Of a stretch of DNA of 64,000 nt, positions 1 to 64,000 are shown piece by piece (the stretch's first letter is position 1; each line of letters begins with the position of its first letter). The DNA is from Micrococcaceae bacterium RIT 802. Its GTDB lineage: Bacteria; Actinomycetota; Actinomycetes; Actinomycetales; Micrococcaceae. The stretch is from contig JAFEMX010000005.1 in NCBI GenBank assembly GCA_016892645.1, positions 124,001-188,000 on the forward strand. The letters are read 5' to 3'. Made by a program: the position numbers and the translations under genes. The notes under the pieces are model-generated. The model was not told the DNA's origin. It saw nothing but the letters and a program-made list of their open reading frames with translations, and searched no databases.

Positions 1-1
1 C

Positions 2-103
2 CTGCTGCGCTTCGTCGTCCTCGACGACCTGGCCAAGCCGGGCATGCTCGAGGTGCCCGACACCTCGCTGCTGTTCGCCGCCTACCAGGAGATCGCCGAA
101 TGA
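2..103 (+). CDS. aroB: 3-dehydroquinate synthase, C-terminal end (partial)
   Basis: Only the last 33 codons of a gene entering from the left edge are visible. The peptide contains LRFVVLDDLAKPG followed by a tail with LLFAAYQEI, which resembles from memory the end of actinobacterial AroB, the NAD-dependent enzyme making 3-dehydroquinate in the shikimate pathway. The stop codon overlaps the next start as ATGA, so the next gene is translationally coupled. AroB next to efp and nusB is a familiar actinobacterial order, which supports the call. No catalytic residues lie in the visible part, so the assignment rests on the tail and on context. Confidence 0.72.
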   Translation: MLRFVVLDDLAKPGMLEVPDTSLLFAAYQEIAE

Positions 104-603
104 GCACCCCCACCGACTGGATCGCCACCGGCATCCCGGGACTGTCCATCGACCCGGACACGCTGCTGGCGCAGGTCGTCGACGAGGACGCGGCACGCGG
201 GGCCTTCGCCACGGCGAACCCCGTCGAACAGGTCATGATCGAGGTGGCCCGCGGCGATGTCGGCGCCGCCGCGGAGCTGGTCACCGAAACCCGGCTGGCC
301 GACCCGCAGAACTTCCCGATGCGCGTCGTCGATGCCGACGTCGTGCGCGCCAGCGGCGACCCGGAGCGTGCCATCAAGCGGCTGCGCAGCCTCATCGACG
401 AGTTCAAGGACACCGACCACGAGGCGGTCCTGCAACAGCAGCTCGGCGTCCTGTACTTCACCGTCGGCGACTACCACGCCGCCGTGACCCGGTTCCGCCT
501 CGCCCTCGAATTGCGCACCGCGGCCGACGACGAGCCCTTCCGCATCGAGATCTCGCGCCGGTCCCTCGAGGCGGCGCAGGCCAGGGCCGCGGCCGTGCGC
601 TAG
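100..603 (+). CDS. TPR-like protein of unknown function
   Basis: A 167-residue soluble protein with no signal peptide or membrane segment. The C-terminal third reads as one clear tetratricopeptide hairpin (LGVLYFTVGDYHAAVTRFRL), and the middle looks like a weaker helical repeat (DPERAIKRLRSLIDEFKD), so it is probably an all-helical protein-interaction module. The ATG overlaps the aroB stop by four bases and no other start competes. It sits between aroB and efp. Nothing in the sequence indicates an enzymatic activity. The function is unknown and I infer only a scaffold-type role. Confidence 0.8.
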   Translation: MSTPTDWIATGIPGLSIDPDTLLAQVVDEDAARGAFATANPVEQVMIEVARGDVGAAAELVTETRLADPQNFPMRVVDADVVRASGDPERAIKRLRSLIDEFKDTDHEAVLQQQLGVLYFTVGDYHAAVTRFRLALELRTAADDEPFRIEISRRSLEAAQARAAAVR

Positions 604-606
604 AAT
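601..606 (+). promoter_or_regulatory. Possible -10 box upstream of efp
   Basis: TAGAAT overlaps the stop codon of the TPR gene and would start a transcript about 87 bases before efp. A TTGACA at 619-624 lies downstream of it and has no -10 box at normal distance, so it was not used. The call rests on a single hexamer and is weak. Confidence 0.3.
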
Positions 607-699
607 GGCTATGGTTTTTTGACAATTGCGACCTGGACCGCCGCACCGCTGGATACCGCGGTGACGGGCCCGGACCGGGACTGAACAGAGAGAGTACCC

Positions 700-1260
700 G
701 TGGCTACGACCAACGACATCAAGAACGGCACGGTCCTGAAGATCGACGGCCAGCTGTGGACCATCACCGAGTTCCAGCACGTCAAGCCCGGAAAGGGCGG
801 CGCCTTCGTCCGCACCAAGATGCGCAACGTGCTCTCCGGCAAGACCGTGGACAAGACCTTCAACGCCGGCCTGAAGATCGAGACCGCCACCGTGGACCGC
901 CGCGACTACCAGTACCTGTACCAGGACGGCGCGGACTACGTGTTCATGAACACCTCCGACTACGACCAGCTCACGGTCGAGGGCAAGGTCGTCGGCGATG
1001 CGTCGAACTTCCTGCTCGAATCCGAGATGGTCACCATCGCCATGCACGAGGGCGCCGTCCTCTACGTGGAACTGCCCCCGTCCGTGACCCTGGAGATCAC
1101 CTACACCGAGCCTGGCCTGCAGGGCGACCGCTCCTCCGCCGGCACGAAGCCGGCCACCGTGGAGACCGGATTCGAGATCCAGGTCCCTCTTTTCCTGGAA
1201 CAGGGCACCAAGGTCAAGGTCGACACCCGCACCGGCGATTACCTGGGACGTGTCAACTAG
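700..1260 (+). CDS. efp: Translation elongation factor P
   Basis: 186 residues, the usual EF-P length. EF-P binds between the P and E sites and relieves ribosomes stalled on polyproline. The domain I loop reads KPGKGGAF with Lys32 at the tip. This is the PGKG-type loop described in actinobacteria, where the lysine is reported to work unmodified. No epmA/epmB-type modification gene is seen nearby. The C-terminal domain ends in the conserved RTGDYLGRV. The start is GTG with a purine-rich stretch (AGAGAGAG) ahead of it. The stop TAG shares its G with the GTG of nusB, so the two are coupled. Confidence 0.97.
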
Positions 1261-1670
1261 TGAGTGCCCGCACCAAGGCCCGGCGACGGGCGCTGGACGT
1301 CCTGTTCGAGGCCGAACAGCGCGACGTCTCGCCCCTGGAGGCGATGAGGTTGCGCCGTGAGACCACCGACATCACCGTCAACGAGTACACGTTGACGTTG
1401 ATCGAGGGGGTCATGGCCCATGGTGAACGGATCGACGAGATCCTCAGCACCTATGCCAAGGGGTGGACGCTGGACCGCATGCCGTCCGTGGACCGGACCA
1501 TCCTGCGCCTGGGCACGTGGGAACTGCTGTACAACGACGATGTCCCCGACGCGGTCGCCGTGGCCGAGGCCGTGGCGACGGCCCAGGTCTTCTCCACCGA
1601 TGACTCGCCGGAATTCATCAACGGCCTGCTCGGCCGCATCCAGCAGCTCAAGCCGACGCTGCTGGCCTGA
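1260..1670 (+). CDS. nusB: Transcription antitermination factor NusB
   Basis: 136 residues with the start SARTKARRRALDVLFEAEQ, the standard NusB opening. NusB is an all-helical RNA-binding protein that pairs with NusE (S10) on boxA RNA during rRNA antitermination. Later motifs fit the family: RTILRLGTWELLY, VAVAEAVATAQVF and the closing FINGLLGRI. The GTG at 1260 overlaps the last base of the efp stop, and no upstream in-frame start is credible because it would run through efp. A strong hairpin 40 bases after the stop closes the efp-nusB unit. Confidence 0.97.
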   Translation: MSARTKARRRALDVLFEAEQRDVSPLEAMRLRRETTDITVNEYTLTLIEGVMAHGERIDEILSTYAKGWTLDRMPSVDRTILRLGTWELLYNDDVPDAVAVAEAVATAQVFSTDDSPEFINGLLGRIQQLKPTLLA

Positions 1671-1710
1671 GCTCCGCCCGGCACTGCCGGGAACGACCGA
1701 GGACGACGAC

Positions 1711-1740
1711 GGGTGCCTCCCCCACGCGGGGGAGGCACCC
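1711..1740. terminator. Convergent terminator hairpin, nusB / prsW
   Basis: A perfect 13-bp stem (GGGTGCCTCCCCC with its complement) closes a 4-base loop. It lies between two convergent genes and so could serve both strands. No T-run follows, as is common for terminators in high-G+C actinobacteria. Confidence 0.8.
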
Positions 1741-1761
1741 GTTCGTGCGTGCCGGCACCGT

Positions 1762-2991
1762 TCAGACCACGCCCGGGGTCTCCGGGCTGCCGGTCAGGGC
1801 CGTGCGGTACCGCAGGATCAGGGCCAGCAGCCTGGCCTCGTCGCGCAGGGCGGCCTCGCGCCGGGTACCGGAGATGATCTGGTTGCGGGTGGCCGCCAGG
1901 CGCACCGCCGTCCGGGTGAAACCGCGCATCGTCCGTCGCCTCCCGGTGGCTGCCGCCCAGCCGGCGGCCTGCCGGCGTCCGTTGCGCGTGGAGAACATGG
2001 CGACCTCCTCCGGGCTGAACCATCCGGCCTCGGCATAGTCGCCGAGCCTGCGGCTGAACAGCCGGCGCTCGGCCCGCCGCAGCAGCAGCACGGCGATGAC
2101 GGCGCTGACGAACAGCGGGACCTGCAGCAGCAGGTAGAACGTCCAGAAGTCCTGGAAGATCAGCCCCATGCCGCCGTTCCACAAGAAGTGCCCGATCATG
2201 GCCGGCAGCAGTCCCAGCAGGAAGTAGACCGGCCAGAGTCGGCGCGCACCGCGTTGGGCCGCCAGCCCCAGGGCGAAGCCGGTCCAGGCGGTGAACATCA
2301 CGTGGGCGAACGGCGAGAACAGCCCGCGCAGGACGAACACCTGGACCATCGCCGTCCCGGCCTCGGAGTAGGCGTCGGAGAAGTAGAGGATGTTCTCCGT
2401 GAACGCGAACCCCGCGGCAATCGTGCCGCCGTAGACGATGCCGTCCACGGGGCCGTCGAAGTGGGAACGGGCCACGGCGAAGATCAACAACACCCCGATG
2501 CCCTTCATCGTCTCCTCGACGATGGGGGCCTGGACGACCGCGCTGAACAGGTCGGGGCCGGTGGCGGCGGCCAGCGCCGCGAAGGCCTTGCCGAAGGCCT
2601 CCCCGAAGATCAGGCTCCCGGCGATGGAGGCACCGGCGCCCCAGGCGAAGGCGCACCACAACGCCAGCCGCGGCTCCGGATCCCACCGGTCCACCCACCG
2701 CAGCGCGACCAGGCACACCGCCAGCGGGAACAACGCCAGCAGCCCGACGACAAACAGCGTCCCGGTGCCCAGCACGGAGCCCAGCCAGATCGCGACGCCG
2801 AGCAGCAGCAGCACGCTGAGGACCGCCACGACGACCAGGCCCGGGCTGTAGCGGCGCGGGGGCCTCGCCTTGGCCAGGCGGGCGGCCAGCCAGCCATCGA
2901 CTGCCGGCTCGTCGCGGGGCCAGGCGGGGGTGAGCGGAGCGGAAGGATCCGTGCCGTGCCTCCGCGGATCCCCGGGTGGGTATGCGCTCAT
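1762..2991 (-). CDS. PrsW-family intramembrane metalloprotease
   Basis: 409 residues. After a short proline-rich cytoplasmic N-terminus there are about eight hydrophobic segments. The PrsW signature residues are in order: VEETMK (EExxK), FAFTENIL (FxxxE), HVMFTAWTG and IGHFLWNG with the candidate metal-binding histidines. The family includes Bacillus PrsW, which cleaves an anti-sigma factor in the membrane. The actinobacterial members have mostly unknown substrates, and no anti-sigma factor is adjacent here. The C-terminal region of about 100 residues is basic and cytoplasmic. The ATG sits 6 bases after a TATGCT box, so translation is probably leaderless. It stands alone between nusB and the pyr operon. 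Confidence 0.85.
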   Translation of the reverse strand: MSAYPPGDPRRHGTDPSAPLTPAWPRDEPAVDGWLAARLAKARPPRRYSPGLVVVAVLSVLLLLGVAIWLGSVLGTGTLFVVGLLALFPLAVCLVALRWVDRWDPEPRLALWCAFAWGAGASIAGSLIFGEAFGKAFAALAAATGPDLFSAVVQAPIVEETMKGIGVLLIFAVARSHFDGPVDGIVYGGTIAAGFAFTENILYFSDAYSEAGTAMVQVFVLRGLFSPFAHVMFTAWTGFALGLAAQRGARRLWPVYFLLGLLPAMIGHFLWNGGMGLIFQDFWTFYLLLQVPLFVSAVIAVLLLRRAERRLFSRRLGDYAEAGWFSPEEVAMFSTRNGRRQAAGWAAATGRRRTMRGFTRTAVRLAATRNQIISGTRREAALRDEARLLALILRYRTALTGSPETPGVV

Positions 2992-3003
2992 GGGATCAGC
3001 ATA
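2992..3003 (-). promoter_or_regulatory. Leaderless promoter of the PrsW gene
   Basis: On the minus strand a TATGCT -10 box (3003-2998) is followed by exactly 6 bases and then the ATG. No Shine-Dalgarno sequence precedes the ATG, so the transcript probably begins at the start codon. Confidence 0.55.
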
Positions 3004-3100
3004 GTCAGGCCCGTCCGCGCCGGCATCCGGCGTCCCCGGTGGCCCAGATCACGCACCTTCCGTCACAGTGCCGTCGCATTACCCGGGGCCCGCGGCACGA

Positions 3101-3129
3101 CTGAGGCACCGCCGTCGTCCTGTGATAAT
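3101..3129 (+). promoter_or_regulatory. Promoter of the pyr operon
   Basis: An extended -10 (TG-T-GATAAT, hexamer at 3124-3129) lies 17 bases after a weak -35 (CTGAGG, 3101-3106). The predicted transcript starts near 3136, leaving about 53 bases of leader that contain the PyrR-binding hairpin. Confidence 0.55.
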
Positions 3130-3156
3130 TTTGAGCGGGCAGTCACCCTTTAAATT

Positions 3157-3181
3157 CCGTCCAGTGAGGCGGGGAAGGAGG
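3157..3181 (+). promoter_or_regulatory. PyrR-binding RNA hairpin overlapping the pyrR ribosome-binding site
   Basis: The leader contains TCCAGTGAGGC (3160-3170), an exact match to the conserved core of known PyrR-binding loops (UCCNGNGAGGY). It folds as CCGTC / GGCGG around the hexaloop CAGTGA (3162-3167), extendable by G-U pairs. The Shine-Dalgarno AAGGAGG follows at 3175-3181, with ATG at 3189. There is no terminator in the leader. This is the arrangement reported for mycobacteria, where UMP/UTP-bound PyrR represses translation rather than transcription. I infer the same mechanism here. Confidence 0.8.
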
Positions 3182-3188
3182 CGGCATC

Positions 3189-3794
3189 ATGGAAACATTC
3201 GGCGCCACCCAGGGATCCGGGCCCACCGGACCCGCCAGCGTTCGTACAGTTCTCTCCGAAGCCGACATCTCGCGCGTGCTCACCCGCATCGCGCACGAAA
3301 TCATCGAAGCCAACAAGGGAACCCGGGACCTGGTCCTGCTGGGCATCCCCTCCCGCGGCTTCCCCCTGGCCCAGCGGCTCGCGGAGCGCATCGCCCGCGC
3401 CGAACCCGGCACCGACCCGGCGGCCATCACCGGCCAACTCGACATCACCATGTACCGGGACGACCTGCGCCATTCGACCACCCGCACCCCGGCGCCGACG
3501 CGGCTGCCGGCCGGTGGCATCGACGGCAAGGTCGTGGTCCTGGTCGACGACGTGCTCTACTCCGGGCGCACCATCCGCGCCGCACTGGACGCGCTGTCCG
3601 ACCTGGGCCGGCCCCGGATCGTGCGGCTGGCCGTGCTGGTGGACCGCGGCCACCGCGAACTGCCGATCCGCGCCGACCACGTCGGCAAGAACCTGCCCAC
3701 CGCCGCCTCGGAGAAGGTCAGGGTGCGGGTGGGCGAAATCGACAGCGAGAACGGCGTGCCCGTCAACGACGTCGTGATCGTGGGGCAGCCATGA
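3189..3794 (+). CDS. pyrR: Bifunctional pyr regulator / uracil phosphoribosyltransferase PyrR
   Basis: 201 residues. PyrR binds the leader RNA of pyr operons when uridine nucleotides are abundant and also has uracil phosphoribosyltransferase activity. The PRPP-binding loop [13 protein letters not shown] is intact near residues 115-127. Other family marks are [22 protein letters not shown] and [19 protein letters not shown]. The chosen ATG has a near-perfect AAGGAGG seven bases upstream, which lies directly after the predicted PyrR hairpin, so the gene is probably autoregulated. The stop overlaps pyrB as ATGA. Confidence 0.97.
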
Positions 3795-4771
3795 GGCACC
3801 TGCTCTCCACCGCCGACCTGGCCCGCGAGGACGCCATCCGCATCCTGGACATCGCCGAGGACATGGTGGCCGTGGGCACCCGCGAGGTCAAGAAACTCCC
3901 GGCCCTGCGCGGACGCACCGTGGTCAACCTCTTCTTCGAGGACTCCACCCGGACCCGGATCTCCTTCGAGGCCGCCGCCAAGCGGCTCTCGGCGGACGTC
4001 ATCAACTTCTCGGCGAAGGGCTCCTCGGTCTCCAAGGGCGAGTCCCTGAAGGACACCGCCCAGACGCTCAAGGCCATCGGCGCCGACGGCGTGGTCATCC
4101 GGCACGGCTCCTCCGGGGCCCCCGCCCGGCTGGCCGCCGCCGGCTGGATCGACGCGCCCGTCGTCAACGCCGGGGACGGCACGCACGAACACCCGACCCA
4201 GGCACTGCTGGATGCCTTCACGCTGCGCAACCACTGGTCCGCCGTCCGCGGCGTGGCATCGACCGGATCGGACCTGGCCGGGATGCGGGTGGCGATCGTG
4301 GGGGACATCCTGCACTCCCGGGTCGCCCGCTCCAACCTGTGGCTGCTGCGCACCCTGGGCGCCGAGGTGACGATGGTCGCCCCGCCGACCCTGCTGCCCG
4401 TCGGCTCCGGCTCCTGGCCGTGCACGATCAGCTACGACCTGGATGCCACGCTGGCCGGGGGGATCGACGCGGTGATGATGCTGCGCATCCAGGGGGAGCG
4501 CCAGCACGCCTCGTTCTTCCCCAGCGCCCGCGAATACTCCCGCCGCTGGGGCTTCGACGACGCCCGGCTGGCAGCCCTGGACACCCAGCCCGGCCGCGAG
4601 ACCGTGATCCTGCACCCCGGGCCGATGAACCGCGGGCTGGAGATCTCCTCTGCCGCCGCCGATTCGCCGCGCTCCACCGTCCTGGACCAGGTCTCCAACG
4701 GCGTCGCCGTGCGCATGGCCGTCCTGTACCTCCTGCTGTCCGCGGACCCGCAGCGTCCCGGCGCCCTCTGA
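3791..4771 (+). CDS. pyrB: Aspartate carbamoyltransferase, catalytic chain
   Basis: 326 residues. It condenses carbamoyl phosphate with aspartate, the first committed step of pyrimidine synthesis. The carbamoyl-phosphate loop [13 protein letters not shown] is intact, as are the second-site motif [12 protein letters not shown] and the late motif [11 protein letters not shown]. The length equals that of a catalytic chain alone, and no pyrI regulatory chain is present, as expected where control is through PyrR. The ATG overlaps the pyrR stop by four bases; longer upstream reading in this frame would run through pyrR and is not credible. Confidence 0.97.
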
Positions 4772-4785
4772 GAATCGAGAACCAC

Positions 4786-6120
4786 ATGAGCACCACCACC
4801 TACCTGATCCGCGGTGCCGCCCTCGCCGGCGGCGCCGCCACCGACCTGCTGCTGGACGGCGGGACCATCGTCGCCACCGGGACCGCGGCCTCCACCCACG
4901 CCGCGGCCGCGACCGCCGAGGTCATCGACGCCACCGGGCTGATCGCCCTGCCCGGCATGGTCGACCTGCACACCCACCTGCGCGAGCCCGGCCGCGAGGA
5001 CGCCGAAACCGTCGAGACCGGCACGCAGGCGGCGGCGCGCGGCGGATTCACCGCGGTGCATGCCATGGCCAACTCCACCCCGGTCGCCGACACCGCGGGC
5101 GTCGTGGAGCAGGTGCACAACCTGGGCCAGCGCAGCGGCTGGGTCGACGTGCGCCCCGTCGGGGCCGTCACCGTCGGTCTGGCCGGCACGCAGTTGTCCG
5201 AGCTCGGGGCGATGGCCGACTCCCGGGCACGGGTCCGGGTCTTCTCCGACGACGGCATGTGCGTCTGGGACCCGGTGCTGATGCGCCGTGCCCTCGAGTA
5301 CGTCAAGGCATTCGACGGGGTCATCGCCCAGCACGCCCAGGAGCCCCGGCTGACCGAGGGCGCCCAGATGAACGAGGGGGAGGTCTCCGCGGTGCTGGGC
5401 CTGGCCGGCTGGCCTGCGGTGGCCGAGGAGTCGATCATCGCCCGGGACGTGCTGCTGGCCCAGCACGTCGGATCGCGCCTGCACGTCTGCCACGTCTCCA
5501 CCGCGGGATCGGTGGAGATCATCCGCTGGGCCAAGTCCCTCGGCATCGACGTCACCGCCGAGGCCACCCCCCACCACCTGCTGCTCACCGACGAGCTGGT
5601 GCGCAGCTACGACCCGGTCTACAAGGTCAACCCGCCGCTGCGCCGCGAGGCCGACGTCCTGGCGCTGCGGGCCGGGCTGGCCGACGGCACCATCGACGTC
5701 ATCGGCACCGACCACGCCCCGCACCCCTCCGAGGCCAAGGACTGCGAATGGGCGCAGGCGGCCATGGGGATGACCGGGCTGGAAACGGCGCTCTCCGTCG
5801 TGCAGCACACGATGGTCGACACGGGCCTGATCGGCTGGGACGATGTCGCCCGGATCACCTCCGCGACCCCGGCGGTGATCGGCCGGCTGGAGGACCAGGG
5901 GCGCCCGCTGGCCGCCGGCGAGCCGGCGAACCTCATCCTCGTGGATCCCTCGGCCCGCTGGACGGTCAGGCCGGAGCAGATGGCCACCAAGGGCCGCAAC
6001 TCGCCCTTCGCCGGCATGGAACTGCCCGGCAGCGTCCGCGCCACGTTCTTCCGCGGCCACCCCACCGTGCTCGACGGCGCCCTGAACACCCCCCTCGCCT
6101 ACACCGGGGCCGCCTCGTGA
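4786..6120 (+). CDS. pyrC: Dihydroorotase
   Basis: 444 residues, a class I type dihydroorotase of the amidohydrolase fold. It cyclises carbamoyl aspartate to dihydroorotate. Metal and catalytic motifs are visible: MVDLHTHLREPG for the first two histidines, the histidines of IAQHAQEP and LHVCHVST, TPHHLLLTDE, and the aspartate of IGTDHAPH. The ATG follows the pyrB stop by 14 bases. The stop shares bases with the GTG of the next gene, so the operon continues without a break. Confidence 0.96.
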   Translation: MSTTTYLIRGAALAGGAATDLLLDGGTIVATGTAASTHAAAATAEVIDATGLIALPGMVDLHTHLREPGREDAETVETGTQAAARGGFTAVHAMANSTPVADTAGVVEQVHNLGQRSGWVDVRPVGAVTVGLAGTQLSELGAMADSRARVRVFSDDGMCVWDPVLMRRALEYVKAFDGVIAQHAQEPRLTEGAQMNEGEVSAVLGLAGWPAVAEESIIARDVLLAQHVGSRLHVCHVSTAGSVEIIRWAKSLGIDVTAEATPHHLLLTDELVRSYDPVYKVNPPLRREADVLALRAGLADGTIDVIGTDHAPHPSEAKDCEWAQAAMGMTGLETALSVVQHTMVDTGLIGWDDVARITSATPAVIGRLEDQGRPLAAGEPANLILVDPSARWTVRPEQMATKGRNSPFAGMELPGSVRATFFRGHPTVLDGALNTPLAYTGAAS

Positions 6121-6662
6121 ACGAATACGCCCCCTACCTCATCGGGATCGTCGTCGTCGCCGCCGTGGCCATCGCGCTGATGCGTGTGGGCTGGCGGCAC
6201 CGCCAGGGGCGCCAGGCCGACGTCGCCACCCCGCCGGCCGTCCCCGAGGACCTGTCCACCCCGGTCGCCGAAGCCGCCGGGCAATACGTCTCCACGACGA
6301 CGGCGGGGGACTGGTTGGACCGGATCGGCGTCCACGGCCTGGGCATGAAATCCACCGCCATCCTGACCGTCCACCCCGAGGGGGCGCTGTTCACCCGCAG
6401 CGGCGCACCCGACGTCTTCCTCCCGGCGGCCGACCTGGAATCGGTGCGCCGCGAGGCCGGCATGGCCGGCAAGTTCGTCGAGGCCGGCGGACTGCTGGTC
6501 CTGGGCTGGCGCCTGGGGACACACCACCTGGACACCGGCTTCCGACCCCGACGGGCCCAGGACATGACCGCCCTCGTGGCGGCCATCGAAGCACTGCTCC
6601 CCGGAACCGGCGCCCCCGCGCCGGCCGATGACCACACAGCACCGAAGAAGGACAACGAATGA
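6117..6662 (+). CDS. Conserved PH-like membrane protein of the pyr operon
   Basis: 181 residues. One N-terminal membrane helix (residues 4-23, [16 protein letters not shown]) is followed by a basic turn and a soluble region of about 140 residues that looks like the PH-like domain annotated in actinobacterial homologues. The tail is proline, aspartate and lysine rich. A membrane or export protein occupies the same place between pyrC and carA in mycobacteria, so the position is conserved. The GTG overlaps the pyrC stop and the TGA overlaps the carA ATG, so it is coupled on both sides. No function is known. The fixed position suggests a role tied to pyrimidine synthesis, but that is inference. 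Confidence 0.85.
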
Positions 6663-7845
6663 GCGCGATGACGACCACCGAACCCGCAGTACTGGTCCTG
6701 GAGGACGGGCGCACGTTCCGCGGCCGCGCCTACGGCGCCGGCGGCACGGCGCTGGGCGAAGCCGTGTTCGCGACCGGGATGACCGGATACCAGGAGACCA
6801 TCACCGACCCGTCCTACGCCCGGCAGTTGGTCGTGCAGACCGCGCCGCACATCGGCAACACCGGAGTGAACGAGGCGGACAACGAATCCCGCCGCATCTG
6901 GGTCGCCGGCTACATCGTGCGCGACGCCGCCCGCCGCCCGTCGAACTGGCGCTCCGAAGGCACCCTGGACGACGAGCTGGCCCGCCAGGGCGTCGTCGGC
7001 ATCCAGGGCGTGGACACCCGGGCCATCACCCGCCACCTGCGCGAGCGCGGGGCCATGAAGGCCGGCATCTTCTCCGGGGACGCGGCCCGCGCCGCCGACG
7101 CCGAACTGCTCGCCCAGGTCACCGGCCAGGCGCCGATGGCCGGCGCCCGGCTCGCCGAGGAGGTCAGCGTCGATGCCGCCTACACTGTCGAGCCCTCCGC
7201 GCACGGCTGGACCGGTGAACCGCGCTTCAGCGTCGCCGCCATCGACCTGGGCCTGAAGGGCATGACCCCGGTCCGGTTCGCCGAACGCGGGATCCGCGTC
7301 CACGTGCTGCCGGCCGCCTCCACCTTCGAGCAGATCACCGCCACCGGTGCCGACGGCGTCTTCCTCTCCAACGGCCCCGGGGACCCCTCCACCGCAGACG
7401 ACCAGATCGCCACGCTGCGCCGGGTGCTCGACGCACGGATCCCGTTCTTCGGGATCTGCTTCGGCAACCAGATCCTGGGCCGCGCGCTGGGCTTCGGCAC
7501 CTACAAGCTGCCCTACGGGCACCGGGGGATCAACCAGCCGGTCATGGACCTGGCCACCGGCAAGGTGGAGATCACCAGCCAGAACCACGGGTTCGCGGTG
7601 GACGCGCCCCGCGACGGGGCGCACGAGGCACCCGAGTCCAGGTACGGGCGCGTGGAGGTCTCGCACATCTCGCTCAACGACAACGTCGTGGAGGGCCTGC
7701 GCTGCCTGGACCTGCCGGCCTTCTCCGTCCAGTACCACCCCGAGGCCGCTGCAGGACCCCACGATTCCGCCTACCTCTTTGACCGCTTCATCGACCTGAT
7801 GGCCGCCCACGGCGCCACCACCACGACCTCCCAGGAAGGGAACTA

Positions 7846-7846
<1 letters not shown>
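6659..7846 (+). CDS. carA: Carbamoyl-phosphate synthase, small (glutaminase) subunit
   Basis: 395 residues. The N-terminal CPSase small-chain domain begins with [15 protein letters not shown]. The C-terminal class I glutamine amidotransferase has the nucleophile Cys267 in [10 protein letters not shown] and the His360/Glu362 pair in QYHPEA, with SNGPGDPS upstream. It releases ammonia from glutamine and channels it to CarB. The elbow GICFGNQ differs from the common GICLGHQ but is the form I associate with actinobacterial CarA. The ATG overlaps the preceding stop, and the TAA overlaps the carB ATG (TAATG). Confidence 0.97.
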
Positions 7847-11145
<3,299 letters not shown>

Positions 11146-11148
11146 ACC

Positions 11149-12018
11149 ATGGCACCCGGTTCCAGAGCTCCAGGGCACGACGGCGGCACGCGGGATCCGT
11201 TCGGCACCCGCCTGGCGCGGGCGATGGCCGAGCACGGCCCGCTCTGCGTGGGCATCGACCCCCACCCGGGGCTGCTCGCCGACTGGTCGCTGCCCGATGA
11301 CGCATCCGGGGTGGAGCGGTTCGCGCTGACCGTGGTGGAGGCGATGGCCGGGCGGGTGGCGATGGTCAAACCGCAGGTCGCCCTGTTCGAACGCCATGGT
11401 TCCGCCGGGATCGCGGCGCTGGAGAGGACGTTGGCCGCCTGCGCCGAGGCGTCGCTGCTGTCCCTGGCCGACGCCAAGCGCGGGGACATCGGCTCCACCA
11501 TGGCCGCCTACGCCGACGCCTGGCTCGCCGACGGTTCGCCGTTGGCCGCCGACGCGGTGACCCTGAGCCCCTACCTGGGCTTCGGGTCGCTGCGCCCGGC
11601 GCTGGATGCGGCCGCACGGACGGGGCGCGGCGTCTTCGTCCTCGGGCTGACCTCCAACCCGGAGGGCGCCGGCGTCCAGCACGTCGGGGGAGCGGCCTCG
11701 GTGGCCCGGTCCATCGTGGAGGCCGCCGGTGCCGAGAACGGCGACGCCACCCCCTTCGGGTCCACCGGCCTGGTCATCGGCGCCACCGTCGGCCCGGCCC
11801 TGCGGGACCTGGGCATCGACCTGGCGGCCAGCCACGCGCCGATCCTCGCCCCCGGGCTGGGGGCCCAAGGCGCCACGGCCGCGGACCTGCGGGCCGCGTT
11901 CGGGCCCGTCTGGGACCAGCTGGTACCCACGTCCAGCCGCGACATCCTCCGCCACGGACCCACGGAGCGGTCCCTGCGGGACGCCGCGGCGCGGGTGCAG
12001 GGGGACCTGCGTTCCTGA
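11149..12018 (+). CDS. pyrF: Orotidine 5'-phosphate decarboxylase (type 2)
   Basis: 289 residues. It decarboxylates OMP to UMP, the last step of the pathway. The catalytic signature [10 protein letters not shown] is intact, with the opening [12 protein letters not shown] and the late [12 protein letters not shown]. The length and these motifs place it in the longer mycobacterial-type subfamily rather than the short E. coli type. It begins 3 bases after the carB stop and ends the pyr operon. orotate phosphoribosyltransferase (pyrE) and dihydroorotate dehydrogenase (pyrD) are not in this operon; pyrD lies at 51788 in this window. Confidence 0.96.
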
Positions 12019-12024
12019 AGCCGG

Positions 12025-12054
12025 CGGGCACCGCGCCATTGCGCCCGGTGCCCG
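12025..12054 (+). terminator. Hairpin after pyrF
   Basis: CGGGCACC pairs with GGTGCCCG, extended by an inner GCGC/GCGC helix past a two-base bulge. No T-run follows. It could end the pyr transcript, although it also overlaps a candidate mihF promoter. Confidence 0.45.
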
Positions 12055-12067
12055 GGTTCGCTAGGTT
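12039..12067 (+). promoter_or_regulatory. Candidate mihF promoter
   Basis: TTGCGC (12039-12044), a 17-base spacer and TAGGTT (12062-12067) fit a housekeeping promoter and would give a leader of about 65 bases. The -35 box lies inside the pyrF terminator hairpin. Confidence 0.4.
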
Positions 12068-12138
12068 CGGATCACGTCGTCGAAGATGGCGTGTGGTGCC
12101 TAGTCACGACCGATTCCTAGCCGGCAGGGGATTACGCT

Positions 12139-12474
12139 ATGGTTTTGAAGTCATTATCGGAGGAGGACCGCGCCAAGGCGCGGGCCAAGGCCCTGGTCTC
12201 GCGGACCCGCCGGGCCGAAGTGAAGAACGACTTCGGCAGCGGCAAACTCGGGATCGCGGACCTGCTAGAACTGGCCCGGACCGACGAGGCAGTCGGGCGC
12301 TTGCGCGTCGCCGACCTGCTCGAGTCGGTGCCCGGCGTCGGAACGGTCAGGGCCGCGGCACTGATGGAACGCATCGGCATCTCGGCGAACCGCCGGCTGC
12401 GCGGCCTGGGCCGCAAGCAGCAGGCCGCCCTGCTGGCCCACTTCGCCGACACGCCGCCGCACGCAAAAAAGTAA
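12139..12474 (+). CDS. mihF: Integration host factor, actinobacterial type (mIHF)
   Basis: 111 residues, lysine and arginine rich. This is the monomeric nucleoid protein unique to actinobacteria, unrelated to the alpha/beta IHF of proteobacteria. Recognisable blocks are the basic helix [11 protein letters not shown], the linker [10 protein letters not shown], and the helix-two-turn-helix [13 protein letters not shown] followed by [16 protein letters not shown]. The protein binds and bends DNA and is essential in mycobacteria. It sits directly upstream of gmk, its usual place. The ATG has AGGGGA eight bases ahead. Confidence 0.95.
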
Positions 12475-12485
12475 CAAAGGACACC

Positions 12486-13064
12486 ATGCCGGCTTCCAGC
12501 CACCCGACAGTCACCGTTCTCGCCGGCCCCACCGCCGTGGGAAAGGGCACCATCTCGACCTACATCCGCGACCACTACCCGGAGGTCTGGCTGTCCGTCT
12601 CGGCCACGACCCGCGATCCGCGGCCCGGCGAACAGGACGGCGTGCACTACTTCTTCGTCGGCCCGGAGGCCTTCCAGGAGCTCGTGGCAGCCGGAGACAT
12701 GCTCGAATGGGCGGTCGTCCACGGGCGCAACAGCTACGGCACCATCCGCACCAAGGTCCAGGAGGCCGTCGCGGCCGGGCGCAGCGTGCTGCTGGAGATC
12801 GACCTGCAGGGTGCACGCCAGGTCAAGGAGTCGATGCCGGAGGCGAAATTCGTCTTCCTGGCGCCTCCGAGCTGGGACGAACTGGTCCGGCGCCTCATCG
12901 GGCGCGGCACCGAATCGGCGGAGGAACAGCAAAGACGTCTCGATACCGCTAAACTGGAACTTGCTGCCGAGAAGGAATTCGACGTCACCATCGTGAATGA
13001 CGACATCCAGCGTGCAGCCGACGAGCTGGTTTCCCACATGGGGCTGACACCGCACCAGCGGTAG
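12486..13064 (+). CDS. gmk: Guanylate kinase
   Basis: 192 residues. It phosphorylates GMP to GDP. The P-loop GPTAVGKGT is at residues 14-22; the GMP-binding segment [19 protein letters not shown] and the lid [13 protein letters not shown] follow. The ATG at 12486 is preceded by CAAAGGACACC, giving a usable ribosome-binding site 11 bases after the mihF stop. Reading further upstream in this frame overlaps mihF and was rejected. Confidence 0.97.
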
Positions 13065-13112
13065 GCAGTACCCGCCGGCACCGACGAACACCACACAGAA
13101 TTTGGAGGATTC

Positions 13113-13379
13113 GTGTCCACGAACCTTGAAGGCATCATCAACCCGCCGATCGACGAGCTGCTGACCACCACCGATTCGAAGTACGCCCTGGTCATCAACT
13201 CGGCCAAGCGCGCGCGCCAGATCAACGCCTACTACTCGCAGCTGCACGAGGGCCTGTTCGAGTACGTGGGCCCGCTGGTCGACACCCAGCTGAACGAGAA
13301 GCCGCTCTCCATCGCCCTGCGCGAAATCAACGAGGGGCTACTGCAGGTCAACCCGATCGCCGCCGAGACGGCCGAGTAG
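13113..13379 (+). CDS. rpoZ: RNA polymerase omega subunit
   Basis: 88 residues. Omega helps fold and assemble the beta' subunit. The family core is visible: [30 protein letters not shown] and the C-terminal [16 protein letters not shown]. The GTG start has TTGGAGG six bases upstream, which fixes it. The gene lies between gmk and coaBC, the normal actinobacterial order, 48 bases after gmk and 10 before coaBC. Confidence 0.96.
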
Positions 13380-13389
13380 CACCGACGCC

Positions 13390-14640
13390 GTGACGGCCCA
13401 GCAGCGCATCGTCCTTGGAGTAGGCGGCGGCATCGCCGCCTACAAGGTCGCGGCGCTGCTGCGGTTGTTTAAGGAGTCCGGCCGGCACGTCGACGTGGTG
13501 CCCACCGAGGCATCGCTGCAGTTCGTCGGCCGGGCGACCTGGGAGGCCCTCTCGGGCCGACCCGTGCACACCGGAGTCTTCGAGGCCGTCGAGGACGTCA
13601 ACCACGTCCGCCTCGGCCAGGAGGCGGACCTGGTCGTCATCGCCCCGGCCACCGCGGACCTGCTGGCCCGCCTGGCCGCGGGGATGGCCAACGACCTGCT
13701 CACCAACACGGTGCTGGCCAGCCGCGCCCCGGTCATGGTCGCCCCGGCGATGCACACCGAGATGTGGGACAACCCCGCCACCACCGCCAACATCGCCACG
13801 CTGCGCTCGCGCGGCATCACCGTCATCGACCCCGACGTCGGCCGACTGACCGGCAAGGACTCCGGCCCCGGCCGCCTACCGGACCCGCAGGACCTGTTCG
13901 CCGCCGCGCAACGCCTGCTCGACGTCGCCGGCCACGGCACCTCCAGGCGGCCCGGCCTGCCCCTGACGGGGCGCACCGTCGTCGTCTCGGCCGGGGGCAC
14001 CCGCGAACCGCTGGACCCGGTCCGCTTCCTGGGCAACCGCTCCTCCGGCAAGCAGGGCACCGCCATCGCCCGTGCCGCCCTCGCCGCCGGGGCCACCGTG
14101 CGGCTGGTCGCCGCCCACCTGGAGACCGACGTCCCCGCCGGCGTCGAACTGAGCACGGCCTCCACCGCACTGCAGTTGCGCGACGCGGTCACCGCCGCCT
14201 GTGAGGGGGCGGACGCCGTCGTCATGGCGGCCGCCGTCGCGGACTTCCGCCCGGCCAACTATGCCGGCTCCAAGATCAAGAAGAAGGGCGACGACGGCGC
14301 CCCCACGCTGACCCTCGTGCGCAACCCCGACATCCTGGCCGGGCTGGTCGACCGGCGCCGCGGGGATCCCGCCTCCTCCCCGGCGGTGATCGTCGGATTC
14401 GCCGCGGAAACGGGCGACGACGAGGGTTCGGTCATGGACCATGCCCGAGCCAAGCTGGCCCGCAAGGGGTGCGACCTGCTGGTCGTCAACGAGGTCGGGG
14501 CCACGCTGGGCTTCGGCACCGAGGACAACACGGTCACCATCCTCTCCGCTGACGACGCCCCGGAAATCCAGGTCGCCGGCACCAAGGACGAGGTCGCCGA
14601 GGCCGTTGTCACGGCGCTGGCCGACGCCCTGAACCGGTAG
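13390..14640 (+). CDS. coaBC: Bifunctional CoaBC (phosphopantothenoylcysteine synthetase/decarboxylase)
   Basis: 416 residues. The N-terminal CoaC flavoprotein (about 1-185) decarboxylates phosphopantothenoylcysteine, and the C-terminal CoaB (about 190-416) makes it from phosphopantothenate, cysteine and CTP. CoaC motifs are VGGGIAAYK, NHVRLGQEAD, APATADLLARLAAG and APAMHTEMW. CoaB motifs are VVVSAGGTREPLDPVRFLGN, AAAVADFRP with KIKKKGDD, and LARKGCDLLVVNEVG. The PAMH and TGKDSGPGRLP versions differ from the E. coli PAMN and Cys-containing flap but match actinobacterial CoaBC as I know it. The GTG lacks a clear Shine-Dalgarno and lies 10 bases after rpoZ. Confidence 0.95.
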   Translation: MTAQQRIVLGVGGGIAAYKVAALLRLFKESGRHVDVVPTEASLQFVGRATWEALSGRPVHTGVFEAVEDVNHVRLGQEADLVVIAPATADLLARLAAGMANDLLTNTVLASRAPVMVAPAMHTEMWDNPATTANIATLRSRGITVIDPDVGRLTGKDSGPGRLPDPQDLFAAAQRLLDVAGHGTSRRPGLPLTGRTVVVSAGGTREPLDPVRFLGNRSSGKQGTAIARAALAAGATVRLVAAHLETDVPAGVELSTASTALQLRDAVTAACEGADAVVMAAAVADFRPANYAGSKIKKKGDDGAPTLTLVRNPDILAGLVDRRRGDPASSPAVIVGFAAETGDDEGSVMDHARAKLARKGCDLLVVNEVGATLGFGTEDNTVTILSADDAPEIQVAGTKDEVAEAVVTALADALNR

Positions 14641-14649
14641 AGTGGGCGG
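14638..14649 (+). promoter_or_regulatory. Leaderless promoter of metK
   Basis: TAGAGT (14638-14643) overlaps the coaBC stop codon and is followed by 6 bases and the metK GTG. This would let metK be transcribed separately from coaBC. No SAM riboswitch can fit between the two genes. Confidence 0.5.
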
Positions 14650-15855
14650 GTGACTTCCCAGAATCCCGCCCTGCGTCTGTTCAGCTCCGAATCGGTGACG
14701 GAGGGCCATCCCGACAAGATCTGCGACCAGATCAGCGACGCCATCCTCGACGCCATGCTCACCCAGGATCCGAACTCGCGCGTGGCCGTGGAAACGCTGA
14801 CCACCACCGGGCTCGTCCACGTGGCCGGGGAGGTCACCACCGCCGGATACGTCGAGATCCCGCAGCTGGTCCGCCAGACCATCCTGGACATCGGCTACGA
14901 CTCCTCGGCCAACGGCTTCGACGGGGCCCGCTGCGGCGTCTCCGTCTCCATCGGCCAGCAGTCGCAGGAGATCGCCGACGGCGTCTTCAACTCCTGGGAG
15001 ATGCGCGAGGGCACCGGTCTGGACCCGCGCGACGCCCAGGGCGCCGGCGACCAGGGCATCATGTTCGGCTACGCCTCCGACGAGACCCCCGTGCTGATGC
15101 CCACCCCGATCTGGCTGGCCCAGCGTCTGTCCGAGAAGCTCACCCAGGTCCGCAAGGACGGCTCCCAGCCGCTGCTGCGCCCCGACGGCAAGACCCAGGT
15201 CACCATCGGCTACGACGGGAACACGCCGGTGTCCGTGGAGACCATCGTGGTCTCCGCCCAGCACGCCCGCGAGCTGGACCTCGAAGCGCTGCGCGCGGAC
15301 CTGCGGGAACTGGTCGTGGCGCCCGTGCTGGCGGGCACCGAACTGGACGTCTCCAACACCCGCATCATCCTGAACCCCTCGGGCCCGTTCATCATCGGCG
15401 GCCCCGTCGGCGACGCGGGGCTGACCGGACGCAAGATCATCGTCGACACCTACGGCGGCTTCGCCCGCCACGGCGGCGGCGCCTTCTCCGGCAAGGACCC
15501 CTCCAAGGTCGACCGCTCGGCCGCGTACGCCATGCGCTGGATCGCCAAGAACGTCGTCGCCGCAGGCCTGGCCCGCCGGGCGGAGATCCAGGTCGCCTAC
15601 GCGATCGGCGTCGCCCGCCCGGTCGGACTCTACGTCGAGACGTTTGGCACCGAGACCGTGGACCCGGCCCGGATCGCCGACGCCATCCACGAGGTCTTCG
15701 ACCTGCGCCCGCTGGGCATCATAGAGGACCTGGACCTCAAGCGCCCGATCTACCAGCGCACCGCAGCCCACGGCCACTTCGGCCGCGAGGAACCCGGGTT
15801 CACTTGGGAGCAGACCACCCGCGTCGACGCGTTGCGCAGCTACTTCAACCTCTAG
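14650..15855 (+). CDS. metK: S-adenosylmethionine synthetase
   Basis: 401 residues, standard length. It makes SAM from methionine and ATP with hydrolysis of the triphosphate. Motifs in order are [20 protein letters not shown] near the N-terminus, [12 protein letters not shown] for the central loop, and [19 protein letters not shown] for the phosphate-binding loop. The GTG follows the coaBC stop by 9 bases and sits 6 bases from a TAGAGT box, so a leaderless transcript is likely in addition to read-through. priA follows after 9 bases, consistent with the known need for SAM and priA in separate processes but a conserved neighbourhood. Confidence 0.98.
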
Positions 15856-15864
15856 GGGGCCCCG

Positions 15865-17955
15865 GTGGACCGGTCCGTGGACGAACCCGGGCAGCCCACG
15901 CTGCTGCAGGGCTTCGACCTCCGCGGGCCGCTGCCCGGAGGCATCACCGCCGCCGCGACGCTGCCGGTGGCCCGGGTCCTGCTCGAAACCCAGGTGCCCC
16001 ACCTGGACCGGCTCTACGACTACCTCGTGCCGGCCGAACTCGACGCCGCCGCGGTCCCGGGCGTGCGGATCCGGGCCCGCTTCGGCGGGCAGGAACTGGC
16101 CGGCTACCTCGTCGACCGGCTCGCCGAGACCGAGCCGGGCGTGAAGCTGCAGCCGCTGGGCAAGGTCGTCTCGCCCGAGATCGTGCTGCGCGACGACGTG
16201 CTCACCCTGTGCCAGGCCGTCGCCGCCCGCTACGCCGGCACCGTCGCCGACGTCATCCGCTCGGCCATCCCCCCGCGCATGGCCCGGGTCGAGACCGAAA
16301 CGGTGTCGTCCGCCGTGCCGCCCGCCATGTCCAACGGCCACGTGTCCGACTTTCCGCCGGAAACCGGCTCCCCTGCCGGCCCGAACTCGGACTCCAACAC
16401 GGGGGAACCGTCGCCGTGCCTGTCCCAGTACGACGGCGGCACCTCCTTTCTGCGGAACCTCGCCACCGGCGGGTCCCCCCGGGCGGTGCTCACCGTCATC
16501 CCGAACCAGCCCGGCAGTTGGCCGGCGCTGGTCGCCGAGGCGGTGGCGGCGTGCCTGGAGTCGGGCCGCGGCGCCCTGGTCGTCGTGCCCGACGCCCGCG
16601 ACCTGGATCGGGCAGCCGCAACACTGGTCGCCGCCCTGGGGGAGGCGAACGTGGCCCGGCTCAGCGCCGAGGACGGTGCGACGCCCCGCTACCGGGCCTT
16701 CCTGCGGATCGCCCGCGGGCAGGCCCGGGTGGCCGTCGGCACCCGTTCGGCCGCCTACGCCCCGGTCCACGACCTGGGCCTGGTGGTGCTGTGGGAGGAC
16801 CAGGATTCCAGCCATGCCGAACCGCGGGCGCCGTACCAGCATGCCCGCGAGGTGCTGTTGCTGCGGGCCCAGCACACCGGATGCGCCCTGCTCGTCGCCT
16901 CCAGCTCCCGCAGCGCCGAGGCCCAGCGGCTGGTGCTCACCGGTTGGGCGCCCGAGCTGGCCGCGCCGCGCCCGGTCTTGCGCGCCCAGGCGCCCCGCGT
17001 GACCGCCAGCTCCGACTCCTTCGAGCAGGAGCGTGATCCGGTCCTGCATGCCGCCCGCCTGCCGCGCATCGCCTGGTCCACCGCCTCCCGCGCGCTCGAG
17101 CACGGGCCGGTCCTGGTCCAGGTCGCCCGCACCGGGTTCCTCCCGGCGGTGCGCTGCGAACGCTGTCGCGAACCGGCGCGCTGCACCGAATGCGCCGGCC
17201 CGTTGGCCGTGGAGCAGTCGGGCTCCGTGCCGGGGTGCCGGTGGTGCGGGCGCAAGGCACCGGGCTGGACCTGCCAGACCTGTGGCGGCCACCGGCTGCG
17301 GGCCGCCGCGATCGGGGCCGACCGGACGGCCGAGGAGCTGGGCCGGGCGTTCCCGAAGGTCCCGGTCATCAGCGCCACCGGCGAGCACCCGCGGCGCAAC
17401 GTTCCCTCCTCACCGTCGCTGGTGGTCGCCACCCCGGGCGCCGAACCGGTCGCCGAGGGAGGCTACGCGGCGGTGCTGCTGCTCGACGGGGACCGCATGC
17501 TGGCCCGGGACGAGCTGCGCACCGGGGAGGAGGTGCTCCACCGCTGGCTGGCCGCGGCCTCCCTCGCCAAGCCGTCCCGCGAGGGCGGCATCGTGGTGGT
17601 CGCCGCCGCCGATTCGGACCCGGTCAAGGCCCTGGTCCGCTGGGACGCCGCCGGCTTCGCCGAACGCGAGCTGGGCCTGCGCCGTGATCTCGGGTTGCCG
17701 CCCGCGGTGCGCACCGCCGCCCTGTCCGGGCCGGCGACCGCAGCGGACGCGTTCGCCGGCGCCTTGGAGCTCGATGAGGGGGTCCGGCTGACCGGCCCGG
17801 TGATCGAGGAGGACGGAGTGCACCGGTGGCTGCTGTTCTTCCCTTACGGCCAGGGCGGCGCGGTCACCGCCGAGCTGCGCCGGGTCAAGGCCCGGTCCTC
17901 GGCCAACCGCGATCCGGTCGTCAACGTCCGGGTCGACGCCCAGGGACTTCTCTAG
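15865..17955 (+). CDS. priA: PriA-like primosomal protein N' lacking helicase motifs
   Basis: 696 residues. PriA normally recognises stalled forks and reloads the replicative helicase. The N-terminal 3'-DNA-end-binding region (LPVARVLLETQVPHLDRLYDY) and eight cysteines of the two zinc sites are present, from about residue 431 (CERCREPARCTEC, CRWCGRKAPGWTCQTCGG). The ATPase motifs are not: the Walker A site reads VIPNQPGSWPAL instead of a GxTGSGKT loop, and the DEEH box is WEDQDSSH. This is typical of actinobacterial PriA, usually annotated as a probable replication restart protein without ATPase. The GTG start is 9 bases after metK. Confidence 0.9.
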   Translation: MDRSVDEPGQPTLLQGFDLRGPLPGGITAAATLPVARVLLETQVPHLDRLYDYLVPAELDAAAVPGVRIRARFGGQELAGYLVDRLAETEPGVKLQPLGKVVSPEIVLRDDVLTLCQAVAARYAGTVADVIRSAIPPRMARVETETVSSAVPPAMSNGHVSDFPPETGSPAGPNSDSNTGEPSPCLSQYDGGTSFLRNLATGGSPRAVLTVIPNQPGSWPALVAEAVAACLESGRGALVVVPDARDLDRAAATLVAALGEANVARLSAEDGATPRYRAFLRIARGQARVAVGTRSAAYAPVHDLGLVVLWEDQDSSHAEPRAPYQHAREVLLLRAQHTGCALLVASSSRSAEAQRLVLTGWAPELAAPRPVLRAQAPRVTASSDSFEQERDPVLHAARLPRIAWSTASRALEHGPVLVQVARTGFLPAVRCERCREPARCTECAGPLAVEQSGSVPGCRWCGRKAPGWTCQTCGGHRLRAAAIGADRTAEELGRAFPKVPVISATGEHPRRNVPSSPSLVVATPGAEPVAEGGYAAVLLLDGDRMLARDELRTGEEVLHRWLAAASLAKPSREGGIVVVAAADSDPVKALVRWDAAGFAERELGLRRDLGLPPAVRTAALSGPATAADAFAGALELDEGVRLTGPVIEEDGVHRWLLFFPYGQGGAVTAELRRVKARSSANRDPVVNVRVDAQGLL

Positions 17956-17979
17956 GGGAGTTCTCGCCTAGTTGAGAAG
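17947..17979. terminator. Weak convergent hairpin, priA / hydrolase
   Basis: CTTCTCTAGG pairs with CCTA...GAGAAG past a three-base bulge, enclosing a 10-base loop. It contains the stop codons of both convergent genes, so only 12 bases separate them. Confidence 0.35.
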
Positions 17980-18843
17980 AAACGCCTCGATGAACCGTGC
18001 GGCTTCCGCGGGACGTTCGTAGTGGATGAGGTGGCCGACGCCGGCGATCACCTCGATCCGGGCATCCGGGAACTCTGAGGCCAGCGCATACTGTCCGGGC
18101 ACCGAGCCGAGGTCGTCGAGCTCCCCGACGACCAGCATCGTGGGCATCGCGATCTCCGGCGCGACATCGCGTACCGTGTCGCGGATCGAGGAGGCGAAGG
18201 CCTCCTGCAGGCTGCTCCGGTTGGCGAAGCGGCTGAAGTAGCGCCGGTGCTGGTCCACCACATACGCGCGAGTGGCCGGGTCGCCGGACGTGCCCATCAT
18301 GGCCGACATGACGTCCACGACCAGCCGGCTGCGCAGCACGGCCAACCCCAGCGGTTCGGGGAGCATGCGCCCGGCGGCATAGTAGCCGGCGGCCAGGCGG
18401 GAGAACAGCGCCTGCCTGCCCTCGAGCGCGGGCTCGCAGATCGGGTTGACCAGCACCAGACGGGCAAACGCGCCGGGATGCGCTGCGGCATGCAGGGCCG
18501 CGACGATGGAGCCGAAGGAATGGCCGAGCAGGATCGTGGACGCCGGCAGGTCCAGGTCGGTGCGCAGCACCTCGATGGTGCCGGCGTAGGCCGCGGCGTC
18601 GTGGACGGAACCGGTGAAGGCGGTGGAGTCGCCGAAGCCGGGCAGGTCCGGGACGACGACGGTGTACCCGGGAAGGTGGCGTACCAGCAGGTCGAGTCCG
18701 TGGTGGTCGCCGCGGAAACCGTGGACGGCCAGGATGATCCCGCGCGATGGGCCCGCCGCGGGGTAGGTCCGTACCCGGATCTCGGACCCATGGTGGTGGT
18801 GGCGGGTGGTCCATGGGGTGCGGCGGACGGGGGTATCGCTCAT
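17968..18843 (-). CDS. Alpha/beta-fold hydrolase
   Basis: 291 residues, cytoplasmic. The fold is clear: oxyanion segment AVHGFRGDHHG, nucleophile elbow LLGHSFGSIV, a short cap region, the acid segment VVGELDDLGS and the catalytic histidine in GVGHLIHYERP. The family covers esterases, lipases, haloperoxidase-like enzymes and others, and nothing here selects the substrate. It is a single gene, convergent with priA and divergent from nothing on its other side (the SorC regulator reads the same way upstream of it). The ATG lies 6 bases after a TAGGCT box, so it probably has its own leaderless transcript. Confidence 0.85.
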   Translation of the reverse strand: MSDTPVRRTPWTTRHHHHGSEIRVRTYPAAGPSRGIILAVHGFRGDHHGLDLLVRHLPGYTVVVPDLPGFGDSTAFTGSVHDAAAYAGTIEVLRTDLDLPASTILLGHSFGSIVAALHAAAHPGAFARLVLVNPICEPALEGRQALFSRLAAGYYAAGRMLPEPLGLAVLRSRLVVDVMSAMMGTSGDPATRAYVVDQHRRYFSRFANRSSLQEAFASSIRDTVRDVAPEIAMPTMLVVGELDDLGSVPGQYALASEFPDARIEVIAGVGHLIHYERPAEAARFIEAFLLN

Positions 18844-18855
18844 GTCCCGAGCCTA
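18844..18855 (-). promoter_or_regulatory. Leaderless promoter of the hydrolase gene
   Basis: On the minus strand TAGGCT (18855-18850) is followed by 6 bases (CGGGAC) and ATG at 18843. There is no Shine-Dalgarno sequence. Confidence 0.55.
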
Positions 18856-18904
18856 TCGGTCCGGCGCCCCCAGTGAGGAGCCGGGGCCGCCAGGCCGCAG
18901 GGGT

Positions 18905-19927
18905 TCAGCGCAGCAGCCGCCAGGCGGTGCCCTCGTCGACGACCAGGTCGGTCATCAGCCTCCCCTCCAGGGCGCCACGCAGGGCCGCGAGCTTGCCGCG
19001 CCCGGCGACGACGGCCAGGCGCTGGGGGATCCGGCGCAGCTCGGCGAGCCGGGGCCCGGTGGCCCGGTCGTTCATCGCGATGCCCTCGTCGCTGCCGTCG
19101 CTGCGGTAGAACACGGTCGCCACGTCGCCGACGACGCCCTGTTCGCGCAGGGCACGGGCCTCGGCGGTGCTGACATATCCGCCGCGGTAGATCTGGCTGG
19201 GGACCGCCGAGTCGATGGACCCCAGCCCGAAGACCGCCAGGCGGATGTCGCGATGGGTGTCCAGCACCCGGATCACCGAGCGCTCCTTCCACATCGCCGC
19301 CCGCGTCTCCGCCCGGTCGAAGAACGCCGGCACCGGGAATTGCTCCACCCGGGCCGTGAAGGCGGTGCCGAAGCGGAAGAGGATGTCGCTGGCATAGGAG
19401 ATGCCGGTGGTCTGCGGGTTGGCGGCGCCGTTGAGCTGGACGAAGACGGTGTCGTGGGTGGGCTTGTGCACCAGGTGCTTGCTCAGCGCACTCAACGTCG
19501 ACCCCCAGGCCAGCCCCACGGTCATGCCGGAGGAGATCAGCGGCTGCACCACGTGGGCGGCATGGGCGGCGACCCGCTCGAGCACCTCGGCCTCGCTGAG
19601 CGAACCGTCCGTGGGGACCACCTGGGCCCGCACCCCGAACCGGTCCTCCAGGTCCCGGACCAGGGACGTGGCCCGCCCCCGCGGAGGATTGAGCTCGATC
19701 TTCACCAGTCCGCTGCGCTTGGCCAGCGACAGCAGCCGCGAGACGGTCGACCGGGAGACGCCCAGGTCGCGGGCGATGGCCTCCATGGTGAGGTCCTGGA
19801 CGTAGTACAACTGTGCGGCACGCAGCGCATCGCGCTCGCGGCGGTCGCCATTCGTGTGGCGTGCGCCCTGCACGTTCGGGTCACGGCGCGGACGCGCCGG
19901 TTCGGTGAGATGGCCGTCACGACCCAT
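18905..19927 (-). CDS. SorC/DeoR-type sugar-binding transcriptional regulator, probable glp regulator
   Basis: 340 residues. The N-terminal helix-turn-helix (AAQLYYVQDLTMEAIARDLG then VSRSTVSRLLSLAKRSGLV) and the following long effector domain are those of the SorC family (CggR, DeoR of Bacillus, SorC), which sense phosphorylated sugars. Effector-domain landmarks are GLAWGSTLSALS, VQLNGAAN and IYRGGYVS. It is divergent from glpD with 125 bases between them, where a perfect 14-bp palindrome lies. I infer control of glpDFK, with a phosphorylated C3 compound as a plausible ligand. Other actinobacteria use IclR-type (GylR) or DeoR-type GlpR proteins for this job, so the family is notable. The ATG has GGCAGGGA ahead. 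Confidence 0.82.
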   Translation of the reverse strand: MGRDGHLTEPARPRRDPNVQGARHTNGDRRERDALRAAQLYYVQDLTMEAIARDLGVSRSTVSRLLSLAKRSGLVKIELNPPRGRATSLVRDLEDRFGVRAQVVPTDGSLSEAEVLERVAAHAAHVVQPLISSGMTVGLAWGSTLSALSKHLVHKPTHDTVFVQLNGAANPQTTGISYASDILFRFGTAFTARVEQFPVPAFFDRAETRAAMWKERSVIRVLDTHRDIRLAVFGLGSIDSAVPSQIYRGGYVSTAEARALREQGVVGDVATVFYRSDGSDEGIAMNDRATGPRLAELRRIPQRLAVVAGRGKLAALRGALEGRLMTDLVVDEGTAWRLLR

Positions 19928-19942
19928 GGATTCCCTGCCTTT

Positions 19943-19956
19943 TGCACATATGTGCA
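19943..19956. promoter_or_regulatory. Palindromic operator between the SorC regulator and glpD
   Basis: TGCACATATGTGCA is a perfect 14-base palindrome, 16 bases before the regulator start codon and 7 bases upstream of the glpD -35 box. Its placement suits a binding site for the divergent SorC-type protein that controls both directions. Binding is inferred, not known. Confidence 0.6.
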
Positions 19957-19962
19957 GTGTGA

Positions 19963-19992
19963 TTGACGGTAACGTGCTGTGCTCATCAGACT
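19963..19992 (+). promoter_or_regulatory. Candidate glpD promoter
   Basis: TTGACG (19963-19968), an 18-base spacer and CAGACT (19987-19992) form a reasonable promoter. Transcription would begin near 19999, about 54 bases before the glpD start, where AAAGGA supplies a ribosome-binding site. Confidence 0.45.
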
Positions 19993-20052
19993 ACTTGGCG
20001 GTAGCCCGATTCGGGATGTCCAGCACCACCTCGCAGCAAAGGACCGATCAGA

Positions 20053-21756
20053 GTGTCATCCACGCAAGCAGCCCGCCCATCAGTTTCCGGCCTCCGCGAC
20101 CGCCCGCAGGCCCAGGTCCTCGTCGTCGGCGGCGGCATCAACGGCGTCGCGACCTTCCGCTACCTCGCGCTGCAGGGGATCGACGTCGCCCTGGTCGAGC
20201 GCGGGGACTACTGCCAGGGGGCCTCCGGCGCCTCCTCGCACATGATCCACGGCGGCATCCGCTACCTGGAGAACGGCGAATTCCGCCTGGTCCGCGAGTC
20301 CGTCCGGGAACGCAACACGCTGCTGGCCATCGCCCCGCACTACGTCAAGCCGCTGCGCACCACCATCCCGATCTTCTCCACCTTCTCCGGGATCCTCAGC
20401 GCGCCGGCACGGTTCCTCACCCACCGCAACTCCAAGCCCCAGGAACGCGGTGCCCTGCTCATCAAGGCCGGGCTGATGATGTACGACGCGTTCGCCGGCT
20501 CCGGCCGCCTGACCGAACGCCACCGCTTCCACGGCCGCCGCCGCGCCCTCGCGGAACTTCCGGCGATGCGCCCCGACGTGAAATACGCGGCCACCTACTT
20601 CGACGCCTCCGTGCACAACCCGGAGCGGCTGACCCTGGATGTGCTGCACGACGGGCTGGCGGCCAACCCCGACTCGCGCGCCTCCAACTACCTGTCCCTC
20701 GTCTCCGAGCACGACGGCGTGGCCCGGCTGCGCGACGAGCTCACCGGGGAGGAATTCGACTTCACGGCACCGGTCATCGTCAACGCCACCGGTGCCTGGG
20801 TCGATGCGACCAACGATGCCCTGGGCCAGGGAAGCCGGTTCATGGGCGGGACCAAGGGCTCGCACATCGTCCTGGACAGCCCGGAACTGATGGCCGCCTG
20901 CGCCGGCCGGGAGATCTTCTTCGAGCACAGCGACGGACGGATCGTGCTGATCTACCCGATGGGGGACCGGGTGCTGGTCGGCACCACCGACCTCGAGGCC
21001 GACATCGCCGAGCCGGCGCGTTGCACCCCCGCGGAGGTCGACTACTTCTTCGGGCTCATCAACCACGTCTTCCCCGGGGTTGCCGTCTCCCGCGAGGAGA
21101 TCGTCTACCGGTTCTCCGGTATCCGCCCCCTGCCCCGCCACGACGACACCCAGCCGGGATTCGTCTCCCGTGACTACCGGATCGAGCACCGCAGCGGCGC
21201 CCAGGGCACCACCGTGCTCAGCCTCGTGGGCGGCAAGTGGACCACGTTCCGCGCGCTGGCCGAGCACCTGGGGACCGAGGTCCTGGAGGCCCTGGGCCGT
21301 ACTGCAGGGCCGGGCACCCGGGACCTGGCGATTGGTGGCGGCGTCGGCTACCCCCGCAATGACGTCGAACGCGAACGGTGGATCTCCGCACGGACCCAGC
21401 GGGTGTCGCGGGAGCGCGTGGCCGTCCTGCTCGAACGGTATGGGACCCGGGCCGACGAGGTCCTCGCCGCCTCGGGTCCGGACGACACGCTGCTGCGCCA
21501 CTGCGCCGAACTGAGCGTCGACGAGCTGGGGCACATGGCCCGGCACGAACAGGTGGGCCGCCTGGTGGACGTGTTCATCCGCCGCACGTCGCTGGCCTTC
21601 CGCGGCCTGGTCACCGCGGAGCTCATCGCCGAATGCGCCGACGTGCTGGCACCCGTGCTGGCCTGGGATGCCGCGCGGGTCGAAGCCGAATGCGCCGGTG
21701 CCCGCCGCGTCCTGTCCGAGGAGCACGGCGTGTCCTTCGCCCCGGCGGCCGCCTAA
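20053..21756 (+). CDS. glpD: Aerobic glycerol-3-phosphate dehydrogenase
   Basis: 567 residues. An FAD-dependent enzyme that oxidises glycerol 3-phosphate to dihydroxyacetone phosphate at the membrane and passes electrons to menaquinone. The FAD-binding motif VLVVGGGINGVATFRYLALQ is at the N-terminus, followed by the family signature ASGASSHMIHGGIRYLENG. Other blocks are PVIVNATGAWVD, FFEHSDGRI and VLSLVGGKWTTFRALAEH. The last 130 residues are the helical C-terminal DAO domain. The start is GTG with AAAGGA upstream. It is the first gene of glpD-glpF-glpK and divergent from a SorC regulator. Confidence 0.95.
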   Translation: MSSTQAARPSVSGLRDRPQAQVLVVGGGINGVATFRYLALQGIDVALVERGDYCQGASGASSHMIHGGIRYLENGEFRLVRESVRERNTLLAIAPHYVKPLRTTIPIFSTFSGILSAPARFLTHRNSKPQERGALLIKAGLMMYDAFAGSGRLTERHRFHGRRRALAELPAMRPDVKYAATYFDASVHNPERLTLDVLHDGLAANPDSRASNYLSLVSEHDGVARLRDELTGEEFDFTAPVIVNATGAWVDATNDALGQGSRFMGGTKGSHIVLDSPELMAACAGREIFFEHSDGRIVLIYPMGDRVLVGTTDLEADIAEPARCTPAEVDYFFGLINHVFPGVAVSREEIVYRFSGIRPLPRHDDTQPGFVSRDYRIEHRSGAQGTTVLSLVGGKWTTFRALAEHLGTEVLEALGRTAGPGTRDLAIGGGVGYPRNDVERERWISARTQRVSRERVAVLLERYGTRADEVLAASGPDDTLLRHCAELSVDELGHMARHEQVGRLVDVFIRRTSLAFRGLVTAELIAECADVLAPVLAWDAARVEAECAGARRVLSEEHGVSFAPAAA

Positions 21757-21770
21757 CCGCACCTCCGCCT

Positions 21771-21820
21771 GGCGTGCACGCACACGCCCGGCCCCCGATT
21801 TCCGCACCGGCCCAGGCCGG
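21771..21820 (+). repeat. Two short hairpins between glpD and glpF
   Basis: GGCGTG / CACGCC (21771-21788) and CCGGCC / GGCCGG (21807-21820) lie in the 129-base gap after glpD. They may attenuate or process the transcript so that glpF and glpK differ in level from glpD. This is inference from position only. Confidence 0.35.
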
Positions 21821-21885
21821 GGAGCCGGAATGCAGCGGGAGCACGACACGATGCCCCGCACCACCACTCAACCTAGGAGTCAACG

Positions 21886-22623
21886 ATGTCTCTGCAAGCG
21901 TTCAGCGCCGAAGCACTCGGCACCATGCTGCTCATGCTGCTGGGGTGCGGCGTGGTCGCCAATGCCGCGCTCGCCAAGGCCAAGGGAAACAACGGCAATT
22001 TCCTGATGGTCAACTTCGGCTGGGGCCTGGGCGTCTTCGCCGGTGTCTGGGTCGCTGCCACCTCGGGGGCGCACTTGAACCCGGCGGTCACCGTGGGATT
22101 GCTGGTCAACCCCAATGTCGAAGAGTACGCACCGGGCATCGACAAGACGTTCCTGAACACGCTGCTCTACTTTGCCGCCCAGATGATCGGCGCGTTCCTC
22201 GGCGCCTGCCTGGCCTATGTGTCGTACAAGCAGCATTTCGATGCCGAAGAGGACCCCGCGGCCAAGCTCGGTGTCTTCGCCACGGGACCGGCGATCCGCA
22301 GCAAGGGGTGGAACCTCCTGACCGAAATCATCGCGACCTTCGTCCTCGTGTTCGTCATCGCCGGATTCGGCCTGACCCCCAACGGCCTGGGCCCGTTGGC
22401 AGTCGCCCTGCTCGTGGTCGGCATCGGCGCCTCGCTCGGCGGACCCACGGGCTACGCGATCAACCCCGCACGCGACCTTGGCCCCCGCATCGCCCACGCG
22501 GTGCTTCCCATCAAGGGAAAGGGCCCCAGCGACTGGGGCTATGCCTGGGTACCCGTGGTCGGGCCGCTGATCGGCGGTGCCCTCGGCGGCGTGGTGGGAG
22601 CCGCGCTCTTCGCAGGGCTCTAA
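21886..22623 (+). CDS. glpF: Glycerol uptake facilitator (aquaglyceroporin)
   Basis: 245 residues with six membrane helices and both half-helix NPA motifs: [12 protein letters not shown] and [13 protein letters not shown]. The aspartate after the second NPAR is the residue that distinguishes glycerol facilitators from water-only channels. It lets glycerol diffuse into the cell, where GlpK traps it. The ATG has CTAGGAGT seven bases upstream. glpK follows after 76 bases. Confidence 0.95.
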
Positions 22624-22625
22624 GC

Positions 22626-22649
22626 CCGGCCCTGAAGTACCCGGGCCGG
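22626..22649 (+). repeat. Hairpin between glpF and glpK
   Basis: CCGGCCC pairs with GGGCCGG around a 10-base loop just after the glpF stop. It has no T-run and may only slow transcription or protect the mRNA. Confidence 0.3.
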
Positions 22650-22699
22650 TCCCGGACACCGTAGTTCGATCCAGTACCACCACCGTGAAGGCAGACACC

Positions 22700-24214
22700 A
22701 TGACACAGCACATCATCGCCATCGACCAGGGCACCACAAGCTCGCGTGCCATCATCTTCGACCACGATGGGGGCATCGTTTCCGTCGGTCAAAAGGAACA
22801 CGAACAGATCTTCCCGAAGGCGGGCTGGGTCGAACACGATGCAACGGAGATCTGGGCCAATGTCCGCGAAGTCGTCGGCAGCGCCCTCTCCAAGGCGAGC
22901 CTGACCCGCCACGACATCGCCGCCGTCGGCATCACCAACCAGCGCGAGACCACTGTCGTCTGGGACAAGAACACCGGAAAACCCGTCTACAACGCGATCG
23001 TCTGGCAGGACACCCGGACCCAGGACATCGTCGAAGAGCTCTCCGCCGACGGCGGAGGGGACCGCTACAAGGACCGTGTCGGGTTGCCCCTGGCCCCGTA
23101 CTTCTCCGGCACCAAGATCAAATGGATCCTCGACAACGTCGACGGGGTGCGCGAGCGGGCCGAGGCGGGGGACCTGCTCTTCGGCAACACCGATACCTGG
23201 GTGACATGGAACCTCACCGGCGGAACCGACGGCGGCATCCACATCACCGACGTCACCAACGCGTCCCGCACGCTGTTCATGGACCTGGAAAGGCTCACGT
23301 GGGACCGGGACATCCTCGCCGACTTCGGCGTCCCGGCCTCGATGATGCCCGAGATCAAATCCTCCTCCGAGGTCTACGGCACCGTGCACACCAACCAGCT
23401 GCTGCGCGAGGTCCCGGTTGCCGGCATCCTGGGCGACCAGCAGGCCGCCACCTTCGGCCAGGCGGCGTTCTCGGCGGGAGAGGCCAAGAACACCTATGGA
23501 ACCGGCTGCTTCCTGATCTTCAACACCGGCGAGGAGATCGTGAAGTCCTCCAACGGGTTGCTCACCACGGTTGCCTACCAGATCGGCGACGAGAAGCCGG
23601 TCTATGCACTCGAGGGTTCCATCGCCGTCGCCGGGTCCCTGGTGCAGTGGCTGCGGGACAACATCGGCATGATCTCAACGGCCGCCGAGGTCGAGGACCT
23701 GGCCGCGGAGGCCGAGGACAACGGCGGGGTCTACATCGTCCCCGCCTTCTCCGGCCTCTTCGCCCCCTACTGGCGTCCCGACGCCCGCGGTGCCATCGTC
23801 GGGCTCACCCGCTTCGCCAACCGCCACCACATCGCCCGGGCCGCCATGGAGGCCACCGCCTTCCAGACCCGGGAGGTCCTCGACGCCGTGAACGCCGATG
23901 CCGAGGTCCCGCTGACCGAGCTGCGTGTCGACGGCGGCATGGTGGCCAACGAGAGCCTCATGCAGTTCCAGGCCGACATGTTGGGGGTCCCGGTGGTCCG
24001 CCCGGAGATCATCGAGACCACCGCCCTCGGCGCGGCCTACGCCGCTGGACTGGCCGTCGGCTTCTGGAAGGACCGCGACGAGCTGCGCGCCAAGTGGGCC
24101 GAGGACACCCGGTGGGAACCGGCCATGGAGCAGGACGAACGCGAGCGCCAGATGCGGCTGTGGAAAAAGGCAGTGACCAAGACGTTCGATTGGGTCGACG
24201 AGGACGTGCAGTAA
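22700..24214 (+). CDS. glpK: Glycerol kinase
   Basis: 504 residues, standard length for the FGGY kinase family. It phosphorylates glycerol with ATP. Motifs in order are [17 protein letters not shown] at the N-terminus, [13 protein letters not shown], the QDTRT substrate region, [13 protein letters not shown] and the C-terminal [20 protein letters not shown]. The ATG at 22700 (GAAGGCAGACACC ahead of it) gives the MTQHIIAID start. A longer upstream reading would extend into glpF and was rejected. It closes the glp operon and is followed by a strong hairpin. Confidence 0.97.
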
Positions 24215-24236
24215 CGGCACGACGACCACCCGGCAG

Positions 24237-24265
24237 GACCCCGGCGCCCTTGCGGTGCCGGGGTC
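24237..24265 (+). terminator. Terminator hairpin after glpK
   Basis: GACCCCGGCGCC pairs with GGTGCCGGGGTC over 12 bp (one G-U pair) around the loop CTTGC. It separates the glp operon from the leuS promoter 12 bases further on. Confidence 0.7.
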
Positions 24266-24276
24266 CCGCCGTGCTG

Positions 24277-24288
24277 TAGACTGGCCGC
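24277..24288 (+). promoter_or_regulatory. Leaderless promoter of the leuS leader
   Basis: TAGACT (24277-24282) is followed by 6 bases (GGCCGC) and then ATG at 24289. Transcription should therefore begin at or next to that ATG. A TTGCGG at 24250 is too far (21 bases) to be a normal -35 and lies in the glpK hairpin. Confidence 0.6.
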
Positions 24289-24315
24289 ATGTCAGCAGTC
24301 CTACGTCTTTCCTAG
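24289..24315 (+). CDS. Putative leuS leader peptide, 8 codons
   Basis: ATG TCA GCA GTC CTA CGT CTT TCC TAG encodes MSAVLRLS. Two of its codons are CTA and CTT, leucine codons that are scarce in the surrounding G+C-rich genes. It starts exactly where a leaderless transcript from the TAGACT box would start, and a hairpin begins at its stop codon. Candidate attenuators of this kind have been predicted before leuS in some Streptomyces species. I infer that ribosome stalling at the leucine codons reports low charged tRNA-Leu. Confidence 0.5.
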   Translation: MSAVLRLS

Positions 24316-24361
24316 CCGGGACCACCATCCCGGCTGCCCCTTGGATGCCAAGGGGCTTTTT
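24314..24361 (+). terminator. Tandem hairpins with intrinsic terminator in the leuS leader
   Basis: Hairpin A pairs AGCCGGGA (24314-24321) with TCCCGGCT (24328-24335). Directly next to it, GCCCCTTGG (24336-24344) pairs with CCAAGGGGC (24348-24356) and is followed by five T's (24357-24361), a textbook intrinsic terminator. It sits 90 bases before leuS and therefore inside the leuS transcript. An alternative helix CATCC (24326-24330) with GGATG (24343-24347) would break both hairpins and could act as a short antiterminator. I could not find a longer one. Confidence 0.7.
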
Positions 24362-24450
24362 CGTGTTCGGCTTCCGTGACCTTCCCGAAGGCGGCGGCAG
24401 CCGGGACTGGACGACCCACATATTCTGCACTACCAGAAGGCGAACACATC

Positions 24451-26952
<2,502 letters not shown>

Positions 26953-26955
<3 letters not shown>

Positions 26956-26964
26956 GGTAGGGAC
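26953..26964 (+). promoter_or_regulatory. Leaderless promoter of degV
   Basis: TAGGGT (26953-26958) overlaps the leuS stop codon and stands 6 bases before the degV ATG. The spacer AGGGAC could also serve as a weak ribosome-binding site for a leuS-degV transcript. Confidence 0.5.
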
Positions 26965-28020
26965 ATGGTTCCAGCCCAGCGTCGCGGCGATCCACCCGCG
27001 CCCCGCGCCGAGAGGCATCCCGGGTTCCTGGATCGGCTCCTTCCACGCGAGCGCCGCCAACGCGAACGCCTCCACCGATCCCGGATCGCCGTCGTCACCG
27101 ACACGGCGGCGGCGCTCCCGCAGGAGTGGGTCGACGCGCACGCTGACCGCCTGCGCGTCCTGCCCATGCCCGTGATGATCGACGGTCAGATCTACACCGA
27201 GGGCTTGGACGACGTGGAAACCGCCCTGGCACTCGCGCTGGCCACAGGTGCCTCCGTGCAGACGTCCCGGCCCGCCCCCGGCGTGTTCCAGCGTGCGTAC
27301 GAATCCCTGGCGCATGCCGGCTTCGAGCACATCGTGTCGCTCCACCTCTCCAAGGAACTGTCCGGAACGGTGGACGCGGCCCGGTGGGCGGCAGGACAGG
27401 TCGAGGTGCCGGTGACGGTGATCGACAGCCGGACGGTCGGCTTGGCACAGGGTCTTGCCGTCATGGAAGCGGTCCTCGCCGCCGAAGCGGGACTGCCCCT
27501 CACAGCCGTCGAGGCTGCCGCCGGGCGGGCTCAGGACTACACGATTTGCTTCGTCGTGCCAAGCCTGGAGCAATTGCGCAAGGGCGGGCGCATTGGTGCG
27601 GCAGCCAGCATGTTCGGCACCCTGTTGGCCGTGAAGCCCCTGCTGGCGATCCAGGACGGGCGCATCGGAGTGCGGGAAAAGGTCAGGACCATGCCACGGG
27701 CGATGGCCCGACTGGTCGAGATCTCCCGGGATGCGGCAGACGGCGCGCCAGCCGGGGCCCGGGTGGCCGTGCACTACTTCGGCAATGCCGAGCAGGCCCA
27801 CGAACTCCGGGCCGAACTGGAGAGCTCCAGCAGCGGTGAAGTGCTGTGCGAGCCCCTGCCCTCCGTCCTGGCGGCACATGCAGGTGCCGGCGTACTGGCC
27901 GTGGTCATCGCACCGATAGCCGATCCCGGGGCCACCGTGTCGGCCGGGGACTCCGCGGCCCACGATATGGAATCCCAGCAGTCGCCCGGATCGCCGGGGG
28001 AGGCCGGCACCGGGGAATAG
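26965..28020 (+). CDS. DegV family (fatty-acid-binding) protein
   Basis: 351 residues. DegV/FakB proteins hold a fatty acid in a pocket between two domains and, in firmicutes, present it to the kinase FakA. The family opening IAVVTDTAAALPQEWVDAH, the loop GASVQTSRPAPGVF, the middle VIDSRTVGLAQGLAVMEA and LRKGGRIGAAASMFGTLL are all seen. The first 35 residues are basic and proline rich, longer than in many homologues, so translation could begin further in. A C-terminal tail of about 35 residues is low complexity. It follows leuS closely. No fakA-like gene is present in this window. Confidence 0.9.
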   Translation: MVPAQRRGDPPAPRAERHPGFLDRLLPRERRQRERLHRSRIAVVTDTAAALPQEWVDAHADRLRVLPMPVMIDGQIYTEGLDDVETALALALATGASVQTSRPAPGVFQRAYESLAHAGFEHIVSLHLSKELSGTVDAARWAAGQVEVPVTVIDSRTVGLAQGLAVMEAVLAAEAGLPLTAVEAAAGRAQDYTICFVVPSLEQLRKGGRIGAAASMFGTLLAVKPLLAIQDGRIGVREKVRTMPRAMARLVEISRDAADGAPAGARVAVHYFGNAEQAHELRAELESSSSGEVLCEPLPSVLAAHAGAGVLAVVIAPIADPGATVSAGDSAAHDMESQQSPGSPGEAGTGE

Positions 28021-28169
28021 TCCCGTTGGTGCGGTTGCGGCGGGCCGCGCCGTCGCCTCGGGGAAGCGCTACCCGGATCCTGATCCCCACGCGCCCCCTC
28101 CACAGGCCAGACCGGACGCACCTTCTCCACACGTCCGCCCCGACGCCCGGCAGCGCTGGCCCGGATTCC

Positions 28170-28181
28170 TAGGCTGTCGGC
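28170..28181 (+). promoter_or_regulatory. Leaderless promoter of comEA
   Basis: TAGGCT (28170-28175) is followed by 6 bases (GTCGGC) and the ATG of comEA. No Shine-Dalgarno sequence is present. The 161-base gap after degV holds nothing else that I recognise. Confidence 0.55.
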
Positions 28182-28949
28182 ATGGTCCGACACCGTTGGG
28201 AAATGCGCACCGACCCGATGCCGGGCCGCGAGACCGGCGTGCGCTTCCGCTTCCGGCTCGGCCGCGGGGCCATCATGTGCCTCTTGTTCACGGCCGTGAT
28301 CTGGATCGCCGCCAGCTTGCTCTTCCATCCGCCCGAGGGAGCCGGGGAACGCCTGGGTGCCGTGGACATGGATCCGAGTGCCGCAACGGGGGACACCGCG
28401 TCCGGTCCGGCACCAGTTCCGACGCCGGCCACCGCAACACCTGCCGGGAGCGGCAGTGTCCCCACGGGCGCCGAAGCCCCGACGAGCCAGCCGCCCCAGG
28501 AAGTCGTCGTCCACGTCGCCGGCGCGGTCAAGAAGCCCGGCGTCTATCGCTTCCCTTCCGGGTCCCGGGCTGCGGACGCCGTCAAGAGGGCCGGCGGGCT
28601 GGCTGCGCGCGCCGTGGCCTCGGCCGTGAACCTGGCCGCGCCCCTGCAGGACGGCCAACAGCTGTACCTGCCCACACGGGACGAAATCGCCGCCTCCGGT
28701 ACCGCTCCCCGCCCGGAACCGGCGTCCACCGGTGATGCCGGCATCGGCGCGGGGGAACGCCTCGACATCAACACCGCAGATGCCACGGAGCTGGAGGAGC
28801 TCCCGGGCATCGGTCCGGCCCTGTCGGCCAGGATCGTGCAGTTCCGGGACGCCAATGGCCCATATGCATCGCTGGAGGAACTCGACGCCGTGCCGGGTAT
28901 AGGTCCGGCCATGATGGCCCGCCTCGAACCGCTGGTCAGGTTCCGGTGA
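28182..28949 (+). CDS. comEA: ComEA-like DNA-binding competence protein
   Basis: 255 residues. One N-terminal membrane anchor (about 28-46, GAIMCLLFTAVIWIAASLLF) is followed by a proline/threonine/alanine linker, an SLBB domain (VVHVAGAVKKPGVYRF ... LAAPLQDGQQLYLP) and a C-terminal double helix-hairpin-helix (INTADATELEELPGIGPALS and LDAVPGIGPAMMARLEPL). ComEA binds incoming DNA outside the membrane during natural transformation. The stop overlaps the comEC GTG, so the two DNA-uptake genes are coupled. Competence has been studied in the related Micrococcus luteus; whether this strain is competent cannot be told from here. Confidence 0.93.
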   Translation: MVRHRWEMRTDPMPGRETGVRFRFRLGRGAIMCLLFTAVIWIAASLLFHPPEGAGERLGAVDMDPSAATGDTASGPAPVPTPATATPAGSGSVPTGAEAPTSQPPQEVVVHVAGAVKKPGVYRFPSGSRAADAVKRAGGLAARAVASAVNLAAPLQDGQQLYLPTRDEIAASGTAPRPEPASTGDAGIGAGERLDINTADATELEELPGIGPALSARIVQFRDANGPYASLEELDAVPGIGPAMMARLEPLVRFR

Positions 28950-31642
28950 ACCCGGCCGCCGGCAGTCCCCCGTCCACGGTTGAACCACGGCGCGTCGGTG
29001 CACCCGCCGGCCGGCAGGGCAGTGCCTCCGGGCCGGGCCATCGACCCCTCCGGCTCCGCTGGGCGGCCGGTTCCCTGCGGCGCGTCGGGCGATGGTTCAC
29101 CCCCGACCCCGGGGCGGAGGTGGGATCGGTCGATGACGGTCGCCTTGATCTGCGCAGCCTGTCGACGGCCGGCGGAGCGTGGGCGGCGGCCTGGCTCCTG
29201 GTGCAGCAGGACCCCCGTCTCTCCGTGCTTTGCACCGCCGGCCTGGCTGCCCTGTTGGCCATGCTCTACTGGTTGCTGCTGCGCAACCGCGGGATGATCG
29301 CCTGGTCCCACCATTGGTGGGCACCGGTGGCCGCGGCCGCGGTGGGGGTTTTCCTGGTGGCCGCCGGGATTTCCACGCACACCCTGGCGCAGCGGGATCC
29401 GACGTTGGGCGCCCTAGCCGATGCCGGAGCGACGGTCCGCTTCGAGGCCGAGGTGACCGGCGATGCCCGCTCGATGCAGTCCCCGCACGGCACCACGTCC
29501 GGCGAGACCCTGGTCGGATCCGAACCGTCGACGGATGACACCGAGACGACGATCCTCGTCGACGTCCGGGTGCACCGATACACCGCGGCGGGAACCTGGC
29601 ACGCCGGGGCCGCGGACGCCGTCCTGGTCCTCCGTGCCGACCAGTGGCAGCAGGAAGGCACCCCCGGCCTCGGCCAGATGGTGGCCGGGCTCGGACGCCT
29701 CACCCGTGCGACTCCGGGGGAACGGCAGGGTTACTGGTTGCGGGCCTCCGCCGGGTTGGCCGTCGGTGCGGGAACCGAGCGGACACCACGGACGGAGCGC
29801 TGGCGTGAACGCCTGTCGAACGCCGCCGAGGTCCTTCCGGGGGAGGGGCCCGCACTGCTGCCCGGCATGGTCATGGGGGATCGGAGTGCCCAATCCGCGG
29901 AGCTCTCCGCCGACATGAAGACCGCCGGGCTGGCCCACCTGACGGCAGTCAGCGGAGCCAATGTGGCCATGCTGCTGGGAACCGTGCTGTACGCTTGCCG
30001 GTTTTGCGGAATCGGCCGCTGGCCGTCGTTGTTGCTCTCACTGCTCATGCTGGCGGGGTTCGTCGTCCTGGTCCACCCCGAACCCAGTGTCATCCGTGCG
30101 GCGGTCATGGGCGCCATCGGCGCCCTGGCGGTCTACGCCGGACGCGGCAAGCAGGCCCTGACGGCGCTCTGCGTCTGCGTCGTCCTCATCCTGGCGTGGG
30201 ACCCGTGGTATGCGCGTGAACCCGCCTTCCAGCTGTCCGCCCTGGCAACGGCCGGGATCGTGCTGATGGGGCAGCGACTGGCACAGCTCTGTCGGCGCGT
30301 CATGCCCGGCTGGCTCGCCGATGGCGTCGGCGTGAGCACCGGCGCCCAACTTTTCTGCCTGCCCGTGCTCCTGGGGATGAGCTCGGCCTTCAGCCCCTAT
30401 TCCGTCCCGTCCAATGTCGTGGCCGCACCACTGGTGCCGGTGGTGACGGTCGTGGGGACTGCCGGGCTGGTCCTGGCTGCCGTCCCTGGCCCGTGGTTCC
30501 AGCCGTTCGTCTGGGTGGCCGGGCTTCCGGCAGGCTGGATCGGCGGCCTGGGCCACCTGGTGGCCGGACTCCCGGGTGCTGCGCTGCCGTGGCCAGAGGG
30601 GCCCGGCAGCCGGGCCACCGGCGTCCTGGTCTCCGTCTTGGGGATGGTGGCGGTATGGCTGGCCTCCACACCGCCGGCGGATGGGGACACGGTGTCCGGC
30701 GGATGGCTGGGCACCGGCGGGCCGGTCGCAGCCCGCGTGCGGCGTCTGGTGCACTCCATGCCCTTCTTCCGTAACGTGTCGGGCTGGGGGCGCCGTGGCG
30801 CCGCTCTCGGAGTCGCGGCCGCCGGGGTGGGGCTGCTTGCCGGGCTGACGGTTCCGGCCACCGCGTGGCTGCCCGTCGCGTCGGGCCCCTGGCAGGTCGC
30901 CGCCTGCGACGTGGGCCAGGGCGATGCCTTTGTCCTGCGCTCCGGCGCGGACAGCGCCGTGCTGGTGGATACCGGACCCGACCCGACGATGGTCGACCAC
31001 TGCCTGACATCCCTGGGCATCCACGCCATCGACGCACTATTCATCACGCACCTGCACGCCGACCATGCCGGCGGGTTGGCGGGCGCCGTCCATGGGCGGA
31101 AGGTCGGGCAGGCGTATTTCTCCACCGGAACCGGCCGCACCACGCTCCCCGGTCTTCCCGCGGGGTACCGTGCCAGCGAACCCCAGGCGGGCGCAACCGG
31201 CGTGGCGGGAACCGTCAGCTGGGAGGTGCTCGGCCCCCTCGAGGACCCCCATGGCGAGGAGGAGAACAATGCCTCCCTGGTCATTGTCTTCACGATCAAG
31301 GGCCAGACCGGGCGTCCCTTCACGCTGCTGGCGACCGGTGACATGGAAGCCCGGGCCATGGGGGAGGTGATCCGCGCCCATCCTGACCTGCGCGTCGACG
31401 TGCTCAAGGTCAGCCACCACGGAGCGAAGAACGGCGGGAGCGCCGTCATCGCCGCCAGTGGCGCCCGGGTGGCCCTGATCGGAGTGGGGGCAGACAACAC
31501 CTATGGCCACCCGGCGCCCAGCACGCTGCAGGCGTTGCGGGGTGCCGGAATGCAGACGTACCGCACCGACCTGAACGGCACCATCCGCTTGCAGGAGACA
31601 ACCGACGGCCGGCTGGTCGCCCATGGGCGGAGACCGCGTTGA
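28946..31642 (+). CDS. comEC: ComEC/Rec2 family DNA-uptake channel protein
   Basis: 898 residues. Layout: about 50 basic N-terminal residues, two or three membrane helices and an extracellular OB-like region (to about 290), the Competence domain with many helices (LTAVSGANVAMLLG, then LVHPEPSVIRAAVMGAIGAL), and a C-terminal metallo-beta-lactamase-like domain with ITHLHADHAGG near residue 700 and VLKVSHHGAKNGG later. ComEC forms the channel for single-stranded DNA entry; the MBL domain has been proposed to degrade the other strand. Both metal motifs look intact. It overlaps comEA by four bases (GTGA). Confidence 0.94.
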   Translation: MNPAAGSPPSTVEPRRVGAPAGRQGSASGPGHRPLRLRWAAGSLRRVGRWFTPDPGAEVGSVDDGRLDLRSLSTAGGAWAAAWLLVQQDPRLSVLCTAGLAALLAMLYWLLLRNRGMIAWSHHWWAPVAAAAVGVFLVAAGISTHTLAQRDPTLGALADAGATVRFEAEVTGDARSMQSPHGTTSGETLVGSEPSTDDTETTILVDVRVHRYTAAGTWHAGAADAVLVLRADQWQQEGTPGLGQMVAGLGRLTRATPGERQGYWLRASAGLAVGAGTERTPRTERWRERLSNAAEVLPGEGPALLPGMVMGDRSAQSAELSADMKTAGLAHLTAVSGANVAMLLGTVLYACRFCGIGRWPSLLLSLLMLAGFVVLVHPEPSVIRAAVMGAIGALAVYAGRGKQALTALCVCVVLILAWDPWYAREPAFQLSALATAGIVLMGQRLAQLCRRVMPGWLADGVGVSTGAQLFCLPVLLGMSSAFSPYSVPSNVVAAPLVPVVTVVGTAGLVLAAVPGPWFQPFVWVAGLPAGWIGGLGHLVAGLPGAALPWPEGPGSRATGVLVSVLGMVAVWLASTPPADGDTVSGGWLGTGGPVAARVRRLVHSMPFFRNVSGWGRRGAALGVAAAGVGLLAGLTVPATAWLPVASGPWQVAACDVGQGDAFVLRSGADSAVLVDTGPDPTMVDHCLTSLGIHAIDALFITHLHADHAGGLAGAVHGRKVGQAYFSTGTGRTTLPGLPAGYRASEPQAGATGVAGTVSWEVLGPLEDPHGEEENNASLVIVFTIKGQTGRPFTLLATGDMEARAMGEVIRAHPDLRVDVLKVSHHGAKNGGSAVIAASGARVALIGVGADNTYGHPAPSTLQALRGAGMQTYRTDLNGTIRLQETTDGRLVAHGRRPR

Positions 31643-31686
31643 GGTGACGATAGGATGCAATGTCAGACTCCAATGGAAGGCGGAAC

Positions 31687-32712
31687 ATGGTGGCCAACAA
31701 GCCCGCAGGCAGCTCGCGGTCCTCCGGAACCAGGGCGGGGACCGGGCCGAACTGGCGTCAGGCCGTTCCCGCCCCGCTCATCCTCCTGCTGGGCCCCGAA
31801 GCCTACGTTGCGGGGCGGGTCCTGGACTCGATTCGCCAACAGGTCAAGGAACGGGATGGCGGAGCCGAAGTCACGACGTTCGACGCCTCGACCTACCAGC
31901 GCGGCGAGCTCCTCCTGGCGGCCAGCCCGTCGTTGTTCGGCGACTCCAAGGTCATCGAGGCGATGTCCCTGGCGACGATGAACGAGGATTTCCTCGAGGA
32001 CGTCCAGGCCTATGCCGCGTCGCCGGCCACCGACGTCGTCATGGTCCTGCACCACTCCGGCGGCAATCGCGGCAAGAAGGTCCTCGACGCGCTGAAGGCA
32101 GCCGGCGCGGTCGTCATCGACTGCCAGCCGCTGAAGAAGGACGCCGAAAAAGTCGACTTCGTCTCGCAGGAATTCAAGGCGGCCCGCCGCCGGATCCTCC
32201 CCGAAGCCACGCGGGCGCTCGTGGCCGCCGTTGGCTCGGATCTGGCGGAGCTGGCGGCCGCCTGCACGCAGCTGGCCCAGGACACCACCGGGGACATCGA
32301 CCAGGAAACCGTGGACCGCTATTTCGGTGGACGCGTGGAGGCGACCGGCTTCAAGGTGGCCGATGCCGCGCTCTCGGGCCGTGGGCCGACGGCGCTGGGT
32401 ACCCTACGACACGCGTTGGCTACCGGCACCGACCCGGTGCCCATTGTCGCGGCCCTGGCCATGAAGTTGCGCCAGGTCGCCAAGGTGGCCGGGCAGCGGA
32501 AGTCCTCGGGCATGCTGGCCAAGGAACTCGGCATGCCCCCGTGGCAAGTCCAGCAGGCCCAGGAACAGGCCCGCTACTTCTCCCACGACGACCTCGTGCG
32601 GTGTCTTCGCCTGGTGGCCGAGGCCGACGCACAGGTCAAGGGTGCATCCCGCGATCCGCAGTACGCCGTCGAGCGTGCCGTCACCGGCATCGCGCTGGCC
32701 GCCCGGCGTTGA
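31687..32712 (+). CDS. holA: DNA polymerase III, delta subunit
   Basis: 341 residues. The delta subunit opens the sliding clamp as part of the clamp loader. Landmarks are the opening LILLLGPEAYVAGRVLDSI, TFDASTYQRGELLLAASPSLF, VMVLHHSGGNRGKKVLDAL and the C-terminal helical KYSGM-like region seen as RKSSGMLAKELGMPPWQV. I chose ATG 31687 because GGAAGG lies just upstream of it. An ATG at 31660 is in frame, but a TAGGAT -10 box at 31651-31656 would place the transcript start at about 31663, after that codon. comEC ends 44 bases earlier. Confidence 0.9.
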   Translation: MVANKPAGSSRSSGTRAGTGPNWRQAVPAPLILLLGPEAYVAGRVLDSIRQQVKERDGGAEVTTFDASTYQRGELLLAASPSLFGDSKVIEAMSLATMNEDFLEDVQAYAASPATDVVMVLHHSGGNRGKKVLDALKAAGAVVIDCQPLKKDAEKVDFVSQEFKAARRRILPEATRALVAAVGSDLAELAAACTQLAQDTTGDIDQETVDRYFGGRVEATGFKVADAALSGRGPTALGTLRHALATGTDPVPIVAALAMKLRQVAKVAGQRKSSGMLAKELGMPPWQVQQAQEQARYFSHDDLVRCLRLVAEADAQVKGASRDPQYAVERAVTGIALAARR

Positions 32713-32753
32713 CGCCGCCCTCCACCGATCGCGTCGGCGGGGCCCTGCCGGTT

Positions 32754-32799
32754 AACGGCTGAGGCCGCCACCGGTTACCCGGTGGCGGCCTCAGCCGTT
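32754..32799. terminator. Perfect 21-bp convergent terminator, holA / rpsT
   Basis: AACGGCTGAGGCCGCCACCG and one more base pair perfectly with the strand at 32779-32799, leaving the 4-base loop TTAC. It lies between convergent genes and should work both ways. It is the longest perfect hairpin I found in the window. Confidence 0.88.
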
Positions 32800-32816
32800 G
32801 AAGCTGTGGACGTGCC

Positions 32817-33077
32817 TTAGAGCGCGTTGACCTTCTTGGAGATGGCCGACTTGCGGTTGGCTGCGTTGTTCTTGTGCACGACGCCCTTGCTGACTGCCTT
32901 GTCCAGCTTGCGGCCGGCGGTGGCAAGGGCAGCGGAGGCCGCGTCCTTGTCGGCGGCGGCAACGGCCTTGTCGACCGAGCGGATGGCGGTCTTCAGCTCC
33001 GAACGCACGGCGGCGTTGCGGGCGCGGGCCTTCTCGTTGGTGAGAATGCGCTTCTTCTGGGACTTGATATTAGCCAC
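32817..33077 (-). CDS. rpsT: 30S ribosomal protein S20 (bS20)
   Basis: 86 residues, lysine and alanine rich, all helical. It begins [20 protein letters not shown] and ends with [16 protein letters not shown], the standard bS20 ends. It binds 16S rRNA early in 30S assembly. The start is GTG with AAGAGA about ten bases ahead. Location next to holA and lepA is the common actinobacterial order. Confidence 0.98.
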
Positions 33078-33304
33078 TTGTATAAACTCTCTTGCTATCG
33101 CGGAATGTGGTCGGTGAGGGATCCCTCCCGAGCCATCGACTGAGCGGCGTGGGGATACCTATGGCGACCCGGGAGAAGTGCCCGTCGACCTGCGCGGACA
33201 CACAGCAAGCAATCTTAGCAGGGATGCCCGGTCCCCGCGATTCGGGATGCGGCCCGGCGGGTCGGCCCCGGGGTGCCGGCGGCCCGCGAAACCTGGCCGT
33301 GGCG
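33078..33304 (-). promoter_or_regulatory. rpsT upstream region with candidate promoter
   Basis: This 227-base gap between rpsT and the PemK-like gene holds a TAAGAT box on the minus strand (33217-33212), which would give rpsT an untranslated leader of about 130 bases. A 12-base palindrome around a GGATCC (33116-33127) lies in the leader. I see no gene or known riboswitch here. Confidence 0.35.
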
Positions 33305-33904
33305 TCAGGATCGGGGGAGCGCCTTGGCCACCTCGTCAAAGGCGGCACGCCCGAGGACGGCACCCTCGCGGCGGATCCCGGCGGGATCAACACGGATGAT
33401 CCTGTCGATCTTCGCTTCGCTGGGCCGCCGTTGCCGATCCCACGGACCGGTACCGATGTCCACGTAGTCCCGGTCGTCATGTCCCGGATGATCATGGTCC
33501 TTCGAGGTGAGCATGAGCCCGAGCAGGATATCGCCGTCGTGCCCGATCAAGAGCACCGGCCGGTCTTTCCCCTGCGTGTGGTCCTCCTCGTAGGGGACCC
33601 ACGTCCAGACGATCTCACCGGGGTCGGGCCGGCCATCGGGCTGCGGCGCGTAGCTGGTCCTGACCCGGCCGGTGTAGTCACCGGGGTAGGCCCGATCTCT
33701 TCAACCGCCGCCGGCGCCGCCGCCGTTCGTGCCGCTTCCCGTGGTCGGCCGCCGTGGGCCACCGTGCCCTTCCGCGGGGTGACCCTCCGTCCGGTGCTGG
33801 TCCGCGGGACGGGTCTGGCCCTGCTTCTGGCTGGACTGGAATGCCCGGAACGCCTTGGCGCCCAGTCGCACCAACCGGTTGATGGCTCGTGGATTGATCT
33901 GCAT
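33305..33904 (-). pseudogene. PemK/MazF-like toxin-family gene interrupted by an in-frame UGA
   Basis: One reading frame of 200 codons runs from ATG 33904 to TGA 33305, broken only by a TGA at codon 68 (33703-33701). Before it: a short basic N-terminus ([20 protein letters not shown]) and a glycine/proline linker ending in GGGAGGG. After it: [17 protein letters not shown], then the PemK/MazF-like barrel with [40 protein letters not shown] and [10 protein letters not shown]. This layout and the 199-residue total match a solitary PemK/MazF-family protein common in this group next to lepA. No antitoxin gene is adjacent. The only later start, GTG 33556, would lose the first strands. So it is either a nonsense pseudogene, a readthrough gene or a sequencing error. 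Confidence 0.75.
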
Positions 33905-33916
33905 GGGGCCACGCTA
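33905..33916 (-). promoter_or_regulatory. Leaderless promoter of the PemK-like gene
   Basis: On the minus strand TAGCGT (33916-33911) precedes the ATG by 6 bases (GGCCCC). The promoter geometry is intact although the coding frame is interrupted. Confidence 0.5.
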
Positions 33917-34033
33917 ACAGCGCGGCGGCCCGCGGGGGCGCAAGCCGGTGAGCCCGAATCATGGAAGAATGGTGTTTTGCGGTCCGCCCGCAAGCAGTTC
34001 GTCATTCAACAGTCCCAGAGCGAGGTCACCCAC

Positions 34034-35887
<1,854 letters not shown>

Positions 35888-35892
35888 CGCCC

Positions 35893-37122
35893 ATGCCCTC
35901 TGCACTACCCCTCGGGGATCCGGCTCCGGCCGATGGCCTGCTCCCGGCCGGATGCATCGAAGGCGCCACGGAACGGGATTTCTGCGTCTACGTCCACATC
36001 CCGTTCTGCGCCGTGCGGTGCGGCTACTGCGATTTCAACACCTATACGGCCCACGAACTGGGATCCGGTTCCAGCCAGGACACCTACGCCGCCGCGGCGT
36101 CGTCGGAGCTGGCCTTCGGTGCCGGCGTCCTGCGGGCCAGCGGGCTTCCCGACCGCGAAGTCTCGACGGTCTTCTTCGGCGGTGGCACGCCAACACTGCT
36201 TCCGGCCACCGACCTGGCCTCCGTGCTGGCGACGATCCGTGCCACGTGGGGGCTGCGGGAGGGGGCGGAGGTCACGACCGAGGCCAATCCGGATTCCGTG
36301 ACCCCCGAATCGTTGGCGACGCTGGCCCAGGCGGGCTTCACGCGTGTTTCATTCGGCATGCAGTCGGCGGTTCCGCACGTCTTGAAGACCCTCGACCGGA
36401 CGCACCGGCCCGAGCGCGTCGGCCAAGCGGTCCGGTGGGCCCGCGAAGCCGGACTCGAGGTCAGCGTGGACCTGATCTATGGAACCCCGGGGGAGACGCT
36501 GGCCGACTGGCGGACCTCCGTGGAGACCGCCCTGTCCTACGAGCCCGACCACATCTCGGCGTACGCGCTCATCATCGAGGACGGCACCCGGCTGGCCGCA
36601 CAAATCCGTCGGGGCGAAGTGCCCGACATCGATGACGACGACCACGCCGACAAGTACCTTCTGGCGGAGGAGTTGCTGACGGCCGCCGGTTTCGGCTGGT
36701 ACGAGGTCAGCAACTGGAGCCGCAGCGAAGCCACGCGGTGCCGCCACAACCTGGCCTATTGGAAGGGGGCCGACTGGTGGGGCGCCGGACCCGGTGCGCA
36801 TTCCCATGTCGGCGGGCTGCGGTGGTGGAACGTCAAGCACCCGGCCGCCTACCAGCAGCGTGTGGACGCGGGGATCTCCCCGGCCGCTGGTCGCGAGACC
36901 CCTGACGAGCAGGCCAGGCTGCTGGAGCGCACCATGTTGCTGACCCGGATCATCGACGGTCTGCCCACCAGCGCATTGCCCGCCTCCGGACGCCAGGCGG
37001 TGGCCGGCCTCATCTCGGCGGGTCTGGTCGAAGGACCGGCAGCGGTGCAGGGAACCGTCGTACCGACCTTGCGGGGCCGGTTGCTGGCCGACACCATCGT
37101 TCGCCGGCTGCTCGACTTCTGA
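35893..37122 (+). CDS. hemW: HemW, radical SAM heme chaperone (HemN-like)
   Basis: 409 residues. The radical SAM cluster site is Cys39, Cys43 and Cys46 in PFCAVRCGYCDFNTY. It lacks the extra residues of true coproporphyrinogen oxidase HemN and has the HemW blocks VFFGGGTPTLLP, VSFGMQSAV, DLIYGTPGETLADW and HNLAYWKGADWWGAGPGAHS. HemW binds heme and delivers it to respiratory proteins, which fits an organism with the bcc-aa3 genes found later in this window. It is coupled to lepA (5 bases) as in many bacteria. A strong hairpin follows. Confidence 0.95.
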   Translation: MPSALPLGDPAPADGLLPAGCIEGATERDFCVYVHIPFCAVRCGYCDFNTYTAHELGSGSSQDTYAAAASSELAFGAGVLRASGLPDREVSTVFFGGGTPTLLPATDLASVLATIRATWGLREGAEVTTEANPDSVTPESLATLAQAGFTRVSFGMQSAVPHVLKTLDRTHRPERVGQAVRWAREAGLEVSVDLIYGTPGETLADWRTSVETALSYEPDHISAYALIIEDGTRLAAQIRRGEVPDIDDDDHADKYLLAEELLTAAGFGWYEVSNWSRSEATRCRHNLAYWKGADWWGAGPGAHSHVGGLRWWNVKHPAAYQQRVDAGISPAAGRETPDEQARLLERTMLLTRIIDGLPTSALPASGRQAVAGLISAGLVEGPAAVQGTVVPTLRGRLLADTIVRRLLDF

Positions 37123-37143
37123 AAGCCGGCTGCGTGAATTACA

Positions 37144-37174
37144 GGACCCCCGGGACATTGCGTCCCGGGGGTCC
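37144..37174. terminator. Convergent terminator, hemW / DUF4870
   Basis: GGACCCCCGGGAC pairs perfectly with GTCCCGGGGGTCC (13 bp) around the loop ATTGC. It lies between convergent genes. Confidence 0.82.
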
Positions 37175-37191
37175 CATGCGTCGAGGCTGGA

Positions 37192-37605
37192 TTAGTCGAT
37201 GAGACGCAAGTTGATGGGGTACCGGTAGGGGCGGCCGCGGTTGACCTCGATGCCTGCCACCACGCCGCTGACCGTGACGTACACCCAGATGGCCACGGCG
37301 ACGATTGCGAACACGCCGCCGATCACCGGGATGAGCATCAGCAGGTTCGACAGCAGGGCCAGAACCGTCAGGGGCAACGTGAAGTTCAGCGCCTCCTTGG
37401 ATTCCTGCGCCGTGAACGGGCCACGGTCGCGGTACACCAAATAGATGATGCCGGAAGGAATGCAGCCGAGGATCCCGCCGAAGTGGGCGATGGTCGCCCA
37501 CTGCCGGTCCTCGGAGGGCGTCAGCGGCAGTGGTGCCGCCGATGAACCCTCGAACCGTCCCGCGTCAGCCGGGCCGTCCTTCGGGTTGCGATCAATGCCG
37601 TTCAT
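37192..37605 (-). CDS. DUF4870 domain small membrane protein
   Basis: 137 residues. An acidic N-terminus of about 40 residues leads into three hydrophobic segments: IAHFGGILGCIPSGIIYLVY, then TLPLTVLALLSNLLMLIPVI, then GGVFAIVAVAIWVYVTVSGV. The pattern RDRGPFTAQESKEALNFT between the first two is the DUF4870 signature. The function is unknown. I chose ATG 37605 because GGGAGGA lies ten bases upstream; an ATG 12 codons earlier has no such site. It is a single gene with terminators or gaps on both sides. Confidence 0.85.
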   Translation of the reverse strand: MNGIDRNPKDGPADAGRFEGSSAAPLPLTPSEDRQWATIAHFGGILGCIPSGIIYLVYRDRGPFTAQESKEALNFTLPLTVLALLSNLLMLIPVIGGVFAIVAVAIWVYVTVSGVVAGIEVNRGRPYRYPINLRLID

Positions 37606-37716
37606 GGTCCGACGTTCCTCCCGTCCGGTGTGGTGTACCACCCCAGTTTATAGGCCACCCGCGATTTGGCGCACCGACCTGCAGCCCTGCGGCGCGGCGT
37701 CCCGTCGCCGTCCGGG

Positions 37717-38640
37717 TCAATGGCGGCCCGTGGTCAGGAAATCGATGACCTCCTCGACCCGCCCCAGCAGGCTGGCTTCCAGATCCGAATAGCTGTTCAC
37801 ATGCCCGAGCAGGCGCCGCCATCCCAGGGCGACGTCGGCCTGCGTGGCGTGGGGCCAGCCCAGTCCGCGCAGGATGCCGGTCTTCCAATCGGTGCCGCGC
37901 GGCACCACCGGCCACGCGGCGATGCCCAACACCTGGGGCCGGATGGACTGCCAGACATCCACATACGGGTGGCCGACGATCAGTACGTTGGAACGGGCAC
38001 CCGGAACCCGCATCGCGTCGGCGGCAATCCGCTCCTCCTTGCTTCCGTGGACCAGGTGGTCCACGAGGATCCCCAGTTTCCGTCCCGGCCCCGGGGAGAA
38101 TTCCGCCACGGCCGATGCCAGGTCGTCGACCCCGTGCAGTGGTTCGACGACGATTCCCTCGACACGCAGGTCATGTCCCCAGACCTTCTCGACGAGCTCC
38201 GCATCGTGTTTGCCCTCGACCCAGATGCGACTGGCCAGCGCGGTACGCGCCTTCAGGTTCTCGACCCTGACCGAGCCGGAAGCGGTCCGCGCACCCGCAG
38301 GCCGGGCAGCCGTCGTCGGCCCGGTCACCTCGACCGGTTCGCCTTCGAGCAGGAACCCGAACCCCGTCGGGAAGGAGCGGGTCTTGCCGCGGCGGTCCTC
38401 CAGGACGACCACGCGCATGCCCCCCGAACGCTCGATCCGCACGATCTCACCGACCCAACCGGATTGGACGTCTTCCAGGAGCATCCCCACGGCTGCGGGC
38501 ACCTGGCGCAATTCACGCGGCTTCGGGGCGGAAAGATCCTGGGCCCCCCACTGGTGGATATTCAATTCCTGACACGGCCTTTCGCTGGGATCGGGCGGTC
38601 GCTGTGGCAGCCCGCAGGCGCCGGAGCGCGCGGCCACCAT
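37717..38640 (-). CDS. DUF3097 family protein with Toprim-like region
   Basis: About 307 residues. The core resembles the actinobacterial DUF3097 family: RQVPAAVGMLLEDVQSGWVG at the start, then a segment that looks like a Toprim fold, with the glutamate of WVEGKHDAELVEKVWG and the acidic ILVDHLVHGSKE, and the C-terminal HATQADVALGWRRLLGHV. Toprim domains occur in nucleases and primases, but no activity is known for this family. The ATG at 38640 gives 35 extra basic residues compared with where family similarity begins, so the start may be later (a TTG near the LNIHQWGAQDL segment). It is divergent from hrcA; the CIRCE element lies 28 bases from its start codon. Confidence 0.78.
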   Translation of the reverse strand: MVAARSGACGLPQRPPDPSERPCQELNIHQWGAQDLSAPKPRELRQVPAAVGMLLEDVQSGWVGEIVRIERSGGMRVVVLEDRRGKTRSFPTGFGFLLEGEPVEVTGPTTAARPAGARTASGSVRVENLKARTALASRIWVEGKHDAELVEKVWGHDLRVEGIVVEPLHGVDDLASAVAEFSPGPGRKLGILVDHLVHGSKEERIAADAMRVPGARSNVLIVGHPYVDVWQSIRPQVLGIAAWPVVPRGTDWKTGILRGLGWPHATQADVALGWRRLLGHVNSYSDLEASLLGRVEEVIDFLTTGRH

Positions 38641-38662
38641 GCTAACAAGCGGTGGATCGTAT

Positions 38663-38694
38663 TAGACTTAGCACTTAGGCGTGTCGAGTGCTAA
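38663..38694 (+). promoter_or_regulatory. CIRCE element and promoter of hrcA-dnaJ
   Basis: TTAGCACTT (38668-38676), nine bases, then GAGTGCTAA (38686-38694) is the CIRCE inverted repeat with one mismatch to the consensus TTAGCACTC. A TAGACT -10 box (38663-38668) overlaps its left edge, so the transcript would begin inside the element. HrcA bound here would block initiation and autoregulate the operon in heat shock. Confidence 0.92.
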
Positions 38695-38742
38695 GCGACA
38701 CGTACCCTCACATCCGTCCACCACCAGAGCCAGGAGGATCGA

Positions 38743-39756
38743 ATGACTGTCCCACGACGCCTTGAGGTCCTGCGGGCCATTGTGGAGGACTACGTCCATT
38801 CGCGCGAGCCGGTCGGCTCCAAGGCCCTGGTGGAGCGGCACCGGCTCGGGGTGTCCGCGGCGACGATCCGCAACGACATGGCGGCACTGGAAGAGGATGG
38901 GCTGATCATCGCCCCGCATACCTCCGCAGGCCGCATCCCCACCGAACAGGGCTACCGCTACTTCGTTGACCAGATCGATGCCGTCCGCCCCCTCTCGGGC
39001 GCGGAGCGCCGGGCCATCCAGCACATGCTCGAGGGAACCAACGACCTCGACGAGGTGCTGGAGCGCACGGTCAGGTTGCTGGCACAGCTGACGAACCAGG
39101 TGGCCGTCCTGCAGGTGCCGCAGTTCAGCGACGCCACCGTACGACACATCGAGCTGGTGGGGCTGGGCGCCGGACAGGTGCTCACGGTCCTGATCACGAA
39201 CACCGGCAAGGTCGACCAGCGGGTGGTCCTGGTGCCGCCGGATACCACCGACGATGCGCTGGCCAGCCTCAAGGCCGCGTTCCTGACGGCCACCTCGGGG
39301 CAACGGCTCGAGAACATCGGCGACCTCACCGCCACCGCCTGCGAGCACCTGCCGCAGGCGATGCGGGTACCGGCGAGGATCCTTGCCGAGGCGCTGGGGT
39401 CGTTGGGCGACAATTCCGTGATCGACCGGATCATCTTGGCGGGCACGGCGAATCTGGCCCGTTCCACCGGCGACTTCCCGCTGACCATCACCCCGGTCCT
39501 GGAGGCCCTGGAGGAGCAAGTCGTCCTGCTGCGCCTGTTCTCCGAGATGGAACAGGATGCACGCGGGATCACGGTGCAGATCGGACGGGAAAACCCCTAC
39601 GGCGGGTTGGCGGAGACCTCGGTGGTCGCCACCGGCTACGGCCCCGGCTCCTCTGCCAAGGTCGGCGTCCTGGGCCCCACGCGGATGGACTATCCCACGA
39701 GCATGGCCGCCGTTCGCGCGGTGGCCCGATACCTTTCCCGCATCCTGGCCGGATAA
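38743..39756 (+). CDS. hrcA: Heat-inducible transcription repressor HrcA
   Basis: 337 residues. The N-terminal winged helix (RRLEVLRAIVEDYVHSREPV, then VSAATIRNDMAALEEDGLI and APHTSAGRIPTEQGYRYFVD) binds CIRCE, and the GAF-like C-terminal domain ends in VGVLGPTRMDYPTSMAAVRA, the family signature. HrcA needs GroEL to fold and so senses chaperone load. The ATG has CCAGGAGG seven bases upstream. The CIRCE element lies just upstream of the gene. dnaJ follows after 60 bases. Confidence 0.97.
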   Translation: MTVPRRLEVLRAIVEDYVHSREPVGSKALVERHRLGVSAATIRNDMAALEEDGLIIAPHTSAGRIPTEQGYRYFVDQIDAVRPLSGAERRAIQHMLEGTNDLDEVLERTVRLLAQLTNQVAVLQVPQFSDATVRHIELVGLGAGQVLTVLITNTGKVDQRVVLVPPDTTDDALASLKAAFLTATSGQRLENIGDLTATACEHLPQAMRVPARILAEALGSLGDNSVIDRIILAGTANLARSTGDFPLTITPVLEALEEQVVLLRLFSEMEQDARGITVQIGRENPYGGLAETSVVATGYGPGSSAKVGVLGPTRMDYPTSMAAVRAVARYLSRILAG

Positions 39757-39816
39757 CGGCCCGGGAACGCGGGGAACCAGCATGTACAGAATGTCGGAAA
39801 GGACACAGCACACACT

Positions 39817-40938
39817 GTGAGCAGCCACTACGAAACCCTCGGCGTCACGCGAGACGCCTCCGCCGAGGAAATCAAGAAGGCCTACCGGAAGCTGGCCCGC
39901 AAACTCCACCCGGACGTGAACCCGGGGCAGGATGTCGCCGACCAGTTCAAGGCGGTCACCCATGCCTACGAGGTGCTCTCGGACCCGCAGAAGCGACAGG
40001 TCTACGACACCACGGGCAACGAGAACGGCACCGCGGGCGGCGGAGGTGGTGGCGGCGGCTTCGGCGGTTTCGGCGACATCTTCGAGCAGTTCTTCGGTGG
40101 GGGACAGGCGCAGGGCCCGGCCTCGCGCACCCAGCGCGGCCGCGACGCCCTGGTGACCGCATCCATCGAGCTCAAGGACGCCGTCCAGGGCACCGTCTAC
40201 ACCCTCGACATCGAAACCGCAGTCACCTGCACCGTCTGCAACGGCAGCTGCTGCCAGCCCGGGACCTCCCCGGAGACCTGCACGATCTGCCACGGCCAGG
40301 GACAGGTCCAGCGCCCGGTGCGCTCCTTCCTAGGCCAGATGATGACCGTCGAGACCTGCAGCGCCTGTCGCGGTTTCGGGACCACGCTGCCCAACCCGTG
40401 CAACGAGTGCATGGGCCAGGGACGGGTCCGCGAGCGGGTCAGCAAGCAGCTGAAGGTTCCCGCCGGCGTTGCCACCGGCACCCGCATCCACCTGGCCGGA
40501 CAGGGCGAAGCCGGCCCCGGCGGCGGCCCGGCCGGTGACCTGTACGTGGAGATCAACGTCAAGCGGCACGCGGTGTTCGAGCGTGAGGGCAACGACCTGC
40601 ACGCGACACTGCGGATCCCGATGACGGCGGCCGCGTTGGGCACGGAGCTGAAGCTGGACACCTTCGACGGCGAGCAGGAGATCCGGATCGAGGCGGGCAC
40701 GCAGTCCTCCGATACGGTCAAGCTCTCCCAGCTGGGGGTGCCCCGCCTGCGCGGCGGCGCCCGCGGCGACCTGCTCGTGCACGTGCACGTGGAGACGCCC
40801 ACGAAGATCGACGCCGAACAGCGCGAGCTCCTCGAGCGCCTTGCCAGCCTGCGTGACGAGGAGTTCGCCGAGGGCCGCCTGGCCGAACGTGGCGGCGTCT
40901 TCTCCCGGCTCCGCGACAAGCTGGGCCACCGCGCCTGA
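39817..40938 (+). CDS. dnaJ: Molecular chaperone DnaJ (DnaJ2 type)
   Basis: 373 residues. J domain with HPD at residues 31-33, a G/F region ([19 protein letters not shown]), a zinc region with four CxxC pairs ([34 protein letters not shown]) and the two C-terminal substrate-binding barrels ([30 protein letters not shown] end). It passes unfolded proteins to DnaK. The first zinc motif ends in Cys instead of Gly, a form I associate with the hrcA-linked DnaJ2 group. The GTG start has AAAGGA at a rather long 13 bases. The stop overlaps rsmE as TGATG. Confidence 0.96.
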
Positions 40939-41753
40939 TGAGCAACCAGGCGTTCCTGCTTGACAACGGGTTCGCGCCGGCAACCGGCCCGGGCGACCTT
41001 GTCGTGCTCGACGGCGCCGAAGGCCACCATGCGGTGACCGTCAAGCGGGTTCGCGCCGGCGAGCAGATCGACCTGCTCGACGGCGCCGGCACCCGGGCCA
41101 GCTGCACGGTGGTCTCCACCGACAAGGCGAGCCTGTCCGCCCGCGTGGACCGGCTGGCCCACGAGGGCTCCCCGGCGGTGGAAACGGTGTTGGTCCAGGC
41201 GCTGTCGAAGGGCGACCGCGACCTGCAGGCCGTCGAAGCGGCAGTGGAACTGGGCATCGACGCGGTCATCCCCTGGCAGGCCGACCGTTCGGTGGTCCGC
41301 TGGCCGGCGGCCAAAGCCGAGAAGGGGCGCCAGAAGTGGGCCGCGATCGTCCGCTCGGCGTTGAAGCAGTCCCGCCGCACCCGGCTGCCCGAGGTCGCCG
41401 GTGTCGTCACGACCGCCCAACTGGCCGAACAGCTGCTGCGCGCCCGGACGGACGGCACCACCCGGCAGGCCATCATCCTGCATGAGGCAGCGACGCAACC
41501 GCTCGCCGCCGTCGTCCGTGCATTCCTGGACGACGGCGAGGCGCGGGCCACCGCGGGGGAGGGCGCCTCCGCGATCGCCTCGGTCATGCTCATCGTGGGT
41601 CCCGAGGGGGGCATCTCCGATGGGGAGGTCGAACGGCTGGTCGCCGCCGGCGCGCGGACCGCGCTGTTGGGCCGGAACGTCCTGCGGGCCTCCACGGCGG
41701 GACCCGCGGCGCTGGTGCTCACCCGCCACCTGGCCGGACTGCTCGACGGCTGA
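40938..41753 (+). CDS. rsmE: 16S rRNA (uracil-1498-N3)-methyltransferase
   Basis: 271 residues. A SPOUT-class enzyme with an N-terminal PUA-like domain (LDGAEGHHAVTVKRVRAGEQ) and a trefoil-knot C-terminal domain. The knot motifs are LIVGPEGGISDGEVERL and ALLGRNVLRASTAGPAAL, the SAM-binding site, preceded by KWAAIVRSALKQSRRTRLPE. It methylates U1498 in the decoding centre. The ATG overlaps the dnaJ stop, so it belongs to the hrcA operon, the common arrangement. Confidence 0.96.
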   Translation: MSNQAFLLDNGFAPATGPGDLVVLDGAEGHHAVTVKRVRAGEQIDLLDGAGTRASCTVVSTDKASLSARVDRLAHEGSPAVETVLVQALSKGDRDLQAVEAAVELGIDAVIPWQADRSVVRWPAAKAEKGRQKWAAIVRSALKQSRRTRLPEVAGVVTTAQLAEQLLRARTDGTTRQAIILHEAATQPLAAVVRAFLDDGEARATAGEGASAIASVMLIVGPEGGISDGEVERLVAAGARTALLGRNVLRASTAGPAALVLTRHLAGLLDG

Positions 41754-41768
41754 GGGCGCCGGTGGCCG

Positions 41769-42698
41769 CTACTTCACCGTGAAGTTCTTGGTGTCCCGGC
41801 TCAGCCGCTTCGCATCGTCCTTCGCCTGTCCCCACACGGCCAGCGTGTAGGTGCCGGGCTCGAGCACGACGCCCACCTGGAATTCGTTGTCGGCGAGCTT
41901 TCCGCCACCCAGGTGCAACGATCCGCCGGCGACCCGGGTCCCCTCGCCATCGACGACCTTCTTCAGCGTCCACCGGGTACCCCCCGGGAACGTGGCCGAG
42001 ATGCCGTGGATCGTGACCTTCCCGGCGGTCAGGGCGGTATCCTGCTGCGGGTCGATGATCCAGATCGGCGCCCGCAGGGACGCATCGCGCTGGATGGGGC
42101 CGGACAGCTTGACGTGCCCGAAGGCCTCGTAGCCCGAATGCCCGTCCACCAGGATGTCCACGCTGGCCGGGGTGTTCTGGGTCAGCAGCCCGGCTGCCGA
42201 CGCGGCCGCCGTCGCCGTGTAGACCAGCTGCTGGATCGCCCGCTCCGCCAGGCCCGCGTCGACGCGGCGCGCAAAGGCGTCGGCGGAAATGTCCACGGTG
42301 ATCACATTGCCCGGGTTGATCGACGTGCCGATGCGCGAGGCCTTGCTCCAGAGATTGAAGTAGTCCGGATCGAGCGGTTCATGTTCGGTGAGGTACTTGA
42401 TGGCCGTGGTGACCGGATCGCCCTGGTCCTCGGCCTCGGTGTACTGCCGGTACAGATAGACGGTCGAGTCGCGTTCGCCCAGCCAGTAGATCGGCGACAA
42501 GCGCGGGGCGCTGAGCGATTCCATCGGGGCCGTGCTGCGTTGGCTGGAGACGGCCGGCGGTTGGCTCGATGGCGCGGGCATGCTGCTGGGGGAGCCGGCG
42601 GGTGTCCCCACGCAGGCTGCCAGGGTCCCGAGGGTTGCCACCGCAGCCAGCATGGCCAGACGCACCTTGGTACGTTGGCCATTGGACGGGACGTTCAC
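41769..42698 (-). CDS. GerMN-domain lipoprotein
   Basis: 309 residues. The N-terminus is a lipoprotein signal: a basic start, a hydrophobic stretch (LAMLAAVATLGTLA) and the lipobox LAAC with Cys29. A proline/serine linker follows, then a GerMN domain (PIYWLGERDSTVYLYRQY ... VITVDISADAFARRV) and a C-terminal Gmad2-type immunoglobulin-like domain (LEPGTYTLAVWGQAKDDA). Such proteins sit on the outer face of the membrane; in mycobacteria a similar domain occurs in LpqB. No partner gene is adjacent, so the role here is unknown. The start is GTG with GAAGGAA seven bases ahead. Confidence 0.88.
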   Translation of the reverse strand: MNVPSNGQRTKVRLAMLAAVATLGTLAACVGTPAGSPSSMPAPSSQPPAVSSQRSTAPMESLSAPRLSPIYWLGERDSTVYLYRQYTEAEDQGDPVTTAIKYLTEHEPLDPDYFNLWSKASRIGTSINPGNVITVDISADAFARRVDAGLAERAIQQLVYTATAAASAAGLLTQNTPASVDILVDGHSGYEAFGHVKLSGPIQRDASLRAPIWIIDPQQDTALTAGKVTIHGISATFPGGTRWTLKKVVDGEGTRVAGGSLHLGGGKLADNEFQVGVVLEPGTYTLAVWGQAKDDAKRLSRDTKNFTVK

Positions 42699-42832
42699 GG
42701 GATTCCTTCAGTGGATGCAGGTTCTGGGCGGCCAGCGGGCGCACTCGTACCGGGCCGACCATTAAGCTTGGCACACGCGGGCACGGGGCGGGCGCCTGCG
42801 GGGATGCCAAACGGGGACTGTTGCAGGACTGA

Positions 42833-42882
42833 TATATACAGCTGCATGAATAACGACGGCTCCCGGGGGCGTCCCGTAGGAT
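42833..42882 (+). promoter_or_regulatory. Candidate phoH promoters in an A+T-rich island
   Basis: Two -10 candidates precede phoH: the TATATA/TATACA run at 42833-42840, unusually A+T rich for this DNA, and TAGGAT at 42877-42882. CTGATATATACAG (42829-42841) is nearly palindromic. Neither has a good -35 box. Confidence 0.4.
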
Positions 42883-42960
42883 GGAGTGGCGCCGGAGGAC
42901 CGCCGAGCAACGGCCCCGGCGCAGGAAACCCACACGGTAACGGGAGGACAAGCCACCAGG

Positions 42961-44085
42961 ATGACCGACGAGGACAACTACGCCGCTCCGGAAGCCGCCG
43001 ACGGCACGGTGATCACGTTTTCCAGCACCGAGCAGATGGTCGCGGCGCTGGGCGCCAACGACGAGGTGTTGCGGATCCTGCAAGGTGTCTACCCCTCGGC
43101 CGAACTCCATGTACGCGGCAACGAATTGCGCGTCACCGGCGATCCGGGCCAGGCCGCCCGGGCCGAGCAGGTCGTCCAGGAGGCCCGTGGGCTGGCCACG
43201 AAGGGCACCCGTGTCTCGGCCCAGCTCGTCGAACAACTCGTGCGCATGGTGGAATCCGAGGGTGCAGTCCGCCCCTCGGCCCCGGAGACGTTCGGGCTGA
43301 ACATCCTGTCCGGGCGCGGCAAGCGCATCCGGCCGAAGACCGTGAACCAGAAGACCTACGTCGATGCGATCGACGAGAACACCGTCATCTTCGGCATCGG
43401 CCCCGCCGGGACCGGCAAGACCTATCTGGCGATGGCCAAGGCCGTCCAGGCGCTGCAGGCCAAGGAGGTCAACCGCATCATCCTGACCCGGCCGGCCGTC
43501 GAGGCCGGGGAGAAGCTGGGCTTCCTGCCCGGCACGCTCACCGACAAGATCGACCCCTACCTGCGTCCCCTGTACGACGCCCTGCACGACATGATCGATC
43601 CCGAATCCATCCCGCGCCTCATCGCCGCCGGCACCATCGAGGTCGCCCCGCTGGCCTACATGCGCGGACGGACGCTCAACGACGCCTTCATCATCCTCGA
43701 CGAGGCCCAGAACACGACGCCGGAGCAGATGAAGATGTTCCTCACCCGGCTCGGATTCGGGTCCCGGATCGTCGTCACGGGCGACGTGACGCAGGTGGAT
43801 CTGCCCGGCGGCACCCGTTCGGGCCTGAAGGTCGTCGCGGAGATCCTCGATTCCGTCGACGACATCGCGTTCTGCCAGCTTGATGCCACCGACGTCGTCC
43901 GCCATCGGCTGGTCGGCGACATCGTCACCGCCTACGAGCGGTGGTCCGCCGCCTCGCAGACGAGCCCCGAGGCGGCCCGACGCCACGCGGCAAAGGCCAG
44001 CAACCTCGCTGCCCGTGAACGGATGGCGGCACGACGCCAGCGTGCGCCGCGGCCCGACGAGCCCACCACGGATTCGGAGTCCTAG
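42961..44085 (+). CDS. phoH: PhoH-like ATPase
   Basis: 374 residues. The P-loop GPAGTGKTYLAMA is near residue 147 and Walker B FIILDEAQNTTPEQM follows, with TRPAVEAGEKLGFLPGTL between and TGDVTQVDLPGGTRSGL after. An N-terminal KH-like segment (LRILQGVYPSAELHVRG) is typical of the PhoH/YbeZ group. The family is thought to act in RNA metabolism, and ybeZ pairs with ybeY in many genomes, as here. The ATG has GGGAGGAC 12 bases upstream; a longer frame to 42886 has no ribosome-binding site. ybeY starts 3 bases after the stop. Confidence 0.93.
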   Translation: MTDEDNYAAPEAADGTVITFSSTEQMVAALGANDEVLRILQGVYPSAELHVRGNELRVTGDPGQAARAEQVVQEARGLATKGTRVSAQLVEQLVRMVESEGAVRPSAPETFGLNILSGRGKRIRPKTVNQKTYVDAIDENTVIFGIGPAGTGKTYLAMAKAVQALQAKEVNRIILTRPAVEAGEKLGFLPGTLTDKIDPYLRPLYDALHDMIDPESIPRLIAAGTIEVAPLAYMRGRTLNDAFIILDEAQNTTPEQMKMFLTRLGFGSRIVVTGDVTQVDLPGGTRSGLKVVAEILDSVDDIAFCQLDATDVVRHRLVGDIVTAYERWSAASQTSPEAARRHAAKASNLAARERMAARRQRAPRPDEPTTDSES

Positions 44086-44088
44086 GCC

Positions 44089-44562
44089 ATGAGCATCGAA
44101 GTCAACAACGAATCGGGCGTGGACGCCGATCTCGAGGAGCTCTCACGGCTCGGACGCCACATCCTAGACGCCCTGTATGTCCATCCCCAGGCGGAGGCAT
44201 CCATCATCCTGGTCGACGAGGGGGCCATCGAACGCCTGCACATCGACTGGATGGACCTCGAGGGCCCCACCGACGTGATGTCCTTCCCCATGGACGAGCT
44301 GCGCCCCGGTTCCCCGGGCTCCACGAGCCCGGCCGGCATGCTGGGCGACGTCGTCATCTGCCCGCAGGTGGCCGCCACGCAGGCGGAGCGGGGCGGGCAC
44401 TCCACGGCCGACGAGATCCTGTTGCTGGCCACCCACGGGATGCTGCACCTGCTCGGCTTCGACCATGAGGAGCCGGAGGAGAAGGAAGAGATGTTCTCGC
44501 TGCAACGCAGCCTGCTGGAGGCGTTCCTCGGCCGGGATGCCCCGCGCGAGACCACCGAATGA
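44089..44562 (+). CDS. ybeY: Endoribonuclease YbeY
   Basis: 157 residues. A zinc enzyme needed for 16S rRNA 3'-end maturation and 70S quality control. The metal motif HGMLHLLGFDH is intact near residue 115, with the upstream MDLEGPTDVMSFPMDE block. It lies between phoH and a CorC-type gene; the stop overlaps the next ATG as ATGA. The order phoH-ybeY-corC-era is conserved across bacteria. Confidence 0.97.
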   Translation: MSIEVNNESGVDADLEELSRLGRHILDALYVHPQAEASIILVDEGAIERLHIDWMDLEGPTDVMSFPMDELRPGSPGSTSPAGMLGDVVICPQVAATQAERGGHSTADEILLLATHGMLHLLGFDHEEPEEKEEMFSLQRSLLEAFLGRDAPRETTE

Positions 44563-45884
44563 TCGCCGCCCTCCTGCTCATCCTGGCACTGGCCTTCGTC
44601 TGGTGTGCCGCCATCCTGACGGCGGCCGAGGCGGCCTTCCTGGTGCTGCCGCGCCAGGAGGCCGAGGACATGCTGGCCGAACGGCCCCGCAAGAACCTGC
44701 GGGCCATCCTGGCGGAACCCACCGCGCATACCCACGCCGTGCGCTTCTGGAGGATCTGGTTCGAGACCGCCGGTGCCGTCGCGATTGCGCTGCTCTACCA
44801 CGACCTGCTGGACAACATCTGGCTCGCCGGTCTTCTGGCCACCGCCACGATGGCCGCCGTCGGATTCGTCCTGGTCGGCGTTTCCCCCCGACGCTACGGA
44901 CGCGTGCGCAGCAGCAGCGTGGTCCTCTTGACCGCGCCGCTGGTGCGCGCGCTGCGGATGGTCCTCGGCCCCATCCCCGGATGGCTGGTGCGCGTCGGCA
45001 GCAGTGTCGCCAAGGAGGCCCCCGTCCAGGAGGAGGCGTTCTTCACCGAAGAACTCTTCCGTGACATGGTCGACCGGGCGCACGAGGCCGACATCATCGA
45101 GGATGTCGAAGCGGACCTGATCCACTCCGTCTTCGAACTCGGCGATACCCGCGTCCGGGCGGTCATGGTCCCCCGGACCGACATGGTCACCGTCGACTAC
45201 GGGACCAGCCTCCCGGACGCGATGAGCCTGTTCCTGCGTTCGGGGTGCTCGCGCATCCCGGTCATCCGCGACAACCCCGACCAGATCGTCGGGATCGTCT
45301 ACCTCAAGGACCTGGCCGCCCGCCTCCACTCCCGTCCCGGCGACGACCACACGGTCGAGCAGGTCTGCCGCGACGTGCGCTACGTCCCGGAGTCGAAGTC
45401 GGTGGCGGAACTGCTCCAGGAGCTGCAGCGCGAGTCCACACATGTGGCCATCGTGATCGACGAATACGGGGGAACCGCCGGCCTGGTCACCCTCGAGGAC
45501 CTCATCGAGGAGATCGTCGGCGAAATCGACGACGAGTACGACGACTCGTCCGTGGAGTCCGAGGAACTCGAAGACGGGGTCTTCCGGGTCAGCGCCCGGA
45601 TGGGCATCGACGACTTCGCCGACCTCTTCGACCGCCGCATCGACGACGATGAGGTCGACAGCGTCGGCGGCCTGCTCGCCAAGACGCTGGGCCGCGTGCC
45701 GATCGTCGGCTCGGAGGTCACCGTCGACGGGATCCGGATCCACGCGGAACGACTCGCCGGCCGGCGCAACCGCATCGGCTACGTACTGGCCTGGGTCGAC
45801 GAACACCCCGAGGCCGCAGACAATGACGAGGGATCGATGGGCCGCCTGGCCGCAGAAGACGTTCCCCGCGAGAGCAAGGACTGA
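44559..45884 (+). CDS. CorC/HlyC-type membrane protein with CBS domains
   Basis: 441 residues. The N-terminal DUF21/CNNM region has three or four helices (LLILALAFVWCAAILTAAEA at the start, where the alanine/glutamate pattern is typical). Two CBS domains follow (MVPRTDMVTVDYGTSLPDAM and HVAIVIDEYGGTAGLVTLED), and the C-terminal CorC_HlyC domain ends with RRNRIGYVLAWV. Such proteins take part in magnesium or cobalt export, although the old name hemolysin persists. It overlaps ybeY by four bases and era starts 3 bases downstream. Confidence 0.93.
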   Translation: MIAALLLILALAFVWCAAILTAAEAAFLVLPRQEAEDMLAERPRKNLRAILAEPTAHTHAVRFWRIWFETAGAVAIALLYHDLLDNIWLAGLLATATMAAVGFVLVGVSPRRYGRVRSSSVVLLTAPLVRALRMVLGPIPGWLVRVGSSVAKEAPVQEEAFFTEELFRDMVDRAHEADIIEDVEADLIHSVFELGDTRVRAVMVPRTDMVTVDYGTSLPDAMSLFLRSGCSRIPVIRDNPDQIVGIVYLKDLAARLHSRPGDDHTVEQVCRDVRYVPESKSVAELLQELQRESTHVAIVIDEYGGTAGLVTLEDLIEEIVGEIDDEYDDSSVESEELEDGVFRVSARMGIDDFADLFDRRIDDDEVDSVGGLLAKTLGRVPIVGSEVTVDGIRIHAERLAGRRNRIGYVLAWVDEHPEAADNDEGSMGRLAAEDVPRESKD

Positions 45885-45887
45885 ACC

Positions 45888-47036
45888 ATGGCAGAACAGA
45901 AGCCCCGGAACAACGGCGCGCCGCGACGCGGCCGAGGCGGCAACACCCCGGCAGCGCAGCGTCCTTCGTCAAAGACCACCCAGGGAAGCGGACCCCGCCG
46001 CCCGGCGGCGTCCAAGGGGGGCCAGAAGGCCCACACCTCCGACGCGGTGGTCCGCGAACCCCAGGTGGGCCCCTCCAACACCGGCACCGGCACCGGGCTG
46101 GCCCGGGAATGGCCGGAGACGTTCCGCGCCGGCTTCACCTCCTTCGTGGGCCGGCCCAACGCCGGCAAGTCGACCCTGACCAACGCCCTGGTGGGCCAGA
46201 AGATCGCCATCACCTCCGCCAAGCCGCAGACCACGCGGCACACCATCCGCGGCATCGTCCACCGCGAGGACGCGCAACTGGTGCTCGTCGACACCCCGGG
46301 ATTGCACCGGCCGCGCACCCTGCTGGGCCAGCGGCTCAACGACCTGGTGGCCGAGACCCTCTCGGAAGTCGATGCCATCGGGTTCTGCATCCCGGCCAAC
46401 GAGAAGATCGGCCCGGGCGACCGGTTCATCGCCACCCAGTTGGCCCAGCTGCAGCGCAAGCCGATCGTGGCCATCGTGACCAAGGCGGACCTGGTCGACC
46501 GGTCCGAGCTGGCCCGGCAGCTGGTGGCCGTGACCGAGCTGGGAGCCGAGACCCTCGGCGAGGGGGGATGGGCCGCCGTCGTCCCGGTCTCCGCAACCGG
46601 TGACTTCCAGGTCGAGGCCGTCGCCGACGTCCTGGCCACCGCCATGCCGCTCTCGCCGCCGCTCTATCCCGATGGGGAGCTCACGGACGAGCCCGAGGCG
46701 ATCATGATCGCCGAGCTCATCCGCGAGGCCGCCCTCGAGGGGGTCCGCGACGAGCTGCCCCACTCGCTGGCCGTCGTCGTGGAGGAGATCATCCCGCGCG
46801 AGGGCCGGCCCGAGGACAACCCCCTGCTGGACATCCACGTGAACCTCTTCGTCGAGCGTTCCTCGCAGAAGGCCATCATCATCGGCCGCGCCGGGACCCG
46901 GCTGCGCGAGGTCGGGACGCGGGCCCGCAAGGGGATCGAGGCGCTGATGGGCACCCGCGTCTACCTGGACCTGCACGTGAAGATCGCCAAGGAATGGCAG
47001 CGCGATCCCAAACAGCTCGGCCGCCTGGGGTTCTAA
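45888..47036 (+). CDS. era: GTPase Era with N-terminal extension
   Basis: 382 residues. Era binds 16S rRNA during 30S assembly. G1 is GRPNAGKSTL at residues 88-97, G2 TTRHTIRGIVH, G3 DTPGLHRP, G4 TKADL, and the C-terminal KH domain contains IIIGRAGTRLREVGTRAR. The ATG used here gives about 73 residues more than E. coli Era before G1; this tail is rich in arginine, glycine, proline and serine and looks unstructured. A later start is possible but I see no better ribosome-binding site than CAAGGA ahead of this ATG. It ends the phoH-ybeY-corC-era unit. Confidence 0.93.
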   Translation: MAEQKPRNNGAPRRGRGGNTPAAQRPSSKTTQGSGPRRPAASKGGQKAHTSDAVVREPQVGPSNTGTGTGLAREWPETFRAGFTSFVGRPNAGKSTLTNALVGQKIAITSAKPQTTRHTIRGIVHREDAQLVLVDTPGLHRPRTLLGQRLNDLVAETLSEVDAIGFCIPANEKIGPGDRFIATQLAQLQRKPIVAIVTKADLVDRSELARQLVAVTELGAETLGEGGWAAVVPVSATGDFQVEAVADVLATAMPLSPPLYPDGELTDEPEAIMIAELIREAALEGVRDELPHSLAVVVEEIIPREGRPEDNPLLDIHVNLFVERSSQKAIIIGRAGTRLREVGTRARKGIEALMGTRVYLDLHVKIAKEWQRDPKQLGRLGF

Positions 47037-47121
47037 CCGGCAAGGCCCCCTGCCCGCCGCGCCCCCGGGTGCGCCGCCGAAACATTAAGCACGCCCCGGT
47101 AGCCCCGGCGCGGCACAATGC

Positions 47122-47134
47122 TAGGGTGAGGAAC
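47122..47134 (+). promoter_or_regulatory. Leaderless promoter of the leuA leader
   Basis: TAGGGT (47122-47127) is followed by 7 bases (GAGGAAC) and the ATG of the leader peptide. The GAGG in the spacer could also act as a short ribosome-binding site. Confidence 0.55.
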
Positions 47135-47158
47135 ATGCATGCGGGAAACCTTCTACTA

Positions 47159-49021
<1,863 letters not shown>

Positions 49022-49068
49022 AACGCTGCCGCGAGGCAGCTGCGGCCGACGGGGCACGGGTTCTCTGG

Positions 49069-49080
49069 GATACTGGAGCC
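49069..49080 (+). promoter_or_regulatory. Candidate leaderless promoter of recO
   Basis: GATACT (49069-49074) and a 6-base spacer GGAGCC precede the recO GTG. The box departs from TAnnnT by its first base, and the spacer GGAG could equally be a ribosome-binding site. Confidence 0.35.
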
Positions 49081-49833
49081 GTGCCCCGTTCCAGTTTTGC
49101 CGCCAAGTCCTACCGGACCCAGGGACTGGTGTTGCGCACGCACAAGCTGGGGGAGGCCGACCGGATCATCGTGCTGCTGACCCCCGGCCACGGGCAGGTC
49201 CGCGCCGTGGCCAAGGGCGTCCGGCGCACCAGCTCCAAGATGGGCGCCACCCTGGAGCCCTTCATGTTCGTCGATGCCCAGGTGATCCGCGGGCGCAACC
49301 TGGACATCATCACCCAGGCCCAGCTGCGCCACCCCTATGGGCAGTCGCTGTCCCTGGACTATGCCCGCTACACCAGTGCCAGCGCGATGGCCGAGACCGC
49401 CGAACGCCTCACCGAAGCCGACACCGAGTCCGCAGCACCGCAGTTCCGGTTGCTGCATGGGGCCATGGCGGCGATGTCACGCGGCGCCGAGGACCCCGGG
49501 CTGCTGCTGGATTCCTACCTGTTGCGGGCCCTGTCGACCGCGGGCTGGGCCCCGAGCTTCACCGATTGCGTGCGGTGCGGCAAGCCGGGCCCCCATACGG
49601 CGGTGAACATCCCCCTCGGCGGTGTCGTCTGCGCCGATTGCCGGCCCGCCGGCTCCAACTCGCCGGCCCCGGCGACCGTCTCGCTGCTGGCCGCCTTGCT
49701 CACCGGCGACTGGAATGCAGCACACGACGCCGATGCCCCCGCCCGCAAGGAGGCCGCCGGTATGGTGGCGGGGTACCTGCAGTGGCATCTGGAACGGGTC
49801 GTCAAGTCCCTCAAACTCGTGGAAAGAACCTGA
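49081..49833 (+). CDS. recO: DNA repair protein RecO
   Basis: 250 residues. RecO loads RecA on SSB-coated DNA together with RecR. The N-terminal OB fold begins SYRTQGLVLRTHKLGEADRI, and the helical C-terminal part carries a zinc site of four cysteines (CVRCGKPG and VVCADCRP). The GTG at 49081 gives the standard start; upstream in frame there is only the end of leuA read out of frame. uppS starts 3 bases after its stop. Confidence 0.95.
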   Translation: MPRSSFAAKSYRTQGLVLRTHKLGEADRIIVLLTPGHGQVRAVAKGVRRTSSKMGATLEPFMFVDAQVIRGRNLDIITQAQLRHPYGQSLSLDYARYTSASAMAETAERLTEADTESAAPQFRLLHGAMAAMSRGAEDPGLLLDSYLLRALSTAGWAPSFTDCVRCGKPGPHTAVNIPLGGVVCADCRPAGSNSPAPATVSLLAALLTGDWNAAHDADAPARKEAAGMVAGYLQWHLERVVKSLKLVERT

Positions 49834-49836
49834 TTG

Positions 49837-50646
49837 ATGAAGCGAACCCCCCGCCCGCGTGCGGCCCGCACCACCGCCGTTGCACCGTGGCCGCACCCCA
49901 GCGGGGCGGTCCCGCCGCGGATTCCGGCCGAACTGGTGCCGCGGCACGTGGCCATCGTCATGGATGGCAACGGCCGGTGGGCCAACCAGCGGGGGCTGCC
50001 CCGCACCGAGGGGCACAAGGCGGGGGAGGCCGCCCTCCTGGACGTGATGGCCGGCGCCATCGAGATGGGCGTCAAGTACGTTTCCGTGTACGCCTTTTCC
50101 ACGGAGAACTGGAAGCGCAGCCCCGATGAGGTCAAGTTCCTCATGGGCTTCAACCGTGACGTCCTGCACCGCCAACGCGACCAGCTCGACGCGTGGGGAG
50201 TACGGGTCAGATGGGCCGGACGCCGTCCCCGGCTGTGGCGCTCGGTGGTCAACGAGCTGCTCGCGGCCGAGGAGCAGACCCAGGACAACGACGTCTGCCA
50301 CCTGACCATGTGCGTGAACTACGGCGGACGGGCGGAGATCGCCGACGCGGTATCGGCCATCGCCGAGGACGTGGCCGCCGGCCGGCTCTCCCCGCGTGGC
50401 ATCTCGGAGAAGACGATCGGCCGCTACCTAGACGAACCGGACCTGCCCGACGTCGATTTGTTCCTGCGCTCCTCCGGCGAACAGCGGACCTCGAACTTCA
50501 TGCTCTGGCAATCGGCCTACGCCGAGATGGTGTTCATGGACGTGCTCTGGCCCGACGTCGATCGCAGGACCCTGTGGGAGGCCATCGGGATCTATGCCCG
50601 GCGTGACCGGCGGTTCGGCGCGGCCCTGGACACGCCGACCGCCTGA
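49837..50646 (+). CDS. uppS: cis-prenyl (undecaprenyl/decaprenyl) diphosphate synthase
   Basis: 269 residues. It elongates allylic diphosphates with isopentenyl units to make the lipid carrier of cell wall synthesis. The catalytic Asp43 lies in [16 protein letters not shown]; further motifs are [24 protein letters not shown] and the C-terminal [19 protein letters not shown]. The N-terminal 30 residues are basic and proline rich. Product chain length cannot be read from the sequence. I chose ATG 49837 (GGAAAG ahead) over a TTG one codon upstream. It is coupled to recO. Confidence 0.95.
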
Positions 50647-50650
50647 TCGC

Positions 50651-51727
50651 TCAGGGCCGCGGCAGGTAGCCGTCGCTGAAACGGCCGACGGCGTCGTAGG
50701 CCCTGCGCCGGGTCGGCGCCGCCGAGGTGAACAGGTCGTGCATGCCGCCCTCGATCCGCACGATCGAGACCTCGTTGCCCAGCTTCAACGCCCGCTGCCT
50801 GACCGTTTCGACCTCGATGACCGTGTCCGTCACCAGCATCTCCGGTTCGAACACGGTGCCCAGGTGGGTCTTGCTCGAGGTCATGACCAGGACCGGGCAC
50901 CGGATGTCCAGCCCGCGGGCGACTTCCGCGTGCCCGGCGAGCACGGCTGAAATCCATCCCGCCGTCACCGGGAAGGCATGCCGGGGCCGCCACAGCGGGT
51001 GCACCTCCCATTCGCCGTGGGCCCGGTTGGAGAGCGACTGCCAGTAGTGGTCGACCTCGGGGAGCTTGATGCGTGCCTTCGGCCTGACCCTGGCCAGCGG
51101 CTCGAGCAGCCCGGCGGCCGCGTTGCGGACCAGCCAGCTGCCCTGCATCTCCAGCCAGGGGGAGTTGAGCACCAGCGCCGACAGGACGCCCGGATTCCGG
51201 TTCGCCCACAGGCTGGCGATCAGGCCGCCGGTGGAGTGGGCGACGACCACGATCCTCCCCACCCGGCCCACGTCCTCACGAATGGTTTCCAGCGCAGCCT
51301 CAATGTCGGCGTCGTACTCCGGAAGTTCGGTGACGAAACCCGGGGTCTGCCACGCGCGCAGGCTCCTGCCGTAGCGCCGCAGGTCCAGGGCGTAGAAGCG
51401 GTAGCCGCGCCCGGACCAGTAGCGGGCCAATTCGGGGTTGTAGAAGTAGTCGGTCCAGCCATGCAGGCCCAGCACGATGTCGACCGGGGCCCCGCTGCGG
51501 CGGGTTCCCCGGGCCCGGTCCAGGCCCTGGCGCACGTTGAGCATGGCATCGCGCCAGTGGGGTTTCTCCTCGGGTAGGGGTTGGTAGCGCACCAGGGTCG
51601 CGCTGAACGGGCCCTCCTCGTCGTGGCCCGGGCAGATGCTGGTGTAGCTGAAGCCGGGCCCCAGGTCGTCGTCGAGCCACTGACCGGGTTCGGTGTCGAC
51701 CGAGTACTGTGCTTCGTCGCTGCGCAT
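50651..51727 (-). CDS. Alpha/beta hydrolase, serine aminopeptidase S33-like
   Basis: 358 residues, no signal peptide. The hydrolase fold is clear: LGLHGWTDYFYNPELARYW for the oxyanion loop, nucleophile VVAHSTGGLIASLW, acid region VLVMTSSKTHLG and histidine in GGMHDLFTS. The match to monoacylglycerol-lipase-type Hydrolase_4 enzymes is reasonable; the substrate is unknown. An N-terminal stretch of about 90 residues is unusual for the core fold and may form an extra subdomain. The ATG lies 6 bases from a TATGCT box (leaderless). It converges with uppS with only 4 bases between stops and diverges from pyrD. Confidence 0.85.
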   Translation of the reverse strand: MRSDEAQYSVDTEPGQWLDDDLGPGFSYTSICPGHDEEGPFSATLVRYQPLPEEKPHWRDAMLNVRQGLDRARGTRRSGAPVDIVLGLHGWTDYFYNPELARYWSGRGYRFYALDLRRYGRSLRAWQTPGFVTELPEYDADIEAALETIREDVGRVGRIVVVAHSTGGLIASLWANRNPGVLSALVLNSPWLEMQGSWLVRNAAAGLLEPLARVRPKARIKLPEVDHYWQSLSNRAHGEWEVHPLWRPRHAFPVTAGWISAVLAGHAEVARGLDIRCPVLVMTSSKTHLGTVFEPEMLVTDTVIEVETVRQRALKLGNEVSIVRIEGGMHDLFTSAAPTRRRAYDAVGRFSDGYLPRP

Positions 51728-51787
51728 GTGATGAGCATATCCAGCCCGGAGTTGGCAGCTGTGCCGCACGCAGGGAAGACTGGGACC
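51728..51787. promoter_or_regulatory. Divergent leaderless promoters, hydrolase and pyrD
   Basis: On the minus strand TATGCT (51739-51734) sits 6 bases before the hydrolase ATG. On the plus strand AAGACT (51776-51781), a near match to TAGACT, sits 6 bases before the pyrD ATG. Both genes lack a clear Shine-Dalgarno sequence. Confidence 0.5.
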
Positions 51788-52861
51788 ATGCGCATCTACC
51801 CCGCCTTCTTCCGTGTCGTCTTCTCGGGCATGGACCCCGAGAAGGCCCACCAGATCGGCTTCCGGCTCATCCGGCTGGCCGAATCCACCGGTGCCTCGTC
51901 GGTCCTGCGCCGGATCACCCGGCCGCACCCGGGCCTGCGCCGCACCGTGATGGGCATCGACTTCCCGTCGCCGTTCGGGCTCGCCGCCGGGTTCGACAAG
52001 GAAGGCCACGGCATCGCCGCCCTGGCCGACCTGGGATTCGGGCACATCGAGGTCGGCACCATCACCGGCCGGGCCCAGCCGGGCAACCCGAAGCCCCGGC
52101 TGTTCCGGCTCGTGGAGGACCGGGCGGTCATCAACCGGATGGGCTTCAACAACGACGGCGCCACGGCGGTCGCCGCCCGCATCCGTTCCGCGCTTCCCAC
52201 CCTGGCCCGGCGCTTCGGGCCCACCCGGCCGATCGTGGGCATCAACATCGGCAAGACCAAGGTCGTCGAGCTGGGGGATGCCGTGGACGACTACCTGGCC
52301 AGCACCCGGGCGCTGGCCGCGAACGCGGACTACCTGGTGGTCAACGTCAGCTCCCCGAACACCCCCGGGCTGCGGCTGCTGCAGGGCATCGAGACGCTGC
52401 GCCCGCTGCTGGCAGCCGTCGGCCGGGAAGCCGATGCCTCCGCAGGGCGGCACGTGCCGCTGCTGGTCAAGATCGCCCCGGATCTGGCCGACGCGGACGT
52501 CGACGACGTCGCCGCCCTGGTCCTCGAGCTGGGCCTCGATGGGGTCATCGCCACCAACACCACCATTGCCCGCACCGGGCTCGTGACCGTACCCGACCGG
52601 ATCCGCGCCTACGGCGCCGGCGGCCTCAGCGGAGCCCCGCTGAAGGTCAGGTCGCTGGAGGTCCTGCGCCGCCTCCGCGCCGTGCTGCCGGCCGGCACCG
52701 CCGTGGTCTCCGTCGGGGGAGTGGAGACCGCGGCCGACGTCCTCGAACGCCTCGATGCCGGGGCCGACCTGGTGCAGGGCTACACGGCGTTCCTCTATGA
52801 GGGTCCGTTCTGGGCGTGGCGCATCAACCGTGGACTGCGGCGGGCGCTGTCCGCCCGCTGA
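51788..52861 (+). CDS. pyrD: Dihydroorotate dehydrogenase, class 2 (quinone)
   Basis: 357 residues. A membrane-attached FMN enzyme that oxidises dihydroorotate with menaquinone. The N-terminal helical extension of class 2 enzymes is present ([19 protein letters not shown]). FMN and substrate motifs are [47 protein letters not shown], the catalytic serine in [14 protein letters not shown] and [16 protein letters not shown]. It supplies the step missing from the pyr operon at 3189-12018. It is alone, with a leaderless-type promoter and a strong terminator. Confidence 0.97.
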
Positions 52862-52882
52862 GCACACGATCCAACCGACCGG

Positions 52883-52932
52883 ACGACGACGGAGGGTCCC
52901 ACCGATGACTCGATGGGACCCTCCGTCGTCGT
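52883..52932. terminator. Perfect 19-bp convergent terminator, pyrD / DUF3043
   Basis: ACGACGACGGAGGGTCCCA (52883-52901) pairs with the complementary strand at 52914-52932 around a 12-base loop. It lies between two convergent genes and should serve both. Confidence 0.85.
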
Positions 52933-52948
52933 ATCTGCCGGGGGAGTG

Positions 52949-53533
52949 CTACTCGACCTTCGCCCCGCGGGCGACCTGCGGCTTCGGCAGGCGCAACTTG
53001 CGGAACTGCAGGCCGCGCATGGACGCATACCAGAGCACGCCACGACCCTGGCTGCCGAACTTCGCGACCAGGCGCTTCTTCAGCTGGCGGGTCATGATGA
53101 ACGAGTCGATGATCGTGATGCCCAGCACGATCCACAGGCCGAACGTGATGTAGGCCTGGACCTGCACGTTCTGGGTCATCGTGAACGCCACGACCAGGAA
53201 CACCAGGATCACGATCATCAGGAATTCACCGACCATCCACCGGGCATCGACGAAATCACGGGCGAACCGCTTCTGCGGTCCCTTGTCCCGGGCCGCCAGG
53301 TAGCGTTCGTCGCCGGTTTCGTTGGCCAGGCGCATGCGTTCCTGGGCGGCCATCCGCTGCTCGCGCGCCTGCGCCTTGGCCACCTTGCGGTCGGTGGGAA
53401 CCAGCGGGCGCTTGTTCTGCGCCTCCTGGCTGCTCCGACGCGGCGTCGGGGCACCCTTGCCCACGGTCGGACGTTCGGGCTCTTCTGGGGTGGCCTGCGG
53501 CTGTGCGGCATCGGCTTTTTTGCTTCCAAACAC
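52949..53533 (-). CDS. DUF3043 family membrane protein
   Basis: 194 residues. A charged N-terminal half (about 1-90, mostly helical, with KVAKAQAREQRMAAQERMRL) is followed by two membrane helices (FLMIVILVFLVVAFTM and AYITFGLWIVLGITIIDSFI) and a basic C-terminal tail ending in LRLPKPQVARGAKVE. The pattern matches DUF3043, found only in actinobacteria and without known function. The GTG start lies 6 bases after a TAGACT box. It is convergent with pyrD and divergent from the M20 peptidase. Confidence 0.85.
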   Translation of the reverse strand: MFGSKKADAAQPQATPEEPERPTVGKGAPTPRRSSQEAQNKRPLVPTDRKVAKAQAREQRMAAQERMRLANETGDERYLAARDKGPQKRFARDFVDARWMVGEFLMIVILVFLVVAFTMTQNVQVQAYITFGLWIVLGITIIDSFIMTRQLKKRLVAKFGSQGRGVLWYASMRGLQFRKLRLPKPQVARGAKVE

Positions 53534-53594
53534 GCCCCAAGTCTAGCGGCGGGCGGCCCGCAACCGAAACGCGGGCCGGTTGTAGGCTGAAGCC
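53534..53594. promoter_or_regulatory. Divergent leaderless promoters, DUF3043 and M20 peptidase
   Basis: Minus strand: TAGACT (53545-53540), 6 bases, GTG of DUF3043. Plus strand: TAGGCT (53583-53588), 6 bases (GAAGCC), ATG of the peptidase. Both have the same spacing as the other leaderless promoters in this window. Confidence 0.6.
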
Positions 53595-55010
53595 ATGACT
53601 ACTTCCGATTCCACCACCGGCTCCGTCGATCACGGCGTCGACCTGGACGCCCTCACCGAGCGCGTGAACCGCGCCTTCGACCAGACCGTCTCCGAGCTGA
53701 AATCCCTGGTGGCCATCCCCGGCATCGCCTGGGAGGCGTTCGACGTCGCCGAATTGGCCCGCAGCGCCGAAGCCGTCGCGGCGCTCGTCCGCTCCACCGG
53801 CATGGACGACGTCCAGATCCTGTCCGTTAAGACCGCCGAGGGTGTCCCGGGTGCTCCAGCCGTCGTCGGACGCCGTCCGGCCCAACCGGGCAAGCCCACG
53901 ATCCTGCTCTACGCCCACCACGACGTCCAGCCGCCCGGTGACCTCGACCTCTGGGAGACCCAGCCCTTCGAGGCCACCGAGATCGACGGCCGGCTCTTCG
54001 GCCGCGGCGCCGCCGACGACAAGGCCGGCATCATGGTCCACATCGCCTCGTTGCGTGCCGTGCTGGACGCCGTGGAGGACTTCGGCGTCGGGGTGACCTA
54101 CTTCTTCGAAGGCGAGGAAGAGGCCGGCTCGCCATCGTTCCGCCCCTTCCTCGAGCAGCACCGGGATCTGCTGGCCGCAGACGTCATCGTCGTGGCCGAT
54201 TCCAGCAACTGGAAGGTCGGCGTCCCGGCCCTGACCACGAGCCTGCGGGGAATGGTCGGCGCCGTCATCGACGTCCGCGTCCTGGACCACGCGGTGCACT
54301 CGGGCATGTTCGGTGGCCCGGTGCTCGACGCGCCGACCCTGGCGGCACGCCTGATTGCCTCGTTCCACGACGCGGAAGGCAATGTCGCCGTCAAGGGGCT
54401 GCTGGCCCGGGACACGGAGCCCGTCGACTATCCGGAAGCCGATTTCCGCGCCGATTCCTCGGTGCTGGAGAGCGTGCGCCTGGCCGGATCCGGAGCCCTG
54501 GCCGACCGGCTCTGGAACAAGCCGGCGCTATCGGTGATCGGCATCGACGTGCCCTCGGTCGCCGTCTCGTCCAATACCCTGCAGCCCTCGGCACGTCTGA
54601 AGATCAGCGTCCGGCTCGCACCCGGGCAGGATCCGCAGGCCGCGGCCGACGCATTGCAGCGCCATGTGGAGGCCCAGGACCTCTTCGGCGCCCACGTCGC
54701 CTTCACCGCCGTCGAACAGGGCAATGCCTTTTCCACCGACACCTCGGCGGCCGCCGCACGGGCCAGCCTCTGGTCCCTCGAGGCGGCCTGGGGTGTCAAG
54801 CCGGTCGAAACGGGGATCGGCGGATCGATCCCGTTCATCGCCGATCTGCTCGAGCTCTACCCCCAGGCCCAGATCCTGGTCACCGGCGTGGAGGATCCGG
54901 ACTCGCGGGCGCACAGCGCCAACGAATCGCTGCACCTCGAGGACTTCCGCAAGGCCATCCTGGCGGAGGCCCTGTTGCTGGCACGCCTTGACGCAGAGGG
55001 CCTGCAATAG
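53595..55010 (+). CDS. M20-family dipeptidase
   Basis: 471 residues. A dinuclear zinc peptidase. Metal and catalytic motifs are in order: ILLYAHHDVQPPG, GRGAADDKAGIMVHIA, the general-base glutamate in FFEGEEEAGSP, IVVADSSNW and the late VTGVEDPDSRAHSANES. The lid domain (about 210-330) is present. Annotation of relatives as dipeptidase is common; the exact peptide is unknown, and succinyl-diaminopimelate desuccinylase-like activities cannot be excluded. It begins at ATG 6 bases from a TAGGCT box and precedes an iron-sulfur protein by 82 bases. Confidence 0.92.
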   Translation: MTTSDSTTGSVDHGVDLDALTERVNRAFDQTVSELKSLVAIPGIAWEAFDVAELARSAEAVAALVRSTGMDDVQILSVKTAEGVPGAPAVVGRRPAQPGKPTILLYAHHDVQPPGDLDLWETQPFEATEIDGRLFGRGAADDKAGIMVHIASLRAVLDAVEDFGVGVTYFFEGEEEAGSPSFRPFLEQHRDLLAADVIVVADSSNWKVGVPALTTSLRGMVGAVIDVRVLDHAVHSGMFGGPVLDAPTLAARLIASFHDAEGNVAVKGLLARDTEPVDYPEADFRADSSVLESVRLAGSGALADRLWNKPALSVIGIDVPSVAVSSNTLQPSARLKISVRLAPGQDPQAAADALQRHVEAQDLFGAHVAFTAVEQGNAFSTDTSAAAARASLWSLEAAWGVKPVETGIGGSIPFIADLLELYPQAQILVTGVEDPDSRAHSANESLHLEDFRKAILAEALLLARLDAEGLQ

Positions 55011-55092
55011 GGCCGGTCCGTCGTACCATGGAGGATGAGAGGTCGGTACGCTACGGTGCCGCTCTCCGAGACAAGCACTATTGGAGGATCAG

Positions 55093-55470
55093 ATGACCGC
55101 CACGACCAACGATTCCACCGTCGGTTCCACCGAGGAACTCGAGACCCACGAGGTGCTCCTGTCCGATGTGGCCGCGGACAAGGTCCGCAGCCTGCTGGAG
55201 CAGGAAGGACGCACGGATCTGCGCCTGCGCGTTGCCGTCCAGCCCGGCGGCTGCTCGGGCCTCATCTACCAGCTCTACTTCGACGAGCGCATGCTCGACG
55301 GCGACGCCGTGCGGGAGTTTGATGGCGTCGAGGTCATCGTCGACAAGATGAGCGTGCCCTACCTCAGCGGCGCGTCCATCGACTTCGAGGACACCATCTC
55401 CAAGCAGGGCTTCACCATCGACAACCCGAACGCCGGCGGCTCCTGCGCCTGCGGTGATTCCTTCCACTAG
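55093..55470 (+). CDS. erpA: ErpA/IscA-type iron-sulfur insertion protein
   Basis: 125 residues. The three conserved cysteines are Cys54 in PGGCSGLIY and Cys118/Cys120 in SCACGDSFH, which hold the cluster. A-type carriers of this kind deliver [4Fe-4S] clusters. The first 17 residues are a non-conserved acidic tail. The ATG has GGAGG seven bases upstream. It precedes ctaC, a frequent actinobacterial arrangement; the neighbouring Rieske protein QcrA also needs an iron-sulfur cluster, although of the [2Fe-2S] kind. Confidence 0.94.
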   Translation: MTATTNDSTVGSTEELETHEVLLSDVAADKVRSLLEQEGRTDLRLRVAVQPGGCSGLIYQLYFDERMLDGDAVREFDGVEVIVDKMSVPYLSGASIDFEDTISKQGFTIDNPNAGGSCACGDSFH

Positions 55471-55680
55471 GAACCAGCGCCGACCGGAATCCCGAGTCCA
55501 CGTAACCATCGGTTGACACGGGGTTTCGGTCGGCATTCCGTCGGGCAAGAGGGTAAGCTCTACGATGAGTAGTAAAACTATTGGTCTCGCCAAGCCGGTG
55601 CCGGATGCCTTGCTGCGCCCGGAGCCATGTGCGGCTTGGACGAAACCGCGTATCGCACCAACAAAGAGGAAGGGCCGTCT
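55471..55680 (+). promoter_or_regulatory. ctaC upstream region
   Basis: This 210-base gap has two -10-like boxes, TAAGCT (55554-55559) and TACGAT (55561-55566), and an isolated TTGACA (55513-55518) that is too far upstream to pair with them. Transcription of ctaCDF probably starts here, leaving a leader of about 110 bases. I see no gene or known RNA motif. Confidence 0.35.
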
Positions 55681-56556
55681 GTGAGTTCGCAAGACCGAAC
55701 CAGCAGCAGTCGCAGAGGCAGGGCCAAGGTACTGGCCGTTGCCGGCGCGGGGGCGTTGCTGTTGACGGGTTGTTCAGAACAAGTCCAGCGTGGCTGGCTC
55801 CCGAACGAAACCCGGGACATCACCAACCACACGGGCATGATCGAAGACCTGTGGGTCCACAGCTGGATCACGGTCCTGCTCGTCGGCATCCTGACATGGG
55901 GCCTGATGATCTGGTGCATCGTGGCCTACCGGCGTCGCAAGGGCGAAACCGGATACCCGCGCCAGCTCAGCTACAACCTGCCGATGGAGATCCTGTACAC
56001 GGCGGTTCCGCTGATGATGGTCCTGACCTTCTTCACGTTCTCGGACACCACCCAGCGCACCGTCGACGCTCCCGTGGATTCCCCGCTGGTGGTCGACATC
56101 CAGGCCAAGCAGTGGTCCTGGGACTACAACTACAGCTACAAGGGCGAAGAGAAGTACGACGCCAACGTGCAGGCACACCTCGACGGCTCGGCCGGCAAGG
56201 AAGCCGGTCTTGCGACGCTCTACCTTCCGGTGGACGTTCCCGTGACACTGGAGCTCAACAGCCGCGACGTCATCCACTCCTTCTGGGTTCCCGCGTTCCT
56301 GCAGAAGCTCGACATGATACCGGGCAAGACGAACCGCATCTACCTCACTCCGCAGGAGGAGGGCACCTACGCCGGCAAGTGCGCCGAGCTGTGCGGCGAG
56401 TACCACTCGGAGATGCTGTTCAACGTCAAAGTCGTCTCCGAGCAGGAGTTCCAGGCCAAGCTGAAGGACATGAAGGACGGACACATCGGCGCGGATTACA
56501 ACCGCAAGCCCGATGAGGTCACTTCCATCATGATCCCGCATGAGGAAGGGAAGTAG
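55681..56556 (+). CDS. ctaC: Cytochrome c oxidase subunit II
   Basis: 291 residues. A lipoprotein signal with lipobox LLTGC (Cys31) is followed by two membrane helices (SWITVLLVGILTWGLMIWCI and MEILYTAVPLMMVLTFFTF) and the extracellular CuA domain. CuA ligands are seen in DVIHSFWVPAF and in CAELCGEYHSEM (Cys234, Cys238, His242). It receives electrons for aa3 oxidase, in actinobacteria directly from the diheme QcrC. The GTG has GAGGAAGGG ahead; a longer frame from 55627 lacks a signal-peptide-like start. ctaD starts 6 bases after the stop. Confidence 0.95.
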   Translation: MSSQDRTSSSRRGRAKVLAVAGAGALLLTGCSEQVQRGWLPNETRDITNHTGMIEDLWVHSWITVLLVGILTWGLMIWCIVAYRRRKGETGYPRQLSYNLPMEILYTAVPLMMVLTFFTFSDTTQRTVDAPVDSPLVVDIQAKQWSWDYNYSYKGEEKYDANVQAHLDGSAGKEAGLATLYLPVDVPVTLELNSRDVIHSFWVPAFLQKLDMIPGKTNRIYLTPQEEGTYAGKCAELCGEYHSEMLFNVKVVSEQEFQAKLKDMKDGHIGADYNRKPDEVTSIMIPHEEGK

Positions 56557-56562
56557 GTCGCG

Positions 56563-58281
56563 ATGACTACCTACGAATACGCGACGGACGAGGCAAAGCC
56601 CCTCGCCCCCCGGGTCGTGCCGGTCTCCAAGGGACGCATCGTCGTCAACTGGATCACCTCCACCGACCACAAGACGATCGGCTACATGTACCTGATCGCC
56701 TCGTTCACCTTCTTCTGCATCGGCGGCGTCATGGCGCTGCTGATCCGCGCCGAGCTCTTCGAGCCCGGCATGCAGATCCTGCAGACCAAGGAACAGTACA
56801 ATCAGCTGTTCACGATGCACGGCACGATCATGCTCCTCATGTTCGCCACGCCGCTGTTCGCCGGCTTCACGAACGTCATCATGCCCCTGCAGCTGGGCGC
56901 GCCCGATGTGGCCTTCCCGCGGCTGAACGCCCTGGCGTTCTGGTTCTTCCTGTTCGGCTCCACCATCGCGGTCGCCGGCTACATCACCCCGCAGGGTGCC
57001 GCATCGTTCGGCTGGTTCGCCTATGCGCCGCTGTCGAACACCACGTTCAGCCCCGGCGTCGGTGGGGACCTCTGGGTCTTCGGCCTGGCCCTGTCGGGCT
57101 TCGGAACGATCCTCGGCGCCGTCAACTTCATCACGACCGTGATCTGCCTGCGTGCCCCCGGCATGACGATGTGGCGCATGCCCATCTTCACCTGGAACGC
57201 GCTGATCACGTCGCTGCTGGTCCTGATGGCCTTCCCCCCGCTGGCCGCAGCCCTGTTCGCCCTTGGCGCCGACCGGCGCTTCGGAGCGCACATCTACGAT
57301 CCCGACGCGGGCGGGCCGATCCTGTGGCAGCACCTCTTCTGGTTCTTCGGCCACCCCGAGGTCTACATCATCGCGCTGCCGTTCTTCGGCATCGTTTCGG
57401 AGATCTTCCCGGTGTTCAGCCGCAAGCCGATCTTCGGCTACAAGGGCCTGATCTTCGCGACCATCTCCATCGCCGCCCTATCCGTGGCGGTATGGGCCCA
57501 CCACATGTACGTCACCGGCTCGGTCGCCCTGCCGTTCTTCGGCTTCATGACGATGCTCATCGCCGTTCCGACGGGTGTGAAGTTCTTCAACTGGATCGGC
57601 ACGATGTGGCGGGGGTCCATCACCTTCGAGACACCCATGCTCTGGAGCATCGGCTTCCTGGTGACCTTCCTGTTCGGCGGCCTGACCGGCATCATCCTCT
57701 CGGCGCCGTCGCTTGATTCGCACGTTTCGGACACCTACTTCGTCGTCGCGCACTTCCACTACGTGGTCTTCGGCACCGTGGTGTTCGCCATGTTCGCTGG
57801 CTTCTACTTCTGGTGGCCGAAGTGGACCGGTCGGATGCTCAACGAACGGCTGGGCAAGATCCACTTCTGGATGTTGTTCATCGGCTTCCACGGCACGTTC
57901 CTGATCCAGCACTGGCTCGGAGTCATGGGCATGCCGCGCCGGTACGCCGACTACATGCCGGAGGACGGGTTCACCACGATGAACCAGTTCTCCACCGTGT
58001 TCGCCTTCATCCTGGGACTGTCGATGATCCCGTTCTTCTGGAACGTCTGGGTCACCGCCCGTTCGGCCAAGCGCGTCGAGGTCGATGATCCGTGGGGCTT
58101 TGGCGCTTCGCTGGAGTGGGCCACCTCGTGCCCGCCGCCGCGTCACAACTTCCACTCAATTCCGCGGATCCGTTCGGAGCGGCCGGCCCTTGACCTCCAC
58201 CACCCGGAGCTCTCGGCCCGCGCGACACCGACCGCCAGCATGGCCAAGGTCTTTGGCCCGGCCGACCAGAAGGACGTGTAG
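56563..58281 (+). CDS. ctaD: Cytochrome c oxidase subunit I (aa3)
   Basis: 572 residues, twelve membrane helices. It holds heme a and the heme a3-CuB site. HPEVY at residues 264-268 supplies the CuB histidine cross-linked to tyrosine; HHMYVTG gives two more CuB ligands, and HFHYVVFG the histidines for both hemes. The proton-channel motifs are in the standard places. A polar C-terminal tail of about 70 residues is present. It is between ctaC and ctaF, 2 bases apart from the latter, so the three are one operon. Confidence 0.98.
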
Positions 58282-58283
58282 GC

Positions 58284-58685
58284 ATGAAAGTTGAAACCGG
58301 ACTCTTCCTGATCCTGGCGATCTTCTTCCTGCCAGTGTTCATCGTCTACGGGATCATGACGGACTGGGACGAATGGGTCGGCATCATCGCCCTGGCGTTG
58401 GCCATGGGCCTCGGCCTGATGATCGGGTTCTACCTCTACACGACATCCAAGCGTGTCGGTCAGCGGCCCGAGGACCGCGTGGACGGTGAAATCCATGAGA
58501 ACGCTGGAGTCATCGGCCGGTTCGCTCCTTGGAGCTGGTGGCCGTTCGTCCTCGGCCTCGCCGCGGCGATCGGATTCCTCGGCATCGCCGTTGGATTCTG
58601 GATCACCTACATCGGTGTCGGCCTCGTAATCATCGCGCTGATCGGCTGGGTCTACGAATACAGCCGCGGGGACCACGCGCACTAG
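58284..58685 (+). CDS. ctaF: Cytochrome c oxidase subunit IV (CtaF)
   Basis: 133 residues with four hydrophobic segments: LFLILAIFFLPVFIVYGI, IALALAMGLGLMIGFYLY, PFVLGLAAAIGFLGIAVGFW and VGLVIIALIGWVYEY. This is the actinobacteria-specific small subunit of aa3 oxidase. It starts 2 bases after ctaD and is followed by a strong terminator. It carries no cofactor and is thought to stabilise the complex. Confidence 0.92.
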   Translation: MKVETGLFLILAIFFLPVFIVYGIMTDWDEWVGIIALALAMGLGLMIGFYLYTTSKRVGQRPEDRVDGEIHENAGVIGRFAPWSWWPFVLGLAAAIGFLGIAVGFWITYIGVGLVIIALIGWVYEYSRGDHAH

Positions 58686-58700
58686 GTCGCCGCACACCGC

Positions 58701-58740
58701 GAAAGGGCGGTTCCTTCCCCTGGGAAGGAACCGCCCTTTC
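58701..58740 (+). terminator. Terminator of the ctaCDF operon
   Basis: GAAAGGGCGGTTCCTTCCC (58701-58719) pairs perfectly with the strand at 58722-58740, leaving only two unpaired loop bases before the inner pair opens. The 3' arm ends in TTTC, a short T-run. Confidence 0.85.
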
Positions 58741-58844
58741 TGTGTGCCCGGGCAGGGCCATGGCGCCCGCTTCCGGTGCGCGCGAGCGTCAACAACGCGC
58801 CGGTGGACGGCGGGATCGGCTACGTCGCCCCGTGCGGCCGGCGG

Positions 58845-58850
58845 TAGAAT
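58845..58850 (+). promoter_or_regulatory. Candidate gntR promoter -10 box
   Basis: TAGAAT lies 36 bases before the GntR start codon. A transcript from about 58857 would carry a 30-base leader. An ATG only 4 bases after the box opens a 19-codon frame that I do not consider coding. Confidence 0.45.
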
Positions 58851-58886
58851 CGGCATGACGGTCCCCGACAGAAGTGCGAGTTCGAG

Positions 58887-59675
58887 ATGCCCCATAGGCC
58901 ACCGGTTCCGGTGACGGGACGACTGGATGACGCCTCACCGCTCAAGAAGCACCTGCAACTCAAGGCGATCCTGCGCCACCATGCCACCGAGGTCTGCGAT
59001 CCGGGCCGGCCCATACCGTCCGAGCGGGAACTCACCCAGCAATTTGGCGTCGCCAGGATGACCGTCAGGAACGCCATCGACGCCCTGGTCGATGACGGCG
59101 TTCTCGAGCGCATTGTCGGGGTCGGGACCTTTGCCGCCTTTCCCAAGGTCGACCTGCAGGTCAAGCTCACCTCGTACAGCGAGGAAATGGAACGCCGCGG
59201 CATGGTCCCCACGGGGCGGGTCCTGCGCTTCGACGAGATTCCCGCCTCCGGTCAATTGGCCCGCGAGATGGAGCTCGACGACGGGACTCCAGTGGTGCGC
59301 CTGCGCCGCCTGCTCCTGGCCGACGGACTACCCATGAACCTCGACGAGAACTACCTGCCCTCGCACCGGGTCCCGGGCTTCCTCGACGATTCCGCGCCGC
59401 GCCAGCTCTACGCCTCCCTGAACGAACGCTATGGGCTGGTCATGCAGTGGGGGGAGGACCAGGTGGAGGCGACGGCCGCGACGCCGCAGGACGCGAAACA
59501 CCTGGGTGTCGATGTCGGCACCCCGCTCTTGAAGATCCAACGCCACGCCTACGTCAAGCGGGAATTGGTCGACTATTCCGTATCCCTCTACCGGGCGGAC
59601 CGCTACAAACTGTTCGTGCCCCTGCAGCGCCCTGGAACGCGTCAGCGGCACTCGTACGAGGCCGACGGCATTTAG
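58887..59675 (+). CDS. GntR-family regulator, HutC/UTRA subfamily
   Basis: 262 residues. The N-terminal winged helix (PIPSERELTQQFGVARMTVR, then NAIDALVDDGVLERIVGVGTF) is followed by a UTRA effector domain (LRFDEIPASGQLAREMEL, LPMNLDENYLPSHRVPGF, PLLKIQRHAYVKRELVDYS). UTRA regulators sense small molecules such as sugar phosphates, phosphonates, histidine or GlcNAc-6-P. No metabolic operon is adjacent: it lies alone between ctaF and the convergent qcrB. Its targets are probably elsewhere. The ATG has only a weak upstream site (GTGCGAGTTCGAG). Confidence 0.9.
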   Translation: MPHRPPVPVTGRLDDASPLKKHLQLKAILRHHATEVCDPGRPIPSERELTQQFGVARMTVRNAIDALVDDGVLERIVGVGTFAAFPKVDLQVKLTSYSEEMERRGMVPTGRVLRFDEIPASGQLAREMELDDGTPVVRLRRLLLADGLPMNLDENYLPSHRVPGFLDDSAPRQLYASLNERYGLVMQWGEDQVEATAATPQDAKHLGVDVGTPLLKIQRHAYVKRELVDYSVSLYRADRYKLFVPLQRPGTRQRHSYEADGI

Positions 59676-59745
59676 GAAGTACAGAGGGCATCGACGGGCC
59701 GCCCAGGGGGTGCCGGGGCGGCACGGAGGCACCTGACGTCCGATT

Positions 59746-59762
59746 GGACGGAATCGCCGTCC
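59746..59762 (+). terminator. Short hairpin after gntR
   Basis: GGACGG pairs with CCGTCC around AATCG, 71 bases after the gntR stop. Weak by length and without a T-run; it may end the gntR transcript. Confidence 0.3.
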
Positions 59763-59821
59763 GCGCCGGGGACACCGCCGGTGACAGGGCAAGCCCGGCG
59801 AAGCTGCTGGATGTATTGCAA

Positions 59822-59850
59822 AGGGACCCCGATCTACGATCGGGGTCCCT
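59822..59850. terminator. Terminator of qcrB (convergent with gntR)
   Basis: AGGGACCCCGATC pairs with GATCGGGGTCCCT over 13 bp around the loop TAC, 19 bases beyond the qcrB stop. Confidence 0.8.
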
Positions 59851-59868
59851 GGTGCGTGCAGTCCACGG

Positions 59869-61536
59869 CTAGCGCTCGATGGAGGCATTCTCCGACGAGG
59901 CTTCGATGGCCGGTGCATGGTGGCCGTGGGCGGCCTCCAGCTCGGCCGGAGTCACCGGTGCGACCCGGTCCTCGAAGAAGAACTTCGAGATTGCTCCGCG
60001 TGCCTTCTCGGAGCGGGTCACGTGGCCGACGCGGTCGGCCTCGGGCGGAAGCACCTCGTGGGACTCGAAGGAGACCAGCTTGTAGAGCTTGTACTCGTCG
60101 AGCGCGACATGCTGCTCGCTGAAGCCACCCTCCGGCGACATCTCGATGACGCCGGCTTCCCGGCCGTGAAGCACGATCTCGCGGTCCTTGCGCTGCAGCG
60201 ACAAGGCGATGCGGCGGGCGACGATGAAGCCGAGGATCGGCCCCAGGAAGAACAACGCGCGCAGCCAGTACGTGACGTCGTTCAGCGAGACGTGGAAGTG
60301 CGTCGCGATGAGGTCGGAAGATGCTGCGCACCACATCACGCAGTACCAGATCACACCGGCCACGCCGACTCCCGTGCGGAAGGGGGCGTTGCGGGGACGG
60401 TCAAGCAGGTGGTGCTCGCGGTTGTCCTTGGTGATCCACCGTTCGATCCACGGCCACGCGAACATGGCACCGATGAGGATCGCGGCCGGCACCATGGGCA
60501 GCAGGACGTTCAGGATGAGGTTGTTGTCACCCCACGGGAAGGGGATGATCCACTCGAAGCTGAAGTTGCCCAACACGCCCGGCATCAGACGCAGCGCGCC
60601 ATCGACCCAACCGATGTACCAGTCGGGCTGGGTGCCGGCGGAGACGGGGGAGGGGTCGTAGGGGCCGTAGTTCCAGATCGGGTTGATCGTGAAGAAGCCC
60701 GAGATGGCGGCAACGATGCCGAAGACAATGAAGAAGAATCCGCCGGCCTTCGCCGCGTACACCGGACCCACGGGGAAACCGACGACATTGTCGTTCGTGC
60801 GTCCCGGTCCGCGGTACTGGGTGTGCTTGTGCACGACCACCATGAACAAGTGGATGCCGATCATCAGCAGGATCATCGCCGGCACCAGCATGATGTGCAG
60901 CATGTACAGGCGGCCGACGATCGCGGTGCCCGGGAACTCACCTCCGAACAGGAATGCGGAGATGAACGTGCCAACCACTGGAATCGCCTTGATGACGCCG
61001 TCGATGATGCGCAGGCCGTTGCCGGAGAGCAGGTCATCGGGGAGGGAGTATCCGGTGAACCCGGCAGCCATGGCCAATACGAGCAGCGTGCCGCCGACGA
61101 CCCAGTTCAGCTCACGCGGACGGCGGAACGCGCCGGTGAAGAAGACGCGCAGCATGTGCACGGAGACAGCGGCAACGAACAGCAGCGCCGACCAGTGGTG
61201 CACCTGTCGCATGAACAGGCCGCCGCGGACATCGAAGGAGATGTCCATCGTCGAGGCCATGGCCACCGACATCTGGACGCCCTTGAGCGGGTTGTAGCTG
61301 CCATTGTAGGTGGTGTGCGCCATCGAGGGATCAAAGAAGAACGTCAGGAATGTTCCGGAGATCAACAGGATGACGAAGGTGTACAGGGCCACCTCGCCGA
61401 ACATGAACGACCAGTGGTCCGGGAAGATCTTGCGCCCGAACTCCTTGACGATCTGGGAGGCGCCGACACGGGTGTCGACGAAGTCGGCAATGCGTCCGGT
61501 CGAGGTCTTGGGACGGTACTCGGTAGTTGAGGACAT
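59869..61536 (-). CDS. qcrB: Cytochrome bc1 complex, cytochrome b subunit
   Basis: 555 residues. It holds the two b hemes and the menaquinol sites of the bcc complex. The paired histidines lie in HHWSALLFVAAVSVHMLRVF and in ILLMIGIHLFMVVVHKHTQ. The quinol-oxidation loop reads PDWYIGW where mitochondria have PEWY; this substitution is usual in actinobacteria, whose QcrB is the target of antitubercular Q203. A C-terminal extension of about 120 residues reaches beyond the core and is cytoplasmic. The ATG is 2 bases after the qcrA stop, so ctaE-qcrC-qcrA-qcrB form one operon. Confidence 0.96.
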   Translation of the reverse strand: MSSTTEYRPKTSTGRIADFVDTRVGASQIVKEFGRKIFPDHWSFMFGEVALYTFVILLISGTFLTFFFDPSMAHTTYNGSYNPLKGVQMSVAMASTMDISFDVRGGLFMRQVHHWSALLFVAAVSVHMLRVFFTGAFRRPRELNWVVGGTLLVLAMAAGFTGYSLPDDLLSGNGLRIIDGVIKAIPVVGTFISAFLFGGEFPGTAIVGRLYMLHIMLVPAMILLMIGIHLFMVVVHKHTQYRGPGRTNDNVVGFPVGPVYAAKAGGFFFIVFGIVAAISGFFTINPIWNYGPYDPSPVSAGTQPDWYIGWVDGALRLMPGVLGNFSFEWIIPFPWGDNNLILNVLLPMVPAAILIGAMFAWPWIERWITKDNREHHLLDRPRNAPFRTGVGVAGVIWYCVMWCAASSDLIATHFHVSLNDVTYWLRALFFLGPILGFIVARRIALSLQRKDREIVLHGREAGVIEMSPEGGFSEQHVALDEYKLYKLVSFESHEVLPPEADRVGHVTRSEKARGAISKFFFEDRVAPVTPAELEAAHGHHAPAIEASSENASIER

Positions 61537-61538
61537 GA

Positions 61539-62582
61539 TTAGCCACGCTCCCAGTAGCTCGGGCCGACGGGCTCGTGGAAGTCACTCTGGGCGACCAGGT
61601 AGCCCTCCGAATCGACCGTGATCGGAAGTTGCGGAAGTGCGTGACCGGCCGGTCCGAAGATGACCTTGCATTCCTGCGTGAGGTCGAAGGTGGATTGGTG
61701 GCACGGGCACAGCAGGTGGTGTGTCTGCTGCTCGTACAAGGCGACGGGGCAGCCGACGTGGGTGCAGATCTTCGAGTAAGCGACGATGCCGTCGTGGTGC
61801 CAGGTCTGGCGTTCGGGGGAGATGTGCATCTTCTCCGGGTCCAGGCGCATGAGCAGCACGACTGCCTTGGCCTTTTCGTTCAGCGGGTCTTCCATTTCGT
61901 TCAGCCCGTCTGGGATGACGTGGAATGCCGAGCCGATCTGCACGTCCGATGCCTTGATCGGTGTGCCGGAGGGATCACGAACGAGCTTGATGCCCTTGTC
62001 CCACATGGTGTGTCGCAGGCGGTCGACGATCTGGCCCGCGCTGGCGCCGGTGCGATCGAGGTCACGGAACATGAAGATCGCGGGGATCGGGGCCAATGCC
62101 ACGGCGGCGATCAGCGAGTTGCGGATCAGCGGACGGCGCTTGATGCCCGTCTCCTCGATGATGTCGCCCAGCATCGTCTCCGCGACCTGGCGGTCTTCCT
62201 CGGTACGGACCTCGTGGCGCATCTCGGTGATCTCGTGGTCCGGCATCAGGGTCTTGGCCCAGTGCACGATGCCCACGCCGATGCCGAGCATCGCAAAGGC
62301 GGTGCCGATGCCCAGCAGGGTGTTCTGCAAGCGGATCTCGCCGATGGATTCCGCGTGCCCGACGACGAAGTAGGCCACGAAGAACAGCAGTGTTCCCAAA
62401 ACGGAGAGCACGAACAGCAGCGTTACCTGGCGTTCGGCTCGTTTTGCGGCGCGGGGGTCAACGTCAGCGAGGCGTGGCCGGTGCGGCGGCAGGCCCGGGT
62501 CCTGGAACGTGTCCATGGAACCCTGACCGGCCTTAGCAACGGTGCCCGGATCGTTCGGACTGCCGTGACTATGGTCGCCCAT
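61539..62582 (-). CDS. qcrA: Cytochrome bc1 complex, Rieske iron-sulfur subunit
   Basis: 347 residues. After a charged N-terminus there are three membrane helices (LLFVLSVLGTLLFFVAYFVV, LLGIGTAFAMLGIGVGI and LIAAVALAPIPAIFMFR), the actinobacterial form with more helices than mitochondrial Rieske proteins. The [2Fe-2S] site is Cys273/His275 in CTHVGC and Cys292/His295 in LLCPCHQSTFD, with Cys278 and Cys294 forming the disulfide. I chose ATG 62582 because AAAGGATGAG lies ahead of it; an ATG eight codons earlier overlaps that site. Long N-terminal acidic region is unlike the mitochondrial form. Confidence 0.94.
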   Translation of the reverse strand: MGDHSHGSPNDPGTVAKAGQGSMDTFQDPGLPPHRPRLADVDPRAAKRAERQVTLLFVLSVLGTLLFFVAYFVVGHAESIGEIRLQNTLLGIGTAFAMLGIGVGIVHWAKTLMPDHEITEMRHEVRTEEDRQVAETMLGDIIEETGIKRRPLIRNSLIAAVALAPIPAIFMFRDLDRTGASAGQIVDRLRHTMWDKGIKLVRDPSGTPIKASDVQIGSAFHVIPDGLNEMEDPLNEKAKAVVLLMRLDPEKMHISPERQTWHHDGIVAYSKICTHVGCPVALYEQQTHHLLCPCHQSTFDLTQECKVIFGPAGHALPQLPITVDSEGYLVAQSDFHEPVGPSYWERG

Positions 62583-62655
62583 GTTCTCTCTCATCCTTTT
62601 TCTCAAATTCCTTGGTACGAAGTGTGGTGTGCGGGCCGAGGCCCGCTGCGCCGGA

Positions 62656-63444
62656 TCAGGAAGGCCGCGAGGTCAGCCAGATCGTGAAGGCGATGACGAT
62701 GCCGAGACCGGCGGTCCAGATGAGCAGGCCCTCGGAAACCGGTCCGAGCGAACCGAGCTGGGCACCACCGGGGGAGCCCTGTGCTTCGATTTCCTTCAGG
62801 AACGTGATGACGTCGCGCTTCTCGTCGGGGGTGATGTTCGAGTCGTTGAAGACGGGCATGTTCTGCGGTCCCGTGGCCATGGCCTCGTAGATGTGCTTCT
62901 CGCTGACACCGGCCAGCGACGGAGCGAACTTGCCGCGCGTCAGGGCGCCACCGGCAGCGGCGGCGTTGTGGCACATGGCGCAGTTGACGCGGAAGATCTC
63001 CCCGCCAGCGGCCGAGTTCCCCTTGGAGGTGTCCAGCAACTCCTCGTCCGGCACTGCGGGACCGGCGCCCAGGGAGGCAACGTAGGCTGCGAGCTGCTTG
63101 GTCTCCTCGTCGGTGAACTGCTTGGGCTTTTCCTGGGCCTGCGGGCCATTCATCTGCATCGGCATGCGGCCCGTGCCAACCTGGAAGTCGACGGCTGCGG
63201 CGCCGACGCCGACAAGCGAAGGGCCACTCGGGCTGCCTTCGGCGTTCATGCCGTGGCAGGTGGCGCAGTTGGCCACGAAGAGCTTGTTGCCTTCATTGAC
63301 GTCGCTGGCGCTGTACGTCGTCGCAGCCTGGGCCTCGTTGACGCTGCTTGCCGCGGCATACAGGCCGCCCGTGATGAGCAGACCCATCAACAACAGCGCT
63401 ACGGCGGCGAGCGGATGGCGGCGCCTTTGCGAAAGAGCCTTCAC
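62656..63444 (-). CDS. qcrC: Cytochrome bc1 complex, diheme cytochrome c subunit
   Basis: 262 residues. A signal-anchor helix (about 11-32, LAAVALLLMGLLITGGLY) precedes two cytochrome c domains with CATCH at 60-64 and CAMCH at 155-159. A C-terminal helix (LIWTAGLGIVIAFTIWL) anchors the protein. In actinobacteria QcrC replaces the soluble cytochrome c and carries electrons straight to CtaC. I chose GTG 63444, which has TGAGGA eight bases ahead; a GTG five codons earlier overlaps that site. It lies between ctaE and qcrA. Confidence 0.95.
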   Translation of the reverse strand: MKALSQRRRHPLAAVALLLMGLLITGGLYAAASSVNEAQAATTYSASDVNEGNKLFVANCATCHGMNAEGSPSGPSLVGVGAAAVDFQVGTGRMPMQMNGPQAQEKPKQFTDEETKQLAAYVASLGAGPAVPDEELLDTSKGNSAAGGEIFRVNCAMCHNAAAAGGALTRGKFAPSLAGVSEKHIYEAMATGPQNMPVFNDSNITPDEKRDVITFLKEIEAQGSPGGAQLGSLGPVSEGLLIWTAGLGIVIAFTIWLTSRPS

Positions 63445-63502
63445 TTGCTGGTTCCTCACTTGGTTTGGTTGGTGGTGCTTGGTGTGGCCCGGGAGCCCCT
63501 GG

Positions 63503-64000
63503 CTACTTCAGGAAGTAAATGATCGCGAACAGGGCGATCCACACGACGTCGACGAAGTGCCAGTAGTAGGACACGACGATCGCGGAGGTTGCTTCGAAGT
63601 GGCCGAACTTCTTGGCCACGAAGGCACGTCCGATGATCAGCACGAAGGCGACGAGACCGCCGGCAACGTGCAGACCGTGGAAGCCCGTGGTGATGTAGAA
63701 GGCCGATCCATAGGGATTCGAGCTCAACGAGACGCCGTGGTGGACGAGTTCGGTGTATTCGTACGCCTGGACGGAAACGAAGATCGCCCCGAGGATGAAC
63801 GTGACGATGAACCACTCGACCATTCCCCACTTGCGGAAGTTCAGCAGGCCACCGAGGCGGCGCGGCTGAAGGTCCTCAGCGCGGAAGACCCCGAGCTGGC
63901 AAGAGAAGGAACTGGAAACCAGGATGATCGTGTTGACGAGTGCGAACGGGACGTTCAACTTAGCTGTCTCGTTCGCCCACAACTCCGGCGAGGCCGCGCG
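63503..64000 (-). CDS. ctaE: Cytochrome c oxidase subunit III (partial, 5' end outside window)
   Basis: 165 residues are visible; the frame runs to the right edge, and about 40 N-terminal residues are missing. The four visible helices match the C-terminal part of subunit III ([79 protein letters not shown]). HGLHVAGG and [10 protein letters not shown] are the family signatures. Subunit III supports proton uptake by the aa3 oxidase. It heads the ctaE-qcrC-qcrA-qcrB operon; the promoter lies beyond the window. Confidence 0.95.

Follow-up and report, generated by a model that had tools for sequence, protein, structure and literature searches.

The stretch of DNA analysed here, termed the window, comprises 64,000 nucleotides of Micrococcaceae bacterium RIT 802. 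Within it, the gene leuS, encoding leucyl-tRNA synthetase, lies downstream of glpK, which was identified by NCBIfam and ends at 24214. The region between them holds a compact leader whose parts, listed here with the features on either side, are all on the plus strand:

24236-24266, plus strand: GC hairpin without a T tail, 3' of glpK and separate from the leader, predicted from the sequence
24277-24282, plus strand: -10 promoter hexamer TAGACT, read directly, with a spacer of 6 bases to the ATG
24289-24315, plus strand: leader-peptide frame MSAVLRLS and stop, putatively leaderless, from the sequence, an alignment of 58 elements and the homologue described as leaderless in S. lividans (PMC8079986, partial text)
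24301-24303, plus strand: leucine codon CTA (codon 5), read directly
24307-24309, plus strand: last leucine codon CTT (codon 7), the presumed sensing codon; CTT or CTA is terminal in 110 of 111 leaders
24314-24335, plus strand: hairpin P1, 8 bp with a loop of 6, arms 24314-24321 and 24328-24335, from folding and covariation
24336-24356, plus strand: intrinsic terminator P2, 9 bp with a loop of 3, arms 24336-24344 and 24348-24356, from a terminator scan, folding and covariation
24357-24361, plus strand: T5 tail of P2, read directly
24362-24365, plus strand: CGTG past the T tail; the TG at 24364-24365 is shared by at least 90% of the 58 aligned elements
24435-24440, plus strand: putative leuS ribosome-binding site AGAAGG, predicted from the sequence
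24451-26955, plus strand: leuS, with a GTG start at 24451, from the ORF, NCBIfam TIGR00396 (E 1.3e-283) and 80 relatives

The original prediction had described a -10 box, a 6-base spacer, an 8-codon frame, a hairpin at its stop codon and a T-tailed terminator before leuS, and all of these can be read in the sequence. The codons of the frame are ATG TCA GCA GTC CTA CGT CTT TCC TAG. Its two leucine codons are indeed rare, as had been claimed, with CTA making up 0.6% and CTT 3.5% of the 316 leucine codons in six genes of the window. P1 begins within the stop codon, 7 nt past the first nucleotide of the last leucine codon, or 8 nt if the outer A-U pair is not counted. P2 starts on the base right after P1 and ends 94 bases before the leuS GTG. 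Folding of 24289-24366 gave exactly P1 and P2, at -32.7 kcal/mol (z -3.6), which none of 200 shuffled sequences equalled. In a simple scan of 24150-24500, P2 was the terminator-like site (two registers listed, 0.2 expected), and the same scan found no two-hexamer promoter there. The GC hairpin at 24236-24266, with the leuS -10 box 10 bases further on, is perhaps the glpK terminator. The G at 24355 and the TG at 24364-24365 match the transcriptional pause pattern G-10 Y-1 G+1, the G lying ten bases before the TG. The conserved TG and this upstream G suggest an RNA end at 24364. No tRNA gene was detected within the window, and no curated Rfam family matched it at gathering score. A T-box or another known Rfam leader was thereby rejected. 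The 11 Rfam matches to 24200-24480 all fell far below their gathering scores, with a best E of 0.25.

A script search found the same layout before 61 of 80 related leuS loci and not in the remaining 19, where the covariance model described below also finds nothing. Such recurrence before leuS argues that the layout exceeds chance. The loci without the element comprise seven Kocuria, two Rothia, two Propionibacteriaceae and eight singletons (Glutamicibacter, Citricoccus, Micrococcus, Auritidibacter, Yaniella, Nesterenkonia, Tessaracoccus and Acaricomes), of which the Citricoccus locus, L051, has 75 bases upstream of the match, too few to judge. Among 62 script-found elements the distance from TANNNT to the start codon is 6 nt in 59 and 7 nt in 3, the script having required a spacing of 5-8 and preferred 6-7 when choosing the start codon. 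In 59 copies found by the model it is 6 nt in 55 and 7 nt in 4.

The covariation check proposed with the original prediction was carried out on an alignment of 58 elements, the window included. Both P1 and P2 covary, and the leucine codons are kept. Over the 18 pairs of the two hairpins, 89.0% of cells hold standard pairs, against 80.9% after shuffling and at most 52.6% after sliding. The covariation score is 0.214, against 0.094 for shuffled alignments, and 0 of 500 shuffles reached it. The covariance model built on this alignment, R1, matched at least 112 of 197 genomes of the family, from at least 19 of 31 genera (E <=0.01; leader-model matches, whatever gene follows), and at least 33 of 396 genomes in the phylum (E <=0.001), 19 of them from one genus, g12. 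Both genome counts are lower bounds, since scans of more than 40 genomes used stricter filters and the best 30 places of each scan became loci. The window's own genome holds one R1 match.

Of the 59 model-found loci that were fetched, 58 precede leuS, and the other, L111, lies before leuA as identified by NCBIfam. The 33 phylum matches stand before leuS in 30 cases (29 by tblastn, and L158 by NCBIfam), before leuA in two (L111 and L159) and before ilvB in one (L160). Two second matches, L156 and L157, were taken as ilvB leaders, L157 by NCBIfam and L156 by its likeness to L157. The two leuA copies are weak matches from other families; the L111 peptide is MTSTLTLLLLS, with P1 8 nt from its last leucine codon, and a hand count gave the same distance in L159. 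The same leader precedes two diverged types of LeuS (L082-L140), with identities to the window protein of about 57-84% in some genomes and 38-42% in g12, g15, L086, L087 and L089, the last three being genomes of the window's own order. The leader seems to have outlasted a replacement of the LeuS gene, or to have moved with the gene.

The 19 g12 leaders were found by R1, the window among its sequences, with E values from 1.5e-10 to 3.8e-8. Seventeen of them encode MRAVRLLLSEPR followed by a stop, identical to the LeuL2 peptide of S. lividans, which none of the 58 R1 sequences carries. According to the part of the report available, LeuL2 precedes leuS in S. lividans TK24, is leaderless by RNA-seq and has a hairpin and a uridine stretch downstream of it (PMC8079986). 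Because the g12 copies share the LeuL2 peptide, the window leader can be placed with a recorded kind of leuS attenuator, and, as judged from the sequences, it is homologous to Streptomyces LeuL2. The statement in the original prediction that Streptomyces leuS attenuators had already been predicted also proved right: the available text of a 2005 study gives them for S. coelicolor and S. avermitilis, in a classical form with an antiterminator (PMC1262725). The leucine codons, the start spacing, both hairpins and the place before leuS are conserved jointly, a pattern that gives good support to the predicted attenuation by tRNA-Leu charging. We regard it as highly probable that the window contains a ribosome-mediated transcription attenuator of leuS.

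The geometry of the leader was compared over 111 distinct elements, namely 58 from the 80 leuS loci and the window and 53 found by the model, after removal of identical rows. L007 (incomplete), L029 and L068 (odd) and L034 (no clear P1) were dropped before the count, and the leuA copy L111 was included. In 99 of the 111, the pairing of P1 begins 8 nt from the first base of the last leucine codon. This distance is 7 nt in four (the window among them), 4 in two, 6 in one, 11 in four and 13 in one. The 8-nt distance occurs with leaders of 8, 9, 10, 11, 12 and 17 codons; the distance therefore follows the leucine codon, not the stop. P1 and P2 are separated by 0-1 nt in 103 elements and by 0-3 nt in all 111, while the span of P1 ranges from 15 to 60 nt. 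The original prediction had singled out the small size of the leader and its side-by-side hairpins as unusual. Both are ordinary here, with 8 codons being the norm of the family (74/111) and a gap of 0-1 nt being typical.

The last leucine codon is CTT in 102 of the 111 leaders and CTA in 8, against a background of 3.3% CTT and 0.7% CTA among the 5372 leucine codons that the 80 loci have in their leuS regions. The 203 earlier leucine codons of the leaders are CTG (78), CTC (63), CTT (55), TTG (6) and CTA (1). Sixteen further, mostly weaker copies, mostly of other genera and including two that repeat members of the 111, show a distance of 8 in ten, 7 in three and 9, 11 and 13 in one each; their last leucine codon is CTT or CTA in 14 and CTC in 2. 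The four leaders with P1 at 11 nt (L008, L010, L014 and L016) have one leucine codon. In these four and in L152 it is a lone CTA, with P1 three nucleotides further off; the five come from three Arthrobacter sp. genomes, Glutamicibacter sp. JC586 and one further genome.

Several considerations bear on the reading of these counts. Of 85 other T-tailed hairpins in the loci, 24 also have a strong hairpin at a gap of 0-1, compared with 102 of the 111 leaders, and abutment by itself is therefore not unusual where DNA is GC-rich; the rows of this comparison are related, and any P value is only indicative. The stretch between the leucine codon and P1 is itself conserved in sequence, and part of the fixed spacing may thus reflect descent. 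R1 fixes the -10 box, the start and P1 in a single register and prefers similar matches; since the copies fetched were also the best-scoring, the 53 model-found elements lean towards the same spacing. We found no statement of an eight-nucleotide rule in the literature searched, which consisted of partial texts without figures.

As to mechanism, we lean slightly towards a composite reading in which the window carries a leuS attenuator homologous to LeuL2, with a leaderless start, a stall at the last leucine codon and a steric block of P2. Its steric component, in which the position of the ribosome and not re-pairing of the RNA makes the switch, we rate at a little under an even chance, and most of the remaining probability falls to pairing or boundary forms of the switch. 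The leaderless start, the stalling and the read-through are what we infer for the window. Transcription would start at the A of the ATG at 24289, a position suggested by the 6-nt spacing and the leaderless homologue, and a ribosome would start on the 8-codon peptide right at the 5' terminus of the RNA. With Leu-tRNA plentiful, the ribosome would pass the last rare leucine codon, reach the stop and leave, after which P2 would form and transcription would end near 24364. With Leu-tRNA short, it would wait with the last leucine codon in the A site. P1 would then begin 11 nt past the first nucleotide of the P site (10 in the window if the outer A-U is counted), at the mRNA entry, which is the first place where it could stay paired outside the mRNA channel.

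The bacterial channel is reported to hold 11 such nucleotides, and frameshift stem-loops 11-12 nt from the P-site codon, but not 13, to hinder the A-site tRNA (PMC7282821, partial text). Given an 11-nt channel, P1 would be just intact with the ribosome at the last leucine codon and would be being opened one codon later. Since P2 follows P1 by 0-1 nt, a looped-out P1 would leave only about 8-9 unpaired nucleotides between the ribosome and the terminator. At that distance the ribosome would block closure of P2 in RNA polymerase and allow leuS to be transcribed. In the accessible part of an E. coli study, termination fell from about 90% to below 10% when a stop codon lay 5 bp ahead of the terminator, and 10-15 free nucleotides, counted from the A site, are regarded as necessary (PMC4824070). 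It is these data, together with the fact that P2 directly follows P1, that lead us to favour a steric block of P2.

A classical switch of the trp/his type, in which the stalled ribosome would cover the 5' arm of P1 and the 3' arm of P1 would pair with the 5' arm of P2, appears unlikely. The 2005 prediction for two Streptomyces took this form (PMC1262725, partial text). When a ribosome footprint of 13 nt is assumed, at least 4 nt in the 5' arm of P2 find upstream partners in 18 of 55 elements (five being left out), and such pairing is worth -5.0 kcal/mol to the window. For the candidate antiterminator GAGCGG with CCCCTC in Arthrobacter, the columns are paired in 64.7% of cases against 64.1% when shuffled (82/500), and it was rejected as no better than the shuffles. 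The only switch offered by the original prediction, a 5-bp helix of 24326-24330 with 24343-24347 (CATCC with GGATG), was found in 1 of 111 elements, the window alone, and is broken in both other copies read from the same genus; it was rejected. Across the 111 elements, the natural combinations of P1 and P2 gained no more from re-pairing than 1110 chimeras did, whichever footprint was used (8, 11, 13 or 15 nt). Antiterminator pairing as a general device was rejected on this result and because 110 of the 111 have no P2 letters paired upstream when the ribosome edge is placed at eight nucleotides. Neither the 58-element alignment nor the 111 elements yielded a conserved or cognate-specific antiterminator exclusive with the terminator. 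The leucine codons also lie outside P1, unlike the control codons of trp. From the energy gain at the 13-nt footprint, a weak local pairing switch is possible in the window.

A different doubt concerns whether the window's own copy is fully active. It might be an ancestral attenuator decaying in this lineage, which keeps its parts and responds weakly. Within the genus the leucine run shrinks from CTA CTT CTT (L141) to CTA CGT CTT (the window) and to CTA alone (L142, like L002). Against this, P1 and P2 of the window are both intact, P1 contains a double change that preserves a pair (alignment columns 53/103), and the two remaining leucine codons are among the rarest kinds. We consider decay to be quite improbable.

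Still more doubtful is a 'fast' boundary attenuator of the kind described for C. glutamicum ilvBNC, where the base of P1 extends into P2 and weakens the terminator, a form that has mutational support in that species as far as the available text shows (PMC11857589). Letters of P2 could give P1 three extra Watson-Crick pairs in 8 of the 111 elements, two in 25 and one in 41. However, no boundary pair is possible in 37, the window could form only one, and when the ribosome edge is set 8 nt past the first base of the last leucine codon, no P2 letter pairs upstream in the folds of 110 of the 111. Competition for a boundary trinucleotide was rejected as a general rule, as three shared pairs are possible in those 8 alone. 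Finally, that the hairpins are merely the glpK terminator and the frame a product of chance is scarcely credible: glpK is the upstream gene in the window and in 26 of the 61 other element-bearing loci, but in 35 of the 61 the DNA examined upstream (up to 1.5 kb) gave no match to glpK, by which this reading was rejected, and before leuS the leucine codons, the start, P1 and P2 are all kept as a set.

The steric block of P2 was also considered beyond leuS. Leaders of ilvB, located through their protein family and independently of the model, combine a branched-chain amino acid (BCAA) peptide with abutting hairpins in 55 of 60 loci across the class, as found by script, and the P1-P2 gap is at most 3 in 53 of these. 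Their spacing is looser than that of leuS, with 8 nt in 23 of 55 and 7-9 nt in 36 of 55; a codon-blind count over 50 of the 60 loci was highest at 7, 8 and 11 (20, 22 and 21). The ilvB leader of the window genome (L217) has a frame ending in EVLLVTQRGA and a gap of 2. Related ilvB attenuators have been explained in print, in the portions available, by overlapping antiterminators, and the lack of a convincing ilvB antiterminator was noted in 2005 (PMC1262725, partial text). We put forward, tentatively and as something short of probable, that a large actinobacterial attenuator family (leuS, some leuA and ilvB) operates with no base pairs being exchanged. Its GC hairpin, located exactly at the mRNA entry whenever a rare sensor codon occupies the A site, would compete with scarce aminoacyl-tRNA, as frameshift stem-loops do, and its looping out would set the stalled ribosome against the terminator, to be blocked sterically.

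These observations extend the leuS attenuator recorded in Streptomyces to at least 19 of 31 sampled genera of the family, counted as model matches, and to other Actinobacteria. They also provide a rule by which such leaders may be found and tested: a rare CTT or CTA, eight nucleotides, a hairpin and an adjoining terminator. If the steric reading is true, it would explain why no convincing antiterminator is present in some actinobacterial BCAA leaders, and the leader would be a minimal amino-acid sensor of 75 bases. The kind of leuS attenuator is itself already recorded; what merits testing by specialists is the geometry rule, together with the missing antiterminator.

Among known systems, the nearest is LeuL2, which shares with the window leader the downstream leuS, a peptide with a leucine run, a hairpin and a uridine stretch. 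The LeuL2 peptide has 12 codons, and its TGA lies inside P1 in the g12 copies, whereas the window peptide has 8 codons and a stop at the base of P1. In place of the leucine run of LeuL2 the window has two leucine codons that are not adjacent; 105 of the 111 leaders have at least two leucine codons and 6 have one. LeuL2 is reported as leaderless, and the 6-nt spacing from the -10 box to the ATG in the window fits the leaderless start predicted there.

The ilvBNC leader of C. glutamicum and the Corynebacterium ilvB-II motif resemble the leuS leader, so far as the published portions available describe them, in having a BCAA leader peptide, adjacent hairpins and an intrinsic terminator; the control codons of C. 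glutamicum ilvBNC are reported as CUU and GUA (PMC11857589). These leaders are described as switching by an overlapping GCC trinucleotide or by pairing of the P1 loop with P2, and the leuS leaders have no such conserved overlap. For M. tuberculosis ilvB1, the accessible text describes a hairpin that arises upon stalling of the ribosome at control codons and whose formation is blocked once the ribosome is at the stop, and proposes mutually exclusive structures (PMC13236596). The polarity is the same as that predicted here, with a hairpin upon stalling that is prevented once the ribosome is at the stop. In contrast to the exclusive structures of that partial account, P1 and P2 of the leuS leader share no letters in our folds.

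In E. coli pyrBI and pyrE the terminator is blocked by a close ribosome, and the closeness depends on a UTP-limited polymerase; in the leuS leader it would arise from the stall and the looped-out hairpin. Proximity of the pyrBI/pyrE type would mean a ribosome within about 10-15 nt of the terminator hairpin; in the leuS leader 8-9 unpaired nucleotides would separate the two if P1 stays folded. The trp and his attenuators of E. coli sense charged tRNA through a leader peptide and have a first hairpin and a terminator, with the trp control codons in the 5' arm of hairpin 1. Sensing through a leader peptide is common to these and the leuS leader, but the latter is without a conserved 2:3 antiterminator and its control codons lie outside hairpin 1. 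The frameshift-stimulating stem-loops of dnaX and HIV place a hairpin 11-12 nt from the P-site codon, as the leuS leader would with a stalled ribosome; those stem-loops serve frameshifting, whereas the leuS element is a regulatory leader.
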